Assembly (NCBI GenBank): GCA_905182785.1 | Contig: CAJJDF010000045.1 | Coordinates: 1-62,140, forward strand | Length of the DNA: 62,140 nucleotides | Source: an uncultured Flavobacteriales bacterium | GTDB lineage: Bacteria > Bacteroidota > Bacteroidia > Flavobacteriales_D > CAJJDF01 | Direction: 5' to 3' | In this document: in pieces, positions 1 to 62,140 of the stretch | Numbering within the stretch: the first letter of the stretch is position 1 | Layout of the letters: each line of letters begins with the position of its first letter | The notes under the pieces: model-generated | Databases searched by the model: none | What the model was told of the DNA's origin: nothing | What the model saw: only the letters and a program-made list of their open reading frames with translations | Program-made: the position numbers and the translations under genes

Positions 1-93
1 TAACATTTAATTTAAATTTAAGATGCGAATATACAAAACATCTTAATAAAAACTCAGTAAAATATCGTATTATTGTCATCAAATTCAATATAA

Positions 94-1620
94 ATGGGAG
101 TTATACAAAGGCAAGGAATCAAGAGTAGCTTAATAAGTTATTTTGCATTATTCTTGGGATTTTTCGCAACTATTTATGTTTACCCTTTAGATTTTGGTGC
201 AAAAGGCCTAATAGAATATATTACCAATCTAGCAATCCTATTTTTACCCTATGCCCAGCTTGGTGTTTTTGCAATTTATTATAAATACTTTCCGAAATTT
301 TTAGACAATCTTGGTGGGTTTCAAAAATGGGTTATCAAAAGAGCCGTTTTACAGTTTATAATATTCTTAATAATTTATTTGATTGTTAGAGAACCAATGG
401 CAAATTGGCTTCATGACTTAAAAATTGATCTGAACAGGAATTTTCTAAAGTATTCCCTTTTACTTCCGTTTTTTATAATGCTTTTGATGATTCAAAGGTT
501 TTTCATTGCTTTATGTGAAACAAACAAGAGAATTGTAATGCCTGACATCATTAGGAATGTTGTTCAAAAAATTTACTTCCCTTTAATTGTTATTTTGAAA
601 GTGTATTTAGAACTAGATGAATCCACTTTTATTATTTTAACATTCCTTTATTACTTTATTACAATACCCTTATTATTTATTTATACAATTCAACAAAAAT
701 TTTACAAACTAAAGGGAGCAAAAAAAATTACATTTGAACCGACTTTAAAAAAAGAGATAAACTCTTATAATCTTTTTTCTATTTTAAATGACATTTCATC
801 TCAATTAGCTACAAAAATAGACACTATTATGGTTGGCTCTATGCTAGTCAATCCTGCTTTAGCTTTAGTGCAAGCAGGAATATACTCTACAGTAATGTTC
901 ATGTCTAATGCAATTAGTATTCCTGCAAACTCAATGTTAAGAATAGCAAATCCAATAGTTGCGTCACAGATGGCAAGCAATAAGTTAGATGAAACTAATT
1001 CTTTATATAAAAAAACATCTATCACATTAATAATTTTAGGTTTGGGAATGTTCTTTGTTATATGGTCATTGTTTGAAGATATATTTTCACTTACAAAATA
1101 TAGTGAACAATTATTAGTTGGAAAATATGTATTTCTATATTTAGCTATTTCAAAACTATTTGACATGATAACAAGCATTAACTCCTTTATTTTAATTTAT
1201 TCAAAATTTTTTAAAGCTAACTTAGTATTTGTAGTACTTCTTGGCGTTCTCAATATTTTTCTCAACATAAAACTTATACCAATTTACGGAATGGAAGGTG
1301 CAGCTATAGCTAGTTTAACTTCATTAGTTACTTATAATATTCTTCGATTATTATATATCTATTTCAAGCTGAAAATACACCCTTTTTCTTCTGACACTAT
1401 AAAAGTTCTAAGCATAGGAGCAATTAGTTTTGTAATCCTATATTTTTTGCCAAATGGTAGTTATTTTGATAATGCATATTTGAATCTTATTGTAAAAGGA
1501 ATTATTGTAGGAATAACTGTTCTTATTACGTTTGCCCTACCTATTTATTTACTTAAAATATCCAAAGAAATTAATGGACTTGTAGATAAAATATTAATCA
1601 AACTGAAAATTTTGAAATAA
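94..1620 (+). CDS. Wzx-like polysaccharide flippase / lipopolysaccharide biosynthesis protein
   Basis: A 508-residue polytopic protein with hydrophobic segments along its whole length, as in the 12-14 helix MVF/MATE-type flippases that move undecaprenyl-linked sugars across the inner membrane. The N-terminus (MGVIQRQGIKSS) is the opening I associate with Bacteroidota polysaccharide biosynthesis proteins, which supports this start. The C-terminus ends in a short basic tail. The next gene, a polysaccharide deacetylase, starts 3 bases after the stop, so the two are probably co-transcribed, and galE lies just beyond. The cargo is unknown, and flippase rather than another family member is an inference from family and neighbours. 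No clear -7 box is visible in the 93 bases upstream. Confidence 0.82.
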   Translation: MGVIQRQGIKSSLISYFALFLGFFATIYVYPLDFGAKGLIEYITNLAILFLPYAQLGVFAIYYKYFPKFLDNLGGFQKWVIKRAVLQFIIFLIIYLIVREPMANWLHDLKIDLNRNFLKYSLLLPFFIMLLMIQRFFIALCETNKRIVMPDIIRNVVQKIYFPLIVILKVYLELDESTFIILTFLYYFITIPLLFIYTIQQKFYKLKGAKKITFEPTLKKEINSYNLFSILNDISSQLATKIDTIMVGSMLVNPALALVQAGIYSTVMFMSNAISIPANSMLRIANPIVASQMASNKLDETNSLYKKTSITLIILGLGMFFVIWSLFEDIFSLTKYSEQLLVGKYVFLYLAISKLFDMITSINSFILIYSKFFKANLVFVVLLGVLNIFLNIKLIPIYGMEGAAIASLTSLVTYNILRLLYIYFKLKIHPFSSDTIKVLSIGAISFVILYFLPNGSYFDNAYLNLIVKGIIVGITVLITFALPIYLLKISKEINGLVDKILIKLKILK

Positions 1621-1623
1621 AAT

Positions 1624-2922
1624 ATGCAAAATAATCACTTCACATATTTCATTGAAAATTTTGAATTGGCTTATTCTTATAAACCAAATTGGGAAGAATT
1701 GAACATAGGATTTGAGGAATCTTGCGGAATACAATTAACTAAACCTGAATTTGAAAATCCCTTTGAAAATCTTGACAAAATTATTTGGAAAGAATGGAAT
1801 GGAATTTCAATTCCATTTATAATGAATAGTTCGGACAATGAATCTATCCTCACTAAAGATAAAGACAACAAAGTAGTTGTAAACTTTGACATTATTTCTT
1901 CTGCTTGGTATTTGATGAGTGGAAGGCAAGAATTAGAAAACAAGAGCCTAGATAAATACGGAAGATATAAATACGAAGAAAGTATTCAGAAGAAACTAAA
2001 TATTGTTGGGATTCCAGTTGTGAATTATTATTTTGAAATACTGAAAGAAGCTATTGAGATTATTACTAAATCTAAAATTAAATCTAAAAGAAATTTCTCT
2101 GCGACCATAACTCATGATATTGACGAAGTAATGAGTGGTTGGAAACATAGAGTAAGAACTCAAGTAACTAAGAAACACTTTTTAAAAGCGTTTAAACATG
2201 GTTTATTTCAACCCTTAAAACCTTTTCTTCCCTGGAAAAACCTAATAGAATTATCTGATTTTAATTCTAAAAATAATGTTCCTTCCACATTTTTTCTTTT
2301 ACCTCGAAATAATAAATTAGATAATATAAAGAATGCGGATTACAGTTTATCTAATCCTTATATTCAAGAATCTATTACTGGAATAAAAAACCATGGACAT
2401 GAAATTGGTATTCATGGCAGTTACAAAACACATGAATCTAAAGTAGAATTACAGAATGACATTAAGGCTCTAAAAGATAAAGTAAATGGAAATAGATTTC
2501 ATTTCCTACACTATTCTATCCAAGAATCTTCTGAAGTAATTGAAACTAACGAATTGAAATTTGACACAACTCTTGGATTTCAAGAAGAAATTGGATTCAG
2601 AAATAGCATTTGTACTCCTTTCAAACTCTATAATTTTAAAGAAAAACGACCTTTTAATTTTATTGAAATTCCTTTAAATATAATGGATTGCTCTCTTGAA
2701 TTCTCAAATTACATGGGACTTTCTCCAAAAGAAAGCCTAGAGGCAATAAAAAAGTTAACTCAAGAGATAAAGAAGTTTAAAGGCAACATTTGTATCAATT
2801 GGCACAATACATACTTTAGTGACTATTTAAAATCTGATTGGAAATCAGTGTATAAAAAAATAATAGTGTTTTTAAAAGAAGAAAATTGCGAATTTAAAAC
2901 TTGTAGTCAATTGATAAAATAA
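1624..2922 (+). CDS. Polysaccharide deacetylase family protein (NodB-like)
   Basis: A 432-residue protein without a signal peptide. The C-terminal two thirds carry NodB-like motifs: THDIDE near residue 160, where the Asp pair would include the catalytic base and a metal ligand; HGHEIGIHGS near residue 256 with the HxxxH metal-binding pair; and a late NWHN near residue 391 that could supply the active-site His. Known family members remove N-acetyl groups from cell-surface glycans; the substrate here is not evident. The N-terminal 150 residues resemble the accessory domain often found ahead of the deacetylase in Bacteroidota exopolysaccharide clusters. The 3-base gap after the flippase gene points to a shared transcript and to surface-glycan work. 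Confidence 0.8.
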   Translation: MQNNHFTYFIENFELAYSYKPNWEELNIGFEESCGIQLTKPEFENPFENLDKIIWKEWNGISIPFIMNSSDNESILTKDKDNKVVVNFDIISSAWYLMSGRQELENKSLDKYGRYKYEESIQKKLNIVGIPVVNYYFEILKEAIEIITKSKIKSKRNFSATITHDIDEVMSGWKHRVRTQVTKKHFLKAFKHGLFQPLKPFLPWKNLIELSDFNSKNNVPSTFFLLPRNNKLDNIKNADYSLSNPYIQESITGIKNHGHEIGIHGSYKTHESKVELQNDIKALKDKVNGNRFHFLHYSIQESSEVIETNELKFDTTLGFQEEIGFRNSICTPFKLYNFKEKRPFNFIEIPLNIMDCSLEFSNYMGLSPKESLEAIKKLTQEIKKFKGNICINWHNTYFSDYLKSDWKSVYKKIIVFLKEENCEFKTCSQLIK

Positions 2923-2947
2923 TTTAGGAAACCTCCTATATTGAATT

Positions 2948-3973
2948 TTACAATTTAACATCCCCATTACTCAGGTTATTCTCCCATTTTAAAGCTGATC
3001 TTACCATATCCTCAAGATTGTGTTCTGCTTTCCATTTTAAAAGTTCATTTGCTTTGTCACAAACGGCATAAATTTTTTCAATATCGCCTTCTCGTCTATC
3101 TACTAGTTTATAATTTATTGGTTTATCCAGAACTTTTTCAAACATCTTCACTACTTCCATTACAGAATATCCTTTACCTGTCCCAACATTGATTGTTTCA
3201 ATTTTAGAATTAGATTCTTCTATTCTTTTTAATGATGACACGTGTGCTTTAGCCAAATCTACCACATGAATATAATCTCTAACTGCTGTACCATCAGGAG
3301 TATTATAATCAGAACCAAATATTTTTAATTCTTCTCTTTGTCCAAATACTGTTTGTGTAATAAATGGAAATAAATAATTTGGTACTCCAGTTGTAATTTC
3401 TCCAATCAATCCACTTTCATGTGCTCCAACAGGATTAAAATACCTCAACAACATGGCTTTTTGAGTATGCTTTTGATTAATGAAATCTTTAATTATTTTT
3501 TCACACATTATTTTAGTCGTCCCATAAACAGACTCAGCCTCTTGAACTGGCGAATCTTCATTTACAGGTAATGTTTCAGGTTGACCGTAAACAGTACAAG
3601 AAGATGAAAATATCAAGTTATTTACTTTGTATTCTTCCATTTTACTTAAAACAGATATTAAGGATCCAATGTTATTTTCATAATATTCTAACACTTTCTG
3701 CATGCTTTCACCGACCGATTTATAGGCTGCAAAATGAATAACTGCATCAATTTCATTTTCTTTAAACACTAAATCAAAGTCCTTTTTAATTACAATATTC
3801 AAGTTGTAAAATTTCACTTTTTTTTCTGAAATCTGAGTTATTTGATCTAAAATTCTAAGTCTAGAGTTAGAGAGATTGTCTACAATTACAACTTCAAGTC
3901 CACTCTCGATTAGTTCCACAACAGTATGTGATCCAATATATCCTAAACCTCCAGTAACCAGAACTGTTTTCAT
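2948..3973 (-). CDS. galE: UDP-glucose 4-epimerase
   Basis: An extended SDR enzyme that interconverts UDP-glucose and UDP-galactose in the cytosol. The start used here is the ATG at 3973, giving MKTVLVTGGLGYIGSH, so the NAD-binding GxxGxxG sits at residues 8-14; the longer reading frame adds only nine unlikely residues. The catalytic SSSCTVYG stretch and the YGTTK (YxxxK) pair are present, as is the RYFNPVGAH segment that lines the sugar-nucleotide pocket in GalE. The 341-residue length is normal for the family. It lies convergent to the flippase-deacetylase pair and 30 bases downstream of pbpC on the same strand, so it may share that transcript. It could supply UDP-galactose for the surface polysaccharide. 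Confidence 0.93.
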   Translation of the reverse strand: MKTVLVTGGLGYIGSHTVVELIESGLEVVIVDNLSNSRLRILDQITQISEKKVKFYNLNIVIKKDFDLVFKENEIDAVIHFAAYKSVGESMQKVLEYYENNIGSLISVLSKMEEYKVNNLIFSSSCTVYGQPETLPVNEDSPVQEAESVYGTTKIMCEKIIKDFINQKHTQKAMLLRYFNPVGAHESGLIGEITTGVPNYLFPFITQTVFGQREELKIFGSDYNTPDGTAVRDYIHVVDLAKAHVSSLKRIEESNSKIETINVGTGKGYSVMEVVKMFEKVLDKPINYKLVDRREGDIEKIYAVCDKANELLKWKAEHNLEDMVRSALKWENNLSNGDVKL

Positions 3974-4003
3974 TTTTTTGTATTTTTTAAAAATACTCAT
4001 TAT

Positions 4004-6352
4004 TTAATCTTTCACCACCTCAAATTCTATTTTTTCTGAATTGCCTAACTCGTCTATTACTTTGAGGCTGTGTTTCCCGAATTTTAACTTTTCCTGAAAC
4101 TGGTGAATGTGAGCTGTTTGTCCTAAATATAAATCATTCAAATGCCAAAACAAAACTGCATTTTCATCCCTGTGAATTGCCTCCATAATTACTTGTGATT
4201 TCGCTCCACTTTCTGTGGTTGAAATCACAATTTTACTTTCAGGTTTTGGATATAAAATAGAAAGTTGCGCTAATTCATCCTTTTCTACACACCCTTTTTT
4301 GTAAGGTGGAATTGGCGAATAATTGGGGGTTCTTTTTTGGTAGTAATAAGCAACTTTTGGGGGTAACGAAAACCAAGACACTCTTTCCATTTTAGAAACC
4401 TCATAACACTTACTTGTCACTCTCCATGTCTTTGTTTCATCCAAAAATATAGCTTTATGAAACTGACAAGGCAAGGTTGAAACTGCTCTTTCAGGAATGT
4501 ACTTTTCCTCGTAATCTTCACAAAACTCTCCTATTCTACTTCCGCTTTTTTTACAGATTTTCTCTTGCACTAATTCATCATAGGGTGGGTCGAACCAAGG
4601 TGATTTTGGTAAAAAATCGAACACATCAAATAATAAAGGTGCGGCAGCTTCTACTCCAATTATGCCCGGTCTTCCTTCTCCATCTGCGTTTCCTACCCAA
4701 ACTCCTACTACATAATCTTGATTAAGACCTACTGCCCAAGCATCTCTATACCCATAACTGGTTCCTGTTTTCCATGCAATCCTTTGTGAGGTATTAAATT
4801 CTTCCCAATTCTTTTCTTTATTTGGCCTTACCACTTTTTGCATAGCGTCTAAAGTAAACCAAGCTGCTGAAGGCGAAACAAGGGGAGTAGATTCTTTGGA
4901 TTGTGAAGTGCGAGAGTAAACAAAATCTTGTTGTACTGTAGAGTCATAACTTGGAAACTGCGAAACAGATTTACTCATTTTTGCATACATATTTACCAAG
5001 TCGAGTAATTTCACTTCACTCCCTCCTAAGATTAAGGATAATCCATAATGAGATGCAGGTTTATCAAGAGTTGTAAGTCCTAATTTTGTCAATTTAGAAT
5101 GGAATTTCTGCACTCCATAATCCCTCAGCATTCTCACAAATGGAACATTAAGTGATTTGGATAAAGCTTCATCTGCCGGCACAATCCCTGCATATTTTTG
5201 GTTATAATTCTCTGGAGAATAGCCAGCCATTGTAGTGGGAACGTCATAAATTACTTGTTCTGGAGTGATGTATCCGTCCTCCAACATAAAAGCATATAAA
5301 AATGGCTTTAGTATGGATCCCGAACTTCTTGGAGACGAAATTACATCTACTGAACCTCCGTGCTCTCTTTCTTTTACACTGGTATTTCCTACGTAAGAGA
5401 TTATTTCTCCTGTCTTAATATTTCCTACAATTACTGCTGCATTAAAAATATTATTCGATTTTAATCTTTGGTGATGCAACTCTACCAAATTGATAACTTG
5501 AGTTTGTAGATTGGCATCTAAAGTGGTAGTGGTTCTTTGTCCTCTTTTATTTTCATTTATCACTTTATTCAATAAATGACTCGCCAATTGGGGTAAGGGA
5601 TGTGGCTTTTCTGGAAGGGGTTCTTCCATGGCAATCTCCATGGTTTCTTTGTCTATTTTTCCTTTAGCGTAGAGACGTTTCAGTAATCTATCTCTTTTAT
5701 TTTTTAAAGCAGTTCTGTTTTTTCCTACATGAATTAAACTGGGAGCATTAGGCAATACAGCTAAAGTTGCAGTTTCTGCCCAAGACAATTCATTAGGACT
5801 CCTTTGGAAATAACGCCAAGATGCAGCATCCAATCCCACAACATTCCCTCCCATGGGTGCATTAGAAGTATAAATGGCTAATATTTCGTCTTTGGTATAT
5901 TTCGCCTCTAACCGAGTTGCCAAAATCATTTCTACCAATTTCTGATAGATTGTTCTTTGCTTATTTCTAGACATTCGCATTACTTGCATAGTGATGGTAC
6001 TTCCTCCACTCACCACTTTGCCATTGGATATATTTTGTTTTATTGCCCTCGCAATTCCTCTTGCACTTACTCCAATGTGTGAATAAAAAGTATGATCTTC
6101 AAACTCTACTATGGCTGCTTTAAATTTATCAGGAACAAAATCATTGTGAGGAAATCGCCATTGTCCATCTCCTGCTATTAAAGCATTGAGAAGCTTTTCA
6201 TTTTTATCTAATAAAACAGTAGAAGTAGGTTTATTAAACAAAGTACTAGGCAAACAATTCCACCACCAAATGAATAGAATAAAAAAAAACGCGAGTATAT
6301 AATACTTGCGTTTTTTAATAAACCGAATCAGTTTTTTAACTAATTTTTTCAA
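4004..6352 (-). CDS. pbpC: Penicillin-binding protein 1C, bifunctional transglycosylase/transpeptidase
   Basis: A class A penicillin-binding protein of 782 residues. One membrane anchor spans about residues 17-31. The GT51 transglycosylase domain follows, with the catalytic Glu in EDHTFYSH near residue 85 and the donor-site motif GGSTITMQ. The transpeptidase domain has SILK (SxxK, near residue 346), SLN (SxN) and KTGTS near residue 528. The last 100 or so residues match the C-terminal domain found in PBP1C proteins. It polymerises and possibly cross-links peptidoglycan at the outer face of the inner membrane. PBP1C proteins often neighbour an alpha-2-macroglobulin gene; none is seen here. galE follows 30 bases downstream. 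Confidence 0.93.
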   Translation of the reverse strand: MKKLVKKLIRFIKKRKYYILAFFFILFIWWWNCLPSTLFNKPTSTVLLDKNEKLLNALIAGDGQWRFPHNDFVPDKFKAAIVEFEDHTFYSHIGVSARGIARAIKQNISNGKVVSGGSTITMQVMRMSRNKQRTIYQKLVEMILATRLEAKYTKDEILAIYTSNAPMGGNVVGLDAASWRYFQRSPNELSWAETATLAVLPNAPSLIHVGKNRTALKNKRDRLLKRLYAKGKIDKETMEIAMEEPLPEKPHPLPQLASHLLNKVINENKRGQRTTTTLDANLQTQVINLVELHHQRLKSNNIFNAAVIVGNIKTGEIISYVGNTSVKEREHGGSVDVISSPRSSGSILKPFLYAFMLEDGYITPEQVIYDVPTTMAGYSPENYNQKYAGIVPADEALSKSLNVPFVRMLRDYGVQKFHSKLTKLGLTTLDKPASHYGLSLILGGSEVKLLDLVNMYAKMSKSVSQFPSYDSTVQQDFVYSRTSQSKESTPLVSPSAAWFTLDAMQKVVRPNKEKNWEEFNTSQRIAWKTGTSYGYRDAWAVGLNQDYVVGVWVGNADGEGRPGIIGVEAAAPLLFDVFDFLPKSPWFDPPYDELVQEKICKKSGSRIGEFCEDYEEKYIPERAVSTLPCQFHKAIFLDETKTWRVTSKCYEVSKMERVSWFSLPPKVAYYYQKRTPNYSPIPPYKKGCVEKDELAQLSILYPKPESKIVISTTESGAKSQVIMEAIHRDENAVLFWHLNDLYLGQTAHIHQFQEKLKFGKHSLKVIDELGNSEKIEFEVVKD

Positions 6353-6401
6353 AATTGCTTTTTATTGGAATTGTAATGAGTTAAAACCTCAACAAAACAA
6401 C

Positions 6402-7127
6402 TTATTTTTTACTAAATATATTGTATTTAAGTATACAATATATTGCTCTAAATCCATCTCTCCATCCAATATGCTTTCCTTCTTCGTAAGTTCTTCCGTA
6501 GTAAGAAATTCCTACTTCGTATATTCTAATGTCTTTTACTCTTGATAGTTTTGCTGTAAATTCGGGTTCAAACCCAAATCTTTGCTCTTTCAAGTTAATT
6601 GATTGTGCTATGTCTGTTCTCACCAATTTATAACAAGTTTCCATGTCTGTTAAATTCAAATTAGAAAACATATTAGATAATTTTGTCAAGAATTTATTTC
6701 CTAAAGAGTGCCAGAAAAACAAAATTCTATGAGGGTTTCCTCCCATGAACCTTGAGCCATATACCACATCTGCAAACCCTGTAACAATTGGTTTTAACAA
6801 ATCATTGTATTCTTCTGGATCGTATTCCAAATCAGCATCTTGAATGATTAAATATTCTCCTTTTGCTTCTCTTATTCCTCTGTGAAGTGCTGCCCCTTTC
6901 CCCATGTTTTTGGGTTGGTGATAAAACTGAATCTCCATCTCTGGGTTCAATTTTATATAGTTCTCAACTGCTTCTGTGGTATTGTCTGAAGAAAAATCAT
7001 TGACAATAATAATTTCTTTTTCTATCCCTCCAACTAAATCAACTGTCTTTACTTTATCCAAAATTAAATGAATGGTAGCCCCTTCATTGTAAGCCGGAAT
7101 AATTATCGATAATTTCTTGAAATTCAT
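6402..7127 (-). CDS. Family 2 glycosyltransferase (dolichyl-phosphate mannosyltransferase-like)
   Basis: A 241-residue soluble GT-A enzyme. The N-terminus [11 protein letters not shown] is the usual first strand of family 2, and [11 protein letters not shown] near residue 95 carries the metal- and nucleotide-binding DxD-like motif. The overall pattern, including GSRFMGG, resembles polyprenyl-phosphate hexose transferases of the DPM1 type without the C-terminal membrane helices. It therefore probably moves a sugar from a nucleotide sugar to a lipid carrier or glycan intermediate at the membrane. The start is the ATG at 7127, with a -7 box 22 bases upstream. It lies 49 bases upstream of pbpC on the same strand, which fits an envelope role. 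Confidence 0.85.
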
Positions 7128-7148
7128 AATTTGTTACCTATTTAGGTA

Positions 7149-7156
7149 CAAATATA
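7149..7156 (-). promoter_or_regulatory. Bacteroidota-type -7 box upstream of the glycosyltransferase
   Basis: TATATTTG on the minus strand matches the Bacteroidota sigma-A -7 consensus TAnnTTTG and ends 22 bases before the ATG. No good -33 TTTG is visible, so this is a moderate call. Confidence 0.5.
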
Positions 7157-7189
7157 TAAATATTTACAACTTGCTTAGTCCCTTTGCCT

Positions 7190-8071
7190 CTAATCTTTTT
7201 TACCTAAAGGATACAAGTTTTGCCCTAAAAATGTATCGGGAAATTTCTCCATGTCCTCAAAGCCCAATTCAATATCCCTCCCACTACTTGGAATATAATT
7301 AGTTCTGAATACATAATCCCAAACACTGAGACTTATCCCAAAATTAGCACCATTTTTTCTGTCTTTTGGCAATTCTTTGGCGTGATGCCAAATGTGCATT
7401 TTTGGATTGTTTAACAGGTATTTTAAGGAACCGTAATCCAAATTAAGATTAGCATGATTGAGATGACCTATTGCAATATTAATGTAATAAATTACAAATA
7501 CACTGCTAGGTTCAAATCCTCCTATCAATAGAAAAATTAAGTATTTAGCAGGTGTGTAAAATACGTTTTCCATCCAGTGGTAACGCAAGTGGGCTGCAAA
7601 ACCCATTTCCTCTACCGAGTGGTGAACTTTATGAAACTGCCACAAAAAATTGAATTTATGAAGCGTCCTATGAACCAACCATTGTACAAAATCCATTGCC
7701 AAAAAGAAAATCGCAATTTGCGCCCAATATGGTAATTCTCGGGCATCAAACAAAGAAATTACTTCTGTATTTCCTCCAATCAGTTCTGTGAATCCTTGGG
7801 CAGTGATTGCTGCTAATCCTGCAAAGAATAACAATTTGAATAAGTAACAATTAAAGAACATATAAAAGGCATCCAACCAAAAATCTTTACGAATAACTTT
7901 TTGATTCTTTCGCCAAGGAAAAATAACCTCCAATCTCCAAACTAATAAAGACAATACAACCAACAACCAAAAATAATTTTGATACCAAGGTGTGGCTTGA
8001 AACGTAATTTCATTCCACATATATCCACCAAACCCATTGAGACTTTCAATAAATAAGTATATGTATTCCAT
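7190..8071 (-). CDS. Sterol desaturase / fatty acid hydroxylase superfamily protein
   Basis: A 293-residue integral membrane protein with several hydrophobic segments. It carries the three histidine clusters that bind the di-iron centre in this superfamily: HRTLH followed by HKVHHS, then HLNHANL, and HIWHHAKE near residue 230. Family members hydroxylate or desaturate lipids, sterols or carotenoids with O2; substrate cannot be told from sequence. The first part (about residues 1-75) has two hydrophobic stretches before the catalytic region. The gene stands alone, with its own -7 box 16 bases upstream, and ends on TAG 62 bases before the glycosyltransferase start. A role in membrane-lipid modification is an inference. 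Confidence 0.86.
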   Translation of the reverse strand: MEYIYLFIESLNGFGGYMWNEITFQATPWYQNYFWLLVVLSLLVWRLEVIFPWRKNQKVIRKDFWLDAFYMFFNCYLFKLLFFAGLAAITAQGFTELIGGNTEVISLFDARELPYWAQIAIFFLAMDFVQWLVHRTLHKFNFLWQFHKVHHSVEEMGFAAHLRYHWMENVFYTPAKYLIFLLIGGFEPSSVFVIYYINIAIGHLNHANLNLDYGSLKYLLNNPKMHIWHHAKELPKDRKNGANFGISLSVWDYVFRTNYIPSSGRDIELGFEDMEKFPDTFLGQNLYPLGKKD

Positions 8072-8087
8072 TGTTATTATTTTGAAT

Positions 8088-8095
8088 CAAAAATA
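8088..8095 (-). promoter_or_regulatory. -7 box upstream of the hydroxylase gene
   Basis: TATTTTTG on the minus strand matches TAnnTTTG and lies 16 bases upstream of the ATG at 8071. No obvious -33 element. Confidence 0.45.
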
Positions 8096-8147
8096 GGATT
8101 CTTATAAGTAAAGGTATGTATATTTTGTTACATTTATTTACGAAGTT

Positions 8148-8187
8148 GGGCTTCGAGTTCTTTTTCCTATCGGAAAAACCTCAGCCC
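8148..8187 (+). repeat. Hairpin repeat, copy 1 of 4
   Basis: Begins GGGCTTCGAG and ends CCTCAGCCC. The outer arms GGGCT and AGCCC pair, then a TC bulge, then GAG pairs with CTC, and an inner stem closes around TATC. The same plan recurs at 8212-8251, 8270-8310 (inverted) and 45251-45297 (inverted), with different but still complementary outer arms. Confidence 0.7.
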
Positions 8188-8211
8188 GCAAACTTGCTTC
8201 CTTCAAACAAA

Positions 8212-8251
8212 AGCCCTTCGAGTTTATTTGCTATCGCAAAACCTCAGGGCT
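8212..8251 (+). repeat. Hairpin repeat, copy 2 of 4
   Basis: Starts AGCCCTTCGAG and ends CCTCAGGGCT; the outer arms AGCCCT and AGGGCT pair perfectly, with the same TC bulge and GAG/CTC inner pairing. The central TTGC..GCAA forms the inner stem around TATC, as in copy 1. Confidence 0.75.
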
Positions 8252-8269
8252 CGCAATAATAAATCCAGA

Positions 8270-8310
8270 ACCCTGAGGTTTTTAACTTGTTCAAAAAATG
8301 CTCGAAGGGT
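8270..8310 (-). repeat. Hairpin repeat, copy 3 of 4 (inverted)
   Basis: Read on the minus strand it starts ACCCTTCGAG and ends CCTCAGGGT, so it is inverted relative to copies 1 and 2. The arms ACCCT and AGGGT pair; the inner stem is weak, around GAACAAGTT. It ends 47 bases before the stop codon of the downstream minus-strand gene (8358). A partial echo, GGAGGGTGAG, follows near 8340. Confidence 0.7.
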
Positions 8311-8357
8311 GAGATTTTCAGCTTGCTAAAAAAATAATCGGAGGGTGAGCTTCGCTT

Positions 8358-9311
8358 CTACAATGCAACAAACAACAAATCAATTACATCTGAATTGTCT
8401 CCAAGATTTTGTGATTTTAATTTTACTGTAGTCTTTTTTGATTTTTCAGTTGACACGATAACAGAATTAAGAGAAACAGTATTATTTAAATCTACGGTGG
8501 GGCTACTAAATGTCACACTCAAATTATCTGCCTTTATATATTTCGAGACTGTAATTTCTTCTTCCACATCTGCAACTGCCAAAAAATCTACTTTGTTTAT
8601 TTCTGCTTTTATTAATGGAACACTTGTTACTTTCGGCTCTTCAATTCTAATATTATTAACTTTTTCATCCGACTCTTCTCTGGTTTCAATAACTTCCGAA
8701 ACTTTACCATCCGAGACATCAAAATACCCTGTTTGATCTTGAACTGTTATCGTTTCTTTAGTAGAAGGTGTATTTTTAAATTCCTTTTCTATCGCTTTAT
8801 TGGAATTTAGCTTTTCAATGGTTTCTTCTAATTTCTTTGGCTCTTGTTCTATTATTTCTTCTTTTTCAAATTCCTTTTGTTCACTCTTATTATTAGTATT
8901 AATAGCTAATTCTTTCTTCGGCTGATTCACAAAATCAATTCCAATATTTACTGTAAAAAGTAATAACAAACCAACTGTTGCAAATTGCAATCCTGGCTTC
9001 TTGAACAAAGGGGTATTGGAAGGAAATAAAAAGGCTGCAATGGAATTGAGATTAAACCAACCAAATGGTTTTTTCTTCTTCTCCATCAACTGTATTAAAT
9101 CTTCTTTTATCCTATTGGGAACATAAACTGACTCTTGCTCTGCTGCTATTTGCTTCACTGAGATTAATATATTTCTCAATTCCTTGTATTCCGTTTCATT
9201 CTCTACATGAGTCAATACAAATTCCTTTTCATCAGAATGTAATTCATCAAAGGATTTATTCAATAATAAATCTTCAATATCTTGGGGGTTGTATGTGGTT
9301 TTCTCTTTCAT
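8358..9311 (-). CDS. Putative membrane anti-sigma factor partner of the adjacent ECF sigma factor
   Basis: Not a family I can name with certainty. The 317-residue protein has a soluble N-terminus of about 100 residues, one clear membrane helix (about residues 107-124, rich in L, V and F), and a long Glu/Lys/Ser/Thr-rich extracytoplasmic tail without cysteines. That single-pass layout, and its start 4 bases after the ECF sigma gene stop, is the layout of anti-sigma factors. The usual zinc-binding HxxxCxxC motif is absent. The N-terminal part could hold the sigma factor at the membrane and the C-terminal part could sense periplasmic stress; both are inferences. The gene ends on TAG. Confidence 0.6.
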   Translation of the reverse strand: MKEKTTYNPQDIEDLLLNKSFDELHSDEKEFVLTHVENETEYKELRNILISVKQIAAEQESVYVPNRIKEDLIQLMEKKKKPFGWFNLNSIAAFLFPSNTPLFKKPGLQFATVGLLLLFTVNIGIDFVNQPKKELAINTNNKSEQKEFEKEEIIEQEPKKLEETIEKLNSNKAIEKEFKNTPSTKETITVQDQTGYFDVSDGKVSEVIETREESDEKVNNIRIEEPKVTSVPLIKAEINKVDFLAVADVEEEITVSKYIKADNLSVTFSSPTVDLNNTVSLNSVIVSTEKSKKTTVKLKSQNLGDNSDVIDLLFVAL

Positions 9312-9315
9312 ATAG

Positions 9316-9924
9316 TTAACTATTTATGCCAATCATTATAAGTAACATTTTTACCAATTGGGGTGCAAAATCCTTGAGCGAAACTGTGAGTTTTTTTAAA
9401 GTATAAAACAACCTAGATTTTATTGTTCCCTCAGAGCATTCAAGTGTTTCGGCAATTTCTTTGATGGATAAATGTTGAAAATAACGCATTACAAATGTTG
9501 ATTTTTGTTTCTCGTCTAGTTTTGCCAATTCCACTGTTAGTTTTTCACTAAATTGTGTATCCTGAAGTGAGTCCATTGCATTCATTGCTGTGTCTTTTAT
9601 TTGGTAACTTTCATCCAAGTTATAACTGGTGTTTTTTCTTACTGCTTGTTTTCTGTATTCGTTTTTACACATGTTGTTAGCTACCGAAAACATCCATGTT
9701 TTAAAATTTCTTTTTATATCAAATGACTTTGGTTTTTCTACAATTTTAGTAAACAAATCTTGCATGAAATCTTGTGCTTTTTCTTCATCTTGCCACAACA
9801 TTTTGTAAAAATAATTGACCAACATTCTATTATACCTGTCGTACAGCTCCGAAAAAGCCAGAGAATCCCTTTCTACAACTAATTGCATAATTTCATTATC
9901 GGTATGTGAAGAATATTTTGCCAT
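9316..9924 (-). CDS. RNA polymerase sigma factor, ECF subfamily
   Basis: A 202-residue sigma-70 family protein with only regions 2 and 4. Region 2 covers about residues 20-85, with the -10 recognition and core-binding stretch ending FKTWMFSVANNMCKNEYR. Region 4 covers about residues 125-185 and holds the helix-turn-helix LSIKEIAETLECSEGTIKSR. A hydrophobic tail (VKMLLIMIGINS) ends the protein. It sits between a DUF2723-like gene (6-base gap upstream) and a membrane protein that looks like its anti-sigma factor (4-base gap downstream), so all three are probably one operon. Target promoters cannot be inferred. Confidence 0.92.
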   Translation of the reverse strand: MAKYSSHTDNEIMQLVVERDSLAFSELYDRYNRMLVNYFYKMLWQDEEKAQDFMQDLFTKIVEKPKSFDIKRNFKTWMFSVANNMCKNEYRKQAVRKNTSYNLDESYQIKDTAMNAMDSLQDTQFSEKLTVELAKLDEKQKSTFVMRYFQHLSIKEIAETLECSEGTIKSRLFYTLKKLTVSLKDFAPQLVKMLLIMIGINS

Positions 9925-9930
9925 TAATTG

Positions 9931-10935
9931 CTACTTATTCAGTAGTGCTTCAACTTGTTTTTGTTTTCCTCCGCTCTCTCCTATTTTTCTGATAAGTATA
10001 TTTAATTGATTTTGTTTGGACTCCTCCAGGTTCTTCTTGTAATACTGAGACAATTGTAACAAAGGCAGCACATAATTCATATTTATATTCTTATCTGTAC
10101 TATTGATAGTACTATTAGAAATATAAATTTTAAGAAATTTAGTTTCCCAATTCCTCAATAAAATTTGACTATTATCAAATGTGCCTTTACTGTATTTTAA
10201 AGCTAATCCAGTTGGGTATAACTCATTTTTTAATTGTTTGAGAATAAGGTGAGAAACAGTAAGCGAATAGTAGACATTCTTGTTTTTGTTTTTTACAGCA
10301 ATGTCTTTTAATATTGTGATATTAGACGAATAACTTTTTGAAAAATTTAATCCTAATTCTTTCTTTTTTCTGGTTCTATATTCAGTATTTATCAATAAGT
10401 CATAATTAAGAACTATCACATCTCTTCTAATGTTCTCGATAGATTGAAGAATCCAAATTGGATAAGTATCGTCTTCCCCATAAGTAATTAAAATTCCATT
10501 TTGACTAACTGACATTAATGTATTGTAGGCATATTCTCTTAGGGCTGGCGATAGTTTTGAAGCTTTAAGCTTAGCAAAAAATTCTTTTTTCTTGGTTTCA
10601 TTTTGTGTTAATTCATAGTACTTTGCTAATTCAAAATACAATTCTGAATTAAAAGAGTTAAATTCATAAGCTTGCAAAAGGGAATTAAAATCTTTGTTTT
10701 TCGCATCACTATTCAAGTAATTGGTGTAATGCATATCAAATTTCATCTGAAGCGTGAATTGTCTTTGCGCATCTGTTTCTTTGTGTTCTAGTTGCACTTG
10801 ATCCTTGGTATTCTTATCTAGAATGACAGAATATTTGGAAACAGCTTTTTGTGTACTCCCTTTTTTTTCTGCACTTTGGGCCAATCCAATTGTGGGTATC
10901 ATTAAGATAAGAAGAAGGTAATAAATAGGTTTCAT
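9931..10935 (-). CDS. Secreted protein with TPR-like segment and DUF2723-like C-terminal motif
   Basis: A 334-residue protein with a signal peptide (residues 1-19, ending GLAQ). Residues 65-135 look helical and repeat-like (LLQAYEFNSFNSELYFELAK and following), compatible with TPRs. The segment ILITYGEDDTYPIWILQS, followed by RRDVIVLNYDLL, resembles the conserved stretch found after the membrane helices in DUF2723 proteins, where GDNDTFPLWYLQ and a VRxDVxVxN sequence occur. Here that region stands alone without the membrane domain. It is the first gene of the likely sigma/anti-sigma operon, so it may be linked to envelope stress sensing. Function unknown; the homology is from memory of the family pattern. 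Confidence 0.65.
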   Translation of the reverse strand: MKPIYYLLLILMIPTIGLAQSAEKKGSTQKAVSKYSVILDKNTKDQVQLEHKETDAQRQFTLQMKFDMHYTNYLNSDAKNKDFNSLLQAYEFNSFNSELYFELAKYYELTQNETKKKEFFAKLKASKLSPALREYAYNTLMSVSQNGILITYGEDDTYPIWILQSIENIRRDVIVLNYDLLINTEYRTRKKKELGLNFSKSYSSNITILKDIAVKNKNKNVYYSLTVSHLILKQLKNELYPTGLALKYSKGTFDNSQILLRNWETKFLKIYISNSTINSTDKNINMNYVLPLLQLSQYYKKNLEESKQNQLNILIRKIGESGGKQKQVEALLNK

Positions 10936-11008
10936 AAGTATAAAAATAAGGTTTCTCTTTGACTATTGGTACACTTAAGAATAAAATAGGTTCAATATGT
11001 GTCAAAAA

Positions 11009-11040
11009 AAAACCATCAACTTCAATAAGTTGATGGTTTT
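11009..11040 (-). terminator. Rho-independent terminator of the DUF4920 gene
   Basis: A 14-bp perfect stem (AAAACCATCAACTT paired with AAGTTGATGGTTTT) around CAAT, with A and T tracts on each side. It lies 21 bases beyond the stop of the minus-strand DUF4920 gene. Confidence 0.8.
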
Positions 11041-11060
11041 AATATTCTGTTTTTTTCTAC

Positions 11061-11621
11061 TTAGTTTTTTACCAAGATTCCTGTAGCAATAAATATTGGT
11101 TCAAAAACTGGTGCAATAACTGCATCATGTTTAGCTTGTAATTTAGCTTTTTTCTCTTCAGTAATGTCTTCATCTTCCATTTCATCCATGATGTAATGTT
11201 GTAAATCTGCTATCGAAGTTGTATCCATCATTGCTTCTCCTGTAAAGATTGCTTCTGTTCCTATTTCAGTATCAGTAGGAATAGTAAAATGATCTTTGAA
11301 CATTACTCTTACATCAGTAGAATCAGGTAATGTCACGATTACAAAACATCCTGCTTTTGCGCAAATGCTAGATAAATTTGTTTTTAATGTATAATTTGCT
11401 GTTTCTCCATTTGAGAATACTGTGGCAAAACTATCAATGCTAATTGCTGCTTCATCATTTACTGCTTGAGTTCCAAAATGAGTATAACCATCCATTTCTT
11501 GAACTGGTACAATAACCTCTTCTTCAGTTAGTACTTCTTCATCAGTTGATGTTTTTTCTTGTGCTTCTCCACAAGAAAATAAGATTGTTCCTGCGAACAA
11601 TAGGGTAATAAATTTTTTCAT
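11061..11621 (-). CDS. DUF4920 domain lipoprotein
   Basis: A 186-residue lipoprotein. The signal peptide ends in the lipobox LFSC, making Cys17 the lipidated residue. The body carries the DUF4920 pattern: a short C..KAGCF segment (ICAKAGCFVIVTL), then RVMFKDHFTIPTD, and a strand ending in GEAM. Members are small secreted proteins of Bacteroidota and other phyla with no established function; the two spaced cysteines suggest a possible metal or redox role, which is conjecture. An acidic region (EMEDEDITEEKKAK) follows near residue 155. It has its own -7 box and terminator, so it is a single-gene unit. Confidence 0.82.
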   Translation of the reverse strand: MKKFITLLFAGTILFSCGEAQEKTSTDEEVLTEEEVIVPVQEMDGYTHFGTQAVNDEAAISIDSFATVFSNGETANYTLKTNLSSICAKAGCFVIVTLPDSTDVRVMFKDHFTIPTDTEIGTEAIFTGEAMMDTTSIADLQHYIMDEMEDEDITEEKKAKLQAKHDAVIAPVFEPIFIATGILVKN

Positions 11622-11649
11622 TGTTTTTGTTTTCTTTGTAATTAAAGTG

Positions 11650-11657
11650 CAAATATA
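11650..11657 (-). promoter_or_regulatory. -7 box upstream of the DUF4920 gene
   Basis: TATATTTG on the minus strand, 28 bases upstream of the ATG at 11621, matches TAnnTTTG exactly. Confidence 0.55.
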
Positions 11658-11720
11658 AAGGAATAACTAGTTGGATTGAATTTTTGAAAATAAAATATCA
11701 CAAAGATTTAAACAAAAAAA

Positions 11721-11745
11721 AAGGCTAGAATATTATTCTAGCCTT
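11721..11745 (-). terminator. Terminator left behind by a decayed gene
   Basis: Perfect 11-bp stem (AAGGCTAGAAT with ATTCTAGCCTT) around ATT, with A and T tracts. It lies 23 bases beyond the stop of the gene remnant at 11769-11897 and serves no intact minus-strand gene. Confidence 0.75.
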
Positions 11746-11768
11746 TTTTTGTTTTATAAAATCGAACT

Positions 11769-11897
11769 TTACAATCCTCCTAAAGTTATTCCTGCAGAGA
11801 ATGGCATTAAATTTAAAACTCCCTAACTAGGAGAAGCATAACCTTGATTCATTTTAGTTAATCCATAATTAATATAAATCCATTCGTTTAAATTCAT
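11769..11897 (-). pseudogene. Remnant of the C-terminus of an outer-membrane-type protein
   Basis: Reading the minus strand from the ATG at 11897 gives 43 codons: INYGLTKMNQGYASPS, then an in-frame TAG at 11823-11825, then GVLNLMPFSAGITLGGL and TAA. The ending, alternating hydrophobic residues after a Gly/Ser-rich turn, is typical of the last strand of a beta-barrel, and a strong terminator follows. An in-frame TAA a few codons upstream and the lack of any longer frame show that the rest of the gene is gone. The parent family cannot be named. The remainder of the gap between 11658 and 12040 shows only a small palindrome (ACACGTAAGACGTGT, 11911-11925). Confidence 0.5.
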
Positions 11898-12040
11898 GTT
11901 GGTTATTATACACGTAAGACGTGTTTAATGATTTAAAAAGTTACAATAAAATTTACTATACCCAACTTTTAACTTAACTCAATCGTATATAAATTGAAAC
12001 AAAAAATAAATTTTTAATATAACTAAGTGTTTAAATGTGT

Positions 12041-12048
12041 TACATTTG
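12041..12048 (+). promoter_or_regulatory. -7 box upstream of a T9SS cargo gene
   Basis: TACATTTG matches TAnnTTTG and lies 21 bases upstream of the ATG at 12070. Confidence 0.55.
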
Positions 12049-12069
12049 AACAAATAAAACTAATTTAAA

Positions 12070-13104
12070 ATGAAAAAAACATTACTTTTTGCCGGGTTAT
12101 TATCTATTAACTTTGTAATGAATGCTCAAACAATTAATGATACAAACATAGCAGAATATGGAGATACAATTTTTAATGCAATAGACAACTCCCCTTCTAT
12201 TTCTCTTGGAACAACAGGAGCAGGAAATACATGGAATTTCTCTGGATTAATAACAAACAGTATTGATACAGTTGTTTTTTATCATCCCTATTTTGTTGCA
12301 GGAAATGCAGCTAATTCAACTTTTCCTTTAGCAACTCATGCCATTAAAGAAGATACGAATTTCGTGTTTTTACATAAAAAATCGGCTTCACTAGAATTAA
12401 TCGGCTTATCTAATGGAACAACTCATGTAGCTTCAGAAAATTCCGAAACAGTAATTACATTCCCAAGTTCTTATGGAACTACTTTTAATGATATTGCTAG
12501 AACGCAAACTGTGGTTTCTGGAGCAACTGCTGGATATCCTGTAGATTCTGTAAGAGTTATGAGTTCTACCGTTATTAATTCTGATTTTAATGCATCAGGA
12601 TCTTTAACAACTCCATTAGGTGTATTCTCCGCTATCAGACAATATTTGATAAGAACAACTAGGGATACTGTTTATGCTAAGATTTCAGGATTTTGGAATC
12701 CTTCACCAATTGTTACGCAACAAAACACAGCTTACAGTCACCAATATTGGTCGGATGCTGTAAATGCTAAATTTCCTTTAGTTTCTTATGATTTAACATC
12801 TGCTGGAGCTTTATCGGGAACTGTTTCTTGGACAAGAGGAGTTGTAGAATTGAATAATGTTGGAACTAAAGAATTGGAAAGAAAATCAATTAGCATTTAT
12901 CCAAACCCAGTTCAAAACACACTTACAATTGATAACCTAGATGCAATAAACAAAATCATAATTACAGATATTACTGGTAAAATTGTTTTTAAATCTGAAA
13001 AAAATAATCAAAAAAAATTGACTGTTGATTTCTTGAACAAAGGAATTTACATCTTAACTATTGAAACAGATACTTACATTGGGACTACTAAGTTTATCAA
13101 GTAA
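12070..13104 (+). CDS. Secreted protein with type IX secretion (Por) C-terminal sorting domain
   Basis: A 344-residue exported protein. The signal peptide covers about residues 1-19 (ending MNAQ). The mature part (about 20-265) is rich in Thr, Ser and Asn with alternating hydrophobics, a beta-sandwich-like composition I cannot assign to a family. The last 75 residues are a type A T9SS sorting domain: SIYPNPVQNTLTIDNL, then ITDITGKIVF, then GIYILTIETD and a short basic FIK end. The protein should be carried across the outer membrane by T9SS, trimmed and attached to the surface or released. It stands alone between its own -7 box and a strong terminator. Function of the passenger is unknown. Confidence 0.85.
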   Translation: MKKTLLFAGLLSINFVMNAQTINDTNIAEYGDTIFNAIDNSPSISLGTTGAGNTWNFSGLITNSIDTVVFYHPYFVAGNAANSTFPLATHAIKEDTNFVFLHKKSASLELIGLSNGTTHVASENSETVITFPSSYGTTFNDIARTQTVVSGATAGYPVDSVRVMSSTVINSDFNASGSLTTPLGVFSAIRQYLIRTTRDTVYAKISGFWNPSPIVTQQNTAYSHQYWSDAVNAKFPLVSYDLTSAGALSGTVSWTRGVVELNNVGTKELERKSISIYPNPVQNTLTIDNLDAINKIIITDITGKIVFKSEKNNQKKLTVDFLNKGIYILTIETDTYIGTTKFIK

Positions 13105-13121
13105 GACAAAACATACTGCAT

Positions 13122-13162
13122 AAAAAAGAGAGTCTTGGAATTTCCAAGACTCTCTTTTTTTG
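13122..13162. terminator. Bidirectional terminator between the T9SS cargo gene and mnmA
   Basis: Long near-perfect palindrome GAGAGTCTTGGAA / TTCCAAGACTCTC with A-tract on one side and T-tract on the other, in the gap between two convergent genes. It can stop transcription from both. Confidence 0.85.
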
Positions 13163-13176
13163 TTTAAACTTTTTTT

Positions 13177-14352
13177 TTAGGAAATCACTCCAGATCCAAG
13201 CAATTCATCTTCTATATACCAAGCAGCAAACTGCCCTGCTGTAATTCCTCTTTGAGGATTTTCGAATGTGATATACAATTCATTTTCTTTTTGAATTAAT
13301 TTGGCTTTTTCCAAATCTTGACGGTATCTAATTCTTACCAAACACTCAAGCTCTTCAACAGCTTTAAGTTTTAAGTCCGTTCTTATCCAATGGATTTCTT
13401 TATCTATTACTTTCAATGCTTTTCTGTACAAGCCAGGATGATTATCACCTTGTCCTACATACACAACATTTTCAATTACATCTGTAGCAATCACAAACAA
13501 AGGGAAAGGCGTTCCTCCTACTCCCAATCCTTTTCTTTGTCCTGTTGTAAAATAATGTGCTCCGGTATGTTGTCCTTTGTTTTTACCGTCTTCTACTGCA
13601 TAAACAAACGGAGCTGCCAAATTTTCTATCTCTGTTTTTGATTCGTAAGTTTTATACTGCTCAAACTCCTCTGGAATCTCTATTATTTCTCCTTTTTTTG
13701 GTTGTAATTGTTGTTGTAAAAAGTCAGGTAATTTTATCTTTCCTACAAAACATAATCCTTGAGAATCTTTTTTATTCGCAGTAACCAATCCTTGCTCTTG
13801 AGCAATTTTTCTTACTTCACTTTTTTGTAAATCTCCTATTGGGAATATTGCTTTGGATAATTGAAATTGATTCAATTGGCATAAGAAGTAACTTTGGTCT
13901 TTGTTTTTGTCTTTTCCTGCCAATAATTTGTGCATTTCAACTCCATTAATTATTTCAGAATCTTTTCTGCAATAATGACCTGTAGCAACAAAATCGGCTC
14001 CTAAGTTAAGAGCGGCTTCTAAAAAAACATCAAATTTTATTTCACGATTACACAATACATCAGGATTTGGTGTTCTTCCAGCTTGGTACTCTGCAAACAT
14101 ATAATCTACAATCCTTTCTTTATATTCTGCACTTAAATCTAACGTTTGGTATGGAATATCCAATTGCTCTGCAATTGCTAAAGCATCATTACTATCTTCT
14201 ACCCAAGGACATTCATTATTGATTACTACGGTTTCGTCATGCCAGTTCTTCATGAATAATCCTATGACATTGTATCCTTCTTGTTTCAAAAGATAGGCTG
14301 CAACACTAGAATCTACTCCTCCCGATAATCCAACTACAACTGTTTTTTGCAT
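13177..14352 (-). CDS. mnmA: tRNA-specific 2-thiouridylase
   Basis: Thiolates U34 of tRNA-Lys, -Glu and -Gln in the cytosol, using ATP and a persulfide donor. The N-terminal PP-loop motif GLSGGVDSS (residues 8-16) activates the tRNA. The first catalytic Cys is in [13 protein letters not shown] near residue 100, and the second in DSQGLCFVG near residue 200. The C-terminal half contains the usual [11 protein letters not shown] and the final [12 protein letters not shown] barrel segment. The length of 391 residues is slightly above the common 360-370 but normal for Bacteroidota. The ATG at 14352 has a perfect -7 box 24 bases upstream. It is a single-gene unit. Confidence 0.96.
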
Positions 14353-14375
14353 TTTTTTAATTACTTTTTATACTG

Positions 14376-14383
14376 CAAAGTTA
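14376..14383 (-). promoter_or_regulatory. -7 box upstream of mnmA
   Basis: TAACTTTG on the minus strand, 24 bases upstream of the mnmA ATG. Confidence 0.55.
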
Positions 14384-14474
14384 GGGAATTCTTTTTTACT
14401 GTGTGTTTTATGCTAGAAAGGATTCTCGAGTTATTTAGTTGCCGTTTTCTAGTTCCTGATTTTGGATTCTCGAA

Positions 14475-14537
14475 TTAGTCTTCGTCTCTAATCAGATGAA
14501 CAAAAGTTCTACTGAACGGAGTCGAAGTGTTTTCATT
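14475..14537 (+). repeat. Dispersed palindromic repeat, copy A
   Basis: A stretch starting TTAGTCTTCG and ending CGGAGTCGAAGTG then TTTTCATT. It aligns along its length with 21027-21092. This copy has drifted: the left arm TCTTCGTCTCTAATCAGA pairs poorly with the right arm GAACGGAGTCGAAG, while in copy B both arms are perfect. Both copies sit between the 5' ends or ends of housekeeping genes, not inside them. Confidence 0.6.
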
Positions 14538-14588
14538 CCTACTATGTCGTATATCAAAAAATCTCATCTCTTTTTCTTCAGAAAAAAA

Positions 14589-16385
14589 CTACAAATTATC
14601 ATTCAACTTCACAATTCCATTGTTACCAAGAATAATAGGCAAATCAGAAACTCTATTTTCTTCTGGCCCATTTTCTAATTTAAGAACTCCTCTTGGGCAA
14701 ACCGCACTACAAATACCACAACCTACACAAGATGAACGAACGATATTTTGCCCTTTTTGAGCGTAAGCTCTCACATCAATACCCATTTCACAATAGGTGG
14801 AACAATTTCCACAAGAAATACATTGGCCTCCATTTGTAGTAATTCTAAATCTGGATTTGAATCTTTGTACAATTCCCAAATAAGCTGCTAATGGACAACC
14901 AAATCTACACCAAGTTCTGTTTCCTAACATAGGATAAAATCCTGTCCCAATAATTCCCGAAAATACAGAGCCAATAAAGAATCCATACCATTTACGGACA
15001 TCAAACGAACTTAGTCCCAAAACGGTAGACTCTCCTGTGAAGAAAGTATACAAAACGAAAGCTGTCATAAGAATTGCAAAAACCAAAACTGCATGAATCA
15101 TCCACCTCTCCAATTTCCATGCTTTCATAGATTTATCGGATAATTGACGGTAAGGATCTCCCAAAGTTTCTGCCAATCCTCCACATCCACAAACCCATGA
15201 ACAATACCATCTTTTTCCAAAGAAATAGACAAAAACAGGTACTCCAACTACAAAAAGAGCAATTCCCCAAACCAACATAAAGATTCCTAAAGTTCCTTTT
15301 TCTAGCATTCCATTGATATTCCATTCGAAAAAGAAATCATAATCAAGTGGCCACATATTTGCAAAGTTGAAGCTATATTCATTCAAACTCGCTAATATCT
15401 CTGGGATTAAAAAAGCAAATCCTAATTGGAAGAACATCACAGAAATTGTTCTAATAATTTGATACTTATTGTGACGGTATTTTATAATCATCCTCACTCC
15501 CATAACCGTCATAGCAAGTGTGTACATTAATCCATACAAAAACCATTGAGAAGCCTCCCCTCCTCCACTCAAAAACTTTTTAAGTGGATCTACCATTACA
15601 ATCCAAGGAGTGATATAATAAGGAAACCAATAGAGTAAAACATAAAACCCTATTAAAAACGTTCCAACAATTATTCCTATCCAACCCCGGCTTGTTGCTG
15701 CACTTTTATAAATTCCATCATTTTTTATTCCTGGATATTTTTTTAAATCTGGCAAAACACTAATCACAACACCAATAGAAGCAAATATTAACGTCAATAA
15801 AAACAACAACCACCTATTTTCTGTTACAAAACCTGTTGTAGATTTTTTTGTGATTTTAAATAAATACTCAGAATATTTATTTTCATCAAACCCCATTGAA
15901 TTGATTACACTTTGATCAATATCAGTTTTCTTATTGGTAAGAATATCGTTTAATTCTTCTTTGTTTTTAAGTTCTCTTTCAAATACCCATCCTAAATTCT
16001 CTGTAATTAATTTATGCTTGGCACTGTCTTCTATTGTTGCTTCGGAAAAAGTTTGATTGACAGACTCCAGACTAAAATCTAGTTTGTTATCGAGGGTAGA
16101 ATGGTAAATAAGTGTTGAAATATCTTTGTCTGAAATTCCAAATTCATTTACTATTCTTTCGTTAGATTGATTCAGCATTTTTTTCAATTCTGCAACAAAA
16201 GAGAATTGATTAGAATAAGGTTTATTACTTATATCTTTAAAAACGTCCGTTTTTTTGGCAAACTGATACTTTCCCTTTACACTTTCGGATAAAGACTCTG
16301 GAGTTAATTCATAGTTACCAAAAGAAAGCAAAACGATAAAAAAACCGAATGAAATAATAAAAATTGCTAAACCGATTTTTTTCAT
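14589..16385 (-). CDS. Membrane-bound 4Fe-4S polyferredoxin (NapH/NosR-like)
   Basis: A 598-residue membrane protein. After an N-terminal helix (about residues 5-24) comes an unassigned, probably periplasmic, helical domain of about 165 residues. A membrane domain with several helices follows. The cytoplasmic CSWVCGCGG and CRFGCPLA motifs are the Cys signatures seen after membrane helices in NapH/NosR/CcoG-type proteins. Two ferredoxin motifs end the protein: CISCGNCSTYC and CVGCGICSAVCP, each fit for a 4Fe-4S cluster. It should pass electrons across or along the inner membrane. The partner is not encoded nearby, so the pathway is unknown; NosR is less likely because no FMN-binding domain is evident. 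It ends on TAG. Confidence 0.82.
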   Translation of the reverse strand: MKKIGLAIFIISFGFFIVLLSFGNYELTPESLSESVKGKYQFAKKTDVFKDISNKPYSNQFSFVAELKKMLNQSNERIVNEFGISDKDISTLIYHSTLDNKLDFSLESVNQTFSEATIEDSAKHKLITENLGWVFERELKNKEELNDILTNKKTDIDQSVINSMGFDENKYSEYLFKITKKSTTGFVTENRWLLFLLTLIFASIGVVISVLPDLKKYPGIKNDGIYKSAATSRGWIGIIVGTFLIGFYVLLYWFPYYITPWIVMVDPLKKFLSGGGEASQWFLYGLMYTLAMTVMGVRMIIKYRHNKYQIIRTISVMFFQLGFAFLIPEILASLNEYSFNFANMWPLDYDFFFEWNINGMLEKGTLGIFMLVWGIALFVVGVPVFVYFFGKRWYCSWVCGCGGLAETLGDPYRQLSDKSMKAWKLERWMIHAVLVFAILMTAFVLYTFFTGESTVLGLSSFDVRKWYGFFIGSVFSGIIGTGFYPMLGNRTWCRFGCPLAAYLGIVQRFKSRFRITTNGGQCISCGNCSTYCEMGIDVRAYAQKGQNIVRSSCVGCGICSAVCPRGVLKLENGPEENRVSDLPIILGNNGIVKLNDNL

Positions 16386-16518
16386 GAGACTTGTTTTAAT
16401 TGAAATTACTTAAAAATAGTAACTTAATAGTTCTTAAATCGAATCAATACTCCAAACCATACAGTTTTTAAATGTTATTTTTTAGTAACTTTAAAATTAT
16501 ACAATCAAACCCTTGATT

Positions 16519-18165
16519 ATGAAACTAGTTTACTCAATATTATTCTCTACTATTCTTCTTTTCGGAAATTCACTTTCACAATGCGATACTTCCGTCAATA
16601 AATTAATGTTGGTAGGTGATAGTTGGGCAAAATTTTCTTTTGATTTTGAATCTATCCCAACTAACTTAGACCGATTTGGATTTACAAATATCGGAATGTA
16701 TTCCGACAATAACTTATCCATAAATGGAGCCGTTTCTGATGATTTTTTAACACCTGCTGGAAAAAATGCTATTCAAAATGGATTTGCCAATAACCCTAAC
16801 ATTGAATGGGTAAATTTGAGTATTGGAGGAAATGATATTCTTAATAATTGGAATAAATCAATGGATACTGTTGCAACAGATTCTTTACTGGACGCTACAA
16901 TGCTTAGAATTGATAGCATTATTCAATATATAAAATCTACAAAATCAACTGTGAAGATTTACATATCAGGATATGATTTTGCAAATTTTGGAGAAGTAAT
17001 TATGACTTATGCAGCCCCAACTTTTCATCCATTTTATTCTAGATGGAACGGGATGGGCAAGCCTGATTTTGAGGAAATGAATAAATTATTAACTCGAGCT
17101 TCATTAAAATTTGATGTTTTGGTATCGGGTAATCACAATGTGTTTTACAAAAGTGCATTGGGGCTAATGCAATACCTGTACGGACAAACAACTGCTCTTG
17201 GAGTTGCACCAGGAGGAATTTATCTTCCCAAAACGGTTCCTTTGCCTGGAGGAAGGTTGGATTACCCAACTCCAAAAATAATGATGAATGATTATGTCGT
17301 TTTTAAAGATTGTTTTCATTTAAGTAACGGAGGGTTTGAGATGTTCTACAAATATCATTTTGAGCAATATTATTGGGGTGAGTTAAGAAATAAAAAAGAC
17401 ATCTCTATTGTTTCTGAAGGAGGAAATAAGGATGGGGGAATTACTTCACTCTCTTCTATAAGTCCTGCAAATGTAACCGTTGGAAACAATTCAACAACAG
17501 GAGTATCTAAAGGGATTGTAAGCTTTAATACGAGTTCTGTTCCTTCATCTACCGTGATTCATAGCGGAAATTTATTTTTGTATCGAGATAACTTAACGGG
17601 ATCTTTACCTTCTTTTAATAAAGTAATCTTAGAGGTGAAGAAAGGAAATTTTGGAACTTCAACTTCTTTAGATTTTGGAGATTATGCTTCTATAGCCGAT
17701 AAAGTAGACACAGCTTGTGTATTTGGTACTGTGAAAGAAAATGGGTATTGGCTAAGAATAAAATTACCTACAGGTTTATTAACTGAAATTAACACGATTG
17801 GCTCTACGCAGTTCAGAATATCTATGATTGATAGTATGAATGGAAGTACTCTATTTTATTCTACGGGAGACTCCATTAACAAGCCATTTTTAGATTTAGA
17901 GTATTTTAATCCAGCTTCTTTGGCCGAAAACCAATTAAGAAAAAATATCACACTTTATCCAAATCCTTCTTCTAGCAATTTTATATCGGTTCAAAACCTG
18001 ACAGATTTTGAAGGAAATGTAATCGCAATTGATTTGACTGGAAGGCAATTTCCAATCTCTTTTTCAGGTTCTCAATTGAATATTTCAAAACTTTCGCAAG
18101 GAATTTACTTTATCGTATTTAAAGATGATGACTTTACCTACACGAAACGTTTTGTCAAATTATAA
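16519..18165 (+). CDS. T9SS-exported SGNH/GDSL-family hydrolase
   Basis: The ATG at 16519 gives a clean signal peptide (MKLVYSILFSTILLFGNSLS), better than the TTG two codons upstream. The passenger has SGNH landmarks: LVGDSWA near residue 30 (block I, nucleophile Ser), SIGGND near residue 100 (block III Gly and Asn), and DCFHLSNGG near residue 270 (block V Asp and His). A second domain (about 290-460) is beta-rich and contains FNTSSVPSSTVIHSGNLFL, like the DNRLRE/TIGR-type repeats that often precede sorting tails. The last 75 residues are a T9SS sorting domain beginning LYPNPSSSN and ending FVKL. It probably cleaves an ester or lipid at the cell surface; substrate unknown. Confidence 0.8.
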   Translation: MKLVYSILFSTILLFGNSLSQCDTSVNKLMLVGDSWAKFSFDFESIPTNLDRFGFTNIGMYSDNNLSINGAVSDDFLTPAGKNAIQNGFANNPNIEWVNLSIGGNDILNNWNKSMDTVATDSLLDATMLRIDSIIQYIKSTKSTVKIYISGYDFANFGEVIMTYAAPTFHPFYSRWNGMGKPDFEEMNKLLTRASLKFDVLVSGNHNVFYKSALGLMQYLYGQTTALGVAPGGIYLPKTVPLPGGRLDYPTPKIMMNDYVVFKDCFHLSNGGFEMFYKYHFEQYYWGELRNKKDISIVSEGGNKDGGITSLSSISPANVTVGNNSTTGVSKGIVSFNTSSVPSSTVIHSGNLFLYRDNLTGSLPSFNKVILEVKKGNFGTSTSLDFGDYASIADKVDTACVFGTVKENGYWLRIKLPTGLLTEINTIGSTQFRISMIDSMNGSTLFYSTGDSINKPFLDLEYFNPASLAENQLRKNITLYPNPSSSNFISVQNLTDFEGNVIAIDLTGRQFPISFSGSQLNISKLSQGIYFIVFKDDDFTYTKRFVKL

Positions 18166-18347
18166 CATTTGAAAAAATTCTTTAATCCAGTTTCATCTAC
18201 TTACGATTTACATCCAGTTGGATATCCTAATCAGCAATAGTTAAAAATACAAAAAAAAACTTAATATAAATTTTACTCTATAAGTATAAGGCTGTTAACC
18301 CGTTTTTTTTGTAACTTTTGGATATAAACAAGTTAGCTCTCATTGAA

Positions 18348-18704
18348 ATGAAAAATAGAATATCCCAATTTCTTATCATCTGTTTAACTGTTCTTGCAGT
18401 TTCTTCTTGCAACTCGAAGCAGAAGTTTGACTCTGATGAATGGAAGCAAACAGGATTAGATTGGTGGATGACTGATTTCCGAGAAAAAATGGTTGATGAT
18501 TTAATTCAAAACGATACTCTAATTAGAATGAATCAAGAACAAGTCATAGAACTTTTAGGGCTACCAGAATCTGAAAATAAAGCAAAATTAGAATATCTAA
18601 TTAGAGAAAAATACAGATCTGATATTGACCCTGAATATATCTCAAACTTAATAATTGAATTTGATGAGAAAGGGCAAGTACGAAATTGTAAAATAGAAAA
18701 ATAA
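18348..18704 (+). CDS. Small lipoprotein with BamE/SmpA-like segment
   Basis: The ATG at 18348 begins a typical lipoprotein signal with lipobox AVSSC (Cys21); the reading frame is open further upstream only from a TTG and that start is unlikely. The mature part is about 98 residues. The segment MNQEQVIELLGLPES, followed by a polar stretch with DPEYISNLIIEFDEKGQV, resembles the small BamE/SmpA fold, in which a helix with an xxVxxLLGxP pattern precedes a beta-sheet. This is a motif-level resemblance, not a firm assignment. It sits alone between convergent transcripts; no -7 box with full consensus is visible. Confidence 0.6.
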   Translation: MKNRISQFLIICLTVLAVSSCNSKQKFDSDEWKQTGLDWWMTDFREKMVDDLIQNDTLIRMNQEQVIELLGLPESENKAKLEYLIREKYRSDIDPEYISNLIIEFDEKGQVRNCKIEK

Positions 18705-18780
18705 AAAAACGAGAGCTAACATTGGCTATAAAGCATAGGCCTAACCAACCAAACCGTTCCTACGTTTCTTATACTAAACG

Positions 18781-19833
18781 TTACCTCCCCAATCTGTTCA
18801 AAGCCTTAATAGCTGGCTCATAATTCGGTTCAGAAGAGAGAATAGCTTTGTATTCTATTGCCGCCAAATCTACTTTTCCTTGTTCCTCCAAGCATAAAGC
18901 TCTGTTGTATCGTGCTGGAACATAATTAGAGTTTATTGCTAATGCTTTGTCAAAATTTGTAATTGCTTCAGTCAGTAAAGAATCATTTTTTGCTTTAGGA
19001 TTTTCCACATAACACAAATCAATCAGTGTTCTCCCAATATCAAAATAAGAAACCTCAAATGCAGAGTCGAAAGAAAGAATCGTATCAAAACACACTATTG
19101 CTTCTTCAAAATCTTGGTGATCATAAAAACTCATACCTTTTGCTCTCCAAGCCTCAATGCTATTTGGCCAAACAGCAATTGCCGAATTAAAATATTGAAT
19201 TGCCAATGGATTATTCAACCTATCGTGTATTGTTCCCAAAGCTAAGTAAGCTTCGTAATAACCTGGATTTCTTTCTACTGCTGTTTGGTAAGATGAAATT
19301 GCCAGTGCGTCATTTCCTTTTTGCTCGTACCACAATCCTTTTAGATAATACGGTTTTGCCAAAAATCTATCTTTTTGTATCACTCTATTTATTAAAGTAA
19401 AAGATAACTCGTAATTTTTTGCAGCTAAGTAATAATAAGCCAACTCCAAGTTTCCTTCTGTATGCAAACTATCTAGATCTAGGGTTCTTTCCAAAAAAGG
19501 AATTCCTTTGTCTAGCTCTCCTTTATTAATGTAAATAAGTCCTTTCGTTAAATTAATATCTGGATTTTTTGGTGCAAGTTTCATTGCTTTATTGATATCC
19601 AAAAAAGCACCTTCCAGCTCGTTATTTTCCAATCTATATTTGGCTCTTTGATAATACCCTTCCTCAGAGTTTGGGTTTTGAACAATAAACGATTCAATAG
19701 CCATTAATTGCTTAATATTTGTAGAGTCTACATCAACAGTTTCTAAAAACATTTGAGGACCTGTAGCTGGCTTCTTATCTCCTTTGCAAGAGAACAAACT
19801 AATAGCAATAAAAAGTAAACTTATTTTTTTCAT
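18781..19833 (-). CDS. Tetratricopeptide repeat lipoprotein
   Basis: Starting at the ATG at 19833 (MKKISLLFIAISLFSC) gives a lipoprotein with lipobox LFSC; the longer frame has 38 upstream residues that do not look coded. The mature protein of about 335 residues is a run of TPRs, recognisable from repeats of the W/Y..G..Y...G.y..A...y..al...P pattern, such as YYLKGLWYEQKGNDALAISS, and AWRAKGMSFYDHQDFEEAIV. It should be anchored in a membrane and act as a protein-interaction scaffold. The partner is unknown. It follows recA on the same strand, with a terminator between them at 19924-19951. Confidence 0.85.
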   Translation of the reverse strand: MKKISLLFIAISLFSCKGDKKPATGPQMFLETVDVDSTNIKQLMAIESFIVQNPNSEEGYYQRAKYRLENNELEGAFLDINKAMKLAPKNPDINLTKGLIYINKGELDKGIPFLERTLDLDSLHTEGNLELAYYYLAAKNYELSFTLINRVIQKDRFLAKPYYLKGLWYEQKGNDALAISSYQTAVERNPGYYEAYLALGTIHDRLNNPLAIQYFNSAIAVWPNSIEAWRAKGMSFYDHQDFEEAIVCFDTILSFDSAFEVSYFDIGRTLIDLCYVENPKAKNDSLLTEAITNFDKALAINSNYVPARYNRALCLEEQGKVDLAAIEYKAILSSEPNYEPAIKALNRLGR

Positions 19834-19923
19834 CTTAATAATAGTAATTGGTAGCTTTAAAATCAATTGCCCATCTTGGGACTTTATCTTGTAATGGTAA
19901 TAAATATTTTTCTGTTTTAATAT

Positions 19924-19951
19924 AAAAATGCCCCTAAAAAGGAGCATTTTT
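19924..19951 (-). terminator. Terminator downstream of recA
   Basis: AAAAATGCCCCT and AGGAGCATTTTT form an imperfect stem (one mismatch) around AAA, 23 bases past the recA stop on the minus strand. Confidence 0.6.
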
Positions 19952-19973
19952 AAACAAATTCAAAAAGTCTAAA

Positions 19974-20987
19974 TTAGGCTTCTACTGCATTTAAAATTTC
20001 ATAGATTTTTGTTTCCAATTCATCCATCAATTCTGGATTATCTCCAATCAAATCTTTCACAGCATCTCTTCCTTGACCTAACTTTGTTTCTCCGTAACTA
20101 AACCAAGACCCACTTTTCTTCACAATGTTATGTTCCACTGCAATATCCAAAATCTCTCCAGTTTTAGAAATTCCTTTTCCATACATAATATCAAACTCAG
20201 CTTTACGGAATGGTGGAGCAACTTTGTTTTTCACTACTTTCACTCTTGTTCTATTCCCCAACACTTCATCTCCTCCTTTTATTTGAGTAGACCTTCTGAT
20301 ATCTAATCTAATAGAAGCATAAAATTTAAGTGCATTACCACCCGAAGTTGTTTCTGGATTTCCAAACATCACTCCAATTTTCTCTCTCAATTGATTAATA
20401 AAGATACAACATGTGTTTGCTTTACTAATTGATCCAGTCAATTTCCTTAATGCTTTAGACATTAATCTTGCTTGTAATCCCATTTGAGAATCTCCCATTT
20501 CCCCTTCAATCTCCGCTTTTGGAGTAAGTGCTGCAACAGAATCCACAACTAATAAATCGATAGCTCCCGAACGAATTAAGTTATCTGCAATTTCCAAAGC
20601 TTGTTCTCCATTATCTGGCTGTGAGATAATCAAGTTATCTACATCAACACCCAATGCTTTTGCATAAGTTGGGTCAAATGCATGCTCTGCATCTATAAAA
20701 GCACAAATACCTCCCATTTTCTGACATTCAGCAATTGCGTGAATAGTCAAAGTTGTTTTCCCTGATGATTCTGGACCATATATTTCTACAACTCTTCCTT
20801 TTGGATATCCTTTTACACCCAAAGCTAAATCTAAAGTTAATGATCCTGAAGGAATGACTTCTACATCCACAACTGGTCTATCTCCCATTTTCATTACGGC
20901 ACCTTTTCCGTATTGTTTTTCCATTCTCTCCATTGTTGCTTGAAGAGCTTTCAATTTATCACTATTTACTTCTTTTGCTTTAGCCAT
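19974..20987 (-). CDS. recA: Recombinase RecA
   Basis: Forms ATP-dependent filaments on single-stranded DNA for homologous recombination and SOS signalling. The 337-residue length is normal. The Walker A motif GPESSGKTT is near residue 70, Walker B is [12 protein letters not shown] near residue 145, and the L2 DNA-binding loop is [18 protein letters not shown]. The N-terminus [20 protein letters not shown] is usual for Bacteroidota RecA, supporting the start. No SOS-type operator is seen upstream, but consensus sites in this phylum are poorly defined. It is followed by its own terminator and preceded by the palindromic repeat copy B. Confidence 0.98.
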
Positions 20988-21026
20988 TTTTTATATTTTT
21001 AGTTCTCTAATTTTGTTTAACTCGTG

Positions 21027-21092
21027 TTAGTCTTCGACTCCGCTCAGACGGACTATATAAGTCACATTGAGCGGAGTCGAAATGTATTCATT
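21027..21092 (+). repeat. Dispersed palindromic repeat, copy B
   Basis: Contains a perfect inverted repeat: TTCGACTCCGCTCA at 21033-21046 and TGAGCGGAGTCGAA at 21068-21081, separated by 21 bases. It aligns with 14475-14537 over its full length, ending in both cases in T.TTCATT. It lies between recA and bcp. Confidence 0.75.
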
Positions 21093-21122
21093 GCTCAATT
21101 CATTCTATTTTCTAAAAAAGTC

Positions 21123-21581
21123 TTACAACTCTCCCAATATTTGAGCCGTATGTTCTTTTGTCTTCACTTTTTCAATAATCTCTTCAATCACTCCTTTTTC
21201 ATCAATCACAAAAGTAGTTCTATGTATTCCGTCATAAATTTTCCCCATGAATTTCTTTTCTCCCCAAACACCAAAATCGTTTATTATTTTCTTGTCTTCG
21301 TCCATTAATAATGGAAAAGGCAATTCATGCTTTTCTATAAATTTTAGGTGAGATTTAGTCGAATCTGCACTTACCCCCAAAACTTTATATCCTTTGGAAA
21401 GTAGCATTTCATAATTATCTCTCAAGTTACAAGCTTGTGTGGTACATCCCGGAGTGCTATCTTTTGGATAAAAGTATATAACCAACTTACTTCCAGCAAA
21501 ATCACCAAAAGAAATAGCTTCCCCATTTTGGTCTGTCGTATTAAAATCTGGTGCTTTGTCTCCTACTTTAAGGTGTTTCAT
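21123..21581 (-). CDS. bcp: Thioredoxin-dependent thiol peroxidase (BCP-type peroxiredoxin)
   Basis: Reduces hydroperoxides in the cytosol using thioredoxin. At 152 residues it has normal size. The AhpC/TSA-type motif YPKDSTPGCTTQACNLRD (about residues 36-53) contains the peroxidatic Cys (PGCT) and a second Cys five residues later (QAC), the usual resolving position in atypical two-Cys BCP proteins. The start (MKHLKVGDKAPDF) is standard. A -7 box is 20 bases upstream, so it is transcribed on its own. Confidence 0.94.
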   Translation of the reverse strand: MKHLKVGDKAPDFNTTDQNGEAISFGDFAGSKLVIYFYPKDSTPGCTTQACNLRDNYEMLLSKGYKVLGVSADSTKSHLKFIEKHELPFPLLMDEDKKIINDFGVWGEKKFMGKIYDGIHRTTFVIDEKGVIEEIIEKVKTKEHTAQILGEL

Positions 21582-21601
21582 TGATTTAATTTTGATTTTA
21601 C

Positions 21602-21609
21602 CAAAGTTA
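21602..21609 (-). promoter_or_regulatory. -7 box upstream of bcp
   Basis: TAACTTTG on the minus strand, 20 bases upstream of the ATG at 21581. Confidence 0.55.
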
Positions 21610-21698
21610 ATAATTTATTTGATTGGAATATTGAATAATATAATTCTTTTTTGAACTATTTTTTTGGTAATTTGGCAGTAGAAAAAAATGCAATAACT

Positions 21699-23549
21699 AT
21701 GAAAAAACACATTCTAATCCTTACTATTTTCCTTGCTAATTTTGCAATGGGACAATCTTATTGGCAACAAAAAGTATCTTACACCATGGATATTGATTTT
21801 GATGACACAAAACATCAATTCAAAGGAACCCAAACACTCGTATACACCAACAATTCACCAGATGAATTGGACAAAGTTTTTTATCACTTATACTTCAATG
21901 CTTTTCAGCCAGAGAGCATGATGGATGTTCGTTCTAGAACAATAAAAGATCCAGATTCTAGAGTGGGAGATAGAATCTCTAAACTGAAGCCTGAAGAGAT
22001 GGGGTATCAAAAAATCAATTCATTAAAAATGAACGGAAGAAAAGTTAACTACACAATTGTGGGAACTATTTTAGAAGTAGAATTAAAGAAAACGATAAAA
22101 CCAGGTGAATCTGTCACCTTCGACATGAATTTTGAAGCACAAGTTCCAATTCAAATAAGAAGAAGTGGAAGAAATAGCAAAGAAGGAGTTGATTATTCTA
22201 TGACGCAATGGTATCCAAAAATGAGTGAATACGATAGAGAAGGGTGGCATGCAAACCCTTATGTCGGAAGAGAGTTTCACGGAGTTTGGGGAGATTTTGA
22301 TATGACAATTCATATGAATGAAAAATACACCATTGGTGGAACAGGAGTTTTACAAAACCCTTTAGATATTGGAAAAGGATATAGCAATGTTGAGGCAGAA
22401 CCTAAAGTGGATAAATCAGGAAAATTATCTTGGCACTTTGTTGCAAAAAACGTGCATGATTTTGCTTGGGCTGCAGATCCAGACTACAAGCACGACATTA
22501 AAACATTGAATAATGGAACAAAAATGCATTTCTTTTATCAAACAGATACTTTGGTAGAGAACTGGGAAAAATGCCAAGATTATGCTGTAGAAACTTTTGA
22601 ATACGTAAACAAAAATTATGGTGAATATCCATATTCAGATTACTCAATAATTCAAGGAGGAGATGGCGGAATGGAATATCCAATGGCGACCTTAATTACT
22701 GCTCACGGTTCTTTTGGAGGATTAGTTAGTGTAATTGTTCACGAAAGTTTACACAGTTGGTACCAAGGAATGATGGCGACAGATGAATCTAAATACCCTT
22801 GGATGGACGAAGGTTTTACTTCTTATGTTCAGCACGAAGCAATGGATTTTATTTATGGAAACGAAAAAGTAAATTCTCATTTAGGTTCTCACAGAAATTA
22901 CCAATATTTGGTGAAAAAAGATTTACAAGAACCACTTACAACACATGCCGATCATTACAAACTAAACATGACTTACGGAATCTCTGTGTACAGCAAAGGA
23001 GAAGTGTTTCTAGATCAATTATCTTACATTATTGGAAGAGAAGATTTCATGGTAGGGATGAAAGAATATTACAACCAATGGAGGTTTAAGCACCCTACTC
23101 CTTCCGACTTTAAAAAAGTGATGGAACAAGCTTCGGGAATAGAATTGGATTGGTATTTGGAGCAGTTTATTGGAACAACAAACTTTATTGATTATGGAAT
23201 TGACAGCATTTCTGAATGCGATAAAAAGACAACTCGAATTCATTTACAAAAAATTGGAGATATGCCAATGCCCTTAGATTTAGTAGTCACTTTAAAAAAT
23301 GGAAAAACTAGAGCTTATAACATTCCTTTAACTATCATGAGAGGAGCAAAAACAAAATCTTTTAGTAATAAAAACTACACAGTAACATCTGAAGATTGGC
23401 CTTGGACAAATCCGAGTTTTACATTGTGTATTGATGAAAAAATGGAAAACATAGAAAAAATAGAAATTGATCCTAGTTTGAGATTATCTGACATGAATAG
23501 AAGTAACAATATTTTCCCGAGAAAAGTGGAAACGGAAGAAGCGAAATAA
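21699..23549 (+). CDS. M1 family zinc aminopeptidase, exported
   Basis: The ATG at 21699 starts a signal peptide (MKKHILILTIFLANFAMGQ); 16 in-frame codons upstream start only with TTG and carry a promoter-like TAATTTGG, so they are not coding. The mature protein of about 600 residues has the M1 plan: an N-terminal beta domain, the exopeptidase-like segment GGDGGMEYPMATL near residue 325, and the zinc motif HESLH with a second Glu ligand 18 residues later in MDEGFT. It should trim N-terminal residues from peptides in the periplasm. It is followed by a strong terminator. Confidence 0.92.
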   Translation: MKKHILILTIFLANFAMGQSYWQQKVSYTMDIDFDDTKHQFKGTQTLVYTNNSPDELDKVFYHLYFNAFQPESMMDVRSRTIKDPDSRVGDRISKLKPEEMGYQKINSLKMNGRKVNYTIVGTILEVELKKTIKPGESVTFDMNFEAQVPIQIRRSGRNSKEGVDYSMTQWYPKMSEYDREGWHANPYVGREFHGVWGDFDMTIHMNEKYTIGGTGVLQNPLDIGKGYSNVEAEPKVDKSGKLSWHFVAKNVHDFAWAADPDYKHDIKTLNNGTKMHFFYQTDTLVENWEKCQDYAVETFEYVNKNYGEYPYSDYSIIQGGDGGMEYPMATLITAHGSFGGLVSVIVHESLHSWYQGMMATDESKYPWMDEGFTSYVQHEAMDFIYGNEKVNSHLGSHRNYQYLVKKDLQEPLTTHADHYKLNMTYGISVYSKGEVFLDQLSYIIGREDFMVGMKEYYNQWRFKHPTPSDFKKVMEQASGIELDWYLEQFIGTTNFIDYGIDSISECDKKTTRIHLQKIGDMPMPLDLVVTLKNGKTRAYNIPLTIMRGAKTKSFSNKNYTVTSEDWPWTNPSFTLCIDEKMENIEKIEIDPSLRLSDMNRSNNIFPRKVETEEAK

Positions 23550-23567
23550 CGCAAACATATATATTTA

Positions 23568-23597
23568 AAAAGGAGACTCAGTTGAGTCTCCTTTTTT
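23568..23597 (+). terminator. Terminator of the M1 peptidase gene
   Basis: GGAGACTCAGTTGAGTCTCC hairpin with an A-tract before and a T-tract after, 19 bases past the stop. Confidence 0.85.
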
Positions 23598-23655
23598 TGT
23601 GTTTTTTTTCAAAGGAATAAGAACTATTTTTTATTCTTGTTCCAAACTAACACGT

Positions 23656-23758
23656 GTCATGCTCAACTTGTTTCAGCATCTCTATTGATTGGAATTTTGC
23701 TATTTAATAGGCTCGTGAAATAGGCTCTGCGAGATCTTGAAATAAATTCAGGATGACA
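23656..23758. repeat. Intergenic repeat with two short palindromes
   Basis: GTCATGCTCAACTTG..CAGCATCT at 23656-23681 and AGATCTTGAAATAAATTCAGG at 23732-23752 followed by ATGACA are two inverted-repeat hairpins facing each other. From memory, this pair is a common intergenic element in flavobacterial genomes. The remaining bases between the M1 terminator and mutS hold nothing else that I can recognise except the mutS -7 box. Confidence 0.5.
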
Positions 23759-23859
23759 ATGAAGACAAATTCAAAATGACTAAAAAAAGCTTTCTATTTA
23801 TTAACAATTACGACAAAATAGTTAAAAACATAGGGTCTATTAATTATTTCACGGAAGTA

Positions 23860-23867
23860 TAAATTTG
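23860..23867 (+). promoter_or_regulatory. -7 box upstream of mutS
   Basis: TAAATTTG matches TAnnTTTG, 31 bases upstream of the mutS ATG. Confidence 0.55.
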
Positions 23868-23898
23868 TACTTTTAAGACTTGTAATAACAACAACTAA

Positions 23899-26514
23899 AT
23901 GGCAGCCAAAGCAAAAGAAGCAGAGAGAGAAACCCCTTTAATGAAGCAATACAATGGCATAAAAACAAAGCATCCTGATGCCCTGTTACTATTTCGTGTG
24001 GGTGATTTTTATGAAACTTTTAAGCAAGATGCCGTTATTGCTTCGCAAGTTCTAGGAATAGTATTGACCAAAAGAAAAAATGGAAAAGCATCTCACATTG
24101 AGTTGGCTGGATTCCCTCATCATTCACTGAATACTTACTTGCCTAAACTAGTAAGAGCTGGATACCGAGTTGCAATTTGCGACCAATTGGAAGATCCAAA
24201 AATGACCAAAACCATTGTGAAACGTGGTGTTACAGAGTTGGTTACGCCAGGAGTTACTTTCAATGACAATGTGCTGGAACAGAAAGAAAATAATTGGTTA
24301 GCTGCTGTTCATTTTACCAAACATAAAGTAGGAGTTTCTTTTTTGGATATCTCTACAGGCGAATTTTTGGTGGCAGAAGGCTCTGCAGAATATATAGATA
24401 AATTACTACAAAGTTTAAAACCTACCGAAGTCCTATTTCAAAAAGGAAACCAAAAGAAATTCAATGCCTTATTTGGGAACAAGTTTTACTTTTTCCAATT
24501 AGACGATTGGGTATTTACTCCCGATTTTACGAATGAATTATTATTAAAACAATTTAAAACCAAAACCTTAAAAGGATTTGGAGTCGAGGATTTAAAAGTA
24601 GCAACCATTGCGGCTGGTGCAGCTTTGCATTATTTGTCAGAAACGCATCATAACGAGTCTAGGCATATTTCTACTCTTTCAAGAATTGAGGAAGATAATT
24701 ACGTGTGGTTGGATCGATTTACGATTCGTAACCTAGAATTAATATCCTCTAACAATCAAGATGCAACAACCTTGATTGACATCATTGACAAAACTGTTTC
24801 TCCTATGGGAGGAAGATTGATGAAAAGATGGATGTTGTTGCCTTTAAAAAACACAGTAACCATTGCCAAACGGCATGATGCAGTAGAAGGATTGGTTAAT
24901 AATAACGAGTTGTTATTTGAATTGACAAACAACATTAGTCAAGTAAGTGACTTGGAGCGTTTGGTTTCTAAAGTTTCTATTGGTAAGATTTCTCCAAGAG
25001 AAGTGAATCAATTGAAAAATTCGCTTGATGTTTTAGTTCCAATTAAAGAACAAACTTCTAAATCGAAGATAAAGCCGTTACAATTAATTGGGGAACAAAT
25101 TAACACTTGCGATTCGCTAAGAGCAAAAATTGAAGCCGAATTACAAGATGATGCTCCTGTGTTATTGAACAAAGGAAACATCATCAAAAAAGGAATAAAC
25201 CAAGAATTAGATGAGTTAAGAAAGATTGCTTTCTCTGGAAAAGATTACCTTCTTCAAATGCAACAAAGAGAAAGTGAACGCACAGGAATTACTTCGCTTA
25301 AAATTGCATTTAATAACGTTTTTGGATACTACATTGAAGTGCGTAACACACACAAAGATAAAGTACCCGAAGAATGGATTCGTAAACAAACTTTAGTAAA
25401 TGCAGAGCGTTACATTACGGAAGAATTAAAAGAGTACGAATCAAAAATATTGGGAGCCGAAGAGAAAATATTAACTCTTGAAACTTCTATTTTTCAAAAT
25501 CTAGTCCTAGAATTAGCAGATTTTACGGTTCCAATTCAGCATAACGCTCATTTGGTGGCACAAATAGATTGTTTGTCTTCGTTTGCTACGCTTGCCATTT
25601 CTGATAAATATTGCAAACCCATAGTCAATGATTCTTTCAAACTAGACATTAAAAACGGGCGTCATCCTGTGATAGAAAACTGCCTAGAAGTAGGAGAAAG
25701 TTATATTCCTAATGATGTGTATTTGGATGAAGTAGACCAACAAATAATTATGATTACTGGACCTAACATGTCTGGAAAATCGGCAATATTAAGACAAACT
25801 GCTTTGATTGTATTAATGGCGCAAATGGGAAGCTTTGTTCCTGCCGAATCAGTTACAATGGGGTTTGTAGACAAAATATTTACCCGGGTTGGCGCATCTG
25901 ATAATATCTCTTCTGGAGAATCTACATTTATGGTAGAGATGAACGAAACGGCTAGTATTTTGAATAATATTTCGGATCGTAGTTTGATTTTGTTAGATGA
26001 AATTGGAAGAGGAACGAGTACGTATGATGGGATTTCTATCGCTTGGAGTATTACTGAATACATTCACGAATACCCACAGAAAAAAGCGAAGACTTTGTTT
26101 GCTACGCATTATCATGAACTGAACGAAATGCACAAGCAGTTTCCAAGGATAAAAAACTATAACGTTTCGGTAAAAGAGATTGATAAAAAAATCTTGTTTA
26201 TGCGAAAATTGGTGAAAGGAGGAAGTAATCACAGTTTTGGAATTCACGTTGCAAAAATGGCTGGAATACCAGGTTTTGTTATACGTAAAGCAGAAGAGAT
26301 TCTTACCAAGCTAGAGAAAAGAGGGGGTGACAGCAATCAAGAAACAAAGAAAGCTTTGAACTCAAAAGACGAAGAATTACAATTGAGTTTTTTCAATTTA
26401 GATGATCCAATATTGGAAGATATCCGTGATGATATTGCCAATATAGACATCAACACACTTACTCCTGTGGAAGCTTTGATGAAATTGAATGAGATTAAGA
26501 AAAAGTTGGGGTAA
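23899..26514 (+). CDS. mutS: DNA mismatch repair ATPase MutS
   Basis: Recognises base mismatches and starts repair. The 871-residue length is normal. The N-terminal motif RVGDFYETF near residue 36 holds the Phe and Glu that read the mismatch. The ATPase motifs are TGPNMSGKS (Walker A, near residue 622) and [13 protein letters not shown] (Walker B and signature). The C-terminal part ends with the helical dimerisation region ([15 protein letters not shown]). No MutL gene is adjacent. The ATG at 23899 is set by the conserved [13 protein letters not shown] start and the -7 box 31 bases upstream. Confidence 0.97.
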
Positions 26515-26551
26515 TATTATTTACACCATTTTTTCTTATTTAGTTTTAAAA

Positions 26552-27706
26552 TTAGAAAGCTCTTAACCAAGATACTTGTGGAATTGGAATTCCAACATAA
26601 CCCCTACTACCATATTCTGTTCTTTCGAATATAGCACCAGACAATACTATTTGGATTGCTTTTCCATACCCTGTATTAAACCTCATACCAGGCATCAATA
26701 TAATTGTTGGCTTATAACCTTCAACATAACTTCCTTCAAGAACATTAAAGTTAGCATTAGTTGGTAATGATGTATCCCAAGTTTGAGTAAAATTAACACT
26801 TACTTCTTTATTATATTCTATTTGATTTCTTTTTGTAAAAAAAATCATGGAATCGAAAATAAAACTTGCTTTTTTTCCAACAGCTTTAATCCCTGAAATA
26901 CCTACTACAATGGAGCCATTATTGCTAGTGTTTTTAGTTCTAATTACATCTTCATTTGTAGGGTAATAACCAGGCTGCACATAATTATTCTGTGTCTCAT
27001 CATAAGTTTGATAATTATATTTTGAATAAGAAGTGCCATTAGAATTATTTGCACCTAGGTTAACATGAGCAAATCCAGCAGAAAAACTAACATTTGAACT
27101 TCTATCTCCCTTAGTAACCGTAGCAAAATACAATCCTCCATATGCTTGAGGAGCTAAATATCCACCCGAACCAACAATACCTCCAATTGCAAAATTAATA
27201 TCTGAATCAGGGTTAGGATTTGTGAAAGAATATTTTACTGCTAAAGCTATTGGACTAGCAATCCATGTAGTCATTACACCAATAGATAAATTATCACTAA
27301 CTGCAAAATGAACTTCTGGACCATAAAGGTGAATCAGTGCGTAATTCTCTTTCTTTTTTATGGGTAAAGCATTTGTAGTAAAATAATACCTAGTTGTAAA
27401 AGGTCCATTTTCTCTTAAATCATTATATTCTTCGAGATTTGAATTATTTCCTTTCTTAGATTCCTCAACTTCTCTTAATTCTTGTATATCCGATTTATTA
27501 ATGAAAATTTTACCAATATTCTTTGTCTGTAATAATATTTCTCGGCCATCATCTTTTATAATATAACCGTAATATTCACTACCATCATTTTTTACAACCA
27601 AATAATACTTTTTTTCAGTTTTATTAGAGTCACTTAAAACTTGAGAATATGAATTAGTAATACCCAACCCAAATATCAAAATTAAAATAGTGTAAAATAC
27701 TTTCAT
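26552..27706 (-). CDS. Exported protein of unknown function, probable outer-membrane beta-barrel
   Basis: No family recognised. The 384 residues begin with a signal peptide (residues 1-21, ending SYSQ). Residues 30-65 form a small domain (KYYLVVKNDGSEYYGYI, then GREILLQTKNIGKIFI), a beta-rich pattern resembling a hypothetical domain often seen ahead of Bacteroidota barrels. The remainder has alternating hydrophobic and polar residues with Tyr/Asn/Gly turns (for example YSFTNPNPDSDINFAIGGIV) and ends in aromatic SWLRAF, consistent with a beta-barrel and its C-terminal Phe. A location in the outer membrane is inferred. It is a single-gene unit with a near-match -7 box (TATATTTA) upstream. Confidence 0.6.
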   Translation of the reverse strand: MKVFYTILILIFGLGITNSYSQVLSDSNKTEKKYYLVVKNDGSEYYGYIIKDDGREILLQTKNIGKIFINKSDIQELREVEESKKGNNSNLEEYNDLRENGPFTTRYYFTTNALPIKKKENYALIHLYGPEVHFAVSDNLSIGVMTTWIASPIALAVKYSFTNPNPDSDINFAIGGIVGSGGYLAPQAYGGLYFATVTKGDRSSNVSFSAGFAHVNLGANNSNGTSYSKYNYQTYDETQNNYVQPGYYPTNEDVIRTKNTSNNGSIVVGISGIKAVGKKASFIFDSMIFFTKRNQIEYNKEVSVNFTQTWDTSLPTNANFNVLEGSYVEGYKPTIILMPGMRFNTGYGKAIQIVLSGAIFERTEYGSRGYVGIPIPQVSWLRAF

Positions 27707-27813
27707 GGTTCATTGCTTTTTTTTAAATATAAACAAAAAAAAACATTGCGGAAAATTTATTTTTAAATGAAATGAAAAATCAATAAAAACTTAAGGCTAA
27801 GAAAGTTTAATAA

Positions 27814-28944
27814 TTAGGCAACTACCTTAACACTTTTCGCTACCTCTCTAGCATTAGCAATAGCTTTATCCAAATCTGGATTTACGACAGTTATGTGTCC
27901 CATTTTACGGAAAGGTTTTGTTTCTGTTTTTCCGTATAAGTGTACGTAAACCCCTTGTTGTTTAATTACTTCATTTATTCCTTCATATACTGGAGTACCT
28001 GTATGATTTTTATCCCCTAGTAAGTTTATCATCACTCCTGGCTGAATTATTTCTGTACTTCCCAAAGGAAAATTCATAACCGAACGATAATGTTGTTCAA
28101 ATTGTGACGTGTAATTACATTCCATTGTATGGTGTCCACTGTTGTGAGTTCTTGGAGCCATTTCATTTACAATCAAAGAACCATCTTCTAACACAAAAAA
28201 TTCAACTGCTAATAAACCGACCATTTTTAATTTTTCAATGATAGTTTTTGCAATTCCTTGAGCTTGTTTTTCTGTTTCTTGGCTAATTTTTGCAGGTGAA
28301 AATAAAAACTCTACCAAGTTTGCTTCAGGATTAAATTCTTGCTCGCAAGTTGGGTAAGAACGAATTTCTCCTTTCTCGTTTCTTGCTACAATCACAGAGA
28401 CTTCTTTTACAAAATCAATCTTTTCCTCCAACAAAGAAGGAACATCAAATGCATCTTCCAAATCTTCTGGCGATTTTAATATTTGCACTCCTTTTCCATC
28501 ATAACCTCCTTTCCTCATTTTTTGTACAATAGGAAACGTAGCTTTTTGTTCTACTTCTTCCAAAGAGTCGCACAACTCAAAATCGGCTGTAGGAATATTG
28601 TTATCCTTGTAAAATTGTTTCTGAACTCCTTTATCCTTTATCAGTTTTATGATGTGAGGTTGAGGAAAAACCTTCACCCCTTCCCTTTCCAATTGAAAAA
28701 GTGCTTCAGTATTTACATTTTCAATCTCTATAGTCAATACATCCATTCCCGAACCAAAATCAAAAACTGTATCATAATCATTGAAACTACCTTGAGTAAA
28801 AGAATCGCACAAATTTGCCGCAGGACAATTTGGGTTTGGATCCAAAATATGAATGGGAGTTCCGTAGCTCATTGCAGATTGAATAAACATTCTACCTAGT
28901 TGACCTCCTCCTAATATGCCGAGTTTTGTTTTGATAAAATTCAT
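27814..28944 (-). CDS. purK: N5-carboxyaminoimidazole ribonucleotide synthase
   Basis: Uses ATP and bicarbonate to carboxylate AIR to N5-CAIR in purine synthesis. The 376-residue ATP-grasp enzyme begins KLGILGGGQLGRMF, the typical PurK glycine motif, and has the ATP-grasp KMRKGGYDGKGVQ stretch near residue 150 and the EMAPRTHNSGHHT motif near residue 270. These are strongly diagnostic of PurK over PurT. The partner purE is not in the window. The gene is divergent from the DAO oxidoreductase, with 60 bases between the start codons. Confidence 0.95.
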   Translation of the reverse strand: MNFIKTKLGILGGGQLGRMFIQSAMSYGTPIHILDPNPNCPAANLCDSFTQGSFNDYDTVFDFGSGMDVLTIEIENVNTEALFQLEREGVKVFPQPHIIKLIKDKGVQKQFYKDNNIPTADFELCDSLEEVEQKATFPIVQKMRKGGYDGKGVQILKSPEDLEDAFDVPSLLEEKIDFVKEVSVIVARNEKGEIRSYPTCEQEFNPEANLVEFLFSPAKISQETEKQAQGIAKTIIEKLKMVGLLAVEFFVLEDGSLIVNEMAPRTHNSGHHTMECNYTSQFEQHYRSVMNFPLGSTEIIQPGVMINLLGDKNHTGTPVYEGINEVIKQQGVYVHLYGKTETKPFRKMGHITVVNPDLDKAIANAREVAKSVKVVA

Positions 28945-29004
28945 AAGTTAAAAGTACGGAAAAATACATCATATTTAAGTAGCTTTATCTTATAAAATTA
29001 AAAA

Positions 29005-30120
29005 ATGGAATTTAGTTATTGGGAGCATCAAACTTGGTTTTCGAATATAGACTTTACTGTTATTGGCAGTGGAATTGTAGGACTAAGTTGTGCCTTACAA
29101 TTAAGAGAAAAGCACCCAAAAGCTTCTATTTTGATTGTTGAAAAAGGAATTTTACCGCAAGGTGCCAGTTCAAAAAATGCAGGATTTGCATGTTTTGGAA
29201 GTGTTTCCGAATTACTAGATGATTTATCCAATAACTCTGAAGAAGAAGTGGTAAAGTTGGTAAAACAAAGATTAGATGGGCTTCATAGTTTGAGGAAATT
29301 AATTGGCGATAAAAATATGGATTTTAATCCTTGGGGTGGATTTGAGTTGTTTTCTAATAATCAAAAAAGCTCTCAAGAAGAGTGTTTGGAAAGTATTCCG
29401 AGATTGAATAAATTACTTCAGCCTGATTTCAATGACTCTGTGTTTGAAACAAAGAAAAACCCTTTTAGATTCGGAAATATATTGCCGAAAGTAATTTTCA
29501 ATAAGTATGAAGGCCAATTGAATACAGGTAAAATGATGGAGCAATTACTTCGATTAGCTTACAAGAATAACATTAAGGTGGTTAATTCTATTTCTGTTAC
29601 AGGTTTTGAAAATATAGGGGAAAAAGTTTTGGTAAAAACAGATAAAATTGATTTTAAAACCAGTCAATTATTTATTGCAACCAATGGATTTTCTTTAGAT
29701 TTGGGAATTGATAAAGTAAAACCTGCCAGAGCACAAGTATTAATCACTAAACCTATTCCTGAATTAAAAATAAAAGGAACTTTTCATATCGAACAAGGCT
29801 ACTATTATTTTAGAAATATTGACGATAGAATTCTACTGGGTGGAGGAAGAAATTTAGACTTTGAAGGGGAAGAAACAACACAATTTGGACAAACGGAACT
29901 CATTCAAACCAAATTAGAAGAAATTCTCAATATTATTATTCTACCTAATACTCCCTATGAAATTGATCACAGATGGAGTGGCATAATGGGAGTAGGAAAT
30001 CAAAAAAATCCACTTATTTCTTCTTTTGATAACCGAATTCACTATGGCGTGAGACTAGGAGGAATGGGAGTTGCAATTGGAAACCAAATTGGAAAACAAT
30101 TAGCTAATTTGATTTCTTAA
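29005..30120 (+). CDS. FAD-dependent oxidoreductase of the DAO (glycine/D-amino acid oxidase) family
   Basis: A 371-residue flavoenzyme. Residues 16-45 are the Rossmann fold: FTVIGSGIVGLSCALQ (GxGxxG) followed by an acidic residue after the second strand (ILIVEKG). The segment GASSKNAGFACFG near residue 55 matches the second FAD contact seen in DAO-type enzymes. The C-terminal GGMGVAIGNQIG stretch completes the FAD site. It probably oxidises an amine or amino acid, but substrate and electron acceptor are not evident. It is divergent from purK. No signal peptide, so cytosolic. A terminator is not seen. Confidence 0.82.
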   Translation: MEFSYWEHQTWFSNIDFTVIGSGIVGLSCALQLREKHPKASILIVEKGILPQGASSKNAGFACFGSVSELLDDLSNNSEEEVVKLVKQRLDGLHSLRKLIGDKNMDFNPWGGFELFSNNQKSSQEECLESIPRLNKLLQPDFNDSVFETKKNPFRFGNILPKVIFNKYEGQLNTGKMMEQLLRLAYKNNIKVVNSISVTGFENIGEKVLVKTDKIDFKTSQLFIATNGFSLDLGIDKVKPARAQVLITKPIPELKIKGTFHIEQGYYYFRNIDDRILLGGGRNLDFEGEETTQFGQTELIQTKLEEILNIIILPNTPYEIDHRWSGIMGVGNQKNPLISSFDNRIHYGVRLGGMGVAIGNQIGKQLANLIS

Positions 30121-30246
30121 ATTCATTTGTCACTCCTATTCTTCGATTAGAGATTAAAGCAACTCATACCTTCCAGACAATGATTCTACCATTTTAATCA
30201 ATGAATTTGACGACTAATCTGTCCGTTTATTGTTCATATTTTCGCC

Positions 30247-30277
30247 TTGTTCTCTATTTCCTTTTTTAGTATATTTG
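30247..30277 (+). promoter_or_regulatory. Promoter of the E1 fusion gene (-33 and -7 boxes)
   Basis: CTTG at 30247-30250 and TATATTTG at 30270-30277, with a 19-base spacer, fit the Bacteroidota sigma-A promoter (TTTG, 17-23 bases, TAnnTTTG). The ATG lies 40 bases downstream of the -7 box. Confidence 0.6.
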
Positions 30278-30317
30278 CAATAATCCAATAGGGAGAAAAA
30301 CAGATAGAAAAGATTGA

Positions 30318-32750
30318 ATGGAAACAGCTAAAGCAACAAATAAAACAGATATCTCTTTTGAAGAATTCAAAAATGAAATAATTGAAGATTACAGACTTGC
30401 AAAAATAAGTAGAGAACTTTCTTTACTTGGGAGAAGAGAAGTATTGACTGGGAAAGCAAAATTTGGAATTTTTGGAGATGGAAAAGAATTACCACAAATA
30501 GCTTTAGCAAAACAATTTAAAAACGGAGATTTTAGATCTGGTTATTACCGTGACCAAACGCTAATGATGGCGATTGGGCAAATGGAACCTACTAATTTCT
30601 TTGCAGGATTATACGCAGATACCAACCAACAAAACGAACCGTTCTCTGCAGGAAGACAAATGGGAGGACATTTTTCTACTCAGAATCTTAATCCTGATGG
30701 AAGCTGGAAAAAGCTTACCGAACAAAAAAATTCATCTGCCGATATTTCTCCAACAGCTGGACAAATGCCAAGATTATTGGGATTGGCTTTGGCTTCAAAA
30801 AAATTCCGTGAAAACGAAAATCTAAAAGAATTTACCGATTTTTCTATCAATGGAAATGAAGTTGCTTTTGGTACAATTGGGGATGCCAGTACAAGTGAAG
30901 GATTATTTTTTGAAACGATGAATGCTGCCGGAGTACTGCAAGTTCCAATGGTAATGAGTATTTGGGATGATGGACACGGAATTTCTGTTCCAAAAAAATA
31001 CCAAACTACGAAAGAAAACATTTCTGAATTACTTGCTGGATTAGAACAAACTGAAGATAAAGCTGGATTCAAAATATACAATGTAAAAGGGTGGGATTAC
31101 CCAGGATTGTGTAGAACTTACCAAGAAGCTGTGGCTTACGCAAGAGAACATCAAGTTCCTGCTTTGGTTCATGTAGAAGAAGTTACACAACCACAAGGTC
31201 ACTCTACTTCTGGATCTCACGAAAGATACAAATCGGAAGAGAGATTGCAATGGGAAGTAGAATATGATGGAATAACTCAATTCCGTAAATGGATTCTTGA
31301 TTATAAAAAGGAATACAAAAAAGAATTGGCTACCGAAGAGGAATTGAATAAAATTGACCAAGAAGCTAAGAAAATAGTGCGTGATGCTAAAAAAGAAGCT
31401 TGGAGCAACTTCCTTACTCCTTATTTGACGGAGCAAAAAACTATGGTTGACTTATTGTCAAAAATTGCTGCAAGTAGTTCCAACAAAGTATTTATTGAGA
31501 AATTAATAAATGAACTAAAGGCAAGTACAGAACCTAGCAGAAAAGAAATAGTATCGGCTGCAAAGAAAACCCTCCGTATAATAAGAGATGAAAACTGTGA
31601 GAATAAAGAGGAGTTAAAAGCTTGGATTGCTCAAAGCACAAAAGAAAACTACGAAAGGTATAGTTCTTATCTAGAAGCTTCTGGCGATAAAAGCGCATTG
31701 AATATTACGCCAATCGCTCCTACTTATGACGGAGATGAAATGGTGGATGGAAGAATTATCTTGAGAGATACTTTTGACAAACAATTTGAAAAAAATCCTT
31801 TGATTTTCACTTTTGGGGAAGACACAGGAAAAATTGGTGGAGTGAACCAAAGTATGGAAGGTATGCAAGAGAAATATGGCGAAAGTCGTGTTTCGGATAC
31901 TGGAATTAGAGAAGCTACAATCATTGGACAAGGAATTGGAATGGCAATGAGAGGATTGCGACCAATTGCCGAAATACAATATTTAGATTATTTATTGTAC
32001 GGAATTCAAATCTTAAGTGATGATTTGGCTACGTTACAATACAGAACAAAAGGAACACAAAAAGCACCTTTAATTATAAGAACAAGAGGGCACAGATTGG
32101 AAGGGGTTTGGCACTCAGGATCACCAATGGGAATGATTATCAATTCATTGAGAGGAATTCACGTATGTGTCCCTAGAAACATGACCATTGCTGCAGGATT
32201 TTACAATACATTATTAGAAAGTGATGACCCTGCTTTGGTAATAGAATGCCTAAACGGATACAGAAGTAAAGAAAAACTTCCTACCAACTTGGCAGAATAC
32301 AGAATACCCTTAGGAATTCCTGAAGTGACTAGAGAAGGAACAGACATTACGTTAGTCTCTTATGGTTCTACTTTTAATATATGTACAGAAGTTGCCAAAC
32401 AACTTGCAGAAGAGGATATTTCTGTTGAATTAATAGACGTACAAACTTTATTGCCTTTTGATGTGAAACATTCAATTGTGGAGTCTATCAAAAAAACAAA
32501 TAGAGTCATCTTTATAGATGAAGATGTGCCTGGAGGAGCAACTGCTTATATGCTCGACAAAGTCTTGGTAGAACAAGAAGCTTATCAATATTTAGATTCT
32601 AAACCAATTACTCTCGCCTCACAGCCTCACAGACCAGCTTACGGAAGTGACGGAGATTATTTTTCTAAACCAAATTCCGAAACAATTTTTGAAGCTATTT
32701 ACGAAATAATGAATGAAGCAAATCCAAAGAAATATACTAACTTGTACTAA
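30318..32750 (+). CDS. 2-oxoacid dehydrogenase E1 component, fused alpha and beta subunits
   Basis: An 810-residue fusion. The N-terminal half (about residues 1-400) is an E1 alpha subunit with the thiamine diphosphate motif GDASTSEG..NAAG near residue 195. The C-terminal half (about 460-810) is E1 beta, starting DGRIILRDTFDKQFE and including GEDTGKIGG and, later, IDVQTLLPFDVKHSIV. A region of about 60 residues rich in Lys/Glu links them. Fused E1 genes of this type in Bacteroidota are annotated as 2-oxoisovalerate dehydrogenase or branched-chain E1; that substrate is an inference. E2 and E3 are not in the window. It has its own promoter. Confidence 0.9.
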   Translation: METAKATNKTDISFEEFKNEIIEDYRLAKISRELSLLGRREVLTGKAKFGIFGDGKELPQIALAKQFKNGDFRSGYYRDQTLMMAIGQMEPTNFFAGLYADTNQQNEPFSAGRQMGGHFSTQNLNPDGSWKKLTEQKNSSADISPTAGQMPRLLGLALASKKFRENENLKEFTDFSINGNEVAFGTIGDASTSEGLFFETMNAAGVLQVPMVMSIWDDGHGISVPKKYQTTKENISELLAGLEQTEDKAGFKIYNVKGWDYPGLCRTYQEAVAYAREHQVPALVHVEEVTQPQGHSTSGSHERYKSEERLQWEVEYDGITQFRKWILDYKKEYKKELATEEELNKIDQEAKKIVRDAKKEAWSNFLTPYLTEQKTMVDLLSKIAASSSNKVFIEKLINELKASTEPSRKEIVSAAKKTLRIIRDENCENKEELKAWIAQSTKENYERYSSYLEASGDKSALNITPIAPTYDGDEMVDGRIILRDTFDKQFEKNPLIFTFGEDTGKIGGVNQSMEGMQEKYGESRVSDTGIREATIIGQGIGMAMRGLRPIAEIQYLDYLLYGIQILSDDLATLQYRTKGTQKAPLIIRTRGHRLEGVWHSGSPMGMIINSLRGIHVCVPRNMTIAAGFYNTLLESDDPALVIECLNGYRSKEKLPTNLAEYRIPLGIPEVTREGTDITLVSYGSTFNICTEVAKQLAEEDISVELIDVQTLLPFDVKHSIVESIKKTNRVIFIDEDVPGGATAYMLDKVLVEQEAYQYLDSKPITLASQPHRPAYGSDGDYFSKPNSETIFEAIYEIMNEANPKKYTNLY

Positions 32751-32759
32751 ACTGAGGTT

Positions 32760-33296
32760 ATGAAAACAATTAAATTAACACTTCTAACTTTCGCTATATT
32801 GGCATTTACAACTAATTCTTTTTCACAATATGAGGAGAATAACAAAGCTAAAGAAGAGTACAAAAACAAATCCAAGCATGCCGTGGGATTGGCAGCAGGT
32901 TTTTCTACTGGTTATGGACTTTCGTACCAATACACACCAAACAAAATTACGTTTCAATTGGCTTTTGCTCCTTTAAAGGATGACAACATGACTCTTATAA
33001 GCACTGGATTAACTTTTATTTACCGAATAAAAGAAGGTGATAAACTTAACTTTTTTGTGTACCAAGCAAATCATTACATAGTAGATAGGGAAACACGTAC
33101 AAACTATCCTTACCCTCCAGGAACTCCTTCAACATCAACTATTAATAACGATAGATTCAATAATGGAATTGGTTTAGGATTTGAATTTTTTATTGGAGAG
33201 AACGTTTTATTTGATTTAATGACTGGTTACGGAGCAAGAAACAATTTTAAAGAATTGGGGCTTACTGGTGAAATTGGTTTATTCTATAAACTTTAA
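32760..33296 (+). CDS. Small exported beta-barrel-type protein
   Basis: Not assigned to a named family. The 178-residue protein has a clear signal peptide (residues 1-23, ending NSFSQ). Residues 35-178 show alternating patterns with aromatic and Gly residues (GLAAGFSTGYGLSYQYTPN, FYRIKEGDKLNFFVYQ-like strands) ending GEIGLFYKL, compatible with an 8-strand outer-membrane barrel. It starts 9 bases after the E1 gene stop, so it may be on the E1 transcript, though a functional link is not obvious. Its stop codon overlaps by 4 bases the stop of the convergent transpeptidase pseudogene. Confidence 0.65.
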   Translation: MKTIKLTLLTFAILAFTTNSFSQYEENNKAKEEYKNKSKHAVGLAAGFSTGYGLSYQYTPNKITFQLAFAPLKDDNMTLISTGLTFIYRIKEGDKLNFFVYQANHYIVDRETRTNYPYPPGTPSTSTINNDRFNNGIGLGFEFFIGENVLFDLMTGYGARNNFKELGLTGEIGLFYKL

Positions 33297-34006
33297 TCAA
33301 ACACATATTTCCCTCCTTTCACGTTCACGTTTGGGGGGATTTTTTTGTTCTGGAAAAATGAATACCCTTCGTTTAGGTTTTTCCAAAAAGAGTAAGTGTT
33401 TAATGCTTTCACTTTAGCACTGTTCATTATTTTAGACGTAAACTTAAAAGGAAAAATGTGTATTCTCACAAAAGGTTGATTGTGCTCTAAAGCTGATTGC
33501 AACAGAGTATATATTTCTTCTATGTTCTCGTTTCCCATTGCGTAACAGCCTATAGAAACACATTCTCCATGCACCATTAATGCCGAACCTGTGTAGCCTT
33601 TTTATCTTTCATATGAATTGGGGTAACCAATATTAAAAGCCAAATGATAACTGCTATATGGATTTAATTGAGCTGGTTTTACAAAGTAAAATCCTTCTGG
33701 GCTTTTCCCGTCTCCTTGTTTTGTTTTAGTCCCCAATCCACCAGAAAAATAACAAACATCATACGTTTTGAATAATGAAAATTTATTTCCTTTTTTAATC
33801 CAAACCTCAAATTTTTTCTCTTTTTTAAATACTCTAAAATACAGTTCTTCTCCCCATTTAAAACCGTTAGATTTAAACTCTTTCTTTAGAATTGGAGTGA
33901 GCTTTTTTGCCACTTTTTTGGATAACGTACTTTTAGGAATATTATCTGTTTTAAGAGATAAACAAAAAATAGCTAGTGCGATAAAAATAAATAATTGCTT
34001 AAACAT
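33293..34006 (-). pseudogene. L,D-transpeptidase (YafK/YkuD-like) interrupted by one in-frame stop
   Basis: The minus strand reads in one frame across 238 codons, except for a single TAA at 33602-33604. The first part has a signal peptide (MFKQLFIFIALAIFCLSL) and the start of the YkuD-like fold, ending FNIGYPNSYER. After the stop the frame resumes KGYTGSALMVHGECVSIGC, which holds the catalytic His and Cys (HGxxxxxGC) of YafK-type L,D-transpeptidases. The truncated N-terminal product lacks the catalytic residues, so the gene should be inactive unless the stop is read through or is a sequence error. Known relatives cross-link or trim peptidoglycan in the periplasm. Confidence 0.85.
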
Positions 34007-34162
34007 ATTCTTTAAACCTAATTAATATTAATCTATTGCTACTAATACAAACTATTTTTTAAATATCCTCCTCGACAAAGGGTAATTTTAATTTTTATGT
34101 TAGACTATCAGATAATTCTAAATTAACTGGATTTTTTCATATCCGTTAAGAGATGAATTGCA

Positions 34163-35404
34163 TCACTTAAAACTTTTACTATTTGGAGATTCAAACACTT
34201 CCAAATCAAAATACTGAATGGAAGCTAATAAATGATCAAATATATCAGCTTGAATGTGTTCGTAATTTTCCCAATTCTTATCTCCACTAAAAGCATAAAT
34301 TTCTAAAGGAATTCCATTATTTGTAGGCTGTAGTTGCCTAGCCATAAATAATAAGTTTTTATTTACTGCCGTATGTTGTTCCAAATACAACTCTATATAC
34401 TTCCTAAAAACCCCCATATTTGTGAGGTTTCTTCCGTTCAGAATCACTTCTTTATTTACAACATTTCTCCCATTAAATTCTTCTAGCTCAGTTTGTTTCT
34501 GAGTTAAATAACTGGCCAAAAAATCAATCCCTTTTAACCTTTCAATATCATCACTTGTAAGATGTTTCACCGTGTCTTGACGAATGTAAATAGCTCTTTT
34601 TATTCTTCTTCCTGGCGAATCTATCATTCCTCTCCAGTTTTTAAAACTATCGGAGATTAAAGCATAAGTAGGTATGGTTGTAATTGTATTGTCGAAATTC
34701 TGCACTTTTACCGTAGCCAAATTTATTTCTACTACATCTCCATCTGCTCCATATTTTTCGAATGTAATCCAATCTCCTATTCGAACCATGTCATTGATAG
34801 AGACTTGAATACTTGCCACAAAGCCCAAGATTGTATCTTTAAACACTAAAATGATTACAGCAGAAACTGCCCCCATTGCGGATAAAAATTTCCAAACCTC
34901 CATATCTGCAAGAATAGTAAACGAATACATAAACCCTGTAAACCAAGCAAATATCATAAATACTTGAATGTAACTATCTATCGGTTTATCTCTAAATTGT
35001 GGTTTCGACTTTAAATAATCTTTTATCGAATTTAAAATACTACGCACAATGTACAGAGTAAGAACAATACCTAAAACCTCTACAATCTTTATGGCAACTC
35101 CTTTGATATCCGTAAAATCTACAAAAATATGAGGAACGTAGTAATGGAATAAAGCAATTGCAGGAACATGAGCTATGTTTCTTGGCAACTTATTTGTTAT
35201 TAGTATATCATCAAATTGGGTTTTAGTCCCACTAGCAATCCTTGTCGATATTTTTCTGATAATTATTTTAATAATGTAATCAATTATCAAAATAAATCCA
35301 ACAACAACCAGCAACAAAATCAACACATTCATATACTTAGAAAATGAGGAGCTAGATCCTATTGATATAAAATAATCATAAAAAAAATGGTCGAATTTAC
35401 TCAT
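34163..35404 (-). CDS. ybdG: MscS-family mechanosensitive channel, YbdG-like
   Basis: A 413-residue inner-membrane channel. Five hydrophobic segments (about residues 23-195) precede the MscS domain, which contains FVASIQVSINDMVRIGDWI, then EKYGADGDVVEINLATVKVQ, and FDNTITTIPTYALISDSFKNW. The long C-terminal cytosolic part, including RQLQPTNNGIPLEIYAFSG and IQADIFDHLLASI, matches the E. coli YbdG (MscM) pattern as I remember it, so YbdG is favoured over MscS itself. It should open under membrane tension. It is the only intact gene here that stops on TGA; the frame stays open for 14 more codons to a TAG. Confidence 0.88.
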   Translation of the reverse strand: MSKFDHFFYDYFISIGSSSSFSKYMNVLILLLVVVGFILIIDYIIKIIIRKISTRIASGTKTQFDDILITNKLPRNIAHVPAIALFHYYVPHIFVDFTDIKGVAIKIVEVLGIVLTLYIVRSILNSIKDYLKSKPQFRDKPIDSYIQVFMIFAWFTGFMYSFTILADMEVWKFLSAMGAVSAVIILVFKDTILGFVASIQVSINDMVRIGDWITFEKYGADGDVVEINLATVKVQNFDNTITTIPTYALISDSFKNWRGMIDSPGRRIKRAIYIRQDTVKHLTSDDIERLKGIDFLASYLTQKQTELEEFNGRNVVNKEVILNGRNLTNMGVFRKYIELYLEQHTAVNKNLLFMARQLQPTNNGIPLEIYAFSGDKNWENYEHIQADIFDHLLASIQYFDLEVFESPNSKSFK

Positions 35405-35512
35405 TGAATAAAGATTTTAAATAAGGTAAGAAAAAAAACGACAACCCTTCGTTATTAACCCAAAACTTAGGAATAATAAATTGAAGTAACCTTCATCGAA
35501 CTATTTGAAAAT

Positions 35513-36613
35513 TTAAACATTGAATCTGAAATGCATCACATCTCCATCTTCTACAATGTATTCCTTCCCTTCTACTCCAAGTTTACCAGCATCTTTTACT
35601 TTCGCTTCAGATTCAAACTCAATAAAATCTTTGTATTTTATGACTTCTGCTCTAATGAATCCTTTTTCGAAATCAGTATGAATAACTCCTGCAGCCTGAG
35701 GTGCAGTCATTCCTTTCGTAATTGTCCAGGCTCTTACTTCTTTTACTCCTGCAGTAAAATAAGTGCTCAAGTTTAGTAGTTTATAGGCACTTGTAATCAA
35801 TTTATTTACTCCTGGCTCTTTCAATCCCATGTCTCCAAGAAATTCTTGACGGTCTTCAAAAGATTCTAATTCATTGATATCAGCTTCAATTGCTGCACCT
35901 AAAAATAAAACTTCTGCATTTTCTGCTTTTACAGCTTCTCTTACTTGCTCTACGTACTTATTTCCATCAGCAACAGAACCCTCATCTACGTTACACAAAT
36001 ACATCACTGGTTTTGTAGTCAATAAATGTAAATCTTTCAAGAACTTCACATCTTCTTCAGCCTCCAATTCTACTTCTCTACCTGATTTTCCTGCTTCTAA
36101 TTTATCTTTCAGCTGAGTCAAAATATCGTGTTGTCTCACAGCTAATTTATCTCCAGAAGCTGCAGCTTTACCCAACGATTTTATTTTACCCTCTACTGCT
36201 TCCAAATCTTTCAATTGCAACTCAATATCAATGATTTCTTTATCTCTCACTGGATCCACACTTCCATCTACATGAATAATGTTATCGTCATCAAAACATC
36301 TTAAAACATGGATAATTGCATCTGTTTCACGAATATTTGCTAAGAATTTATTTCCCAATCCCTCTCCTTTACTTGCTCCTTTTACCAATCCTGCAATATC
36401 TACGATTTCGATAGTAGTTGGCAACACTCTTTCGGGGTTTACCAATTTTTCTAGCTCGTTCAATCTATTATCTGGAACAGAAATAGTTCCTAAGTTTGGT
36501 TCTATGGTACAAAAAGGAAAGTTTGCCGATTGTGCTTTCGCATTAGACAAACAGTTAAATAAAGTTGATTTTCCTACATTGGGTAACCCAACAATTCCAC
36601 ATTTTAAAGCCAT
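35513..36613 (-). CDS. ychF: Redox-regulated ATPase / GTP-binding protein YchF
   Basis: An Obg-family P-loop protein of 366 residues, usual for YchF. The N-terminus MALKCGIVGLPNVGKSTLFN has the G1 motif; DIAGLVKGASKGEGLGN is G3; the C-terminal TGS-like domain ends with KDAGKLGVEGKEYIVEDGDVMHFRFNV, a signature of this protein. Relatives bind ATP and the ribosome and act in oxidative stress control. It has its own -7 box 16 bases upstream and is divergent from the ABC-F gene, with a 177-base gap. Confidence 0.96.
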   Translation of the reverse strand: MALKCGIVGLPNVGKSTLFNCLSNAKAQSANFPFCTIEPNLGTISVPDNRLNELEKLVNPERVLPTTIEIVDIAGLVKGASKGEGLGNKFLANIRETDAIIHVLRCFDDDNIIHVDGSVDPVRDKEIIDIELQLKDLEAVEGKIKSLGKAAASGDKLAVRQHDILTQLKDKLEAGKSGREVELEAEEDVKFLKDLHLLTTKPVMYLCNVDEGSVADGNKYVEQVREAVKAENAEVLFLGAAIEADINELESFEDRQEFLGDMGLKEPGVNKLITSAYKLLNLSTYFTAGVKEVRAWTITKGMTAPQAAGVIHTDFEKGFIRAEVIKYKDFIEFESEAKVKDAGKLGVEGKEYIVEDGDVMHFRFNV

Positions 36614-36629
36614 GATTCTTGTTTTTTTT

Positions 36630-36637
36630 CAAAAGTA
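36630..36637 (-). promoter_or_regulatory. -7 box upstream of ychF
   Basis: TACTTTTG on the minus strand, 16 bases upstream of the ychF ATG. Confidence 0.5.
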
Positions 36638-36759
36638 AGATTTTTATTTAAGATTATGAGATTTACCCGATAGATTATGTTTTATTCTTGAATCGATTAA
36701 TCTATCTTATAAAATCTAAAATTCTCTTCGTCTAAAATTCTATAATTCCAATAAAACCG

Positions 36760-36767
36760 TACCTTTG
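36760..36767 (+). promoter_or_regulatory. -7 box upstream of the ABC-F gene
   Basis: TACCTTTG matches TAnnTTTG, 22 bases upstream of the ATG at 36790. Confidence 0.55.
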
Positions 36768-36789
36768 CACTCTAATACAACACAATTCT

Positions 36790-38391
36790 ATGATTTCTAC
36801 AGAAAATTTATCCTTACAATACGGCAAAAGAGTTTTATTTGACGAAGTAAACGTGAAATTTACGCAAGGTAACTGCTACGGAGTTATTGGAGCAAATGGA
36901 GCGGGTAAATCTACTTTCCTTAAAATATTATCTGACGAAATTCAAGCTACTAGTGGCCGTGTTTCTATTGATTCTGGAAAAAGAATGGCTGTACTGAAAC
37001 AAAGTCACCACGAGTATGACGAGATTACAATTTTGGATACTGTTCTTATGGGACACACCAAATTGTGGAAAAACATGAAGGACAAAGAAGAAATTTATGC
37101 TAGACCAGATTTTAGTGAAAAGGATGGATTAGAAGTTGCGGAACTGGAAGGAGAATTTGCAGAGATGGACGGATGGAATGCCGAACCTGAAGCTGCTTCT
37201 CTACTAAGTGGGATAAATATTCCTGAAGACAGACATTATTCTGTAATGAAAGATTTGAGTGGGAGTGAAAAAGTGAGAGTTCTTTTGGCTCAAGCACTTT
37301 TTGGAAATCCAGATATCTTAATTTTGGATGAGCCTACCAATGATTTGGACATTGCGACTGTATCTTGGTTAGAAGATTTCTTATTGGAATTTAAAAATAC
37401 GGTAATTGTAGTTTCTCACGATAGACACTTTTTAGATACGGTTTGTACGCACATTGCAGATATTGACTACAGTAAATTAAATTTATTCTCTGGGAACTAT
37501 ACTTTTTGGTATGAAAGTAGTCAATTAGCTACCAGGCAAAGAGCCAACCAAAACAAAAAAGCTTCAGAAAAAAAGAAAGAACTACAAGATTTTATATCTA
37601 GGTTTAGTGCCAATGCTTCTAAATCGAAACAAGCTACGAGTAGAAGAAAATTATTGGATAAAATAAATGTAGACGAAATAAAACCTTCTAGTAGAAGATA
37701 TCCTGCCATAATCTTTGACCAAGTGAGAGAAGCAGGAGACAAAGTATTAGAAGTAGAATATTTATCTAAAAAAGGATTATTCAAAGATTTTCATATTAAT
37801 GTGGCTCCAGGAGATAAAATTGCTTTCGTAGGTAAAAATAGCAATGCAATTTCTGCGCTATTCAAAACATTGATTGATGAAGTACAAGCAGACAAAGGAG
37901 AAATAAAATGGGGACAAACTATTACTCCAAGTTATTTACCAAACGACAATGCAAGTTATTTTAATGGAAATGACAACTTGGTAGACTGGCTAAGAAATTA
38001 TTCTGAAGAAAAAGACGAAGTCTTTATCCGTGGGTTTTTAGGTAAAATGCTGTTTACGGGTGAAGAAGTATTCAAGAAAAGTGACGTGCTTTCTGGAGGA
38101 GAAAAAGTAAGGTGTATGTTATCTAGAATGATGTTACTTTCTGGAAACGTATTGATAATGGACGAACCAACCAATCACCTAGATTTGGAATCGATTCAAG
38201 CTTTGAACAACTCAATGAAAGATTTTAAAGGAACTATCTTATTTACTTCACATGATCATGAAGTGGTGCAATCGGTTGCAACTAGAATTGTAGAACTGGG
38301 ACCTAAAAGTCATTTGGATAAATTGATGACTTATGATGAATACATTGAGAGTGACAAAATAAAAGAGCAAAGAGAAGAGTTGTATAAGTAA
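36790..38391 (+). CDS. ABC-F family ribosome-associated ATPase, YbiT-like
   Basis: A 533-residue soluble protein with two ABC ATPase domains and no membrane domain, the hallmark of ABC-F. Domain one has Walker A GANGAGKST (residues 36-44) and signature LSGSEKVR (usual LSGGQ variant) and Walker B LILDEPTNDLD. Domain two has an unusual Walker A region (FVGKNSNAISALF), signature LSGGEKVR and LIMDEPTNHLD. The linker with AEKKKEL-type helices and SRFSANASKSKQATSRRK matches YbiT. The second Walker A Gly-Lys-Ser/Thr is altered (GKNSNAIS), as also occurs in YbiT relatives. It likely acts on ribosomes to relieve stalled translation. Confidence 0.9.
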   Translation: MISTENLSLQYGKRVLFDEVNVKFTQGNCYGVIGANGAGKSTFLKILSDEIQATSGRVSIDSGKRMAVLKQSHHEYDEITILDTVLMGHTKLWKNMKDKEEIYARPDFSEKDGLEVAELEGEFAEMDGWNAEPEAASLLSGINIPEDRHYSVMKDLSGSEKVRVLLAQALFGNPDILILDEPTNDLDIATVSWLEDFLLEFKNTVIVVSHDRHFLDTVCTHIADIDYSKLNLFSGNYTFWYESSQLATRQRANQNKKASEKKKELQDFISRFSANASKSKQATSRRKLLDKINVDEIKPSSRRYPAIIFDQVREAGDKVLEVEYLSKKGLFKDFHINVAPGDKIAFVGKNSNAISALFKTLIDEVQADKGEIKWGQTITPSYLPNDNASYFNGNDNLVDWLRNYSEEKDEVFIRGFLGKMLFTGEEVFKKSDVLSGGEKVRCMLSRMMLLSGNVLIMDEPTNHLDLESIQALNNSMKDFKGTILFTSHDHEVVQSVATRIVELGPKSHLDKLMTYDEYIESDKIKEQREELYK

Positions 38392-39327
38392 ACTCTATCA
38401 TTTTAACTTGTTGAGATGAGCATTGTCCTCAATTATTACGTCTTTTTCCAAACAGAAAAGCCAAATAAAGGCATTAGAGATACTCTTTTAAAACTTGTTT
38501 TTCTTAACTCTTCTACTTTGTGACTAAAAGGAATTTATTTTCTTTTATCTATACAATTTAGACGGGAATTGTAAAAGAAAAAATTCGATTCAACGAGATA
38601 AAACAAAAATATATCGAAGACTGTTTTTTATGATTGGTTTAAGAATCATTCTTATCGCCTATATTACTCCAAATTATATCTATTTCTATGATAACGAAGC
38701 CTTTTTCAATGTTATATTAAACAAACCTTCTGCCCATATTTGGTTCAAAAGTTGAATAGTTCTAGGGTTTACTTTTGCGGGAGGACTTATATTTTTCTTT
38801 ACTTACCAAAAATAAAAATCCTTATTTGTTGTTGTTTTGGAACATTCCATTTAAGGAATTTGGCTTTATTCAGTTGAGCATGGAAAATTGTTTAGATTTC
38901 CTGTTTAATAGGAAATTCCTAATTTGAATCTTTAAACTTGTAAAGCTTATTTTACATTTTAGTTGAGTAGAATAACCGATTAACTTGTTGATTGACAGAA
39001 ATACGAATATGATTGTCGTTACAAGAAAGAAAAGGCATCTAGACCACACAAAATAAGCTCAAATTAATTACACTCTCCTGTATTACAGGATAATTAAATA
39101 AAAAAAATAATTCTTTTTAATCGTGTGAAATATTGAGTTTTAACCGAAAGAATAATTACATCATAAAAAGAGAAACAACATACCCAATGAAATTTATTTT
39201 CTATTAGTAGAGAGCAATCTAGACAAAAAATGAATCGTTTAGAGAATTTGAAATAACGCAAGTCCAAACATTATCGCTATATTATAGAATAATTAATACA
39301 AAAAACTATTACCTAAACCAAAAAAAA
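38392..39327. other. 936-base gap without an intact gene
   Basis: Very AT-rich. It holds a decayed membrane-protein frame (38630-38815) and a short frame from 38416 (MSIVLNYYVFFQTEKP and 19 more residues) that I cannot assign. From 38820 to 39327 I see no coding pattern, terminator or full-consensus promoter for the TonB-dependent receptor; ABC-F also has no visible terminator here. Confidence 0.5.
38630..38815 (+). pseudogene. Possible decayed small membrane protein
   Basis: From the ATG at 38630 the frame reads MIGLRIILIAYITPNYIY, continues to WFKS, hits TGA at 38753-38755, and resumes IVLGFTFAGGLIFFFTYQK to a TAA. Both parts are hydrophobic, as in a two-helix membrane protein, and the frame is also open for about 20 basic codons upstream of the ATG. 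No family is recognised. In such AT-rich sequence, hydrophobic frames can arise by chance, so this is a weak call. Confidence 0.3.
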
Positions 39328-42261
39328 ATGAAGAAAAAACTACTTAATATGAAGAGAAAAATTTCTCTTTTATCAACCTCGATATTTATTGCTGGAGCAA
39401 TAAATGCTCAAACCGTGAGTGGAAAAGTAACGGATAACAAGAATGGAGAACCAATATTTGGATCAACTGTATTTGTAAAAGGAAATACAAATACTGGAGT
39501 AACAACAGATTTTGATGGAAAATATAAAATAAAAGTCTCCGGAAATGATACTTTAATTGTGCGCTACATAGGGTATCAAACAAAAAAAATTGCTGTAAAT
39601 AAGAGAACTACAATTGACATAAAATTGGAAGCAAAAGACATGAATTTGGAAGAGTTTATGGTTATTGGAACAAGAAACCCAAACAGAACATCTACTGAGA
39701 GTGTAGTTGCAGTAGATATATTAGATATGAAAGATTTATCTGCATTAGGATCACAAACTTCGGTAAATGATATAATGAACATGGTAGCGCCTTCATTTAC
39801 ATCACAACCACAAACAGTAGCTGATGGAACAGATCATATTGATCCTGCCTCATTAAGAAACTTAGGTCCTGATCAAGTTTTGGTACTTATTAATGGAAAA
39901 AGAAGACATACTTCTTCTCTTATTAATATAAATGGAACTGTGGGTGCTGGAAGTGTAGGGACTGATATGAACTCTATCCCTACTGCTGCAATTTCAAGAA
40001 TAGAAGTCCTGAGAGATGGAGCTGCCGCACAATATGGATCGGATGCAATAGCCGGGGTTATTAATATTGTTCTTAAAGAAGGAACGAATAAGCTTGATTT
40101 TGCTATTAATACTGGAGCAAATGTGAGTAAAAATGGAAATGACCACGAAGGAGGTATGGATGGAGAAAGAGTTGATCTATCTGCAAACTACGGAATGGAC
40201 ATTGGTAAAAAAGGTGGATTTGTAAACTTTACTGGAAGCATTGGGGTAAGAAAACCTTCTTCGAGAGCAAAAGATTACACAGGAGCTATTTTTAATCGAT
40301 TTCATGGGGCAGAAAGAGTTTTTGCAGATGGAGGGGGGAATATTGCTGATATGACTTTAGCAGATTACCAAACAGCTTCTGCAAGCTTAAGCTATTTATC
40401 TGCTGCAGACAAAGCAACTATTGCCGGATTGGATGTTACAAATTCTACTGATGTTACAACTTTTAGAACCGTGCTAGGTGAAAATGCCGATGAAGATGAA
40501 TTGGCTGCAAGAGGATTGACAAGAAAAGATTTTAGATTTAGAGTTGGGCAGTCTCAATTGAGAGAAGGAAAATTCTTTGCTAATATGTCTTTACCTATTA
40601 ATGACAAAGCAGAAGTATATGGTTTTGGAGGTATGTCTTACAGACAAGGATTGGCTGCAGGGTTTTACAGAAGACCTGCGCAAGGTGATGGAAGAGCTAA
40701 CACAGTTGCTTTCCCTAACGGATTCTTACCAGAAATTGGTTCTGATGTAAATGATCAATCTTTTGCTTTTGGAATAAAAGGAGAAATGAAAGGTTGGAAT
40801 GTTGATTTCTCTAACACATACGGAAGAAACAGTTTTGGATATACAGTGTACAATTCGAGTAACGGAACTATGGGAGTAGCAACACAAAGAGAATTTGATG
40901 CAGGTTCTAACGCATTTTCTCAAAATACGACTAACTTAGATTTTAGTAAATTCTACAAAGGAGTACAGGAAGGGTTAAATTTAGCTTTTGGAACAGAATA
41001 CAGAGTAGAAAATTTCCAAATAACACAAGGAGAAGAAGCTTCTTGGGCTAGTTATGATGTGAACGGAGAAATTGTAACTTCAGCTACACACGATTCTTTG
41101 AAAGTTAAAAATAACTTTACTGGAGCAAATTTAGGAGGAGGTTCACAAGTTTTTGGGGGATTTACGGCTAATAATGAAGTAAACAAAAATAGAAATAGTA
41201 TTGCTGCTTATGCAGATGCTGAATTAGATGTAACCAAATCTTGGGTGCTGAATGCTGCATTGAGATTGGAAAGTTTTTCTGATTTTGGAGAAACATTGAA
41301 CGGAAAAATAGCTTCGAGGTATAAGATTACTAAAAATATTGCTATTAGAGGTGCATACAGTACTGGATTTAGAGCACCTTCCCTTCATCAAAAATACTTC
41401 AGTAGAAGTAGTACAATTTTTGATGCTAACGGAAATGTACAAGAAAAAGGAACTTTTGCAAACAACAGTAGAGCTGCTGATTTATTAGGAATTCCAGAAT
41501 TGAAAGAAGAAACATCTAACAATTACAGTTTAGGGATGACAATGAAAATACCTGATTTAAACCTAAGCTTAACAGTAGATGTATACCAGATAGACATAAA
41601 AGACAGAGTGGTATACACTGGTTCTTTTTCTGCAGGTACAGACCCAGAGCTTCAAGCAATTTTTGCAGCAGCAGGTGCAACTACAGCTGCATTTTTTGCA
41701 AATGCAATTGATACTCGTTCAAAAGGACTTGATGTTGTAATCTCACACAATAAATTATTCAAAAACGATTTATTACTTAAAAATGATCTTTCAGCTACTT
41801 TTTCATCAACTGAGCAAGTTGGAGATATAAAAACTACTGATCAATTGAAAGACCAAGCAACTACTTTCTTTGGAGAAAGACAAAAACTATTTTTGGAACA
41901 AGCTATGCCAAGAGTAAAAGTTAACTTGACTAACATTATAAAGCACAATAAATGGAGTTTCATGTTGAGAAACGTATATTTTGGTGAAGTAACAGATCCA
42001 GATTCTCATGCAGATGTTGATGCAAACGGAAACTCTGATTTGACTTACTATGGTGGGAAAATAATTACTGATTTATCAGTAGGATACGACTTTTCTAATC
42101 AATTCAGAATTACTGTAGGATCTAATAACTTATTAGATGTTTACCCAGATGAAAATAGAGTCGCTTCTACTTCTGGAAATCAATTTGTATATTCTAGAAG
42201 AACTTCACAGTTTGGATATACAGGAAGGTATGTATTTACTAGAATTAATTTTACTTTCTAA
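39328..42261 (+). CDS. TonB-dependent receptor with carboxypeptidase-like N-terminal domain
   Basis: A 977-residue outer-membrane receptor. A signal peptide ends near residue 27 (GAINAQ). A CarboxypepD_reg-like beta-sandwich follows (residues 28-105: SGKVTDNKNGEPIFGSTVFV, then DTLIVRYIGYQTKKI). The plug domain is about residues 110-250, with MVIGTRNPNRTS, the VLVLINGKRRH stretch and RIEVLRDGAAAQYGSDAIAG. The barrel fills the rest and ends in aromatic YVFTRINFTF. The start may instead be the second ATG at 39349 (MKRKISLL). It imports an unidentified ligand using TonB energy. There is no SusD gene beside it, so it is not a typical SusC pair. A strong terminator follows. Confidence 0.93.
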   Translation: MKKKLLNMKRKISLLSTSIFIAGAINAQTVSGKVTDNKNGEPIFGSTVFVKGNTNTGVTTDFDGKYKIKVSGNDTLIVRYIGYQTKKIAVNKRTTIDIKLEAKDMNLEEFMVIGTRNPNRTSTESVVAVDILDMKDLSALGSQTSVNDIMNMVAPSFTSQPQTVADGTDHIDPASLRNLGPDQVLVLINGKRRHTSSLININGTVGAGSVGTDMNSIPTAAISRIEVLRDGAAAQYGSDAIAGVINIVLKEGTNKLDFAINTGANVSKNGNDHEGGMDGERVDLSANYGMDIGKKGGFVNFTGSIGVRKPSSRAKDYTGAIFNRFHGAERVFADGGGNIADMTLADYQTASASLSYLSAADKATIAGLDVTNSTDVTTFRTVLGENADEDELAARGLTRKDFRFRVGQSQLREGKFFANMSLPINDKAEVYGFGGMSYRQGLAAGFYRRPAQGDGRANTVAFPNGFLPEIGSDVNDQSFAFGIKGEMKGWNVDFSNTYGRNSFGYTVYNSSNGTMGVATQREFDAGSNAFSQNTTNLDFSKFYKGVQEGLNLAFGTEYRVENFQITQGEEASWASYDVNGEIVTSATHDSLKVKNNFTGANLGGGSQVFGGFTANNEVNKNRNSIAAYADAELDVTKSWVLNAALRLESFSDFGETLNGKIASRYKITKNIAIRGAYSTGFRAPSLHQKYFSRSSTIFDANGNVQEKGTFANNSRAADLLGIPELKEETSNNYSLGMTMKIPDLNLSLTVDVYQIDIKDRVVYTGSFSAGTDPELQAIFAAAGATTAAFFANAIDTRSKGLDVVISHNKLFKNDLLLKNDLSATFSSTEQVGDIKTTDQLKDQATTFFGERQKLFLEQAMPRVKVNLTNIIKHNKWSFMLRNVYFGEVTDPDSHADVDANGNSDLTYYGGKIITDLSVGYDFSNQFRITVGSNNLLDVYPDENRVASTSGNQFVYSRRTSQFGYTGRYVFTRINFTF

Positions 42262-42286
42262 TTCTTAGAAAATAAAATTAATTCAC

Positions 42287-42322
42287 AAAAGCCTCTTTTA
42301 TTTCGATAAAAGAGGCTTTTTT
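42287..42322. terminator. Bidirectional terminator between the TonB receptor and queE
   Basis: AAAAGCCTCTTTTAT and ATAAAAGAGGCTTTT pair around TTCG, with a T-tract, in the gap between convergent genes. Confidence 0.85.
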
Positions 42323-42943
42323 TTATAATACCCCTAAATATTTGTGTGTCTGTACAGAAATACGCCATTGAGTGTTCTTGGTTATGTAATCTAGAATTAA
42401 TTCGTAGCTAGCTTCTTTTTTACTCCATTCGGCTTGTAAATACAAATTGCAATCATCAGAAACTTGACTTGCATAGGATTCTGCCCACTCTATATCACTT
42501 TTGTTGAACACGATAATTTTTAATTCTTGTGCTTTTGAAACGACTGAATCTAGTGGTTTTTTGAATTTCTTTGGGGACAAACATACCCAATCAAAATCTC
42601 CAATTAATTCGTAAGCTCCAGAAGTTTCTATGGCAATCTCAACTCCTAATTTATGTAATTCTTGTGTCAAAAAAGTTAAATCATACATAGCTGGCTCTCC
42701 TCCTGTAATTACTACAAAATCTGTATTCGATTCTTTTACTTGAGTTATTAAATCCGAAACTAAGAAAATTTTGTGGTCATTTCTATTCCAACTTTCTTTC
42801 ACGTCACACCATACACACCCTACATCACAACCTGCTATACGAATAAAAAATGCTGCTCTCCCACTGTAAAACCCCTCTCCCTGAACGGTATAAAAAGTCT
42901 CCATGATTGGCAGTTCTGTAATTGGTGTAGCTGTTTTAGTCAA
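42323..42943 (-). CDS. queE: 7-carboxy-7-deazaguanine synthase (radical SAM)
   Basis: Converts CPH4 to CDG in queuosine/preQ0 synthesis. METFYTVQGEGFYSGR then FIRIAGCDVGCVWCD gives the radical-SAM CxxxCxxC, near residue 45. The start is uncertain. The family needs residues before METFYT, and there is no ATG there: candidates are TTG at 42943 (used here; it overlaps the upstream gene end by 8 bases, suggesting translational coupling), TTG at 42991, and the ATG at 42904, which would leave no leader. GEPAMYDLTFL (usual GGEP SAM-binding) and KKFKKPLDSV follow. It is downstream of, and overlaps, the cyclo-ligase gene. Confidence 0.9.
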   Translation of the reverse strand: MTKTATPITELPIMETFYTVQGEGFYSGRAAFFIRIAGCDVGCVWCDVKESWNRNDHKIFLVSDLITQVKESNTDFVVITGGEPAMYDLTFLTQELHKLGVEIAIETSGAYELIGDFDWVCLSPKKFKKPLDSVVSKAQELKIIVFNKSDIEWAESYASQVSDDCNLYLQAEWSKKEASYELILDYITKNTQWRISVQTHKYLGVL

Positions 42944-43496
42944 AATAATAGATTTCTTTGGGTGTAATGCAAACTTGCATTTTTTTATCAAAGGTATTCA
43001 AATCTTTTATTTCATCCATAGGATCAAATAAAGATAAACCGATCAATTGTGTTTCCTTCGGTAATTCAGAAATGAATTTATCGTAAAATCCACCTCCATA
43101 CCCTACTCTATTTCCTTTTTCATCAAAAGCTAACAAAGGAATAAGAACTACTTCTATTTCATTTACAAGACATGGTTTTGCATTCTTAGGCTCAAGAATT
43201 CCAAAACTATTTAATTCTAGCTGAGTGTCTTTATCAAAATAATAATGAGTCATAGATTTTCCTGACTCAATTTTTGGAATAGCTACCTTGCCTTTTTCCA
43301 TCATTCTATCAATGATAAGCCAAGTGTCTACTTCGTTATTCTTAGCAATAGGTAAAAAACAATGAATTGTTTTGTTGTCCAATTTAAAATTCTGAGTAAG
43401 AATATCAGATATTTTTAAACTTTCAATTTTTACAAACTGAGACTTTAACTCTTTTCTTTTAGCTAAATATTCTTTCCTAATTTCTTTCTTTGTCAT
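42936..43496 (-). CDS. 5-formyltetrahydrofolate cyclo-ligase
   Basis: Converts 5-formyl-THF to 5,10-methenyl-THF with ATP, in folate recycling. The start is the ATG at 43496 (MTKKEIRKEYLAKRKEL); the frame opens at 43529, but a -7 box at 43518-43525 lies inside that extension, so the shorter start is right. The GYGGGFYDKFI motif near residue 125 is diagnostic. About 186 residues, normal size. queE follows with an overlap, so the two form an operon; a link between folate and queuosine synthesis is not established here. Confidence 0.9.
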   Translation of the reverse strand: MTKKEIRKEYLAKRKELKSQFVKIESLKISDILTQNFKLDNKTIHCFLPIAKNNEVDTWLIIDRMMEKGKVAIPKIESGKSMTHYYFDKDTQLELNSFGILEPKNAKPCLVNEIEVVLIPLLAFDEKGNRVGYGGGFYDKFISELPKETQLIGLSLFDPMDEIKDLNTFDKKMQVCITPKEIYYFD

Positions 43497-43517
43497 TGCA
43501 CTGAAAATAAATCCATT

Positions 43518-43525
43518 CAAAGTTA
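43518..43525 (-). promoter_or_regulatory. -7 box upstream of the cyclo-ligase-queE operon
   Basis: TAACTTTG on the minus strand, 21 bases upstream of the ATG at 43496. It also decides the start of that gene. Confidence 0.6.
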
Positions 43526-43577
43526 GCACCTTTATAATCTATTCTATTAATTCAATCCATTATTTGAACTTTATATT

Positions 43578-44528
43578 CTACCTCTGAAGAATTACTTTTT
43601 GATAATGAACCTGTATTTCATTAATTTTTAATGCGATAAAATAATGTCCATTTGGTAATTCTGGTGCTGGCGACCATTCCGCTTCGTACTTTTCGGCTTC
43701 CAATGTTTTCTCTTCCAAATTGGCAACTAACATTCCTTGTACATCATATACCAATACGTTCACTTTTGCTTTATTAAATACTCCATATTGGATTGTTACC
43801 TTATTCACAAATGGATTGGGAGACACTTTATAAATCATACCTCTATCAATATGCAAGTCATTTGTCCCAACAATTACTCCGTTCCCATTAATTACAATAT
43901 CCCAAGTTCCTTCCATATTTCCAGTGGTAGAATTTAATGTTAAAGGAATTATTCTATGAGTTGCATCATAAGTTCCTGAGGTGATTGAAGCGGCTGCATC
44001 TGTGGGTATAGATGTATCTCCTGTAAAATATAATTGGGTAGTCAATAAACTAAACCCTGGAGGTGTAATCTTAAAATGGATATGAGAAGGACGGTATTGA
44101 CTTCCATTCAAATATTTACCTGGTTTAACGGTTTCAAAAATATAAAACCCTTGATTGTTTGAAGTGGTTTTCCCTCTTAAATTATAGGTTGTATTGTCAT
44201 ATTGCCCAGCATTATTCGCATGCCAAACATCCACAATAGTATTAGGAATTACTTTTGAGCAATCCAGATTTCTAACCCTTCCACTTATTACTATTCTGGT
44301 TCCTACTTCAGTTGAACCGGCTAATTGGCCAGCAGAAATTACAGGTGGATTTGCAGTATAAAAAGGACCTTCTCCATAATAATCTAGTGTTGTTGGATCA
44401 CAATCTAGAGCAGAATCATCCTCAGGAGAATTTGCTTTTAGTAAATTAGGAATCACACCAACTCCTAGTATTGCCAGAGAAGTATTTTTTAAAAATTGTC
44501 TTCTTTTATTATTTTTCTTTTTCTCCAT
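43578..44528 (-). CDS. Intradiol ring-cleavage dioxygenase-like protein with Tat signal and T9SS tail
   Basis: A 316-residue exported protein. Residues 9-14 are RRQFLK, a twin-arginine motif, before a hydrophobic stretch (TSLAILGVGVIP). The intradiol dioxygenase fold follows, with the likely Fe(III) ligands Tyr110 (NNAGQYDN), Tyr139 (KPGKY), His149 and His151 (RPSHIHF), spaced as in catechol dioxygenases. From about residue 233 a T9SS sorting tail follows (VSPNPFVNKVTIQ, then VLVYDVQGM, ending YQKVILQR). Members cleave catechol-type rings; extracellular members with this fold are less characterised. Substrate is unknown. The combination of Tat export and T9SS is unusual. It ends on TAG. Confidence 0.8.
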   Translation of the reverse strand: MEKKKNNKRRQFLKNTSLAILGVGVIPNLLKANSPEDDSALDCDPTTLDYYGEGPFYTANPPVISAGQLAGSTEVGTRIVISGRVRNLDCSKVIPNTIVDVWHANNAGQYDNTTYNLRGKTTSNNQGFYIFETVKPGKYLNGSQYRPSHIHFKITPPGFSLLTTQLYFTGDTSIPTDAAASITSGTYDATHRIIPLTLNSTTGNMEGTWDIVINGNGVIVGTNDLHIDRGMIYKVSPNPFVNKVTIQYGVFNKAKVNVLVYDVQGMLVANLEEKTLEAEKYEAEWSPAPELPNGHYFIALKINEIQVHYQKVILQR

Positions 44529-44641
44529 CTTTTCAATTATTGTTATCTATTAAGATATGATATTAATTTTATATACTCAAAGATGATACCAAAAAAGGGC
44601 TAAGACAAGGTGATTATTTTAATTTTAATTGGAAATAGTAG

Positions 44642-44707
44642 TTATTTTCCAAATTCTTCCCTAAACTGAGAAGGAGAAACTTGAGTTGACAAGTATGTTC
44701 TTAATCT
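44642..44707 (-). pseudogene. Possible remnant of an AraC-type regulator C-terminus
   Basis: The minus strand reads RLRTYLSTQVSPSQFREEFG then K and TAA. The VSPSQFREEFGK ending looks like the last part of an AraC/XylS DNA-binding domain (GxSPSxFRxxF). A shifted frame just upstream gives KVIGFGVNKRMNDIGD, which could be more of the same domain after a frameshift. No intact gene surrounds it. The rest of the 366-base gap between the dioxygenase and ybaB (44529-44894) holds no other recognisable signal. Confidence 0.35.
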
Positions 44708-44894
44708 CCAATATCATTCATTCTTTTATTAACACCGAAGCCGATTACTTTTAATTTTTTTACATAAAATATTCAGAATCATTTCTGTAGTTTGTAGTTT
44801 AACACTATAGAAATGAATTATGAGTATCGTAATCCATTTCTATTAAAATAAGAAAATTAATAAATACTGTAAAACCAGTAACCAAATAACCAGT

Positions 44895-45197
44895 TTACAT
44901 CCCAGGAATCATTCCTGCAGAGGCTGCTTTCATTTCCAATTCATTGACACTTTCTGCTTTTTCCAAGGCATCGTTAGTTGCGATTATCAATAAATCTTCC
45001 AATTCTTCTCTGTCAAAACCTCCTAGTTTTTCATTGATAGAAATAGAATTTACTTTTCTATTCCCAGTCATAATCAAAGTAACTTTTCCATTACTAGCTG
45101 TCCCTTCTACAGTAATTGTATCCAGTCTTACTTTGGTTTCTTCTACTTTCTGTTGCATCTCTTGCAACTTTTTCATCATTCCGTTTCCTCCAAACAT
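44895..45197 (-). CDS. ybaB: YbaB/EbfC family nucleoid-associated protein
   Basis: A 100-residue DNA-binding protein of the YbaB/EbfC family, which forms dimers and coats DNA. The N-terminus MFGGNGMMKKLQEMQQKVEE and the middle ITVEGTASNGKVTLIMTGNRKVNSI are the usual family signatures. The C-terminal helix has the NDALEKAESV pattern. It is usually linked to recR or dnaX, neither of which is nearby. It is the first gene of a minus-strand run that lies just downstream of fahA, separated by the fourth hairpin repeat. Confidence 0.94.
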   Translation of the reverse strand: MFGGNGMMKKLQEMQQKVEETKVRLDTITVEGTASNGKVTLIMTGNRKVNSISINEKLGGFDREELEDLLIIATNDALEKAESVNELEMKAASAGMIPGM

Positions 45198-45250
45198 CTT
45201 TTTTATAATTAATAGTTAATAATGGATAATTAATAATTTCTCAAATCTAA

Positions 45251-45297
45251 ACCCTGAGGGTTTTGTTCCTTTTTCGGAACAAAATGTCTCGAAGGGT
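45251..45297 (-). repeat. Hairpin repeat, copy 4 of 4 (inverted)
   Basis: On the minus strand it starts ACCCTTCGAG and ends CCCTCAGGGT, with outer arms ACCCT and AGGGT that pair and an inner stem TTTTGTTCC / GGAACAAAA. It has the same plan as the 8.1-8.3 kb copies. It sits between fahA and ybaB. Confidence 0.75.
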
Positions 45298-45316
45298 GAA
45301 TTAGAAACAAAAAATC

Positions 45317-46591
45317 TTAAAGTGCCGGAAGCACTTTAGCTTTCACTTCTCCAAATCCGATTCTTACCCCGTCTTTTTCGGAGAAACCTCTCATGATTAC
45401 GGTATCGTTATCGTTTATGAATTTTCTTTCTGTTCCATCTTTCATAGGAACTGTTTTTGATCCTTTCCAAGAAAGCTCAAGCATTGAACCAAATTCACTT
45501 TCTTTTGGTCCAGATATTGTTCCAGACCCCATACAATCCCCTGTTCTTATGTTACATCCATTTACAGAGTGATGCGCTAATTGTTGGTTCATATTCCAAT
45601 ACATGTATTTGTAATTGGATTTTGAAACCGAAGTTTCTTCCCCTCCTTCTGGCTGAATCAATACTTCTAAATTAATATTTACGTGTTTGTCTCCTGCATA
45701 TTCCAAATAAGGCAATACTTTAGGATCCTGAATAGGTCCTGCAGTTCTAAATGGTTCTAAAGCATCCAAAGTAACTATCCAACTAGAAATGTGAGAAGCA
45801 AAACTTTTTCCTAAGAAAGGGCCTAAGGGCACATATTCCCAACCTTGAATATCTCTTGCGCTCCAATCGTTCAACAAAGTCATCCCAAAAATATAATCGT
45901 CTGCTTCTTCCGTAGAAATAGAACCTCCAAGTGGTTTTCCTTCATAGGTAAAAAAAGCTGTTTCCAATTCAAAATCTAATAATTTACTAGCTCCAAAAAC
46001 TGGAACTTCAGCTGTAGGAGGTTTCATTTGACCTTTTGGTCTGTGGAAATTCAGACCAGATGGAACTATAGAACTGGACCTTCCGTGATATCCCACGGGA
46101 ATATGTTTCCAGTTTGGCAATAATGCGTTATCTGGATCACGGAACAAACAACCTACGTTAAAAGCATGTTGCTCACTCGAGTAAAAATCTGTGTAATCCC
46201 CAATATGCATTGGCAATAACATTTCTACCTCACTTTGTTCATGTAAAACTTGCTCGCAATGGTGTTCTTTTTTTTGCAACTCTTCATTGTCTGCGTTCAA
46301 TAAATCAGAAATTCTATTTCTCAATTCTCTTGTTCCTTGTTTTCCATGACGCATCATAGTATTCAGCACATTAGAACTAAAATCTTCTATCGTAAATTGT
46401 AACCTTGTTAAATAACCCAAAGAATGCAAAGCTTTTAAATCCAAAACTTTATCTCCAATAGCAACTCCCACTCTTGGTGAGTTTCCATTGTGTTTAAATA
46501 TTCCTAAAGGAAGATTTTGAATAGGGAAATCAGAATTTACTGGGACTTCTACCCAAGATTGTAATGCTGGATTGTTCGCTTTTAATGTCAT
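45317..46591 (-). CDS. fahA: Fumarylacetoacetase
   Basis: Hydrolyses fumarylacetoacetate to fumarate and acetoacetate, the last step of tyrosine catabolism. The 424-residue length is normal for bacterial FAH. The HAFNVGCLFRDPDNALLPNW segment and the metal-binding FELETAFFTYEGKPLG stretch, then NDWSARDIQGWEYVPLGPFL and the GTISGPKESEFGSMLELSW tail, are diagnostic. The start MTLKANNPALQSWVEV is standard. No homogentisate dioxygenase gene is in the window. An upstream promoter with full consensus was not found. Confidence 0.97.
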   Translation of the reverse strand: MTLKANNPALQSWVEVPVNSDFPIQNLPLGIFKHNGNSPRVGVAIGDKVLDLKALHSLGYLTRLQFTIEDFSSNVLNTMMRHGKQGTRELRNRISDLLNADNEELQKKEHHCEQVLHEQSEVEMLLPMHIGDYTDFYSSEQHAFNVGCLFRDPDNALLPNWKHIPVGYHGRSSSIVPSGLNFHRPKGQMKPPTAEVPVFGASKLLDFELETAFFTYEGKPLGGSISTEEADDYIFGMTLLNDWSARDIQGWEYVPLGPFLGKSFASHISSWIVTLDALEPFRTAGPIQDPKVLPYLEYAGDKHVNINLEVLIQPEGGEETSVSKSNYKYMYWNMNQQLAHHSVNGCNIRTGDCMGSGTISGPKESEFGSMLELSWKGSKTVPMKDGTERKFINDNDTVIMRGFSEKDGVRIGFGEVKAKVLPAL

Positions 46592-46663
46592 TTATTTGTA
46601 ATTATTTATTGCTATAGTAAAAATACGAAACTAGCTATACAAACAAAAGTATAATTCATAAAA

Positions 46664-46691
46664 AAAGCCATTTACTTTCGTAAATGGCTTT
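46664..46691 (-). terminator. Terminator of the reductase gene (repeated hairpin)
   Basis: AAAGCCATTTAC and GTAAATGGCTTT pair around TTTC. The 28 bases, and more flanking A/T tract, are identical to 48971-49000 downstream of pdhB. It follows the reductase stop on the minus strand by 17 bases. Confidence 0.85.
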
Positions 46692-46707
46692 TTGACAAAA
46701 CTTATTC

Positions 46708-47742
46708 TTACTTCACAATTCCTTGTAATTTCATTTGCTCCACCATATCTGTGATCGTTTTTTCAAATGGAATGTATTTCAATCCTAATTTCTCTTTACT
46801 CTTAGAGCTGTCCAATTTTAAATCATGTCCAATATTGTTTCTAACAAACTTTCTAGAAAAACCAGCAATTGGTCCAACTATCATCAACAACCACCTTGGA
46901 ACATAAGATGTTGGCACTTTGTAAGTATCTTCATATGTTGACTTAACAACATTAGCCATTTCAAGTATCCCCGCTACACTTTCGGCTAATATATGACGTC
47001 CTTTTGCTTCTGTTTCAAGCCCTAAAATATGAGCTTTTGCTACATCTCTTACATCTACAAATCCAAATTTCAAATCTGGTGCTCCTGACTTATACTTCCC
47101 TGTTAGTAATTCGGTCATTACTTTCAAACTTTCCGATTTAGAAGTTGTAGTCAATGATGGTCCCATCACAAAAGAGGGATTCATTACGACTAATTCCCAT
47201 TCGTTTTGTTTTTTGTTAATCTCCCAAGCTTTATTCTCTGCTGAAACTTTAGAAAAAGAATAAGGTTGATGGCTTAAAGAACTGGTTGTATTAAAGTGTT
47301 CTTCAGTAAAAATAGAAATATTTTGATTTTTCATATCAATGTTATCTCCATGAACAGAAGCTACACTAGAAGTTAACACTACTTTTTTTACTGTCCCTGA
47401 TTTATTTGCTGCTTCCAATACATTTTCTGTTCCTTTTACTGCAGGATCTACCAAATCTTTTTGAGCATCTTTTATTTTTAGGAAAAATGGCGAAGCAATG
47501 TGAGCAATCATGTCACTCCCTTTTGCTGGAGCATCAAAACTTCCTTTTTTCATTAAATCTGCTTCCCAAAGTTCTAAGGTTCCTTCACTTTTATCTGCTA
47601 TTTCTTGAAGAAAACTATATTTCTCTTTTTTAGATTTATCTCTTACTGTTAATCGAACAGTATTTCCTTTCTCTAATAATCCTTTTACTACCCAAGAACC
47701 AATAAAACCAGTTCCTCCTGTTACTAAAATTGTATTTTTCAT
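46708..47742 (-). CDS. NAD(P)-dependent epimerase/dehydratase family reductase
   Basis: An extended SDR of 344 residues. The N-terminus has the NAD(P)-binding GGTGFIGSW motif (residues 8-16) and the catalytic YSFSKVSAE (YxxxK) near residue 161. The overall pattern is like dihydroflavonol reductase-type aldehyde/ketone reductases of bacteria. Substrate is unknown. It follows the TetR gene with a 9-base gap, so the two are an operon; a TetR repressor next to a reductase often responds to the reductase substrate or product, which is an inference here. It ends before the repeated terminator. Confidence 0.86.
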   Translation of the reverse strand: MKNTILVTGGTGFIGSWVVKGLLEKGNTVRLTVRDKSKKEKYSFLQEIADKSEGTLELWEADLMKKGSFDAPAKGSDMIAHIASPFFLKIKDAQKDLVDPAVKGTENVLEAANKSGTVKKVVLTSSVASVHGDNIDMKNQNISIFTEEHFNTTSSLSHQPYSFSKVSAENKAWEINKKQNEWELVVMNPSFVMGPSLTTTSKSESLKVMTELLTGKYKSGAPDLKFGFVDVRDVAKAHILGLETEAKGRHILAESVAGILEMANVVKSTYEDTYKVPTSYVPRWLLMIVGPIAGFSRKFVRNNIGHDLKLDSSKSKEKLGLKYIPFEKTITDMVEQMKLQGIVK

Positions 47743-47751
47743 CTTCGCCTT

Positions 47752-48309
47752 TTATTTTTTTGCAATTGCTCTCCAAGAGTATTCAATCGCTTGTTTTAAT
47801 TTATTTTCTGTTATGTTATTTCTATTCACCTGTATATCTACTGTTGTAACAATACTATTGTATGTTAAACTCCCCATTAAATCCAGATCTATATCTACCA
47901 AGTATCCTTCGTCAATTCCTTTTTGATAAAATTCTATAATTGGCATTATGTATAATTCACATTGCTCCTTCACTTCTTTTGTAATAATGGGACAATGATC
48001 TATTTGTTGTAAAAACTTAAATTGTATGGGGTTCTTTACAAAGAAATGATAAACACCCAACCATGTATATTCAAATTCTTCCTTAAACCCTAATTTCTTC
48101 TCTCTACTATTTTCTAAAATATGAGAAAAGTTCTTTTTGATGTTTATGTAAATCTCATTTATAATTTCTTCCTTACTTTTAAAATGATGGTAAAATGTCC
48201 CGACAGCTATTCCTGCTTTTTTGGCTATTTGTGCCATTGGGCTTCCACTCACTCCTTCCTCAGCTATTAACTGAGTTGTAAATTCTAATATTTTCTCTCT
48301 TTTCGTCAT
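47752..48309 (-). CDS. TetR family transcriptional regulator
   Basis: A 185-residue repressor-type protein. The N-terminal helix-turn-helix is GVSGSPMAQIAKKAGIAVGT followed by FYHHFKSKEEI, a very typical TetR signature at residues 20-50. The rest is helical ligand-binding domain with no named family. It is the first gene of a two-gene operon with the reductase. A palindrome sits just before its ATG and overlaps the transcript start region, so autoregulation is likely. Confidence 0.93.
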   Translation of the reverse strand: MTKREKILEFTTQLIAEEGVSGSPMAQIAKKAGIAVGTFYHHFKSKEEIINEIYINIKKNFSHILENSREKKLGFKEEFEYTWLGVYHFFVKNPIQFKFLQQIDHCPIITKEVKEQCELYIMPIIEFYQKGIDEGYLVDIDLDLMGSLTYNSIVTTVDIQVNRNNITENKLKQAIEYSWRAIAKK

Positions 48310-48310
48310 G

Positions 48311-48328
48311 ACTGAATATTCATTCGGT
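48311..48328. promoter_or_regulatory. Candidate TetR operator
   Basis: ACTGAATATTCATTCGGT is an imperfect palindrome (6 of 7 arm positions pair, ACTGAAT against ATTCGGT, with ATTC between). It lies between the -7 box and the ATG of the TetR gene, so binding would block the TetR-reductase operon. Confidence 0.5.
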
Positions 48329-48331
48329 TTG

Positions 48332-48364
48332 CAAATATAGTCGTTTTTTTATTTTAAATGCAAA
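48332..48364 (-). promoter_or_regulatory. Promoter of the TetR-reductase operon
   Basis: On the minus strand TTTG (48361-48364) is followed after 21 bases by TATATTTG (48332-48339), a good Bacteroidota -33/-7 pair. The -7 box lies 22 bases before the ATG, with the candidate operator between. Confidence 0.6.
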
Positions 48365-48383
48365 TAAAAAACATAAATAAGAA

Positions 48384-48938
48384 CTAAATTAATTTATCTA
48401 CTTCCAATGATTTTGTGTATTCTCCATTAATAAACTCATAATACCTTCCTTCAAGTTTCTTTTTACCTATCAACACTTTATTGAAACTCCTAACATGTTT
48501 ATCCATAGAATACCTTTTATAATAAAAATGATCAATGCTAAAGTAGGGTCTTTTAGGATGTCTTTGAATTCCCAAAATTTCTGCATTATATTTTTCCATC
48601 ACCACAAATAATTCATAATTGTTACTCTCGCAATAGTCTTGAACTGCCCTAATAAAAAGGCATCCTGAGCCATAACAAAAATGAGCTCACAAATAAACCA
48701 TTGCTTTTATTGTTTTAGCCAAACAAGCTTTTAACTCAACCCCTTTTAAAGCATAAATAGTGTCGTTATAACTCAACTTACAGATGTCTTCATTATTAAA
48801 TTTAACTTTTAATTTATCAGCTTTGACATAATTCATATAGGTTGTAGCCACAGAATCTGGTGTTTTAATATGAATAAACATACAAGAACAGGTTGTAGTG
48901 AAGATTAACGAATACAGTAAAATGTAACTGTTTTTCAT
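48384..48938 (-). pseudogene. Thioredoxin-like lipoprotein gene interrupted by one in-frame TGA
   Basis: The minus strand is one frame of 185 codons broken only by TGA at 48687-48689. The N-terminal part has a probable lipoprotein signal (MKNSYILLYSLIFTTTCSC) and ends KAMVYL; the frame continues AHFCYGSGCLFIRAVQDYC and on to KSLEVDKLI and TAG. VYL-stop-AHFC fits a thioredoxin-fold strand such as VYFWATWC, so the TGA is at a Trp position (TGG to TGA). The C-terminal half has no plausible start near its beginning. It could be a recent nonsense mutation, a sequencing error or, much less likely, recoded TGA. Function unknown. Confidence 0.75.
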
Positions 48939-48970
48939 AGCACAAAAATTTAGAGAAATAAGATAAAAAA

Positions 48971-49000
48971 AAAGCCATTTACTTTCGTAAATGGCTTTTT
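48971..49000 (-). terminator. Terminator of pdhB (repeated hairpin)
   Basis: Same hairpin as at 46664-46691 (AAAGCCATTTAC / GTAAATGGCTTT around TTTC), 23 bases past the pdhB stop on the minus strand. Confidence 0.85.
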
Positions 49001-49022
49001 GATAAATATTAAAATCTAAAAT

Positions 49023-50003
49023 TTAGTTAATGTAAAGAACAGCTTTCACTGCATCAATAACTCTTTTAGGACTTGGCATTGCTTCTTCAATCAAAGTTGG
49101 TGAAAATGCAAATGGAGTATCTGCTTGAGTAACTCTCATTACTGGAGCATCTAAATAATCAAAACCATATCTCTGCACGTAATAAGCAATCTCAGAAGAT
49201 ATAGAAGCCATTGGCCAACTTTCTTCCAATATAACTAATCTATGTGTTTTCTTTACCGATTTCATTACTGTATCCCAATCCAAAGGACGGATAGATCTTA
49301 AATCGATTACTTCACAAGAAATTCCTTCTTTTGCTAATTCATCAGCAGCTATGTAAGCTTCTTTTATTATTTTCCCAAAAGAAACGATTGTTACATCCTC
49401 TCCTTTTCTTTTTACATCAGCAAGTCCAATAGGAATAATATATTCTCCTTCAGGAATCTCTCCTTTGTCTCCATACATTCTTTCCGATTCCATAATAAGA
49501 ACTGGATCGTTATCTCTTATTGCTGCCTTCAATAATCCTTTTGCATCATAAGGATTAGATGGGGTTACCACTTTCAATCCTGGAACGTGTGCATACATAG
49601 ATTCAAAACTTTGAGAGTGTGTTGCTCCTAATTGTCCTGCAGTTCCGTTTCCTCCTCTAAACACAATTGGCACATTGATTTGACCTCCACTCATTTGCAA
49701 CATTTTTGCTGCACTGTTTATGATTTGATCTGCTGCAAGAATTGCAAAGTTCCATGTCATAAACTCAACTATTGGTCTCAATCCATTCATTGCTGCACCT
49801 ACTGCAATTCCTGTAAATCCTAACTCAGCAATTGGTGTATCTATTACTCTTTCTGGACCAAACTCAGCCAACATTCCTTGACTTACTTTATACGCTCCGT
49901 TATATTCTGCAACTTCTTCTCCCATCAAAAAGACACTTTTGTCTCTTCTCATCTCCTCATTCATTGCTTCTCTTAACGCTTCCCTATATTGAACTGTTTT
50001 CAT
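49023..50003 (-). CDS. pdhB: Pyruvate dehydrogenase E1 component, beta subunit
   Basis: With E1 alpha, makes acetyl-CoA from pyruvate. The start is the ATG at 50003 (MKTVQYREALREAMNEEM); the frame is open 30 codons further, but that stretch contains the -7 region and is not coding. The 326-residue protein has FLMGEEVAEYNGAYKVS (residues 24-40), the beta-subunit pattern, and VIDLRSIRPLDWDTV and EESWP later on. pdhA is not adjacent, and the alpha-beta fused E1 at 30.3 kb is a separate, probably branched-chain, enzyme. Confidence 0.95.
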   Translation of the reverse strand: MKTVQYREALREAMNEEMRRDKSVFLMGEEVAEYNGAYKVSQGMLAEFGPERVIDTPIAELGFTGIAVGAAMNGLRPIVEFMTWNFAILAADQIINSAAKMLQMSGGQINVPIVFRGGNGTAGQLGATHSQSFESMYAHVPGLKVVTPSNPYDAKGLLKAAIRDNDPVLIMESERMYGDKGEIPEGEYIIPIGLADVKRKGEDVTIVSFGKIIKEAYIAADELAKEGISCEVIDLRSIRPLDWDTVMKSVKKTHRLVILEESWPMASISSEIAYYVQRYGFDYLDAPVMRVTQADTPFAFSPTLIEEAMPSPKRVIDAVKAVLYIN

Positions 50004-50035
50004 GTTTTCAGCTAGTATTATGTAATAATTGACTT

Positions 50036-50068
50036 CAAAGATAAGAATACTATTTTTTATTATACAAA
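50036..50068 (-). promoter_or_regulatory. Promoter of pdhB
   Basis: On the minus strand TTTG (50065-50068), a 21-base spacer and TATCTTTG (50036-50043) fit the Bacteroidota promoter. The -7 box lies 32 bases upstream of the ATG at 50003. Confidence 0.6.
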
Positions 50069-50100
50069 CTTCATTAAACTTTTTATTTGGCAAATATTAA

Positions 50101-51027
50101 TTACTCTTTTACAATCTTTGCAAATCTCATTTCGCCATTGGTTTCCAGAGAAACAATATAAACTCCAGAAGGCAATTTTGACAAATTTATATTTATTGAT
50201 TTGTCTTGATTTATTTTCTTTTCGAGGATTTTTCTTCCAGAAATACCGAATAATTTAATTAAACCATCAGTTTTATTTGTTTTAAAATCGACATTAATTA
50301 TATCAGAAAAAGGATTGGGATATACTTTAATTTCTTCTAAACTATTTTCTTCTATTATCAATTTCCTGTGTTTATCCAAAATAGAATAACAATCACAGGT
50401 ATCGCATAATTTATAAATGAAATCGCTTTCTTGTTGAATACATGTTAATTCACAAGAAGAAGTTCTGATTGGATTTATTGGATATCCCAAAAAACGGAAT
50501 TCTAGCCCTTCAATAAAATTACTTGAAACACCAAACTGTCCAGAATAATTATACCGCTTTCGATAATGAGAAATAGGATATCTTACAAGAAAAGAATCAA
50601 TAGAAGTTAAAACTGAAATTATAGGTGAAGAAGCATTAATATCTGGATAATGATTCATTGTATCGCCAACATTGATACTGAAATCAAACAACATCCTCTC
50701 AACACTATCATTATTAAGCATAAAAAAAACTTGTTTGGCAGAATCTCTTACCGCAAATAAATAAGTGTAATTGAAAGACAATGAAATCACATTATAATTT
50801 GTGTCAAGTTGATTATAATTATTGTAACATTTTACATAAGTTTTTCCTTTGATAATAGTATCTCCTGAATAAGTAAATTGTTCTACCCAATAAGTATAGG
50901 GCGGAGTAACATCTGTTGCAACACAACTTATATAAAAACTAGTACTATCAGTTCCTGTAGGATAATAAGTTTGGGAATTCCCATAAAAAAGGAATAAAAT
51001 AAAAATAAGGGAATAAAAATATTTCAT
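50101..51027 (-). CDS. Secreted protein with type IX secretion C-terminal sorting domain
   Basis: A 308-residue protein with a signal peptide (residues 1-18, MKYFYSLIFILFLFYGNS). The passenger (about residues 20-230) is rich in Thr, Ser, Asn, Tyr and has several Cys residues; no family recognised. From about residue 235 comes a T9SS tail: IKVYPNPFSDIINVDF, LFGISGRKIL and LPSGVYIVSLETNGEM. It should be exported to the cell surface. It is a single gene with a near-match -7 box (TATATTCG) upstream. Confidence 0.8.
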   Translation of the reverse strand: MKYFYSLIFILFLFYGNSQTYYPTGTDSTSFYISCVATDVTPPYTYWVEQFTYSGDTIIKGKTYVKCYNNYNQLDTNYNVISLSFNYTYLFAVRDSAKQVFFMLNNDSVERMLFDFSINVGDTMNHYPDINASSPIISVLTSIDSFLVRYPISHYRKRYNYSGQFGVSSNFIEGLEFRFLGYPINPIRTSSCELTCIQQESDFIYKLCDTCDCYSILDKHRKLIIEENSLEEIKVYPNPFSDIINVDFKTNKTDGLIKLFGISGRKILEKKINQDKSININLSKLPSGVYIVSLETNGEMRFAKIVKE

Positions 51028-51158
51028 AATAAAATGTTTATCATATTGTTATATACGAATATAATGAAAAAAATAGAAAAAAAAACAATCAAAATATAAA
51101 TTTGAGAAGTCTTGGTTTTATTATGCACGCATACCTTTATTTTTATTAAAATTATTCC

Positions 51159-51166
51159 TAAATTTG
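51159..51166 (+). promoter_or_regulatory. -7 box upstream of etfBA
   Basis: TAAATTTG matches TAnnTTTG, 30 bases upstream of the ATG at 51197. The longer reading frame starts inside this box, which supports the later start. Confidence 0.6.
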
Positions 51167-51196
51167 ATGATTACAAAATCAATTAAAAACAACCCT

Positions 51197-51937
51197 ATGA
51201 AAATACTAGTTTGTATTAGTAAATCACCAGATACAACATCAAAAATTAGTTTTACAGAGAACAATACTAAATTTGACGAAGCTGGAATTCAATATATCAT
51301 AAACCCTTATGACGAGTGGTATGCACTGGTAAGAGGAATAGAATTAAAAGAAGCAAATGGAGGTTCGGTTACTACAATTACTGTAGGAACTGCATCAGAC
51401 GATCCAACTATTAGAAAAGCACTAGCAATTGGAGCAGATAATGCTGTGAGAATAGATGCTGAAGCAAAAGATGCCTTTTTTGTTGCAAAACAAATTGCAG
51501 AATATGCAAAAGACAAAGCCTATGATTTAGTTCTTTTAGGAAAAGAAACAATTAGCTACAATGGAGCTCAAGTAGGTGGAATGGTTGCCGAATTATTGGA
51601 TTTACCTTATATTTCACTTGCCTCAAAATTAGAAATTAACGGAACTACAGCTTCTATTACTAGAGATGCAAAAGGAGGTGACGAATTAGTAGAGGCTAAT
51701 TTACCATTGACTATTAGTGCATCTAAGGGAATGGCTGAACAAAGAATTCCAAACATGAGAGGAATTATGGCTGCAAGGTCTAAGCCATTGACTGTTGTTG
51801 CACCCGCAGAGGTTGCAGAAACAATTTCTACAATCAACTACGAAATGCCACCAGAAAAATCGGGTTGTAAATACGTAGATGCAAACAACATGGAAGAGTT
51901 AGTCGATTTATTACACAATGAAGCAAAAGTTATATAA
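51197..51937 (+). CDS. etfB: Electron transfer flavoprotein, beta subunit
   Basis: Carries electrons from acyl-CoA and related dehydrogenases to the ETF-quinone route. The start at 51197 (MKILVCISKSPDTTSKISF) is the family one; 11 codons upstream carry the -7 box. The 246-residue protein has the adenine-binding VLLGKETISYNGAQVGGMVAE region and NMRGIMAARSKPL near the end, as in EtfB. The etfA gene follows with a 3-base gap, so the two are an operon. Confidence 0.95.
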   Translation: MKILVCISKSPDTTSKISFTENNTKFDEAGIQYIINPYDEWYALVRGIELKEANGGSVTTITVGTASDDPTIRKALAIGADNAVRIDAEAKDAFFVAKQIAEYAKDKAYDLVLLGKETISYNGAQVGGMVAELLDLPYISLASKLEINGTTASITRDAKGGDELVEANLPLTISASKGMAEQRIPNMRGIMAARSKPLTVVAPAEVAETISTINYEMPPEKSGCKYVDANNMEELVDLLHNEAKVI

Positions 51938-51940
51938 GTT

Positions 51941-52885
51941 ATGTCAGTATTAGTATATATAGATTCAAAAGATGGGATTGCTAAAAACGCCCAAGAAGCA
52001 GTATTTTACGGAAGTAAAATAGCTGCTAAAACTGGAGGAGACACAATAGTTGTTACTTCTGGAAATTTAGACAATGATGCATTGAGTGCATTAGGAAAAT
52101 ATGGAGCAAGTAAAGTTATTGCTCACAACTCAGTAGATTTGGACAGCCAACAACTAACAAAATTAGTTGCTGATGTTGCTAACGACAATGGAAGTAAAGT
52201 AGTTATTTTCTCTCAAGATTTAACAGGAAAAGCTGTTGCACCAAGAGTTGCAGTAAGACTTAATGCAGGAATCGTTTCTGGAGCAATTGCATTGCCATCG
52301 GATGATTTTGTTGTTAAAGTAAATGCATTTTCTGGGAAAGCTTTTAGTTTCGTGAAAATCAATTCGGAGGTAAAAGTAATTTCTGTTCTTCCAAATTCTC
52401 TTCAACCTGAAGAAGGAGCTGGAACGGCTGAAGTACAAAACGAAAGTTGTGATTTAGGAGCTTCTAAAGTTATTGTAAAAAGTAGAGTAGAACCAACAGG
52501 AGAAATTGATTTACCTGAGGCAGAATTAGTGGTTTCGGCAGGAAGAGGACTTAAGGGACCTGAAAACTGGGGGATGGTAGAAGATTTAGCGAAAGCACTA
52601 GGTGCTGCTACAGCTTGTTCCAGACCAGTTGCAGATTCTGATTGGAGACCTCATCACGAACACGTGGGACAAACTGGTGTTGCAATTAGACCAAATTTAT
52701 ACATTGCAGCCGGAATTTCTGGAGCTATCCAGCACCTTGCTGGTGTAAACGGAAGTAAAGTGATTGTAGTAATTAACACAGATCCAGAAGCACCTTTCTT
52801 TAAGGCTGCAGATTACGGTATTGTTGGGGATGCTTTTGAAGTATTACCAAAATTAACTGCTGCGATTAAAGCTGCTAATTTGTAA
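51941..52885 (+). CDS. etfA: Electron transfer flavoprotein, alpha subunit
   Basis: Binds the redox-active FAD of ETF. The C-terminal half has the FAD signature: SAGRGLKGPENW, then ACSRPVADSDWRPHHEHVGQ, QTGVAIRPNLYIAAGISGA and VVINTDPEAPFFKAADYG, all diagnostic of EtfA. The 314-residue length is normal. It is co-transcribed with etfB (3-base gap) and is followed by a terminator. Confidence 0.97.
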   Translation: MSVLVYIDSKDGIAKNAQEAVFYGSKIAAKTGGDTIVVTSGNLDNDALSALGKYGASKVIAHNSVDLDSQQLTKLVADVANDNGSKVVIFSQDLTGKAVAPRVAVRLNAGIVSGAIALPSDDFVVKVNAFSGKAFSFVKINSEVKVISVLPNSLQPEEGAGTAEVQNESCDLGASKVIVKSRVEPTGEIDLPEAELVVSAGRGLKGPENWGMVEDLAKALGAATACSRPVADSDWRPHHEHVGQTGVAIRPNLYIAAGISGAIQHLAGVNGSKVIVVINTDPEAPFFKAADYGIVGDAFEVLPKLTAAIKAANL

Positions 52886-52902
52886 TAATAAACAACTAAT
52901 TA

Positions 52903-52937
52903 TAAAGCACTCTCAAGAAATTGAGGGTGCTTTTTTT
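52903..52937. terminator. Terminator downstream of etfA
   Basis: AAAGCACTCTCAA and TTGAGGGTGCTTT pair around GAAA (one G-T pair), with a T-tract. It lies in a convergent gap, so it may also serve the PH-domain gene. Confidence 0.85.
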
Positions 52938-52952
52938 GTGTATAGAATGTTT

Positions 52953-54449
52953 TTATATCCAATTCTTTTTAGAATTACAGGCTTCTTCCAAGATCATTTG
53001 CATCAGTTCTATTGCATCTTCTTCGTAGAGACTTGGCATTTTTATTACTCCCGAAGCAGTCTGCAAATGAACCGAAGCCACTCCCCTCCTTTTCTGAATA
53101 AAGGACTGAACCAGCTTAATGTTTTGCATCTTGTAATAGTCCATAATACTAGTAACTGTAGCTACACTTCCTGCACCAACAATTAGTTTTTTATCCTCTA
53201 TGTCATAATACGCTTTTTTGTATTTTAATAAATTAATAACTATAGTAAAAGCGATTAATACAACAGTGATAAGTAGCTGAAATTTAAAAGGAAATGAAAC
53301 CAACCACATTAAAACATTCAATATAAATAGGGTGTAAAAAGAGTATAAAAATAACTTAAACAAATAGTAAGGCGCAGGTCTAAATTCCTTTTTTTCTTCT
53401 TCTGATTTATTACCAAAAAAAAAGGTTTTCAAAGAATTTAAGACCTCATTATTCACTCCCACAATTTCTATTCTTTTTTTTGCTTTAGTCTTCGCACTTC
53501 CTGCTTGGTTTACTTTCACACTCTGAATTCCCAAACTTTTCTTTAATGGGTTTGTGACGACAGTAATATATTGAATCTTATTCATCTTAAGCACATCATC
53601 TCTCTTCGTAAAAAACCCTTGACTCAATTGTATTCCGTCATTCAATACCGATACTTTTTGATCAAAATGTTTTAAAAATACACGAAAAAATGAGATAATA
53701 ATTGAAAGGAATACCACAAATGTTGACAATAAAAATATTAACTGCACACTGCCTCTCACCATACTTTCATTGTCTTGATAAAACTTTAATAATTTGGGTA
53801 ATAAATTATAATCCTTAAGCAAATCTTCGAATTGCCAAAACAAAGAACTGGTTATAGCAAAAATCCAAAAGAAACTCTTTACATGATTCTCCGACAGACT
53901 CACTTTAAGTAATTCTAGAAATGAAAGTTTGAATAATACTTTACTTTTTGGAACATTAGCTTCCTCCTCTTCTACTTCTGAAACAACAGTAACTCCTTGC
54001 TGTAACCTTGCTTTTAATGCTTCGGCTTTTTTTCTCGAAATAGCTTTTATAGAAACCTCTACCTCTTTGGCTCCAGCAGTTTGTATTTCTACTTGGGTTA
54101 CATTTATAATCTGATGAACTAAGTTTTGTTTAAAATTCACATTCTGAATTCTGTCAAATGGAATAGAAGATTTCTTTTTAAAGAAAACACCTTGATTCAA
54201 TATAAAATGATCGTTTTCTATTTTGAATTTAAAAAAGAAAAACTGCAACAGAGCCACAATTAAAATCACCACAGTTAGGGCAATAAAAGTGTACACAATT
54301 TTCTCGAATTGATGTTCTTTGTTACTCGTCAATACTAAAGGAATAAACACCAAGAAAAATTTCCCTGTTTTGTACAACAAAAAGAAATAATTAATAATAA
54401 TTCCTTTGGGAGACTGCCTGGCTAATTCCGAAAAATCTTCTTTATTCAT
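52953..54449 (-). CDS. Bacterial PH-domain membrane protein, YdbT-like
   Basis: A 498-residue inner-membrane protein with three bPH_2-type domains, each with a hydrophobic pair before it. The pattern SSIPFDRIQNVNFKQNLVHQ near residue 95 and the later KMNKIQYITVVTNPLKK and MDYYKMQNIKLVQSFIQ are the repeated PH-like cores of YdbT-type proteins. The function of these proteins is not well known; roles in membrane or lipid homeostasis have been proposed. It overlaps the smaller PH gene upstream by 8 bases, so the two are translationally coupled. Confidence 0.85.
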   Translation of the reverse strand: MNKEDFSELARQSPKGIIINYFFLLYKTGKFFLVFIPLVLTSNKEHQFEKIVYTFIALTVVILIVALLQFFFFKFKIENDHFILNQGVFFKKKSSIPFDRIQNVNFKQNLVHQIINVTQVEIQTAGAKEVEVSIKAISRKKAEALKARLQQGVTVVSEVEEEEANVPKSKVLFKLSFLELLKVSLSENHVKSFFWIFAITSSLFWQFEDLLKDYNLLPKLLKFYQDNESMVRGSVQLIFLLSTFVVFLSIIISFFRVFLKHFDQKVSVLNDGIQLSQGFFTKRDDVLKMNKIQYITVVTNPLKKSLGIQSVKVNQAGSAKTKAKKRIEIVGVNNEVLNSLKTFFFGNKSEEEKKEFRPAPYYLFKLFLYSFYTLFILNVLMWLVSFPFKFQLLITVVLIAFTIVINLLKYKKAYYDIEDKKLIVGAGSVATVTSIMDYYKMQNIKLVQSFIQKRRGVASVHLQTASGVIKMPSLYEEDAIELMQMILEEACNSKKNWI

Positions 54450-54918
54450 CTTTGATATAAGCTGTTATTAATTCTTTTATTTCTTGCGCTTTTTCTTTTT
54501 TCAATCCGCTAATTTTTAAATCTTTCCCACTATCTCCTGCCGTATAAATACTCAAAGTAGACAATTTAAAATACCGTTCAATAGGACCTTCGTCAATTTC
54601 AATGTGCTGAATCCTAGAAAACGGAATCATTGTCATTTGTCTCACTAGCAATCCTTTTTTATAACTCAAATAGGTTTCGTGAACTAAATATTTCTTTCGG
54701 TTAAAAATAGTTTTTGTCAATGAAATATAAAGAACCACGAATAAGAAAACTGCAATAATTGAGGCAAGAAAAACAAAGTCTGGAATTTCTTTTTCTTTAT
54801 TTATAAAATAAAAAACAAAAACTGCGGCCGCCAAGATTATAGAAAAAACAGTTCGTCTTACAAGCATCAGTTTAAAATATTTTTGATGCAAGGGCTTATA
54901 ATTAGGTGTATCTAACAT
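54442..54918 (-). CDS. Bacterial PH-domain membrane protein, YdbS-like
   Basis: A 158-residue protein with two membrane helices near residues 25-45 and 50-68, then one bPH_2 domain: YLSYKKGLLVRQMTMIPFSR followed by IQHIEIDEGPIERYFKLSTL and LSIYTAGDSG. This is the YdbS pattern, and the pair YdbS-YdbT is usually adjacent. The stop overlaps the start of the larger PH gene by 8 bases. It probably acts with its partner in the inner membrane. Confidence 0.87.
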   Translation of the reverse strand: MLDTPNYKPLHQKYFKLMLVRRTVFSIILAAAVFVFYFINKEKEIPDFVFLASIIAVFLFVVLYISLTKTIFNRKKYLVHETYLSYKKGLLVRQMTMIPFSRIQHIEIDEGPIERYFKLSTLSIYTAGDSGKDLKISGLKKEKAQEIKELITAYIKDE

Positions 54919-54952
54919 TTATTTTAGGATAAAACGTGAATGGGTTTTCGTT

Positions 54953-54960
54953 CAAATATA
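54953..54960 (-). promoter_or_regulatory. -7 box upstream of the PH-domain operon
   Basis: TATATTTG on the minus strand, 34 bases upstream of the ATG at 54918. Confidence 0.5.
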
Positions 54961-55041
54961 CCAAATAAAAAATGCTTTTGATATGGAAAAGGATTATTGT
55001 AACTTTACAAACTTTAATAAAGCAAAAAATTAAAGCCAAGC

Positions 55042-55662
55042 ATGAAAAAAGTACAATTAGAAATAGCAGGACTATCCTATAGCCATACACAAAGTGGAGC
55101 TTATGCTCTAGTTTTTAATGAAGCGGACGGAACTAGAAGACTTCCTATAATTATTGGTGGCACAGAAGCTCAAGCTATTGCAATTGAACTAGAAGGGATG
55201 ACACCAAGTCGCCCATTGACTCATGATTTATTCAAATCATTTGCCGAAGAATTTCAGTTTACTGTAGAAGAAATAATAATTTACAACCTGATAGAAGGAA
55301 TATTTTTCTCTAAATTAATTTGTAAAAACAAAGATGGAAACTCTGTAGAAATTGATTCTCGTACTTCGGATGCAGTTGCTATTGCAGTTCGTTTTAATTG
55401 CCCAATCTTTACTTACGAGTTTATTCTTAGCTCTGCGGGAATTATCCTAGAAGATCAAGAGACAGAAGAAGGAGATGAAAAAGAAGATATCTTAGAAACT
55501 GAAAGTTCTAATGATTTGCCAATCGTAATTCAAGATACACCTGAGGAATCCAAAATGACTATTGAAGAATTAGAAGAAGAATTAAATAATGCTATTGAAA
55601 ATGAGGAGTATGAAAAAGCTTCGAAATTAAGAGATATCATCAACAACAAAAACTCAAACTAA
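55042..55662 (+). CDS. Bifunctional nuclease family protein with UVR motif
   Basis: A 206-residue protein. The N-terminal domain has the BFN (DUF151) pattern: RRLPIIIGGTEAQAIAIELE then MTPSRPLTHDLFKSF, with ISRTSDAVAIAVR-like SRTSDAVAIAVRFNCPIFT near residue 110. The C-terminus has an acidic linker and a UVR motif (IEELEEELNNAIENEEYEKA followed by SKLRDI). BFN proteins are reported to act on DNA or RNA; the role here is unknown. The NupC-type transporter gene follows with an 11-base gap, so the two are likely co-transcribed and may be linked through nucleic acid salvage, an inference. Confidence 0.9.
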   Translation: MKKVQLEIAGLSYSHTQSGAYALVFNEADGTRRLPIIIGGTEAQAIAIELEGMTPSRPLTHDLFKSFAEEFQFTVEEIIIYNLIEGIFFSKLICKNKDGNSVEIDSRTSDAVAIAVRFNCPIFTYEFILSSAGIILEDQETEEGDEKEDILETESSNDLPIVIQDTPEESKMTIEELEEELNNAIENEEYEKASKLRDIINNKNSN

Positions 55663-55673
55663 CCTGTTTTCAC

Positions 55674-57494
55674 ATGAGAAATAAATTACTGTATGTAGTA
55701 TTACTTTTTTCTTTATTTCTTTCTCAATCTTGCTCTCAAGAGCAAAGCTTGTCTATTGAAAGTCAAATTGCAAGAGTTTGGAATTACGATTCAGAAATAG
55801 GAAGCGCAAACATTGACTCTGCCACTTTTCTTATTTTAACTAAAAACGAGAACGAACAAACCTTCGTTTGGTCAATGAATGGAAGAAAAGACGTAGGAAC
55901 TTGGTCTATTGTTGATAGCAATGAATTGGTGCTTAAATCCCCTCTTCAAAATACTGAATCTGGGGTAGATTCAATCGCTCAATCATTTGACAATAATGGT
56001 AAGGCTACAGTTCATTATTTCAAAGACAATGAAACGGTTGCTACTTTTAATGAAGGGAAGTTTTACCCAAAACAATTCTCTCAGAAATTCAACATAAATA
56101 AATTATCAAGTGACGAGTTACATTTGGTTTTTGACAATGAATCAGGATCAAATCCTGGGCTTACTGTATTTCCATTTGTTTACAAATCAACTGTGTTACC
56201 CACTAGTATTTCTTTTTATTCTGTAACAAGAGGATTGATTGGAATTTTAGGATTAATATTTATCACCTTTTTATTCAGTTCTAATAGAAAAGCAATAAAC
56301 TGGAGCTTGGTAACAAAAGGGCTTATCTTACAAATAGTATTGGCAGTAGCCGTACTTTACGTTCCAATTGTGGCTGCATTTTTTGATCACTTGAGTCGCT
56401 TTTTTATGGAGATTATAGGGTATACTAATGCTGGTTCTGATTTTGTATTTGGTCAGTTTGGTACTGGTAAAATTCAAGGGCCATTACAAAACTTTGCTTT
56501 CAAAATATTGCCTACTATTATATTCTTTTCTGCCTTAATGAGTATGTTATATTATTTAGGAATACTTCAATTAATAGTTTATGTTTTTGCTTGGTTGATG
56601 AAACGTTTCATGAAATTATCAGGAGCAGAAAGTTTGGCAGCAGCAGGAAATATTTTCTTAGGACAAACGGAAGCTCCATTTTTAGTAAAACCTTATTTAG
56701 AGAAAATGACCAAATCAGAATTAATGTGTCTGATGACTGGGGGAATGGCAACTATTGCCGGAGGAGTTTTAGCTGCCTACATCGGTTTTCTTGGTGGTGA
56801 CGATCCTGAACAAAGTATGTTCTTTGCTAAACATTTATTAACAGCTTCTATAATGTCGGCACCAGCCGCAGTGGTTGCTGCAAAAATTCTTGTGCCAGAA
56901 ACAGAAGAGTTTAATAACGAAATGAAAATTCCGAAAGAGAAAATTGGATCTAATATCCTGGAAGCCATTACTAATGGATCGTCTGATGGATTAAAATTGG
57001 CTGTGAATGTGGGTGTAATGCTATTAGTATTTACTGCAATTGTATACATGGCAAATTCTGGTTTAGCTTGGATAGGTGGCTTCACTGGCTTAAATGATTT
57101 AATCGCAGCAAACACAGGTTATACTGAACTTTCATTTCAATTTATTTTAGGATATGCTTTTGCCCCGATTGCTGGTCTTATGGGAATAGACAATTGGAAT
57201 GACATGGTATTGACAGGACAGTTATTAGGAGAAAAAACTATTTTGAATGAGTTTTATGCTTACGCTACTTTTGGAGATTTAAAATCTCAATTTGTATCAC
57301 AAAAATCTGTAGTTATGGCTACTTACATGCTCTGTGGATTTGCTAATTTTGCTTCAATAGGAATACAAATTGGAGGAATTGGATCACTAATTCCATCAAG
57401 AAAAGCAACACTTTCTAAACTGGGAGTAAAAGCTCTTGTTGGAGGAACAGTTGCTAGTCTACTTACTGCTGTTGTGGTAGGAATGTTTTTGTAA
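55674..57494 (+). CDS. NupC-family concentrative nucleoside transporter with extra N-terminal lipoprotein-type domain
   Basis: A 606-residue protein. Residues 1-22 are a lipoprotein-like signal (lipobox SQSC); residues 25-165 are a soluble beta-rich segment (WNYDSEIGSANIDSATFLIL then GTWSIVDSNELVLKSP) that looks like a lipocalin-type domain. From about residue 180 the CNT transporter follows, with many helices, GAESLAAAGNIFLGQTEAPF (NupC core motif near residue 325) and GVMLLVFTAIVYMANSG. NupC proteins import nucleosides with H+ or Na+. Fusion to an extracytoplasmic domain is not usual. It lies 11 bases after the nuclease gene. Confidence 0.87.
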   Translation: MRNKLLYVVLLFSLFLSQSCSQEQSLSIESQIARVWNYDSEIGSANIDSATFLILTKNENEQTFVWSMNGRKDVGTWSIVDSNELVLKSPLQNTESGVDSIAQSFDNNGKATVHYFKDNETVATFNEGKFYPKQFSQKFNINKLSSDELHLVFDNESGSNPGLTVFPFVYKSTVLPTSISFYSVTRGLIGILGLIFITFLFSSNRKAINWSLVTKGLILQIVLAVAVLYVPIVAAFFDHLSRFFMEIIGYTNAGSDFVFGQFGTGKIQGPLQNFAFKILPTIIFFSALMSMLYYLGILQLIVYVFAWLMKRFMKLSGAESLAAAGNIFLGQTEAPFLVKPYLEKMTKSELMCLMTGGMATIAGGVLAAYIGFLGGDDPEQSMFFAKHLLTASIMSAPAAVVAAKILVPETEEFNNEMKIPKEKIGSNILEAITNGSSDGLKLAVNVGVMLLVFTAIVYMANSGLAWIGGFTGLNDLIAANTGYTELSFQFILGYAFAPIAGLMGIDNWNDMVLTGQLLGEKTILNEFYAYATFGDLKSQFVSQKSVVMATYMLCGFANFASIGIQIGGIGSLIPSRKATLSKLGVKALVGGTVASLLTAVVVGMFL

Positions 57495-57495
57495 C

Positions 57496-58050
57496 CTAGC
57501 TCCTTCTCTGGATTCTTTTTGGTGAAAATTTTTCTATTGGGTAACCAATTAATAAACTTACTTCTTTAGCAAATGCCTTAGCTTCTGAATAGGTATCAAA
57601 AGAACCGCACAGTATTTTCTTTCTATGAGAATTATCCATCAAATATAATTCTGTGGATTGAAATTTTTCGGTAACAGAAACTCCATCTCCATTTTGATTC
57701 ACCAAAGTATTATCTCGTTTTTTCATGCTTGTTTTCAAAACCAAACAAGAAAACCCTTTATACTTTCTCCAAGAACCTTGCTTAATTCCTAATGCACTTA
57801 TGTAAAATTTTATTTTCACACCTATTTCAATAATTAATCCTGTAGTTGCGGTATACATGAACAGAAATAAAATTATTGAAACCAATTGAATTGAAATCGA
57901 CAATGAAGAAAACGGTAGAAAAAAGGAGGCAAAAAACACAACTATTAAAAATATAAAAAGAAGATATGATTTCCCTTTAGGAAACCTCCTCCCATGATTT
58001 ATTTCAATCAAATCATTTTTAGCAATTATTGTGGGTTTATCTTTTAACAT
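57496..58050 (-). CDS. Membrane protein of unknown function, possible PH-like
   Basis: No family is recognised. The 184-residue protein has two hydrophobic segments (about residues 30-48 and 52-72) after a basic stretch (GRRFPKGKSY), then a polar C-terminal region of about 100 residues (YKGFSCLVLKTSMKKRDNTL, STELYLMDNSHRKKILCGSF, DTYSEAKAFAKEVSLLIGYP). The layout of two helices followed by a beta-rich cytosolic domain resembles small bacterial PH-like proteins such as the one at 54.4 kb, but the match is structural, not by motif. It is convergent with the NupC gene, and its stop is 2 bases past the NupC stop. It ends on TAG. Confidence 0.6.
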   Translation of the reverse strand: MLKDKPTIIAKNDLIEINHGRRFPKGKSYLLFIFLIVVFFASFFLPFSSLSISIQLVSIILFLFMYTATTGLIIEIGVKIKFYISALGIKQGSWRKYKGFSCLVLKTSMKKRDNTLVNQNGDGVSVTEKFQSTELYLMDNSHRKKILCGSFDTYSEAKAFAKEVSLLIGYPIEKFSPKRIQRRS

Positions 58051-58139
58051 AACTTGCCTTGAATCTAATAAAAATTGTTAAAACCATTTCATATTAACTA
58101 TATTTTAATGAAATTAGGGACTTGAACCAAAAAACAACT

Positions 58140-60701
58140 ATGAAATTACTATTTACCTCCTTTCTTTCTCTCCTACTTATTGTAGGAAATTCTAATGAAG
58201 CTAACGCTCAGTTTTGGAAGAAAAAGAAAAACAAAACAGAAAAAAAGAAACCTACAAAACCAAAAGATAGTTTTAAATCTATTAAAAGCGTTACTGCGAA
58301 ATGTAAAAAGCATGGTGGTCTTTTCCCTATTTACCAAGACACAACAAATGGATCTCTTTTTATAGAGATTGACAAAAGTCAATTGGGTGAAGAATACATT
58401 TACTTTAGTTATGTAGAAAATGGATTGATGGATGTAGGCTCTTTTAAAGGTTCTTACAGAGGCTCTAAAATTTTTAAAATAAATCGTTACTATGGAAACA
58501 TAGAGTTTCAATTAGAAAACACGAGTTATTATTTTAATCCAGATAATGAAATAAGCAAGTCTGCTAACACAAACATTAATAAACCAATAATCATTAGTGA
58601 GAAAATCAAAGGAAAAACAGGCGACAAAATACTAATCTCTGCCACTTCAATTTTCTTGGCAGAAAACTTTGCTAAAATAAAACCAAAATATCCTCCAGGA
58701 TATAGAGGTACTAAATTAGGTTCATTGAGCAAATCAAAATCTAAACCAGTACAAATTAAAAATTACCCGAACAATACAGACGTGCGTTCATTATACGTAT
58801 ATGACAATGGTTCTGGAAGAGGATCGTCTGCCATGACAAGTAGCAAAAGTATTTCTATCACTTATCATCACAGTATTATAGAAATGCCTAAGAATGATTT
58901 CAAATCAAGGAGAGACGACCCAAGAGTTGGTTATTTCATGACACAAGTAACGGATCAAACTAGTGCTTCTGTAACTCCATACAGAGATATGATTCACAGA
59001 TGGAACTTGGTAAAGAAAAACCCTGAACTAGAAATTTCTGAACCGGTTGAACCAATTACTTGGTGGATAGAAAATACGACTCCAAAAGAACTAAGACCCA
59101 TTATAAAAGCAGGAGTAGAAAAATGGAATGTTGCTTTTGAAAAAGCAGGATTCAAAAATGCTGTTGTAGTAAATATTCAGCCAGACACTGCAACTTGGGA
59201 TGCTGGAGATATCCGATACAATGTATTGAGATGGACTTCCTCTCCAAAACCTCCATTTGGTGGTTACGGACCAAGCTTTGTAAACCCTAGAACAGGACAA
59301 ATTCTTGGCGCAGACATTATGCTAGAATACGTTTACATTTTGGGAAGAATAAAACAAGATAAACTATTTGAACAAGCCGGAATTGGTATGGTAGAACAAA
59401 ACGAATTGGAAGAGCACGACCATAAATTCTGTTCCATTGGAAGTATGATGCAAGAAGATGTATTCTTTGGAAACACAGCTTTAGGAATTATGGATTTAAC
59501 AGGAATTGAAAAAAACACATTCTTAACACAATCTATCCAGAGGTTAGTATTACACGAAGTTGGACACACACTTGGTCTTAACCATAACATGAAAGGAAGT
59601 TCTATACAATCGGTTGCTGACCTAAAAAATCAAGCAAAGATGGACAAAGAAGGAATGTGTAATTCTGTGATGGAATACCCTGCAATAAACTTTGCTTTGA
59701 ACAAAAATGAACAGACTTATTATTATGATGACAAAACTGGATTGTACGATCATTGGGTAATTGACTATGGGTATTCTCAAGCTTTAGAGAATGAAACTAC
59801 TGAAGAAAAAAGGTTAACTAAAATATTATCGCGTTCTACTGACCCAAAATTAGTCTTTGGAAATGATGCAGATGACATGAGAGCGCCAGGAAAAGGAATT
59901 GACCCAATGGTAAATATTTATGATTTATCTAATGATCCTGTGGCTTATGGAGTAGACAGAATTAATTTGATTGACACGAAATTGATACCACAAATAATTA
60001 CTAAATATGCAAAAGACAATCAATCTTACATGGAATTGAGAAATGCTTATTTATCGTTATCAGGTCAAAAAGCAAGACAATTAAATGTGATGACTCGTCA
60101 GATTGGAGGAGTTTATGTAAACCGAGCATTTGAAGGACAGGCAACAAACCTTGACCCACTCACTCCTGTTCCTTATGAAAAACAAAAAGCTGCAATGGTT
60201 GCATTAACAAAATATGCTTTTTCTCCTGAAGTATTTGAAGTAGATCAAAAACTAATGAGACACTTACAAGCACAAAGAAGAGGGTTTGGATTTTATAGTA
60301 GTGGAGAAGATCCAAAAATTCACGACAGAAACTTGAGAACTCAAACTATGTTATTGATGCATTTGTTGCACCCAAATGTGCTAAAAAGAATTACTGATAC
60401 AGAATTGTATGGAAACACTTATAAGCTTCCAGAATATTTAACAGATTTAACTGATGCAATATTTAAACAGGATAGAAAGACAGCAGTTAATTCCTCAAGA
60501 CAAAATTTACAATTATTGTACACGAACTATTTAATTCAATATTTAGGAAATAAAAGAACTTTAATGAGTACAAGGTCGCAAGTTTTGTATCAATTAAATG
60601 AAGTTCTTAAAATATCGAAAGAAAACAGTGACGATTTATCTACAAAAGCACACAAAATACACTTAAATTTAATAATTAAAAATACGCTTGAAACCAAGTA
60701 A
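58140..60701 (+). CDS. Exported zinc-dependent metalloprotease (DUF5117/DUF5118 type)
   Basis: The ATG at 58140 starts a signal peptide (MKLLFTSFLSLLLIVGNSNE); 6 in-frame codons upstream begin with TTG. The 853-residue protein has an N-terminal basic linker (KKKKNKTEKKKPTKPK), then about residues 70-320 matching the DUF5118/DUF5117 domains found in this family, and a catalytic domain with LHEVGHTLGLNHN (HExxHxxGxxH) near residue 480 and a following Met-turn-like SVMEYPA. It is a gluzincin/metzincin-type zinc protease in the periplasm or outside; substrate unknown. It is followed by a terminator. Confidence 0.9.
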   Translation: MKLLFTSFLSLLLIVGNSNEANAQFWKKKKNKTEKKKPTKPKDSFKSIKSVTAKCKKHGGLFPIYQDTTNGSLFIEIDKSQLGEEYIYFSYVENGLMDVGSFKGSYRGSKIFKINRYYGNIEFQLENTSYYFNPDNEISKSANTNINKPIIISEKIKGKTGDKILISATSIFLAENFAKIKPKYPPGYRGTKLGSLSKSKSKPVQIKNYPNNTDVRSLYVYDNGSGRGSSAMTSSKSISITYHHSIIEMPKNDFKSRRDDPRVGYFMTQVTDQTSASVTPYRDMIHRWNLVKKNPELEISEPVEPITWWIENTTPKELRPIIKAGVEKWNVAFEKAGFKNAVVVNIQPDTATWDAGDIRYNVLRWTSSPKPPFGGYGPSFVNPRTGQILGADIMLEYVYILGRIKQDKLFEQAGIGMVEQNELEEHDHKFCSIGSMMQEDVFFGNTALGIMDLTGIEKNTFLTQSIQRLVLHEVGHTLGLNHNMKGSSIQSVADLKNQAKMDKEGMCNSVMEYPAINFALNKNEQTYYYDDKTGLYDHWVIDYGYSQALENETTEEKRLTKILSRSTDPKLVFGNDADDMRAPGKGIDPMVNIYDLSNDPVAYGVDRINLIDTKLIPQIITKYAKDNQSYMELRNAYLSLSGQKARQLNVMTRQIGGVYVNRAFEGQATNLDPLTPVPYEKQKAAMVALTKYAFSPEVFEVDQKLMRHLQAQRRGFGFYSSGEDPKIHDRNLRTQTMLLMHLLHPNVLKRITDTELYGNTYKLPEYLTDLTDAIFKQDRKTAVNSSRQNLQLLYTNYLIQYLGNKRTLMSTRSQVLYQLNEVLKISKENSDDLSTKAHKIHLNLIIKNTLETK

Positions 60702-60723
60702 TAACTACCTTTTCGGATAAGAT

Positions 60724-60758
60724 GAAAAACCACTTTAAAATTAAGGTGGTTTTTTTTT
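60724..60758 (+). terminator. Terminator of the zinc protease gene
   Basis: AAAACCACTTTAA and TTAAGGTGGTTTT pair (one G-T pair) around AA, with a T-tract, 22 bases past the stop. Confidence 0.8.
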
Positions 60759-60767
60759 ATGTTTTTA

Positions 60768-60797
60768 TTGCAGTTTAAAAAACTTATACTACTTTTG
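60768..60797 (+). promoter_or_regulatory. Promoter of tRNA-Ser
   Basis: TTG at 60768-60770, a 19-base spacer, and TACTTTTG at 60790-60797 (TAnnTTTG) stand just before the tRNA start at 60802. Confidence 0.6.
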
Positions 60798-60801
60798 CAG
60801 T

Positions 60802-60886
60802 GGAGATGTGGCAGAGTGGTCGATTGCGATAGTCTTGAAAACTATTGTACTGCGAGGTACCGGGGGTTCGAATCCCTCCATCTCCG
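60802..60886 (+). tRNA. tRNA-Ser (anticodon UGA)
   Basis: An 85-base class II tRNA. The acceptor arms GGAGATG and CATCTCC pair with G as the discriminator base. The anticodon loop CTTGAAA carries TGA (reads UCA/UCG). A long variable arm (TACTGCGAGGTA region) separates it from the T arm with GGTTCGAATCC. The CCA end is not encoded. A terminator follows at once. Eighteen bases of its 3' end recur at 61055-61072. Confidence 0.95.
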
Positions 60887-60888
60887 CT

Positions 60889-60923
60889 AAAAAAACCCAT
60901 TAACTTTTGTTAATGGGTTTTTT
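60889..60923 (+). terminator. Terminator after tRNA-Ser
   Basis: AAAAAACCCATTAAC and GTTAATGGGTTTTTT pair around TTTT, 3 bases past the tRNA. Confidence 0.85.
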
Positions 60924-61054
60924 GCTTTTTATAGGAATGTCAAGAGTTTTCACTCTTGTAAATGGATAGAAAGAGCAAAAAACTCAGACTCACGATAGTG
61001 AGGATGTGAGTTTCTATGATTGCACAGGATAACTTATTTAGGATGAACGAAGTT

Positions 61055-61072
61055 AATCCCCCCATCTCCGCT
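61055..61072 (+). repeat. Duplicate of the tRNA-Ser 3' end
   Basis: AATCCCCCCATCTCCGCT matches 17 of 18 bases of the tRNA-Ser 3' end plus two flanking bases (60871-60888), 184 bases downstream in direct orientation. The tRNA proper ends at 60886. Between them lie the terminator and about 130 bases that hold no recognised gene. It is the pattern left by an element that integrated at a tRNA 3' end, or by a partial tRNA duplication. The rest of the gap up to 61207 has no other recognisable feature. Confidence 0.6.
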
Positions 61073-61207
61073 CAGAAAAAAGGCTTGATTTCGTTTTTAG
61101 TATTATCAAAAGTTATACTAATTCTTAATGAAATATTAACCTAGATTAATACTTGTTAGTTACTTATTCCCTATTTTTACAAAATAATTAACAATTAAAA
61201 AAAAACA

Positions 61208-61858
61208 ATGAAAAAATTTATTATCCCTGCCTTATTATTTGCAGCAGTATTAACAACATCTTGTGGAAGCAATGCTGTAGAAGCATCTGACGCAAAAGAA
61301 GTAAAAGAAGTAGCTATTACTGGAACGTATGACGTTTTGGGAGATCATAATCACGTAGATTGGAAAGCATGGCACTTAGGAAAAACTGGCGAAAGGTTTG
61401 GAACAGTAGTTTTATCAGCAGCAAAGGCTTCTGTAAATGAAGGTGCTTTAGTTGCTGGAAAATTCGTGTTGGATTTAACTGCATTAACTGTAGAAAACTT
61501 TGGGGATGATACTGCTCAAAACGAAAAATTGAGAGGACACTTAACTAGTGGAGATTTTTTCTTAACGGATTCTTTCCCAACTGCAATGTTCGAAATTACA
61601 AATGTAGATACAACTTCTGGAGATTTTAATTCTATTGTTACAGGAAACTTAACTATTAAAGGTGTTTCAAAAAGTATTTCTTTCAAGTCTAACGTAGAAA
61701 TTACTGAAGATGTTGTTTCTATTGCATCAGAAAATTTTGAAGTAAACAGAGAAGACTGGGGATTATCTTACCACAATGAGGGTACTGTAGGAGTTCCTGC
61801 TGATTATTTAATTGCTAATGAAATTGCATTTACCATTCACGCAAACTTGACAAAGTAA
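61208..61858 (+). CDS. YceI family lipoprotein
   Basis: A 216-residue lipoprotein (lipobox TTSC, signal residues 1-18) with a YceI lipocalin-like domain: GTYDVLGDHNHVDWKAWHLG near residue 40, LDLTALTVENFGDD, then LRGHLTSGDFFLTDSFPTAM followed by FEI, and GNLTIKGVSKSISFKSN. These strands are the YceI barrel that binds a long lipid or isoprenoid chain in known members. It sits in the periplasm or on a membrane. The gene stands alone and has a terminator. Confidence 0.93.
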   Translation: MKKFIIPALLFAAVLTTSCGSNAVEASDAKEVKEVAITGTYDVLGDHNHVDWKAWHLGKTGERFGTVVLSAAKASVNEGALVAGKFVLDLTALTVENFGDDTAQNEKLRGHLTSGDFFLTDSFPTAMFEITNVDTTSGDFNSIVTGNLTIKGVSKSISFKSNVEITEDVVSIASENFEVNREDWGLSYHNEGTVGVPADYLIANEIAFTIHANLTK

Positions 61859-61875
61859 TTTAGTTAAACTTATTT

Positions 61876-61915
61876 AAAAAAACTCCTTCTGAAATTTCAG
61901 AAGGAGTTTTTTTTT
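61876..61915 (+). terminator. Terminator of the yceI-like gene
   Basis: AAAAACTCCTTCTGAAA and TTTCAGAAGGAGTTTTT form a perfect stem with a T-tract, 17 bases past the stop. Confidence 0.85.
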
Positions 61916-61947
61916 GTTTTAAACCGAAGCATTTGTCATTCCAGCTT

Positions 61948-61969
61948 TTCATCTATCGTTTAAGATGAA
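61948..61969. repeat. Small intergenic hairpin
   Basis: TTCATCT and AGATGAA pair around ATCGTTTA, with CCAG before and CTGG after farther out. It lies between the YceI gene and tRNA-Gly and has no assigned function. Confidence 0.4.
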
Positions 61970-62010
61970 CTTCGGCAAGAAGAATAACTGGACAAAGAGA
62001 ATTTAGCACA

Positions 62011-62044
62011 AAAAAAACTCTTAGCAAATGCTAAGAGTTTTTTT
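62011..62044 (-). terminator. Terminator of the tRNA-Gly transcript
   Basis: AAAAAAACTCTTAGCA and TGCTAAGAGTTTTTTT form a stem around AA. It lies 31 bases beyond the 3' end of tRNA-Gly on the minus strand. Confidence 0.8.
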
Positions 62045-62075
62045 ATAGTATTCATTTTACACTTGTAAAACTATG

Positions 62076-62140
62076 AGCGAGAGACGGGGCTCAAACCCGC
62101 GACCCTCAGCTTGGAAGGCTGACGCTCTATCAACTGAGCT
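62076..62140 (-). tRNA. tRNA-Gly (anticodon UCC), cut by the window end
   Basis: Read on the minus strand: D arm (AGCTCAGTTGATAGAGC), anticodon loop CTTCCAA (anticodon TCC, reads GGA/GGG), T arm with GGGTTTGAGCCCC, and the 3' acceptor strand CTCTCGC with T as discriminator. The first 8 or so bases of the 5' end lie beyond base 62140. CCA is not encoded. Confidence 0.92.

Follow-up and report, generated by a model that had tools for sequence, protein, structure and literature searches.

The analysed window (the whole stretch of 62,140 nucleotides) carries the gene of what is probably a secreted mononuclear Fe(III) intradiol dioxygenase, which would be exported by the twin-arginine (Tat) pathway and then by T9SS, undergo processing of its tail by PorU, and cleave catechol rings outside the cell. 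The protein combines an intradiol dioxygenase domain, in which the iron ligands are conserved, with a Tat motif and a T9SS tail (Table 1), and the genome encodes both export machineries. Since relatives in many genomes keep both export labels, which are seldom considered side by side, the dioxygenase probably uses them in turn, and this core interpretation (Tat, then T9SS) is well supported by sequence comparison, though unproven by experiment. The protein would depart from known kinds in two respects, as T9SS cargo that bears a Tat signal and as an intradiol dioxygenase secreted by members of a Gram-negative phylum.

Table 1. Features of the dioxygenase gene and its product, with positions in the window
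Feature	Position	Strand	Description or basis
Whole dioxygenase gene, 316 aa	43578..44528	-	signal peptide + intradiol dioxygenase domain + linker + T9SS type A sorting domain
Tat-type signal peptide, residues 1-32	44433..44528	-	clade alignment
Twin-arginine motif RRQFLK, residues 9-14	44487..44504	-	clade alignment, Tat profile
Intradiol dioxygenase domain, residues about 43-216	43881..44402	-	Dioxygenase_C 53-214, structure comparison
Cys43	44400..44402	-	30/30 clade rows
Cys90	44259..44261	-	30/30 clade rows
Fe(III) ligand Tyr110	44199..44201	-	aligned to PCD, family alignment
Fe(III) ligand Tyr139	44112..44114	-	aligned to PCD, family alignment
Fe(III) ligand His149	44082..44084	-	aligned to PCD, family alignment
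Fe(III) ligand His151	44076..44078	-	aligned to PCD, family alignment
Linker, residues 217-228	43845..43880	-	model confidence low
T9SS type A sorting domain, residues 229-316	43581..43844	-	Pfam, NCBIfam, model, alignment

Catalytic domain and iron site

The reading frame begins with ATG and is intact. In the AlphaFold model of its product (mean pLDDT 69) the signal is disordered and both domains lie mostly at 75-90. The Dioxygenase_C family (PF00775) matches residues 53-214 with an E-value of 8.8e-26 and 90.9 bits, against a Pfam cut-off of 27.3, which bears out the assignment to the intradiol dioxygenases made in an earlier note on this DNA. The equivalogs of protocatechuate 3,4-dioxygenase (PCD) beta chain and catechol 1,2-dioxygenase (TIGR02422, TIGR02465, TIGR02438 and TIGR02439) gave 63-78 bits, below their cut-offs of 296-404.

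The four candidate iron ligands named in the same note, Tyr110, Tyr139, His149 and His151, align with the ligands of PCD, presumably Tyr408, Tyr447, His460 and His462 in PCD numbering, and are present in 83, 82, 83 and 82 of 83 relatives, respectively. The active-site residues Arg146 (82/83) and Gln165 (83/83) are conserved as well. The 2-Tyr/2-His iron site with its Arg and Gln is shared with the PCD beta chain and the catechol 1,2-dioxygenases, which are cytosolic enzymes. Cys43 and Cys90 are the only two cysteines of the protein; both also occur in 34 of 53 rows of the alignment outside its clade and are missing from all four PCD-type rows (L210, L232-L234), which differ from the dioxygenase in lacking the Tat motif too. 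A disulfide between Cys43 and Cys90, formed outside the cytosol, is likely.

The closest solved fold to the model of residues 45-216 was that of SACTE_2871 (4ilt; Z 21.8, 1.7 A over 154). This protein of Streptomyces sp. SirexAA-E, secreted according to the title of a paper cited in PMC9167512, likewise consists of a small single-chain intradiol domain and another domain (PDB 4ILT/4ILV). It differs in its Gram-positive host and in the extra domain, which is carbohydrate-binding and binds polymer, in place of the T9SS sorting domain found here.

The two export signals and their distribution among relatives

The N-terminus of the dioxygenase reads MEKKKNNKRRQFLKNTSLAILGVGVIPNLLKANS, in which RRQFLK stands ahead of a hydrophobic stretch containing Gly and Pro. 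The hydrophobic core begins near residue 18, leaving a long n-region, and there is no Q at +1, unlike in most tailed proteins of the genome. Signal peptidase I is likely to cut after Ala32 (LKA/NS); position 32 is Ala in 16 and Ser in 7 of 27 clade rows. The core hydrophobicity is 2.06; the 61 tailed proteins average 2.45 (sd 0.39), and among them the dioxygenase ranks ninth from the bottom, below the mean, yet no outlier. The generic Tat model TIGR01409 gave 12.1 bits on the protein and 15.4 bits in the whole-genome search, in both cases below the cut-off of 16.7, and it matches 22 of the 30 clade rows at E<=0.5. The Tat assignment thus draws on the h-region, on the motif and how well it is conserved, and on a profile to which the dioxygenase itself scores under the cut-off.

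The sorting domain was recognised by Por_Secre_tail (PF18962; residues 236-313, 36.5 bits, Pfam cut-off 27) and by the NCBIfam model TIGR04183 (30.2 bits, cut-off 23), and the C-terminal T9SS domain proposed earlier therefore stands above both cut-offs, although in the genome-wide tail search its 33.7 bits are among the lowest of the 70 matches over the cut-off. The model of residues 225-316 superimposes on the C-terminal (sorting) domain of PorU from P. gingivalis (6za2) with Z 11.0 and 2.2 A over 88 residues at 25% identity; complement C3 chains, with Ig-like domains, equal it (Z 11.0-11.3), and similarity of fold by itself therefore does not single out a sorting domain. Among the features of the domain, PNP (237-239), G294-x-Y296 and K311, the residues Pro237, Pro239, Gly294, Tyr296 and Lys311 are unchanged in all clade rows having those columns, and Asn238 in 29/30.

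A scan of named genomes gave 11 loci, eight of which, from Saprospiraceae/Saprospirales, Flavobacteriales and Aureispira MAGs, are 58-68% identical to the dioxygenase and cover both of its ends where the contig allows; alignment A1 comprises eight of the 11 loci and the window. A relative at >=51% identity was found in 16 of 395 genomes of the class, and a high-scoring match (>=411 bits) in 12 of 249 genomes of the order, the host being included in both counts. The family set was taken from the best up to 30 loci per scan, out of many more matches, weaker ones being left out. Many matches in two scans were of the tail alone, and such loci (L213-L215, L235, L236, L240, L241, L244) were excluded; L053, L055 and L187 were dropped as lying on the same contigs as L039, L041 and L050, as was L054 with its broken frame, where RRQFL is seen in another frame. 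Motif and tail were counted in 87 rows, and a quick tree was built from 83 catalytic domains (the same rows minus L195, L212, L230 and L237). Tails were also scored by a home-made profile of 67 other tailed proteins of the genome, which gave >=18 bits for tailed and <=3.2 for untailed rows.

In this tree the dioxygenase belongs to a clade of 30 rows from many genera (SH-aLRT 99), in which the T9SS tail was detected in all rows by the home-made profile and in 29 by Pfam. Of the clade's N-termini 27 can be read, and none of them departs from R9, R10, F12 and L13; close relatives thus share both signals, a point that the earlier note had proposed to check. Asn15 occurs in 25 and Pro27 in 21 of the 27. 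Mean pairwise identity is 33% in the signal region, 65% in the catalytic domain and 51% in the tail, and the invariance of R9, R10, F12 and L13 despite the low identity around them indicates that exactly the residues defining the Tat motif are under constraint. A conserved twin-arginine motif before a moderately hydrophobic core, as in Tat substrates, is thus characteristic of the clade, not of all distant relatives, and the pairing of RR with the tail exceeds chance, as judged from these alignments. One clade member, L064 (1501-2457, minus strand), combines RR with a lipobox-like AAGC and with a T9SS tail that is weak by the home-made profile (18.2 bits).

Outside the clade the motif is less uniform. 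The 47 tailed rows comprise 36 with RR, 4 with RK, 5 in which the motif was not found and 2 that are cut, and the 40 untailed rows comprise 22 with RK, 10 with RR and 8 with neither. Among the five tailed rows without the motif, L192 and L195 have RR upstream of in-frame stops and L229 reads MKRSDFLK; in the tailed rows L070 and L231 the N-terminal motif is unreadable. Homologues without the RR pair, which the earlier note regarded as evidence against its proposal, are thus absent from the readable part of the clade (27/27 RR) and present beyond it, as RK in 4 of 47 tailed rows and as KR in L229. The RK rows retain an R-K-x-F-[LI] frame, suggesting that the whole family is built on a Tat-like N-terminus. 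As such N-termini are found in tailed and untailed members alike, export of this type probably preceded the gain of the tail, which seems to have been added in several branches. At least four tail changes were counted on the tree, a rough number because the tree is quick and long branches were flagged.

Several other relatives have layouts of their own. The ninth locus of the named-genome scan (L046, 33% identical) has both RR and tail, and its MAG is labelled Candidatus Marinimicrobia, so that the layout may extend past Bacteroidota, or the label may be wrong. The untailed rows L072, L074, L075, L077, L198-L203 and L205-L208 have [DENH]RKxF[LI], not RRxF[LI], and nearly all of their searched hosts possess TatC. 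The untailed relatives L076 and L078 are likely lipoproteins, judging from their lipobox, and the untailed RR relatives L218-L221, L223 and L224 (about 300 aa) have an extra C-terminal region of about 100 aa, which is no T9SS tail.

Export machinery and the proposed route

The host genome (2.32 Mb, 73 contigs, 100% complete) contains one TatC gene, two TatA/B-type genes, SprA (2449 bits) and PorU (1234 bits); tatC, tatA, sprA (sov) and porU, which the earlier note had proposed to look for, were thus all found. One of the TatA-type genes is located some 2 kb away from sprA (G000 contig C17, 21534-31246, L127), and the stretch between them holds what we take to be a ruvA-like gene and genes for a TlpA-like protein and a small tailed one. 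Three places in the genome match the generic Tat profile (E<=10), the dioxygenase and two others without a sorting-domain match, presumably an ActB-like protein (RRDFLK) and a DUF1501-like protein (RREFIK); the dioxygenase is therefore not the sole candidate substrate of Tat in its host. Of 25 clade hosts in which TatC was looked for, 23 have it, and the other two genomes are 70% and 80% complete; it is present in 70 of the 74 searched genomes that carry these dioxygenase genes, whatever the motif. Being near-universal, it does not discriminate RR from RK relatives and is uninformative in this respect.

TIGR04183 matches 73 places in the genome, 70 of them over the cut-off, and the N-termini of these 70 ORFs were readable in 61 cases, cut at contig ends in 7 and fragmentary in 2. 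Among the 70, a Tat-type N-terminus (RRxFLK) belongs to the dioxygenase alone. The looser pattern RR.[FLIVMAGT] occurs in just one more of the 70, C24:23975, whose core is very hydrophobic and Sec-like, and the other readable N-termini are mostly of the form MKK-hydrophobic-SQ, Sec-type by eye. RR.[FLIVM] near the N-terminus was absent in 17 tyrosinase loci (16 proteins, L143 and L151 being one) and in 30 multicopper oxidase loci read, out of about 85 oxidase places listed and with many loci cut at the 3' end; the combination of Tat signal and tail was thus found in none of them. At least one of these tyrosinases (L143) and six or seven of the oxidases (L179, L181-L185 and perhaps L180), all encoded in other genomes, showed a T9SS-like tail by eye, in each case with a Sec-like signal, indicating that a metal centre alone brings no Tat signal to T9SS cargo.

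According to the accessible parts of PMC5445135, PMC9251779, PMC7463736 and PMC7073777, T9SS cargo is Sec-exported, as the earlier note stated in general terms, and in one of these papers it is said to fold in the periplasm. Folded proteins are said to go through SprA (PMC9251779), so that a Tat step and a T9SS step would be compatible. No description of a Tat-exported T9SS cargo was found in the mainly open-access literature consulted, including the available parts of PMC4804311, PMC9127263, PMC6549377 and PMC5121618, and none of the terms sought occurs in PMC5742166. The nearest experimental precedent for a Tat-fed outer-membrane secreton, as far as the accessible text of PMC4899797 goes, is Tat followed by T2SS in Pseudomonas aeruginosa, where PlcH and PA3910 use Tat at the inner membrane and a separate secreton at the outer one, which is, however, T2SS and not T9SS. 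The dioxygenase resembles T9SS type A cargo (TIGR04183, PF18962) in its tail, which exceeds the curated cut-offs, and in the presence of SprA and PorU in the genome, and seems to differ in having a Tat-type rather than a Sec-type N-terminal signal. PlcH, PA3910 and other T2SS substrates that depend on Tat are not known to have a C-terminal sorting domain.

On the proposed route the dioxygenase would fold in the cytosol, where Fe(III) is probably loaded, and would pass the inner membrane folded, by Tat, its signal being cut by signal peptidase after Ala32. T9SS would then recognise the tail and take the protein through the translocon SprA, and PorU would remove or swap the tail. The enzyme would end up on the cell surface or free in the medium and may open catecholic rings there; the plant- or alga-derived phenolics suggested in the earlier note would be candidate substrates. 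The hand-over from Tat to T9SS raised in the earlier note is favoured by the motif, the tail, the machinery and the conservation, and is weakened by RK or KR in distant tailed relatives. We consider it reasonably likely that it represents a naturally selected relay, in which T9SS takes cargo folded and metal-loaded before the periplasm, in a widespread Bacteroidota clade; this reading would also take in tailed RR relatives outside the clade, such as L046.

The same protein might be exported by Tat and stay in the periplasm like its tail-less relatives, the tail being spent or structural. The low rank of the tail within its genome (33.7 bits) and the existence of tail-less relatives, some with a lipobox (L076, L078), would fit this, but a tail that exceeds both the Pfam and the NCBIfam cut-offs, recurs in 29/30 clade rows, keeps its Pro, Gly, Tyr and Lys residues (and Asn238 in 29/30) and stands in a genome with SprA, PorU and 70 tail places makes such a fate unlikely. 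Alternatively, Sec might read the signal, alone or besides Tat, the RR being incidental, and the enzyme would be an ordinary Sec-T9SS cargo that acquires its iron outside the cytosol. The export route stated for cargo in the accessible parts of T9SS reviews, the Sec-like signals of the sampled tailed copper enzymes, which indicate that binding a metal does not by itself require Tat, the RK of distant tailed relatives and an h-region hydrophobicity within the overlap of the Sec range are all consistent with this; it is rather improbable in view of RR-x-F-L unchanged in 27/27 N-termini, the long n-region, the Gly/Pro-containing core and the missing Q at +1. That the arrangement arose by chance or from an annotation artefact, such as a wrong start or fused frames, is very improbable and is refuted by conservation: broken frames occur in the relatives L054, L192 and L195, from draft genomes, while nothing of the kind is seen in the dioxygenase gene itself, its ORF is intact, and the layout is the same in many genomes.

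If the reading of Tat followed by T9SS is right, a cargo that has kept Tat would show that T9SS accepts a protein folded before its entry into the periplasm. Bacteroidota would also gain an extracellular enzyme opening aromatic rings, with a bearing on the turnover or detoxification of catecholic compounds. Being small and simple to assay, the dioxygenase would then offer a clean natural test of the Tat-T9SS route.

Surroundings of the gene

The neighbours of the dioxygenase in the window include genes of a queE-like radical SAM protein, a 5-FTHF cyclo-ligase, YbaB and a fumarylacetoacetase. The last of these lies upstream, with an NAD-dependent epimerase-like protein and a TetR regulator (45317-48309, minus strand); fumarylacetoacetase is a member of aromatic catabolism too. 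This arrangement was absent, by eye, at the four loci of relatives inspected (L038, L042, L043 and L045), and a shared operon was rejected; since the neighbours differ between the window and these loci, the dioxygenase gene looks stand-alone. A TonB-dependent receptor with a CarboxypepD_reg domain is encoded near it on the opposite strand (39328-42261, plus strand).
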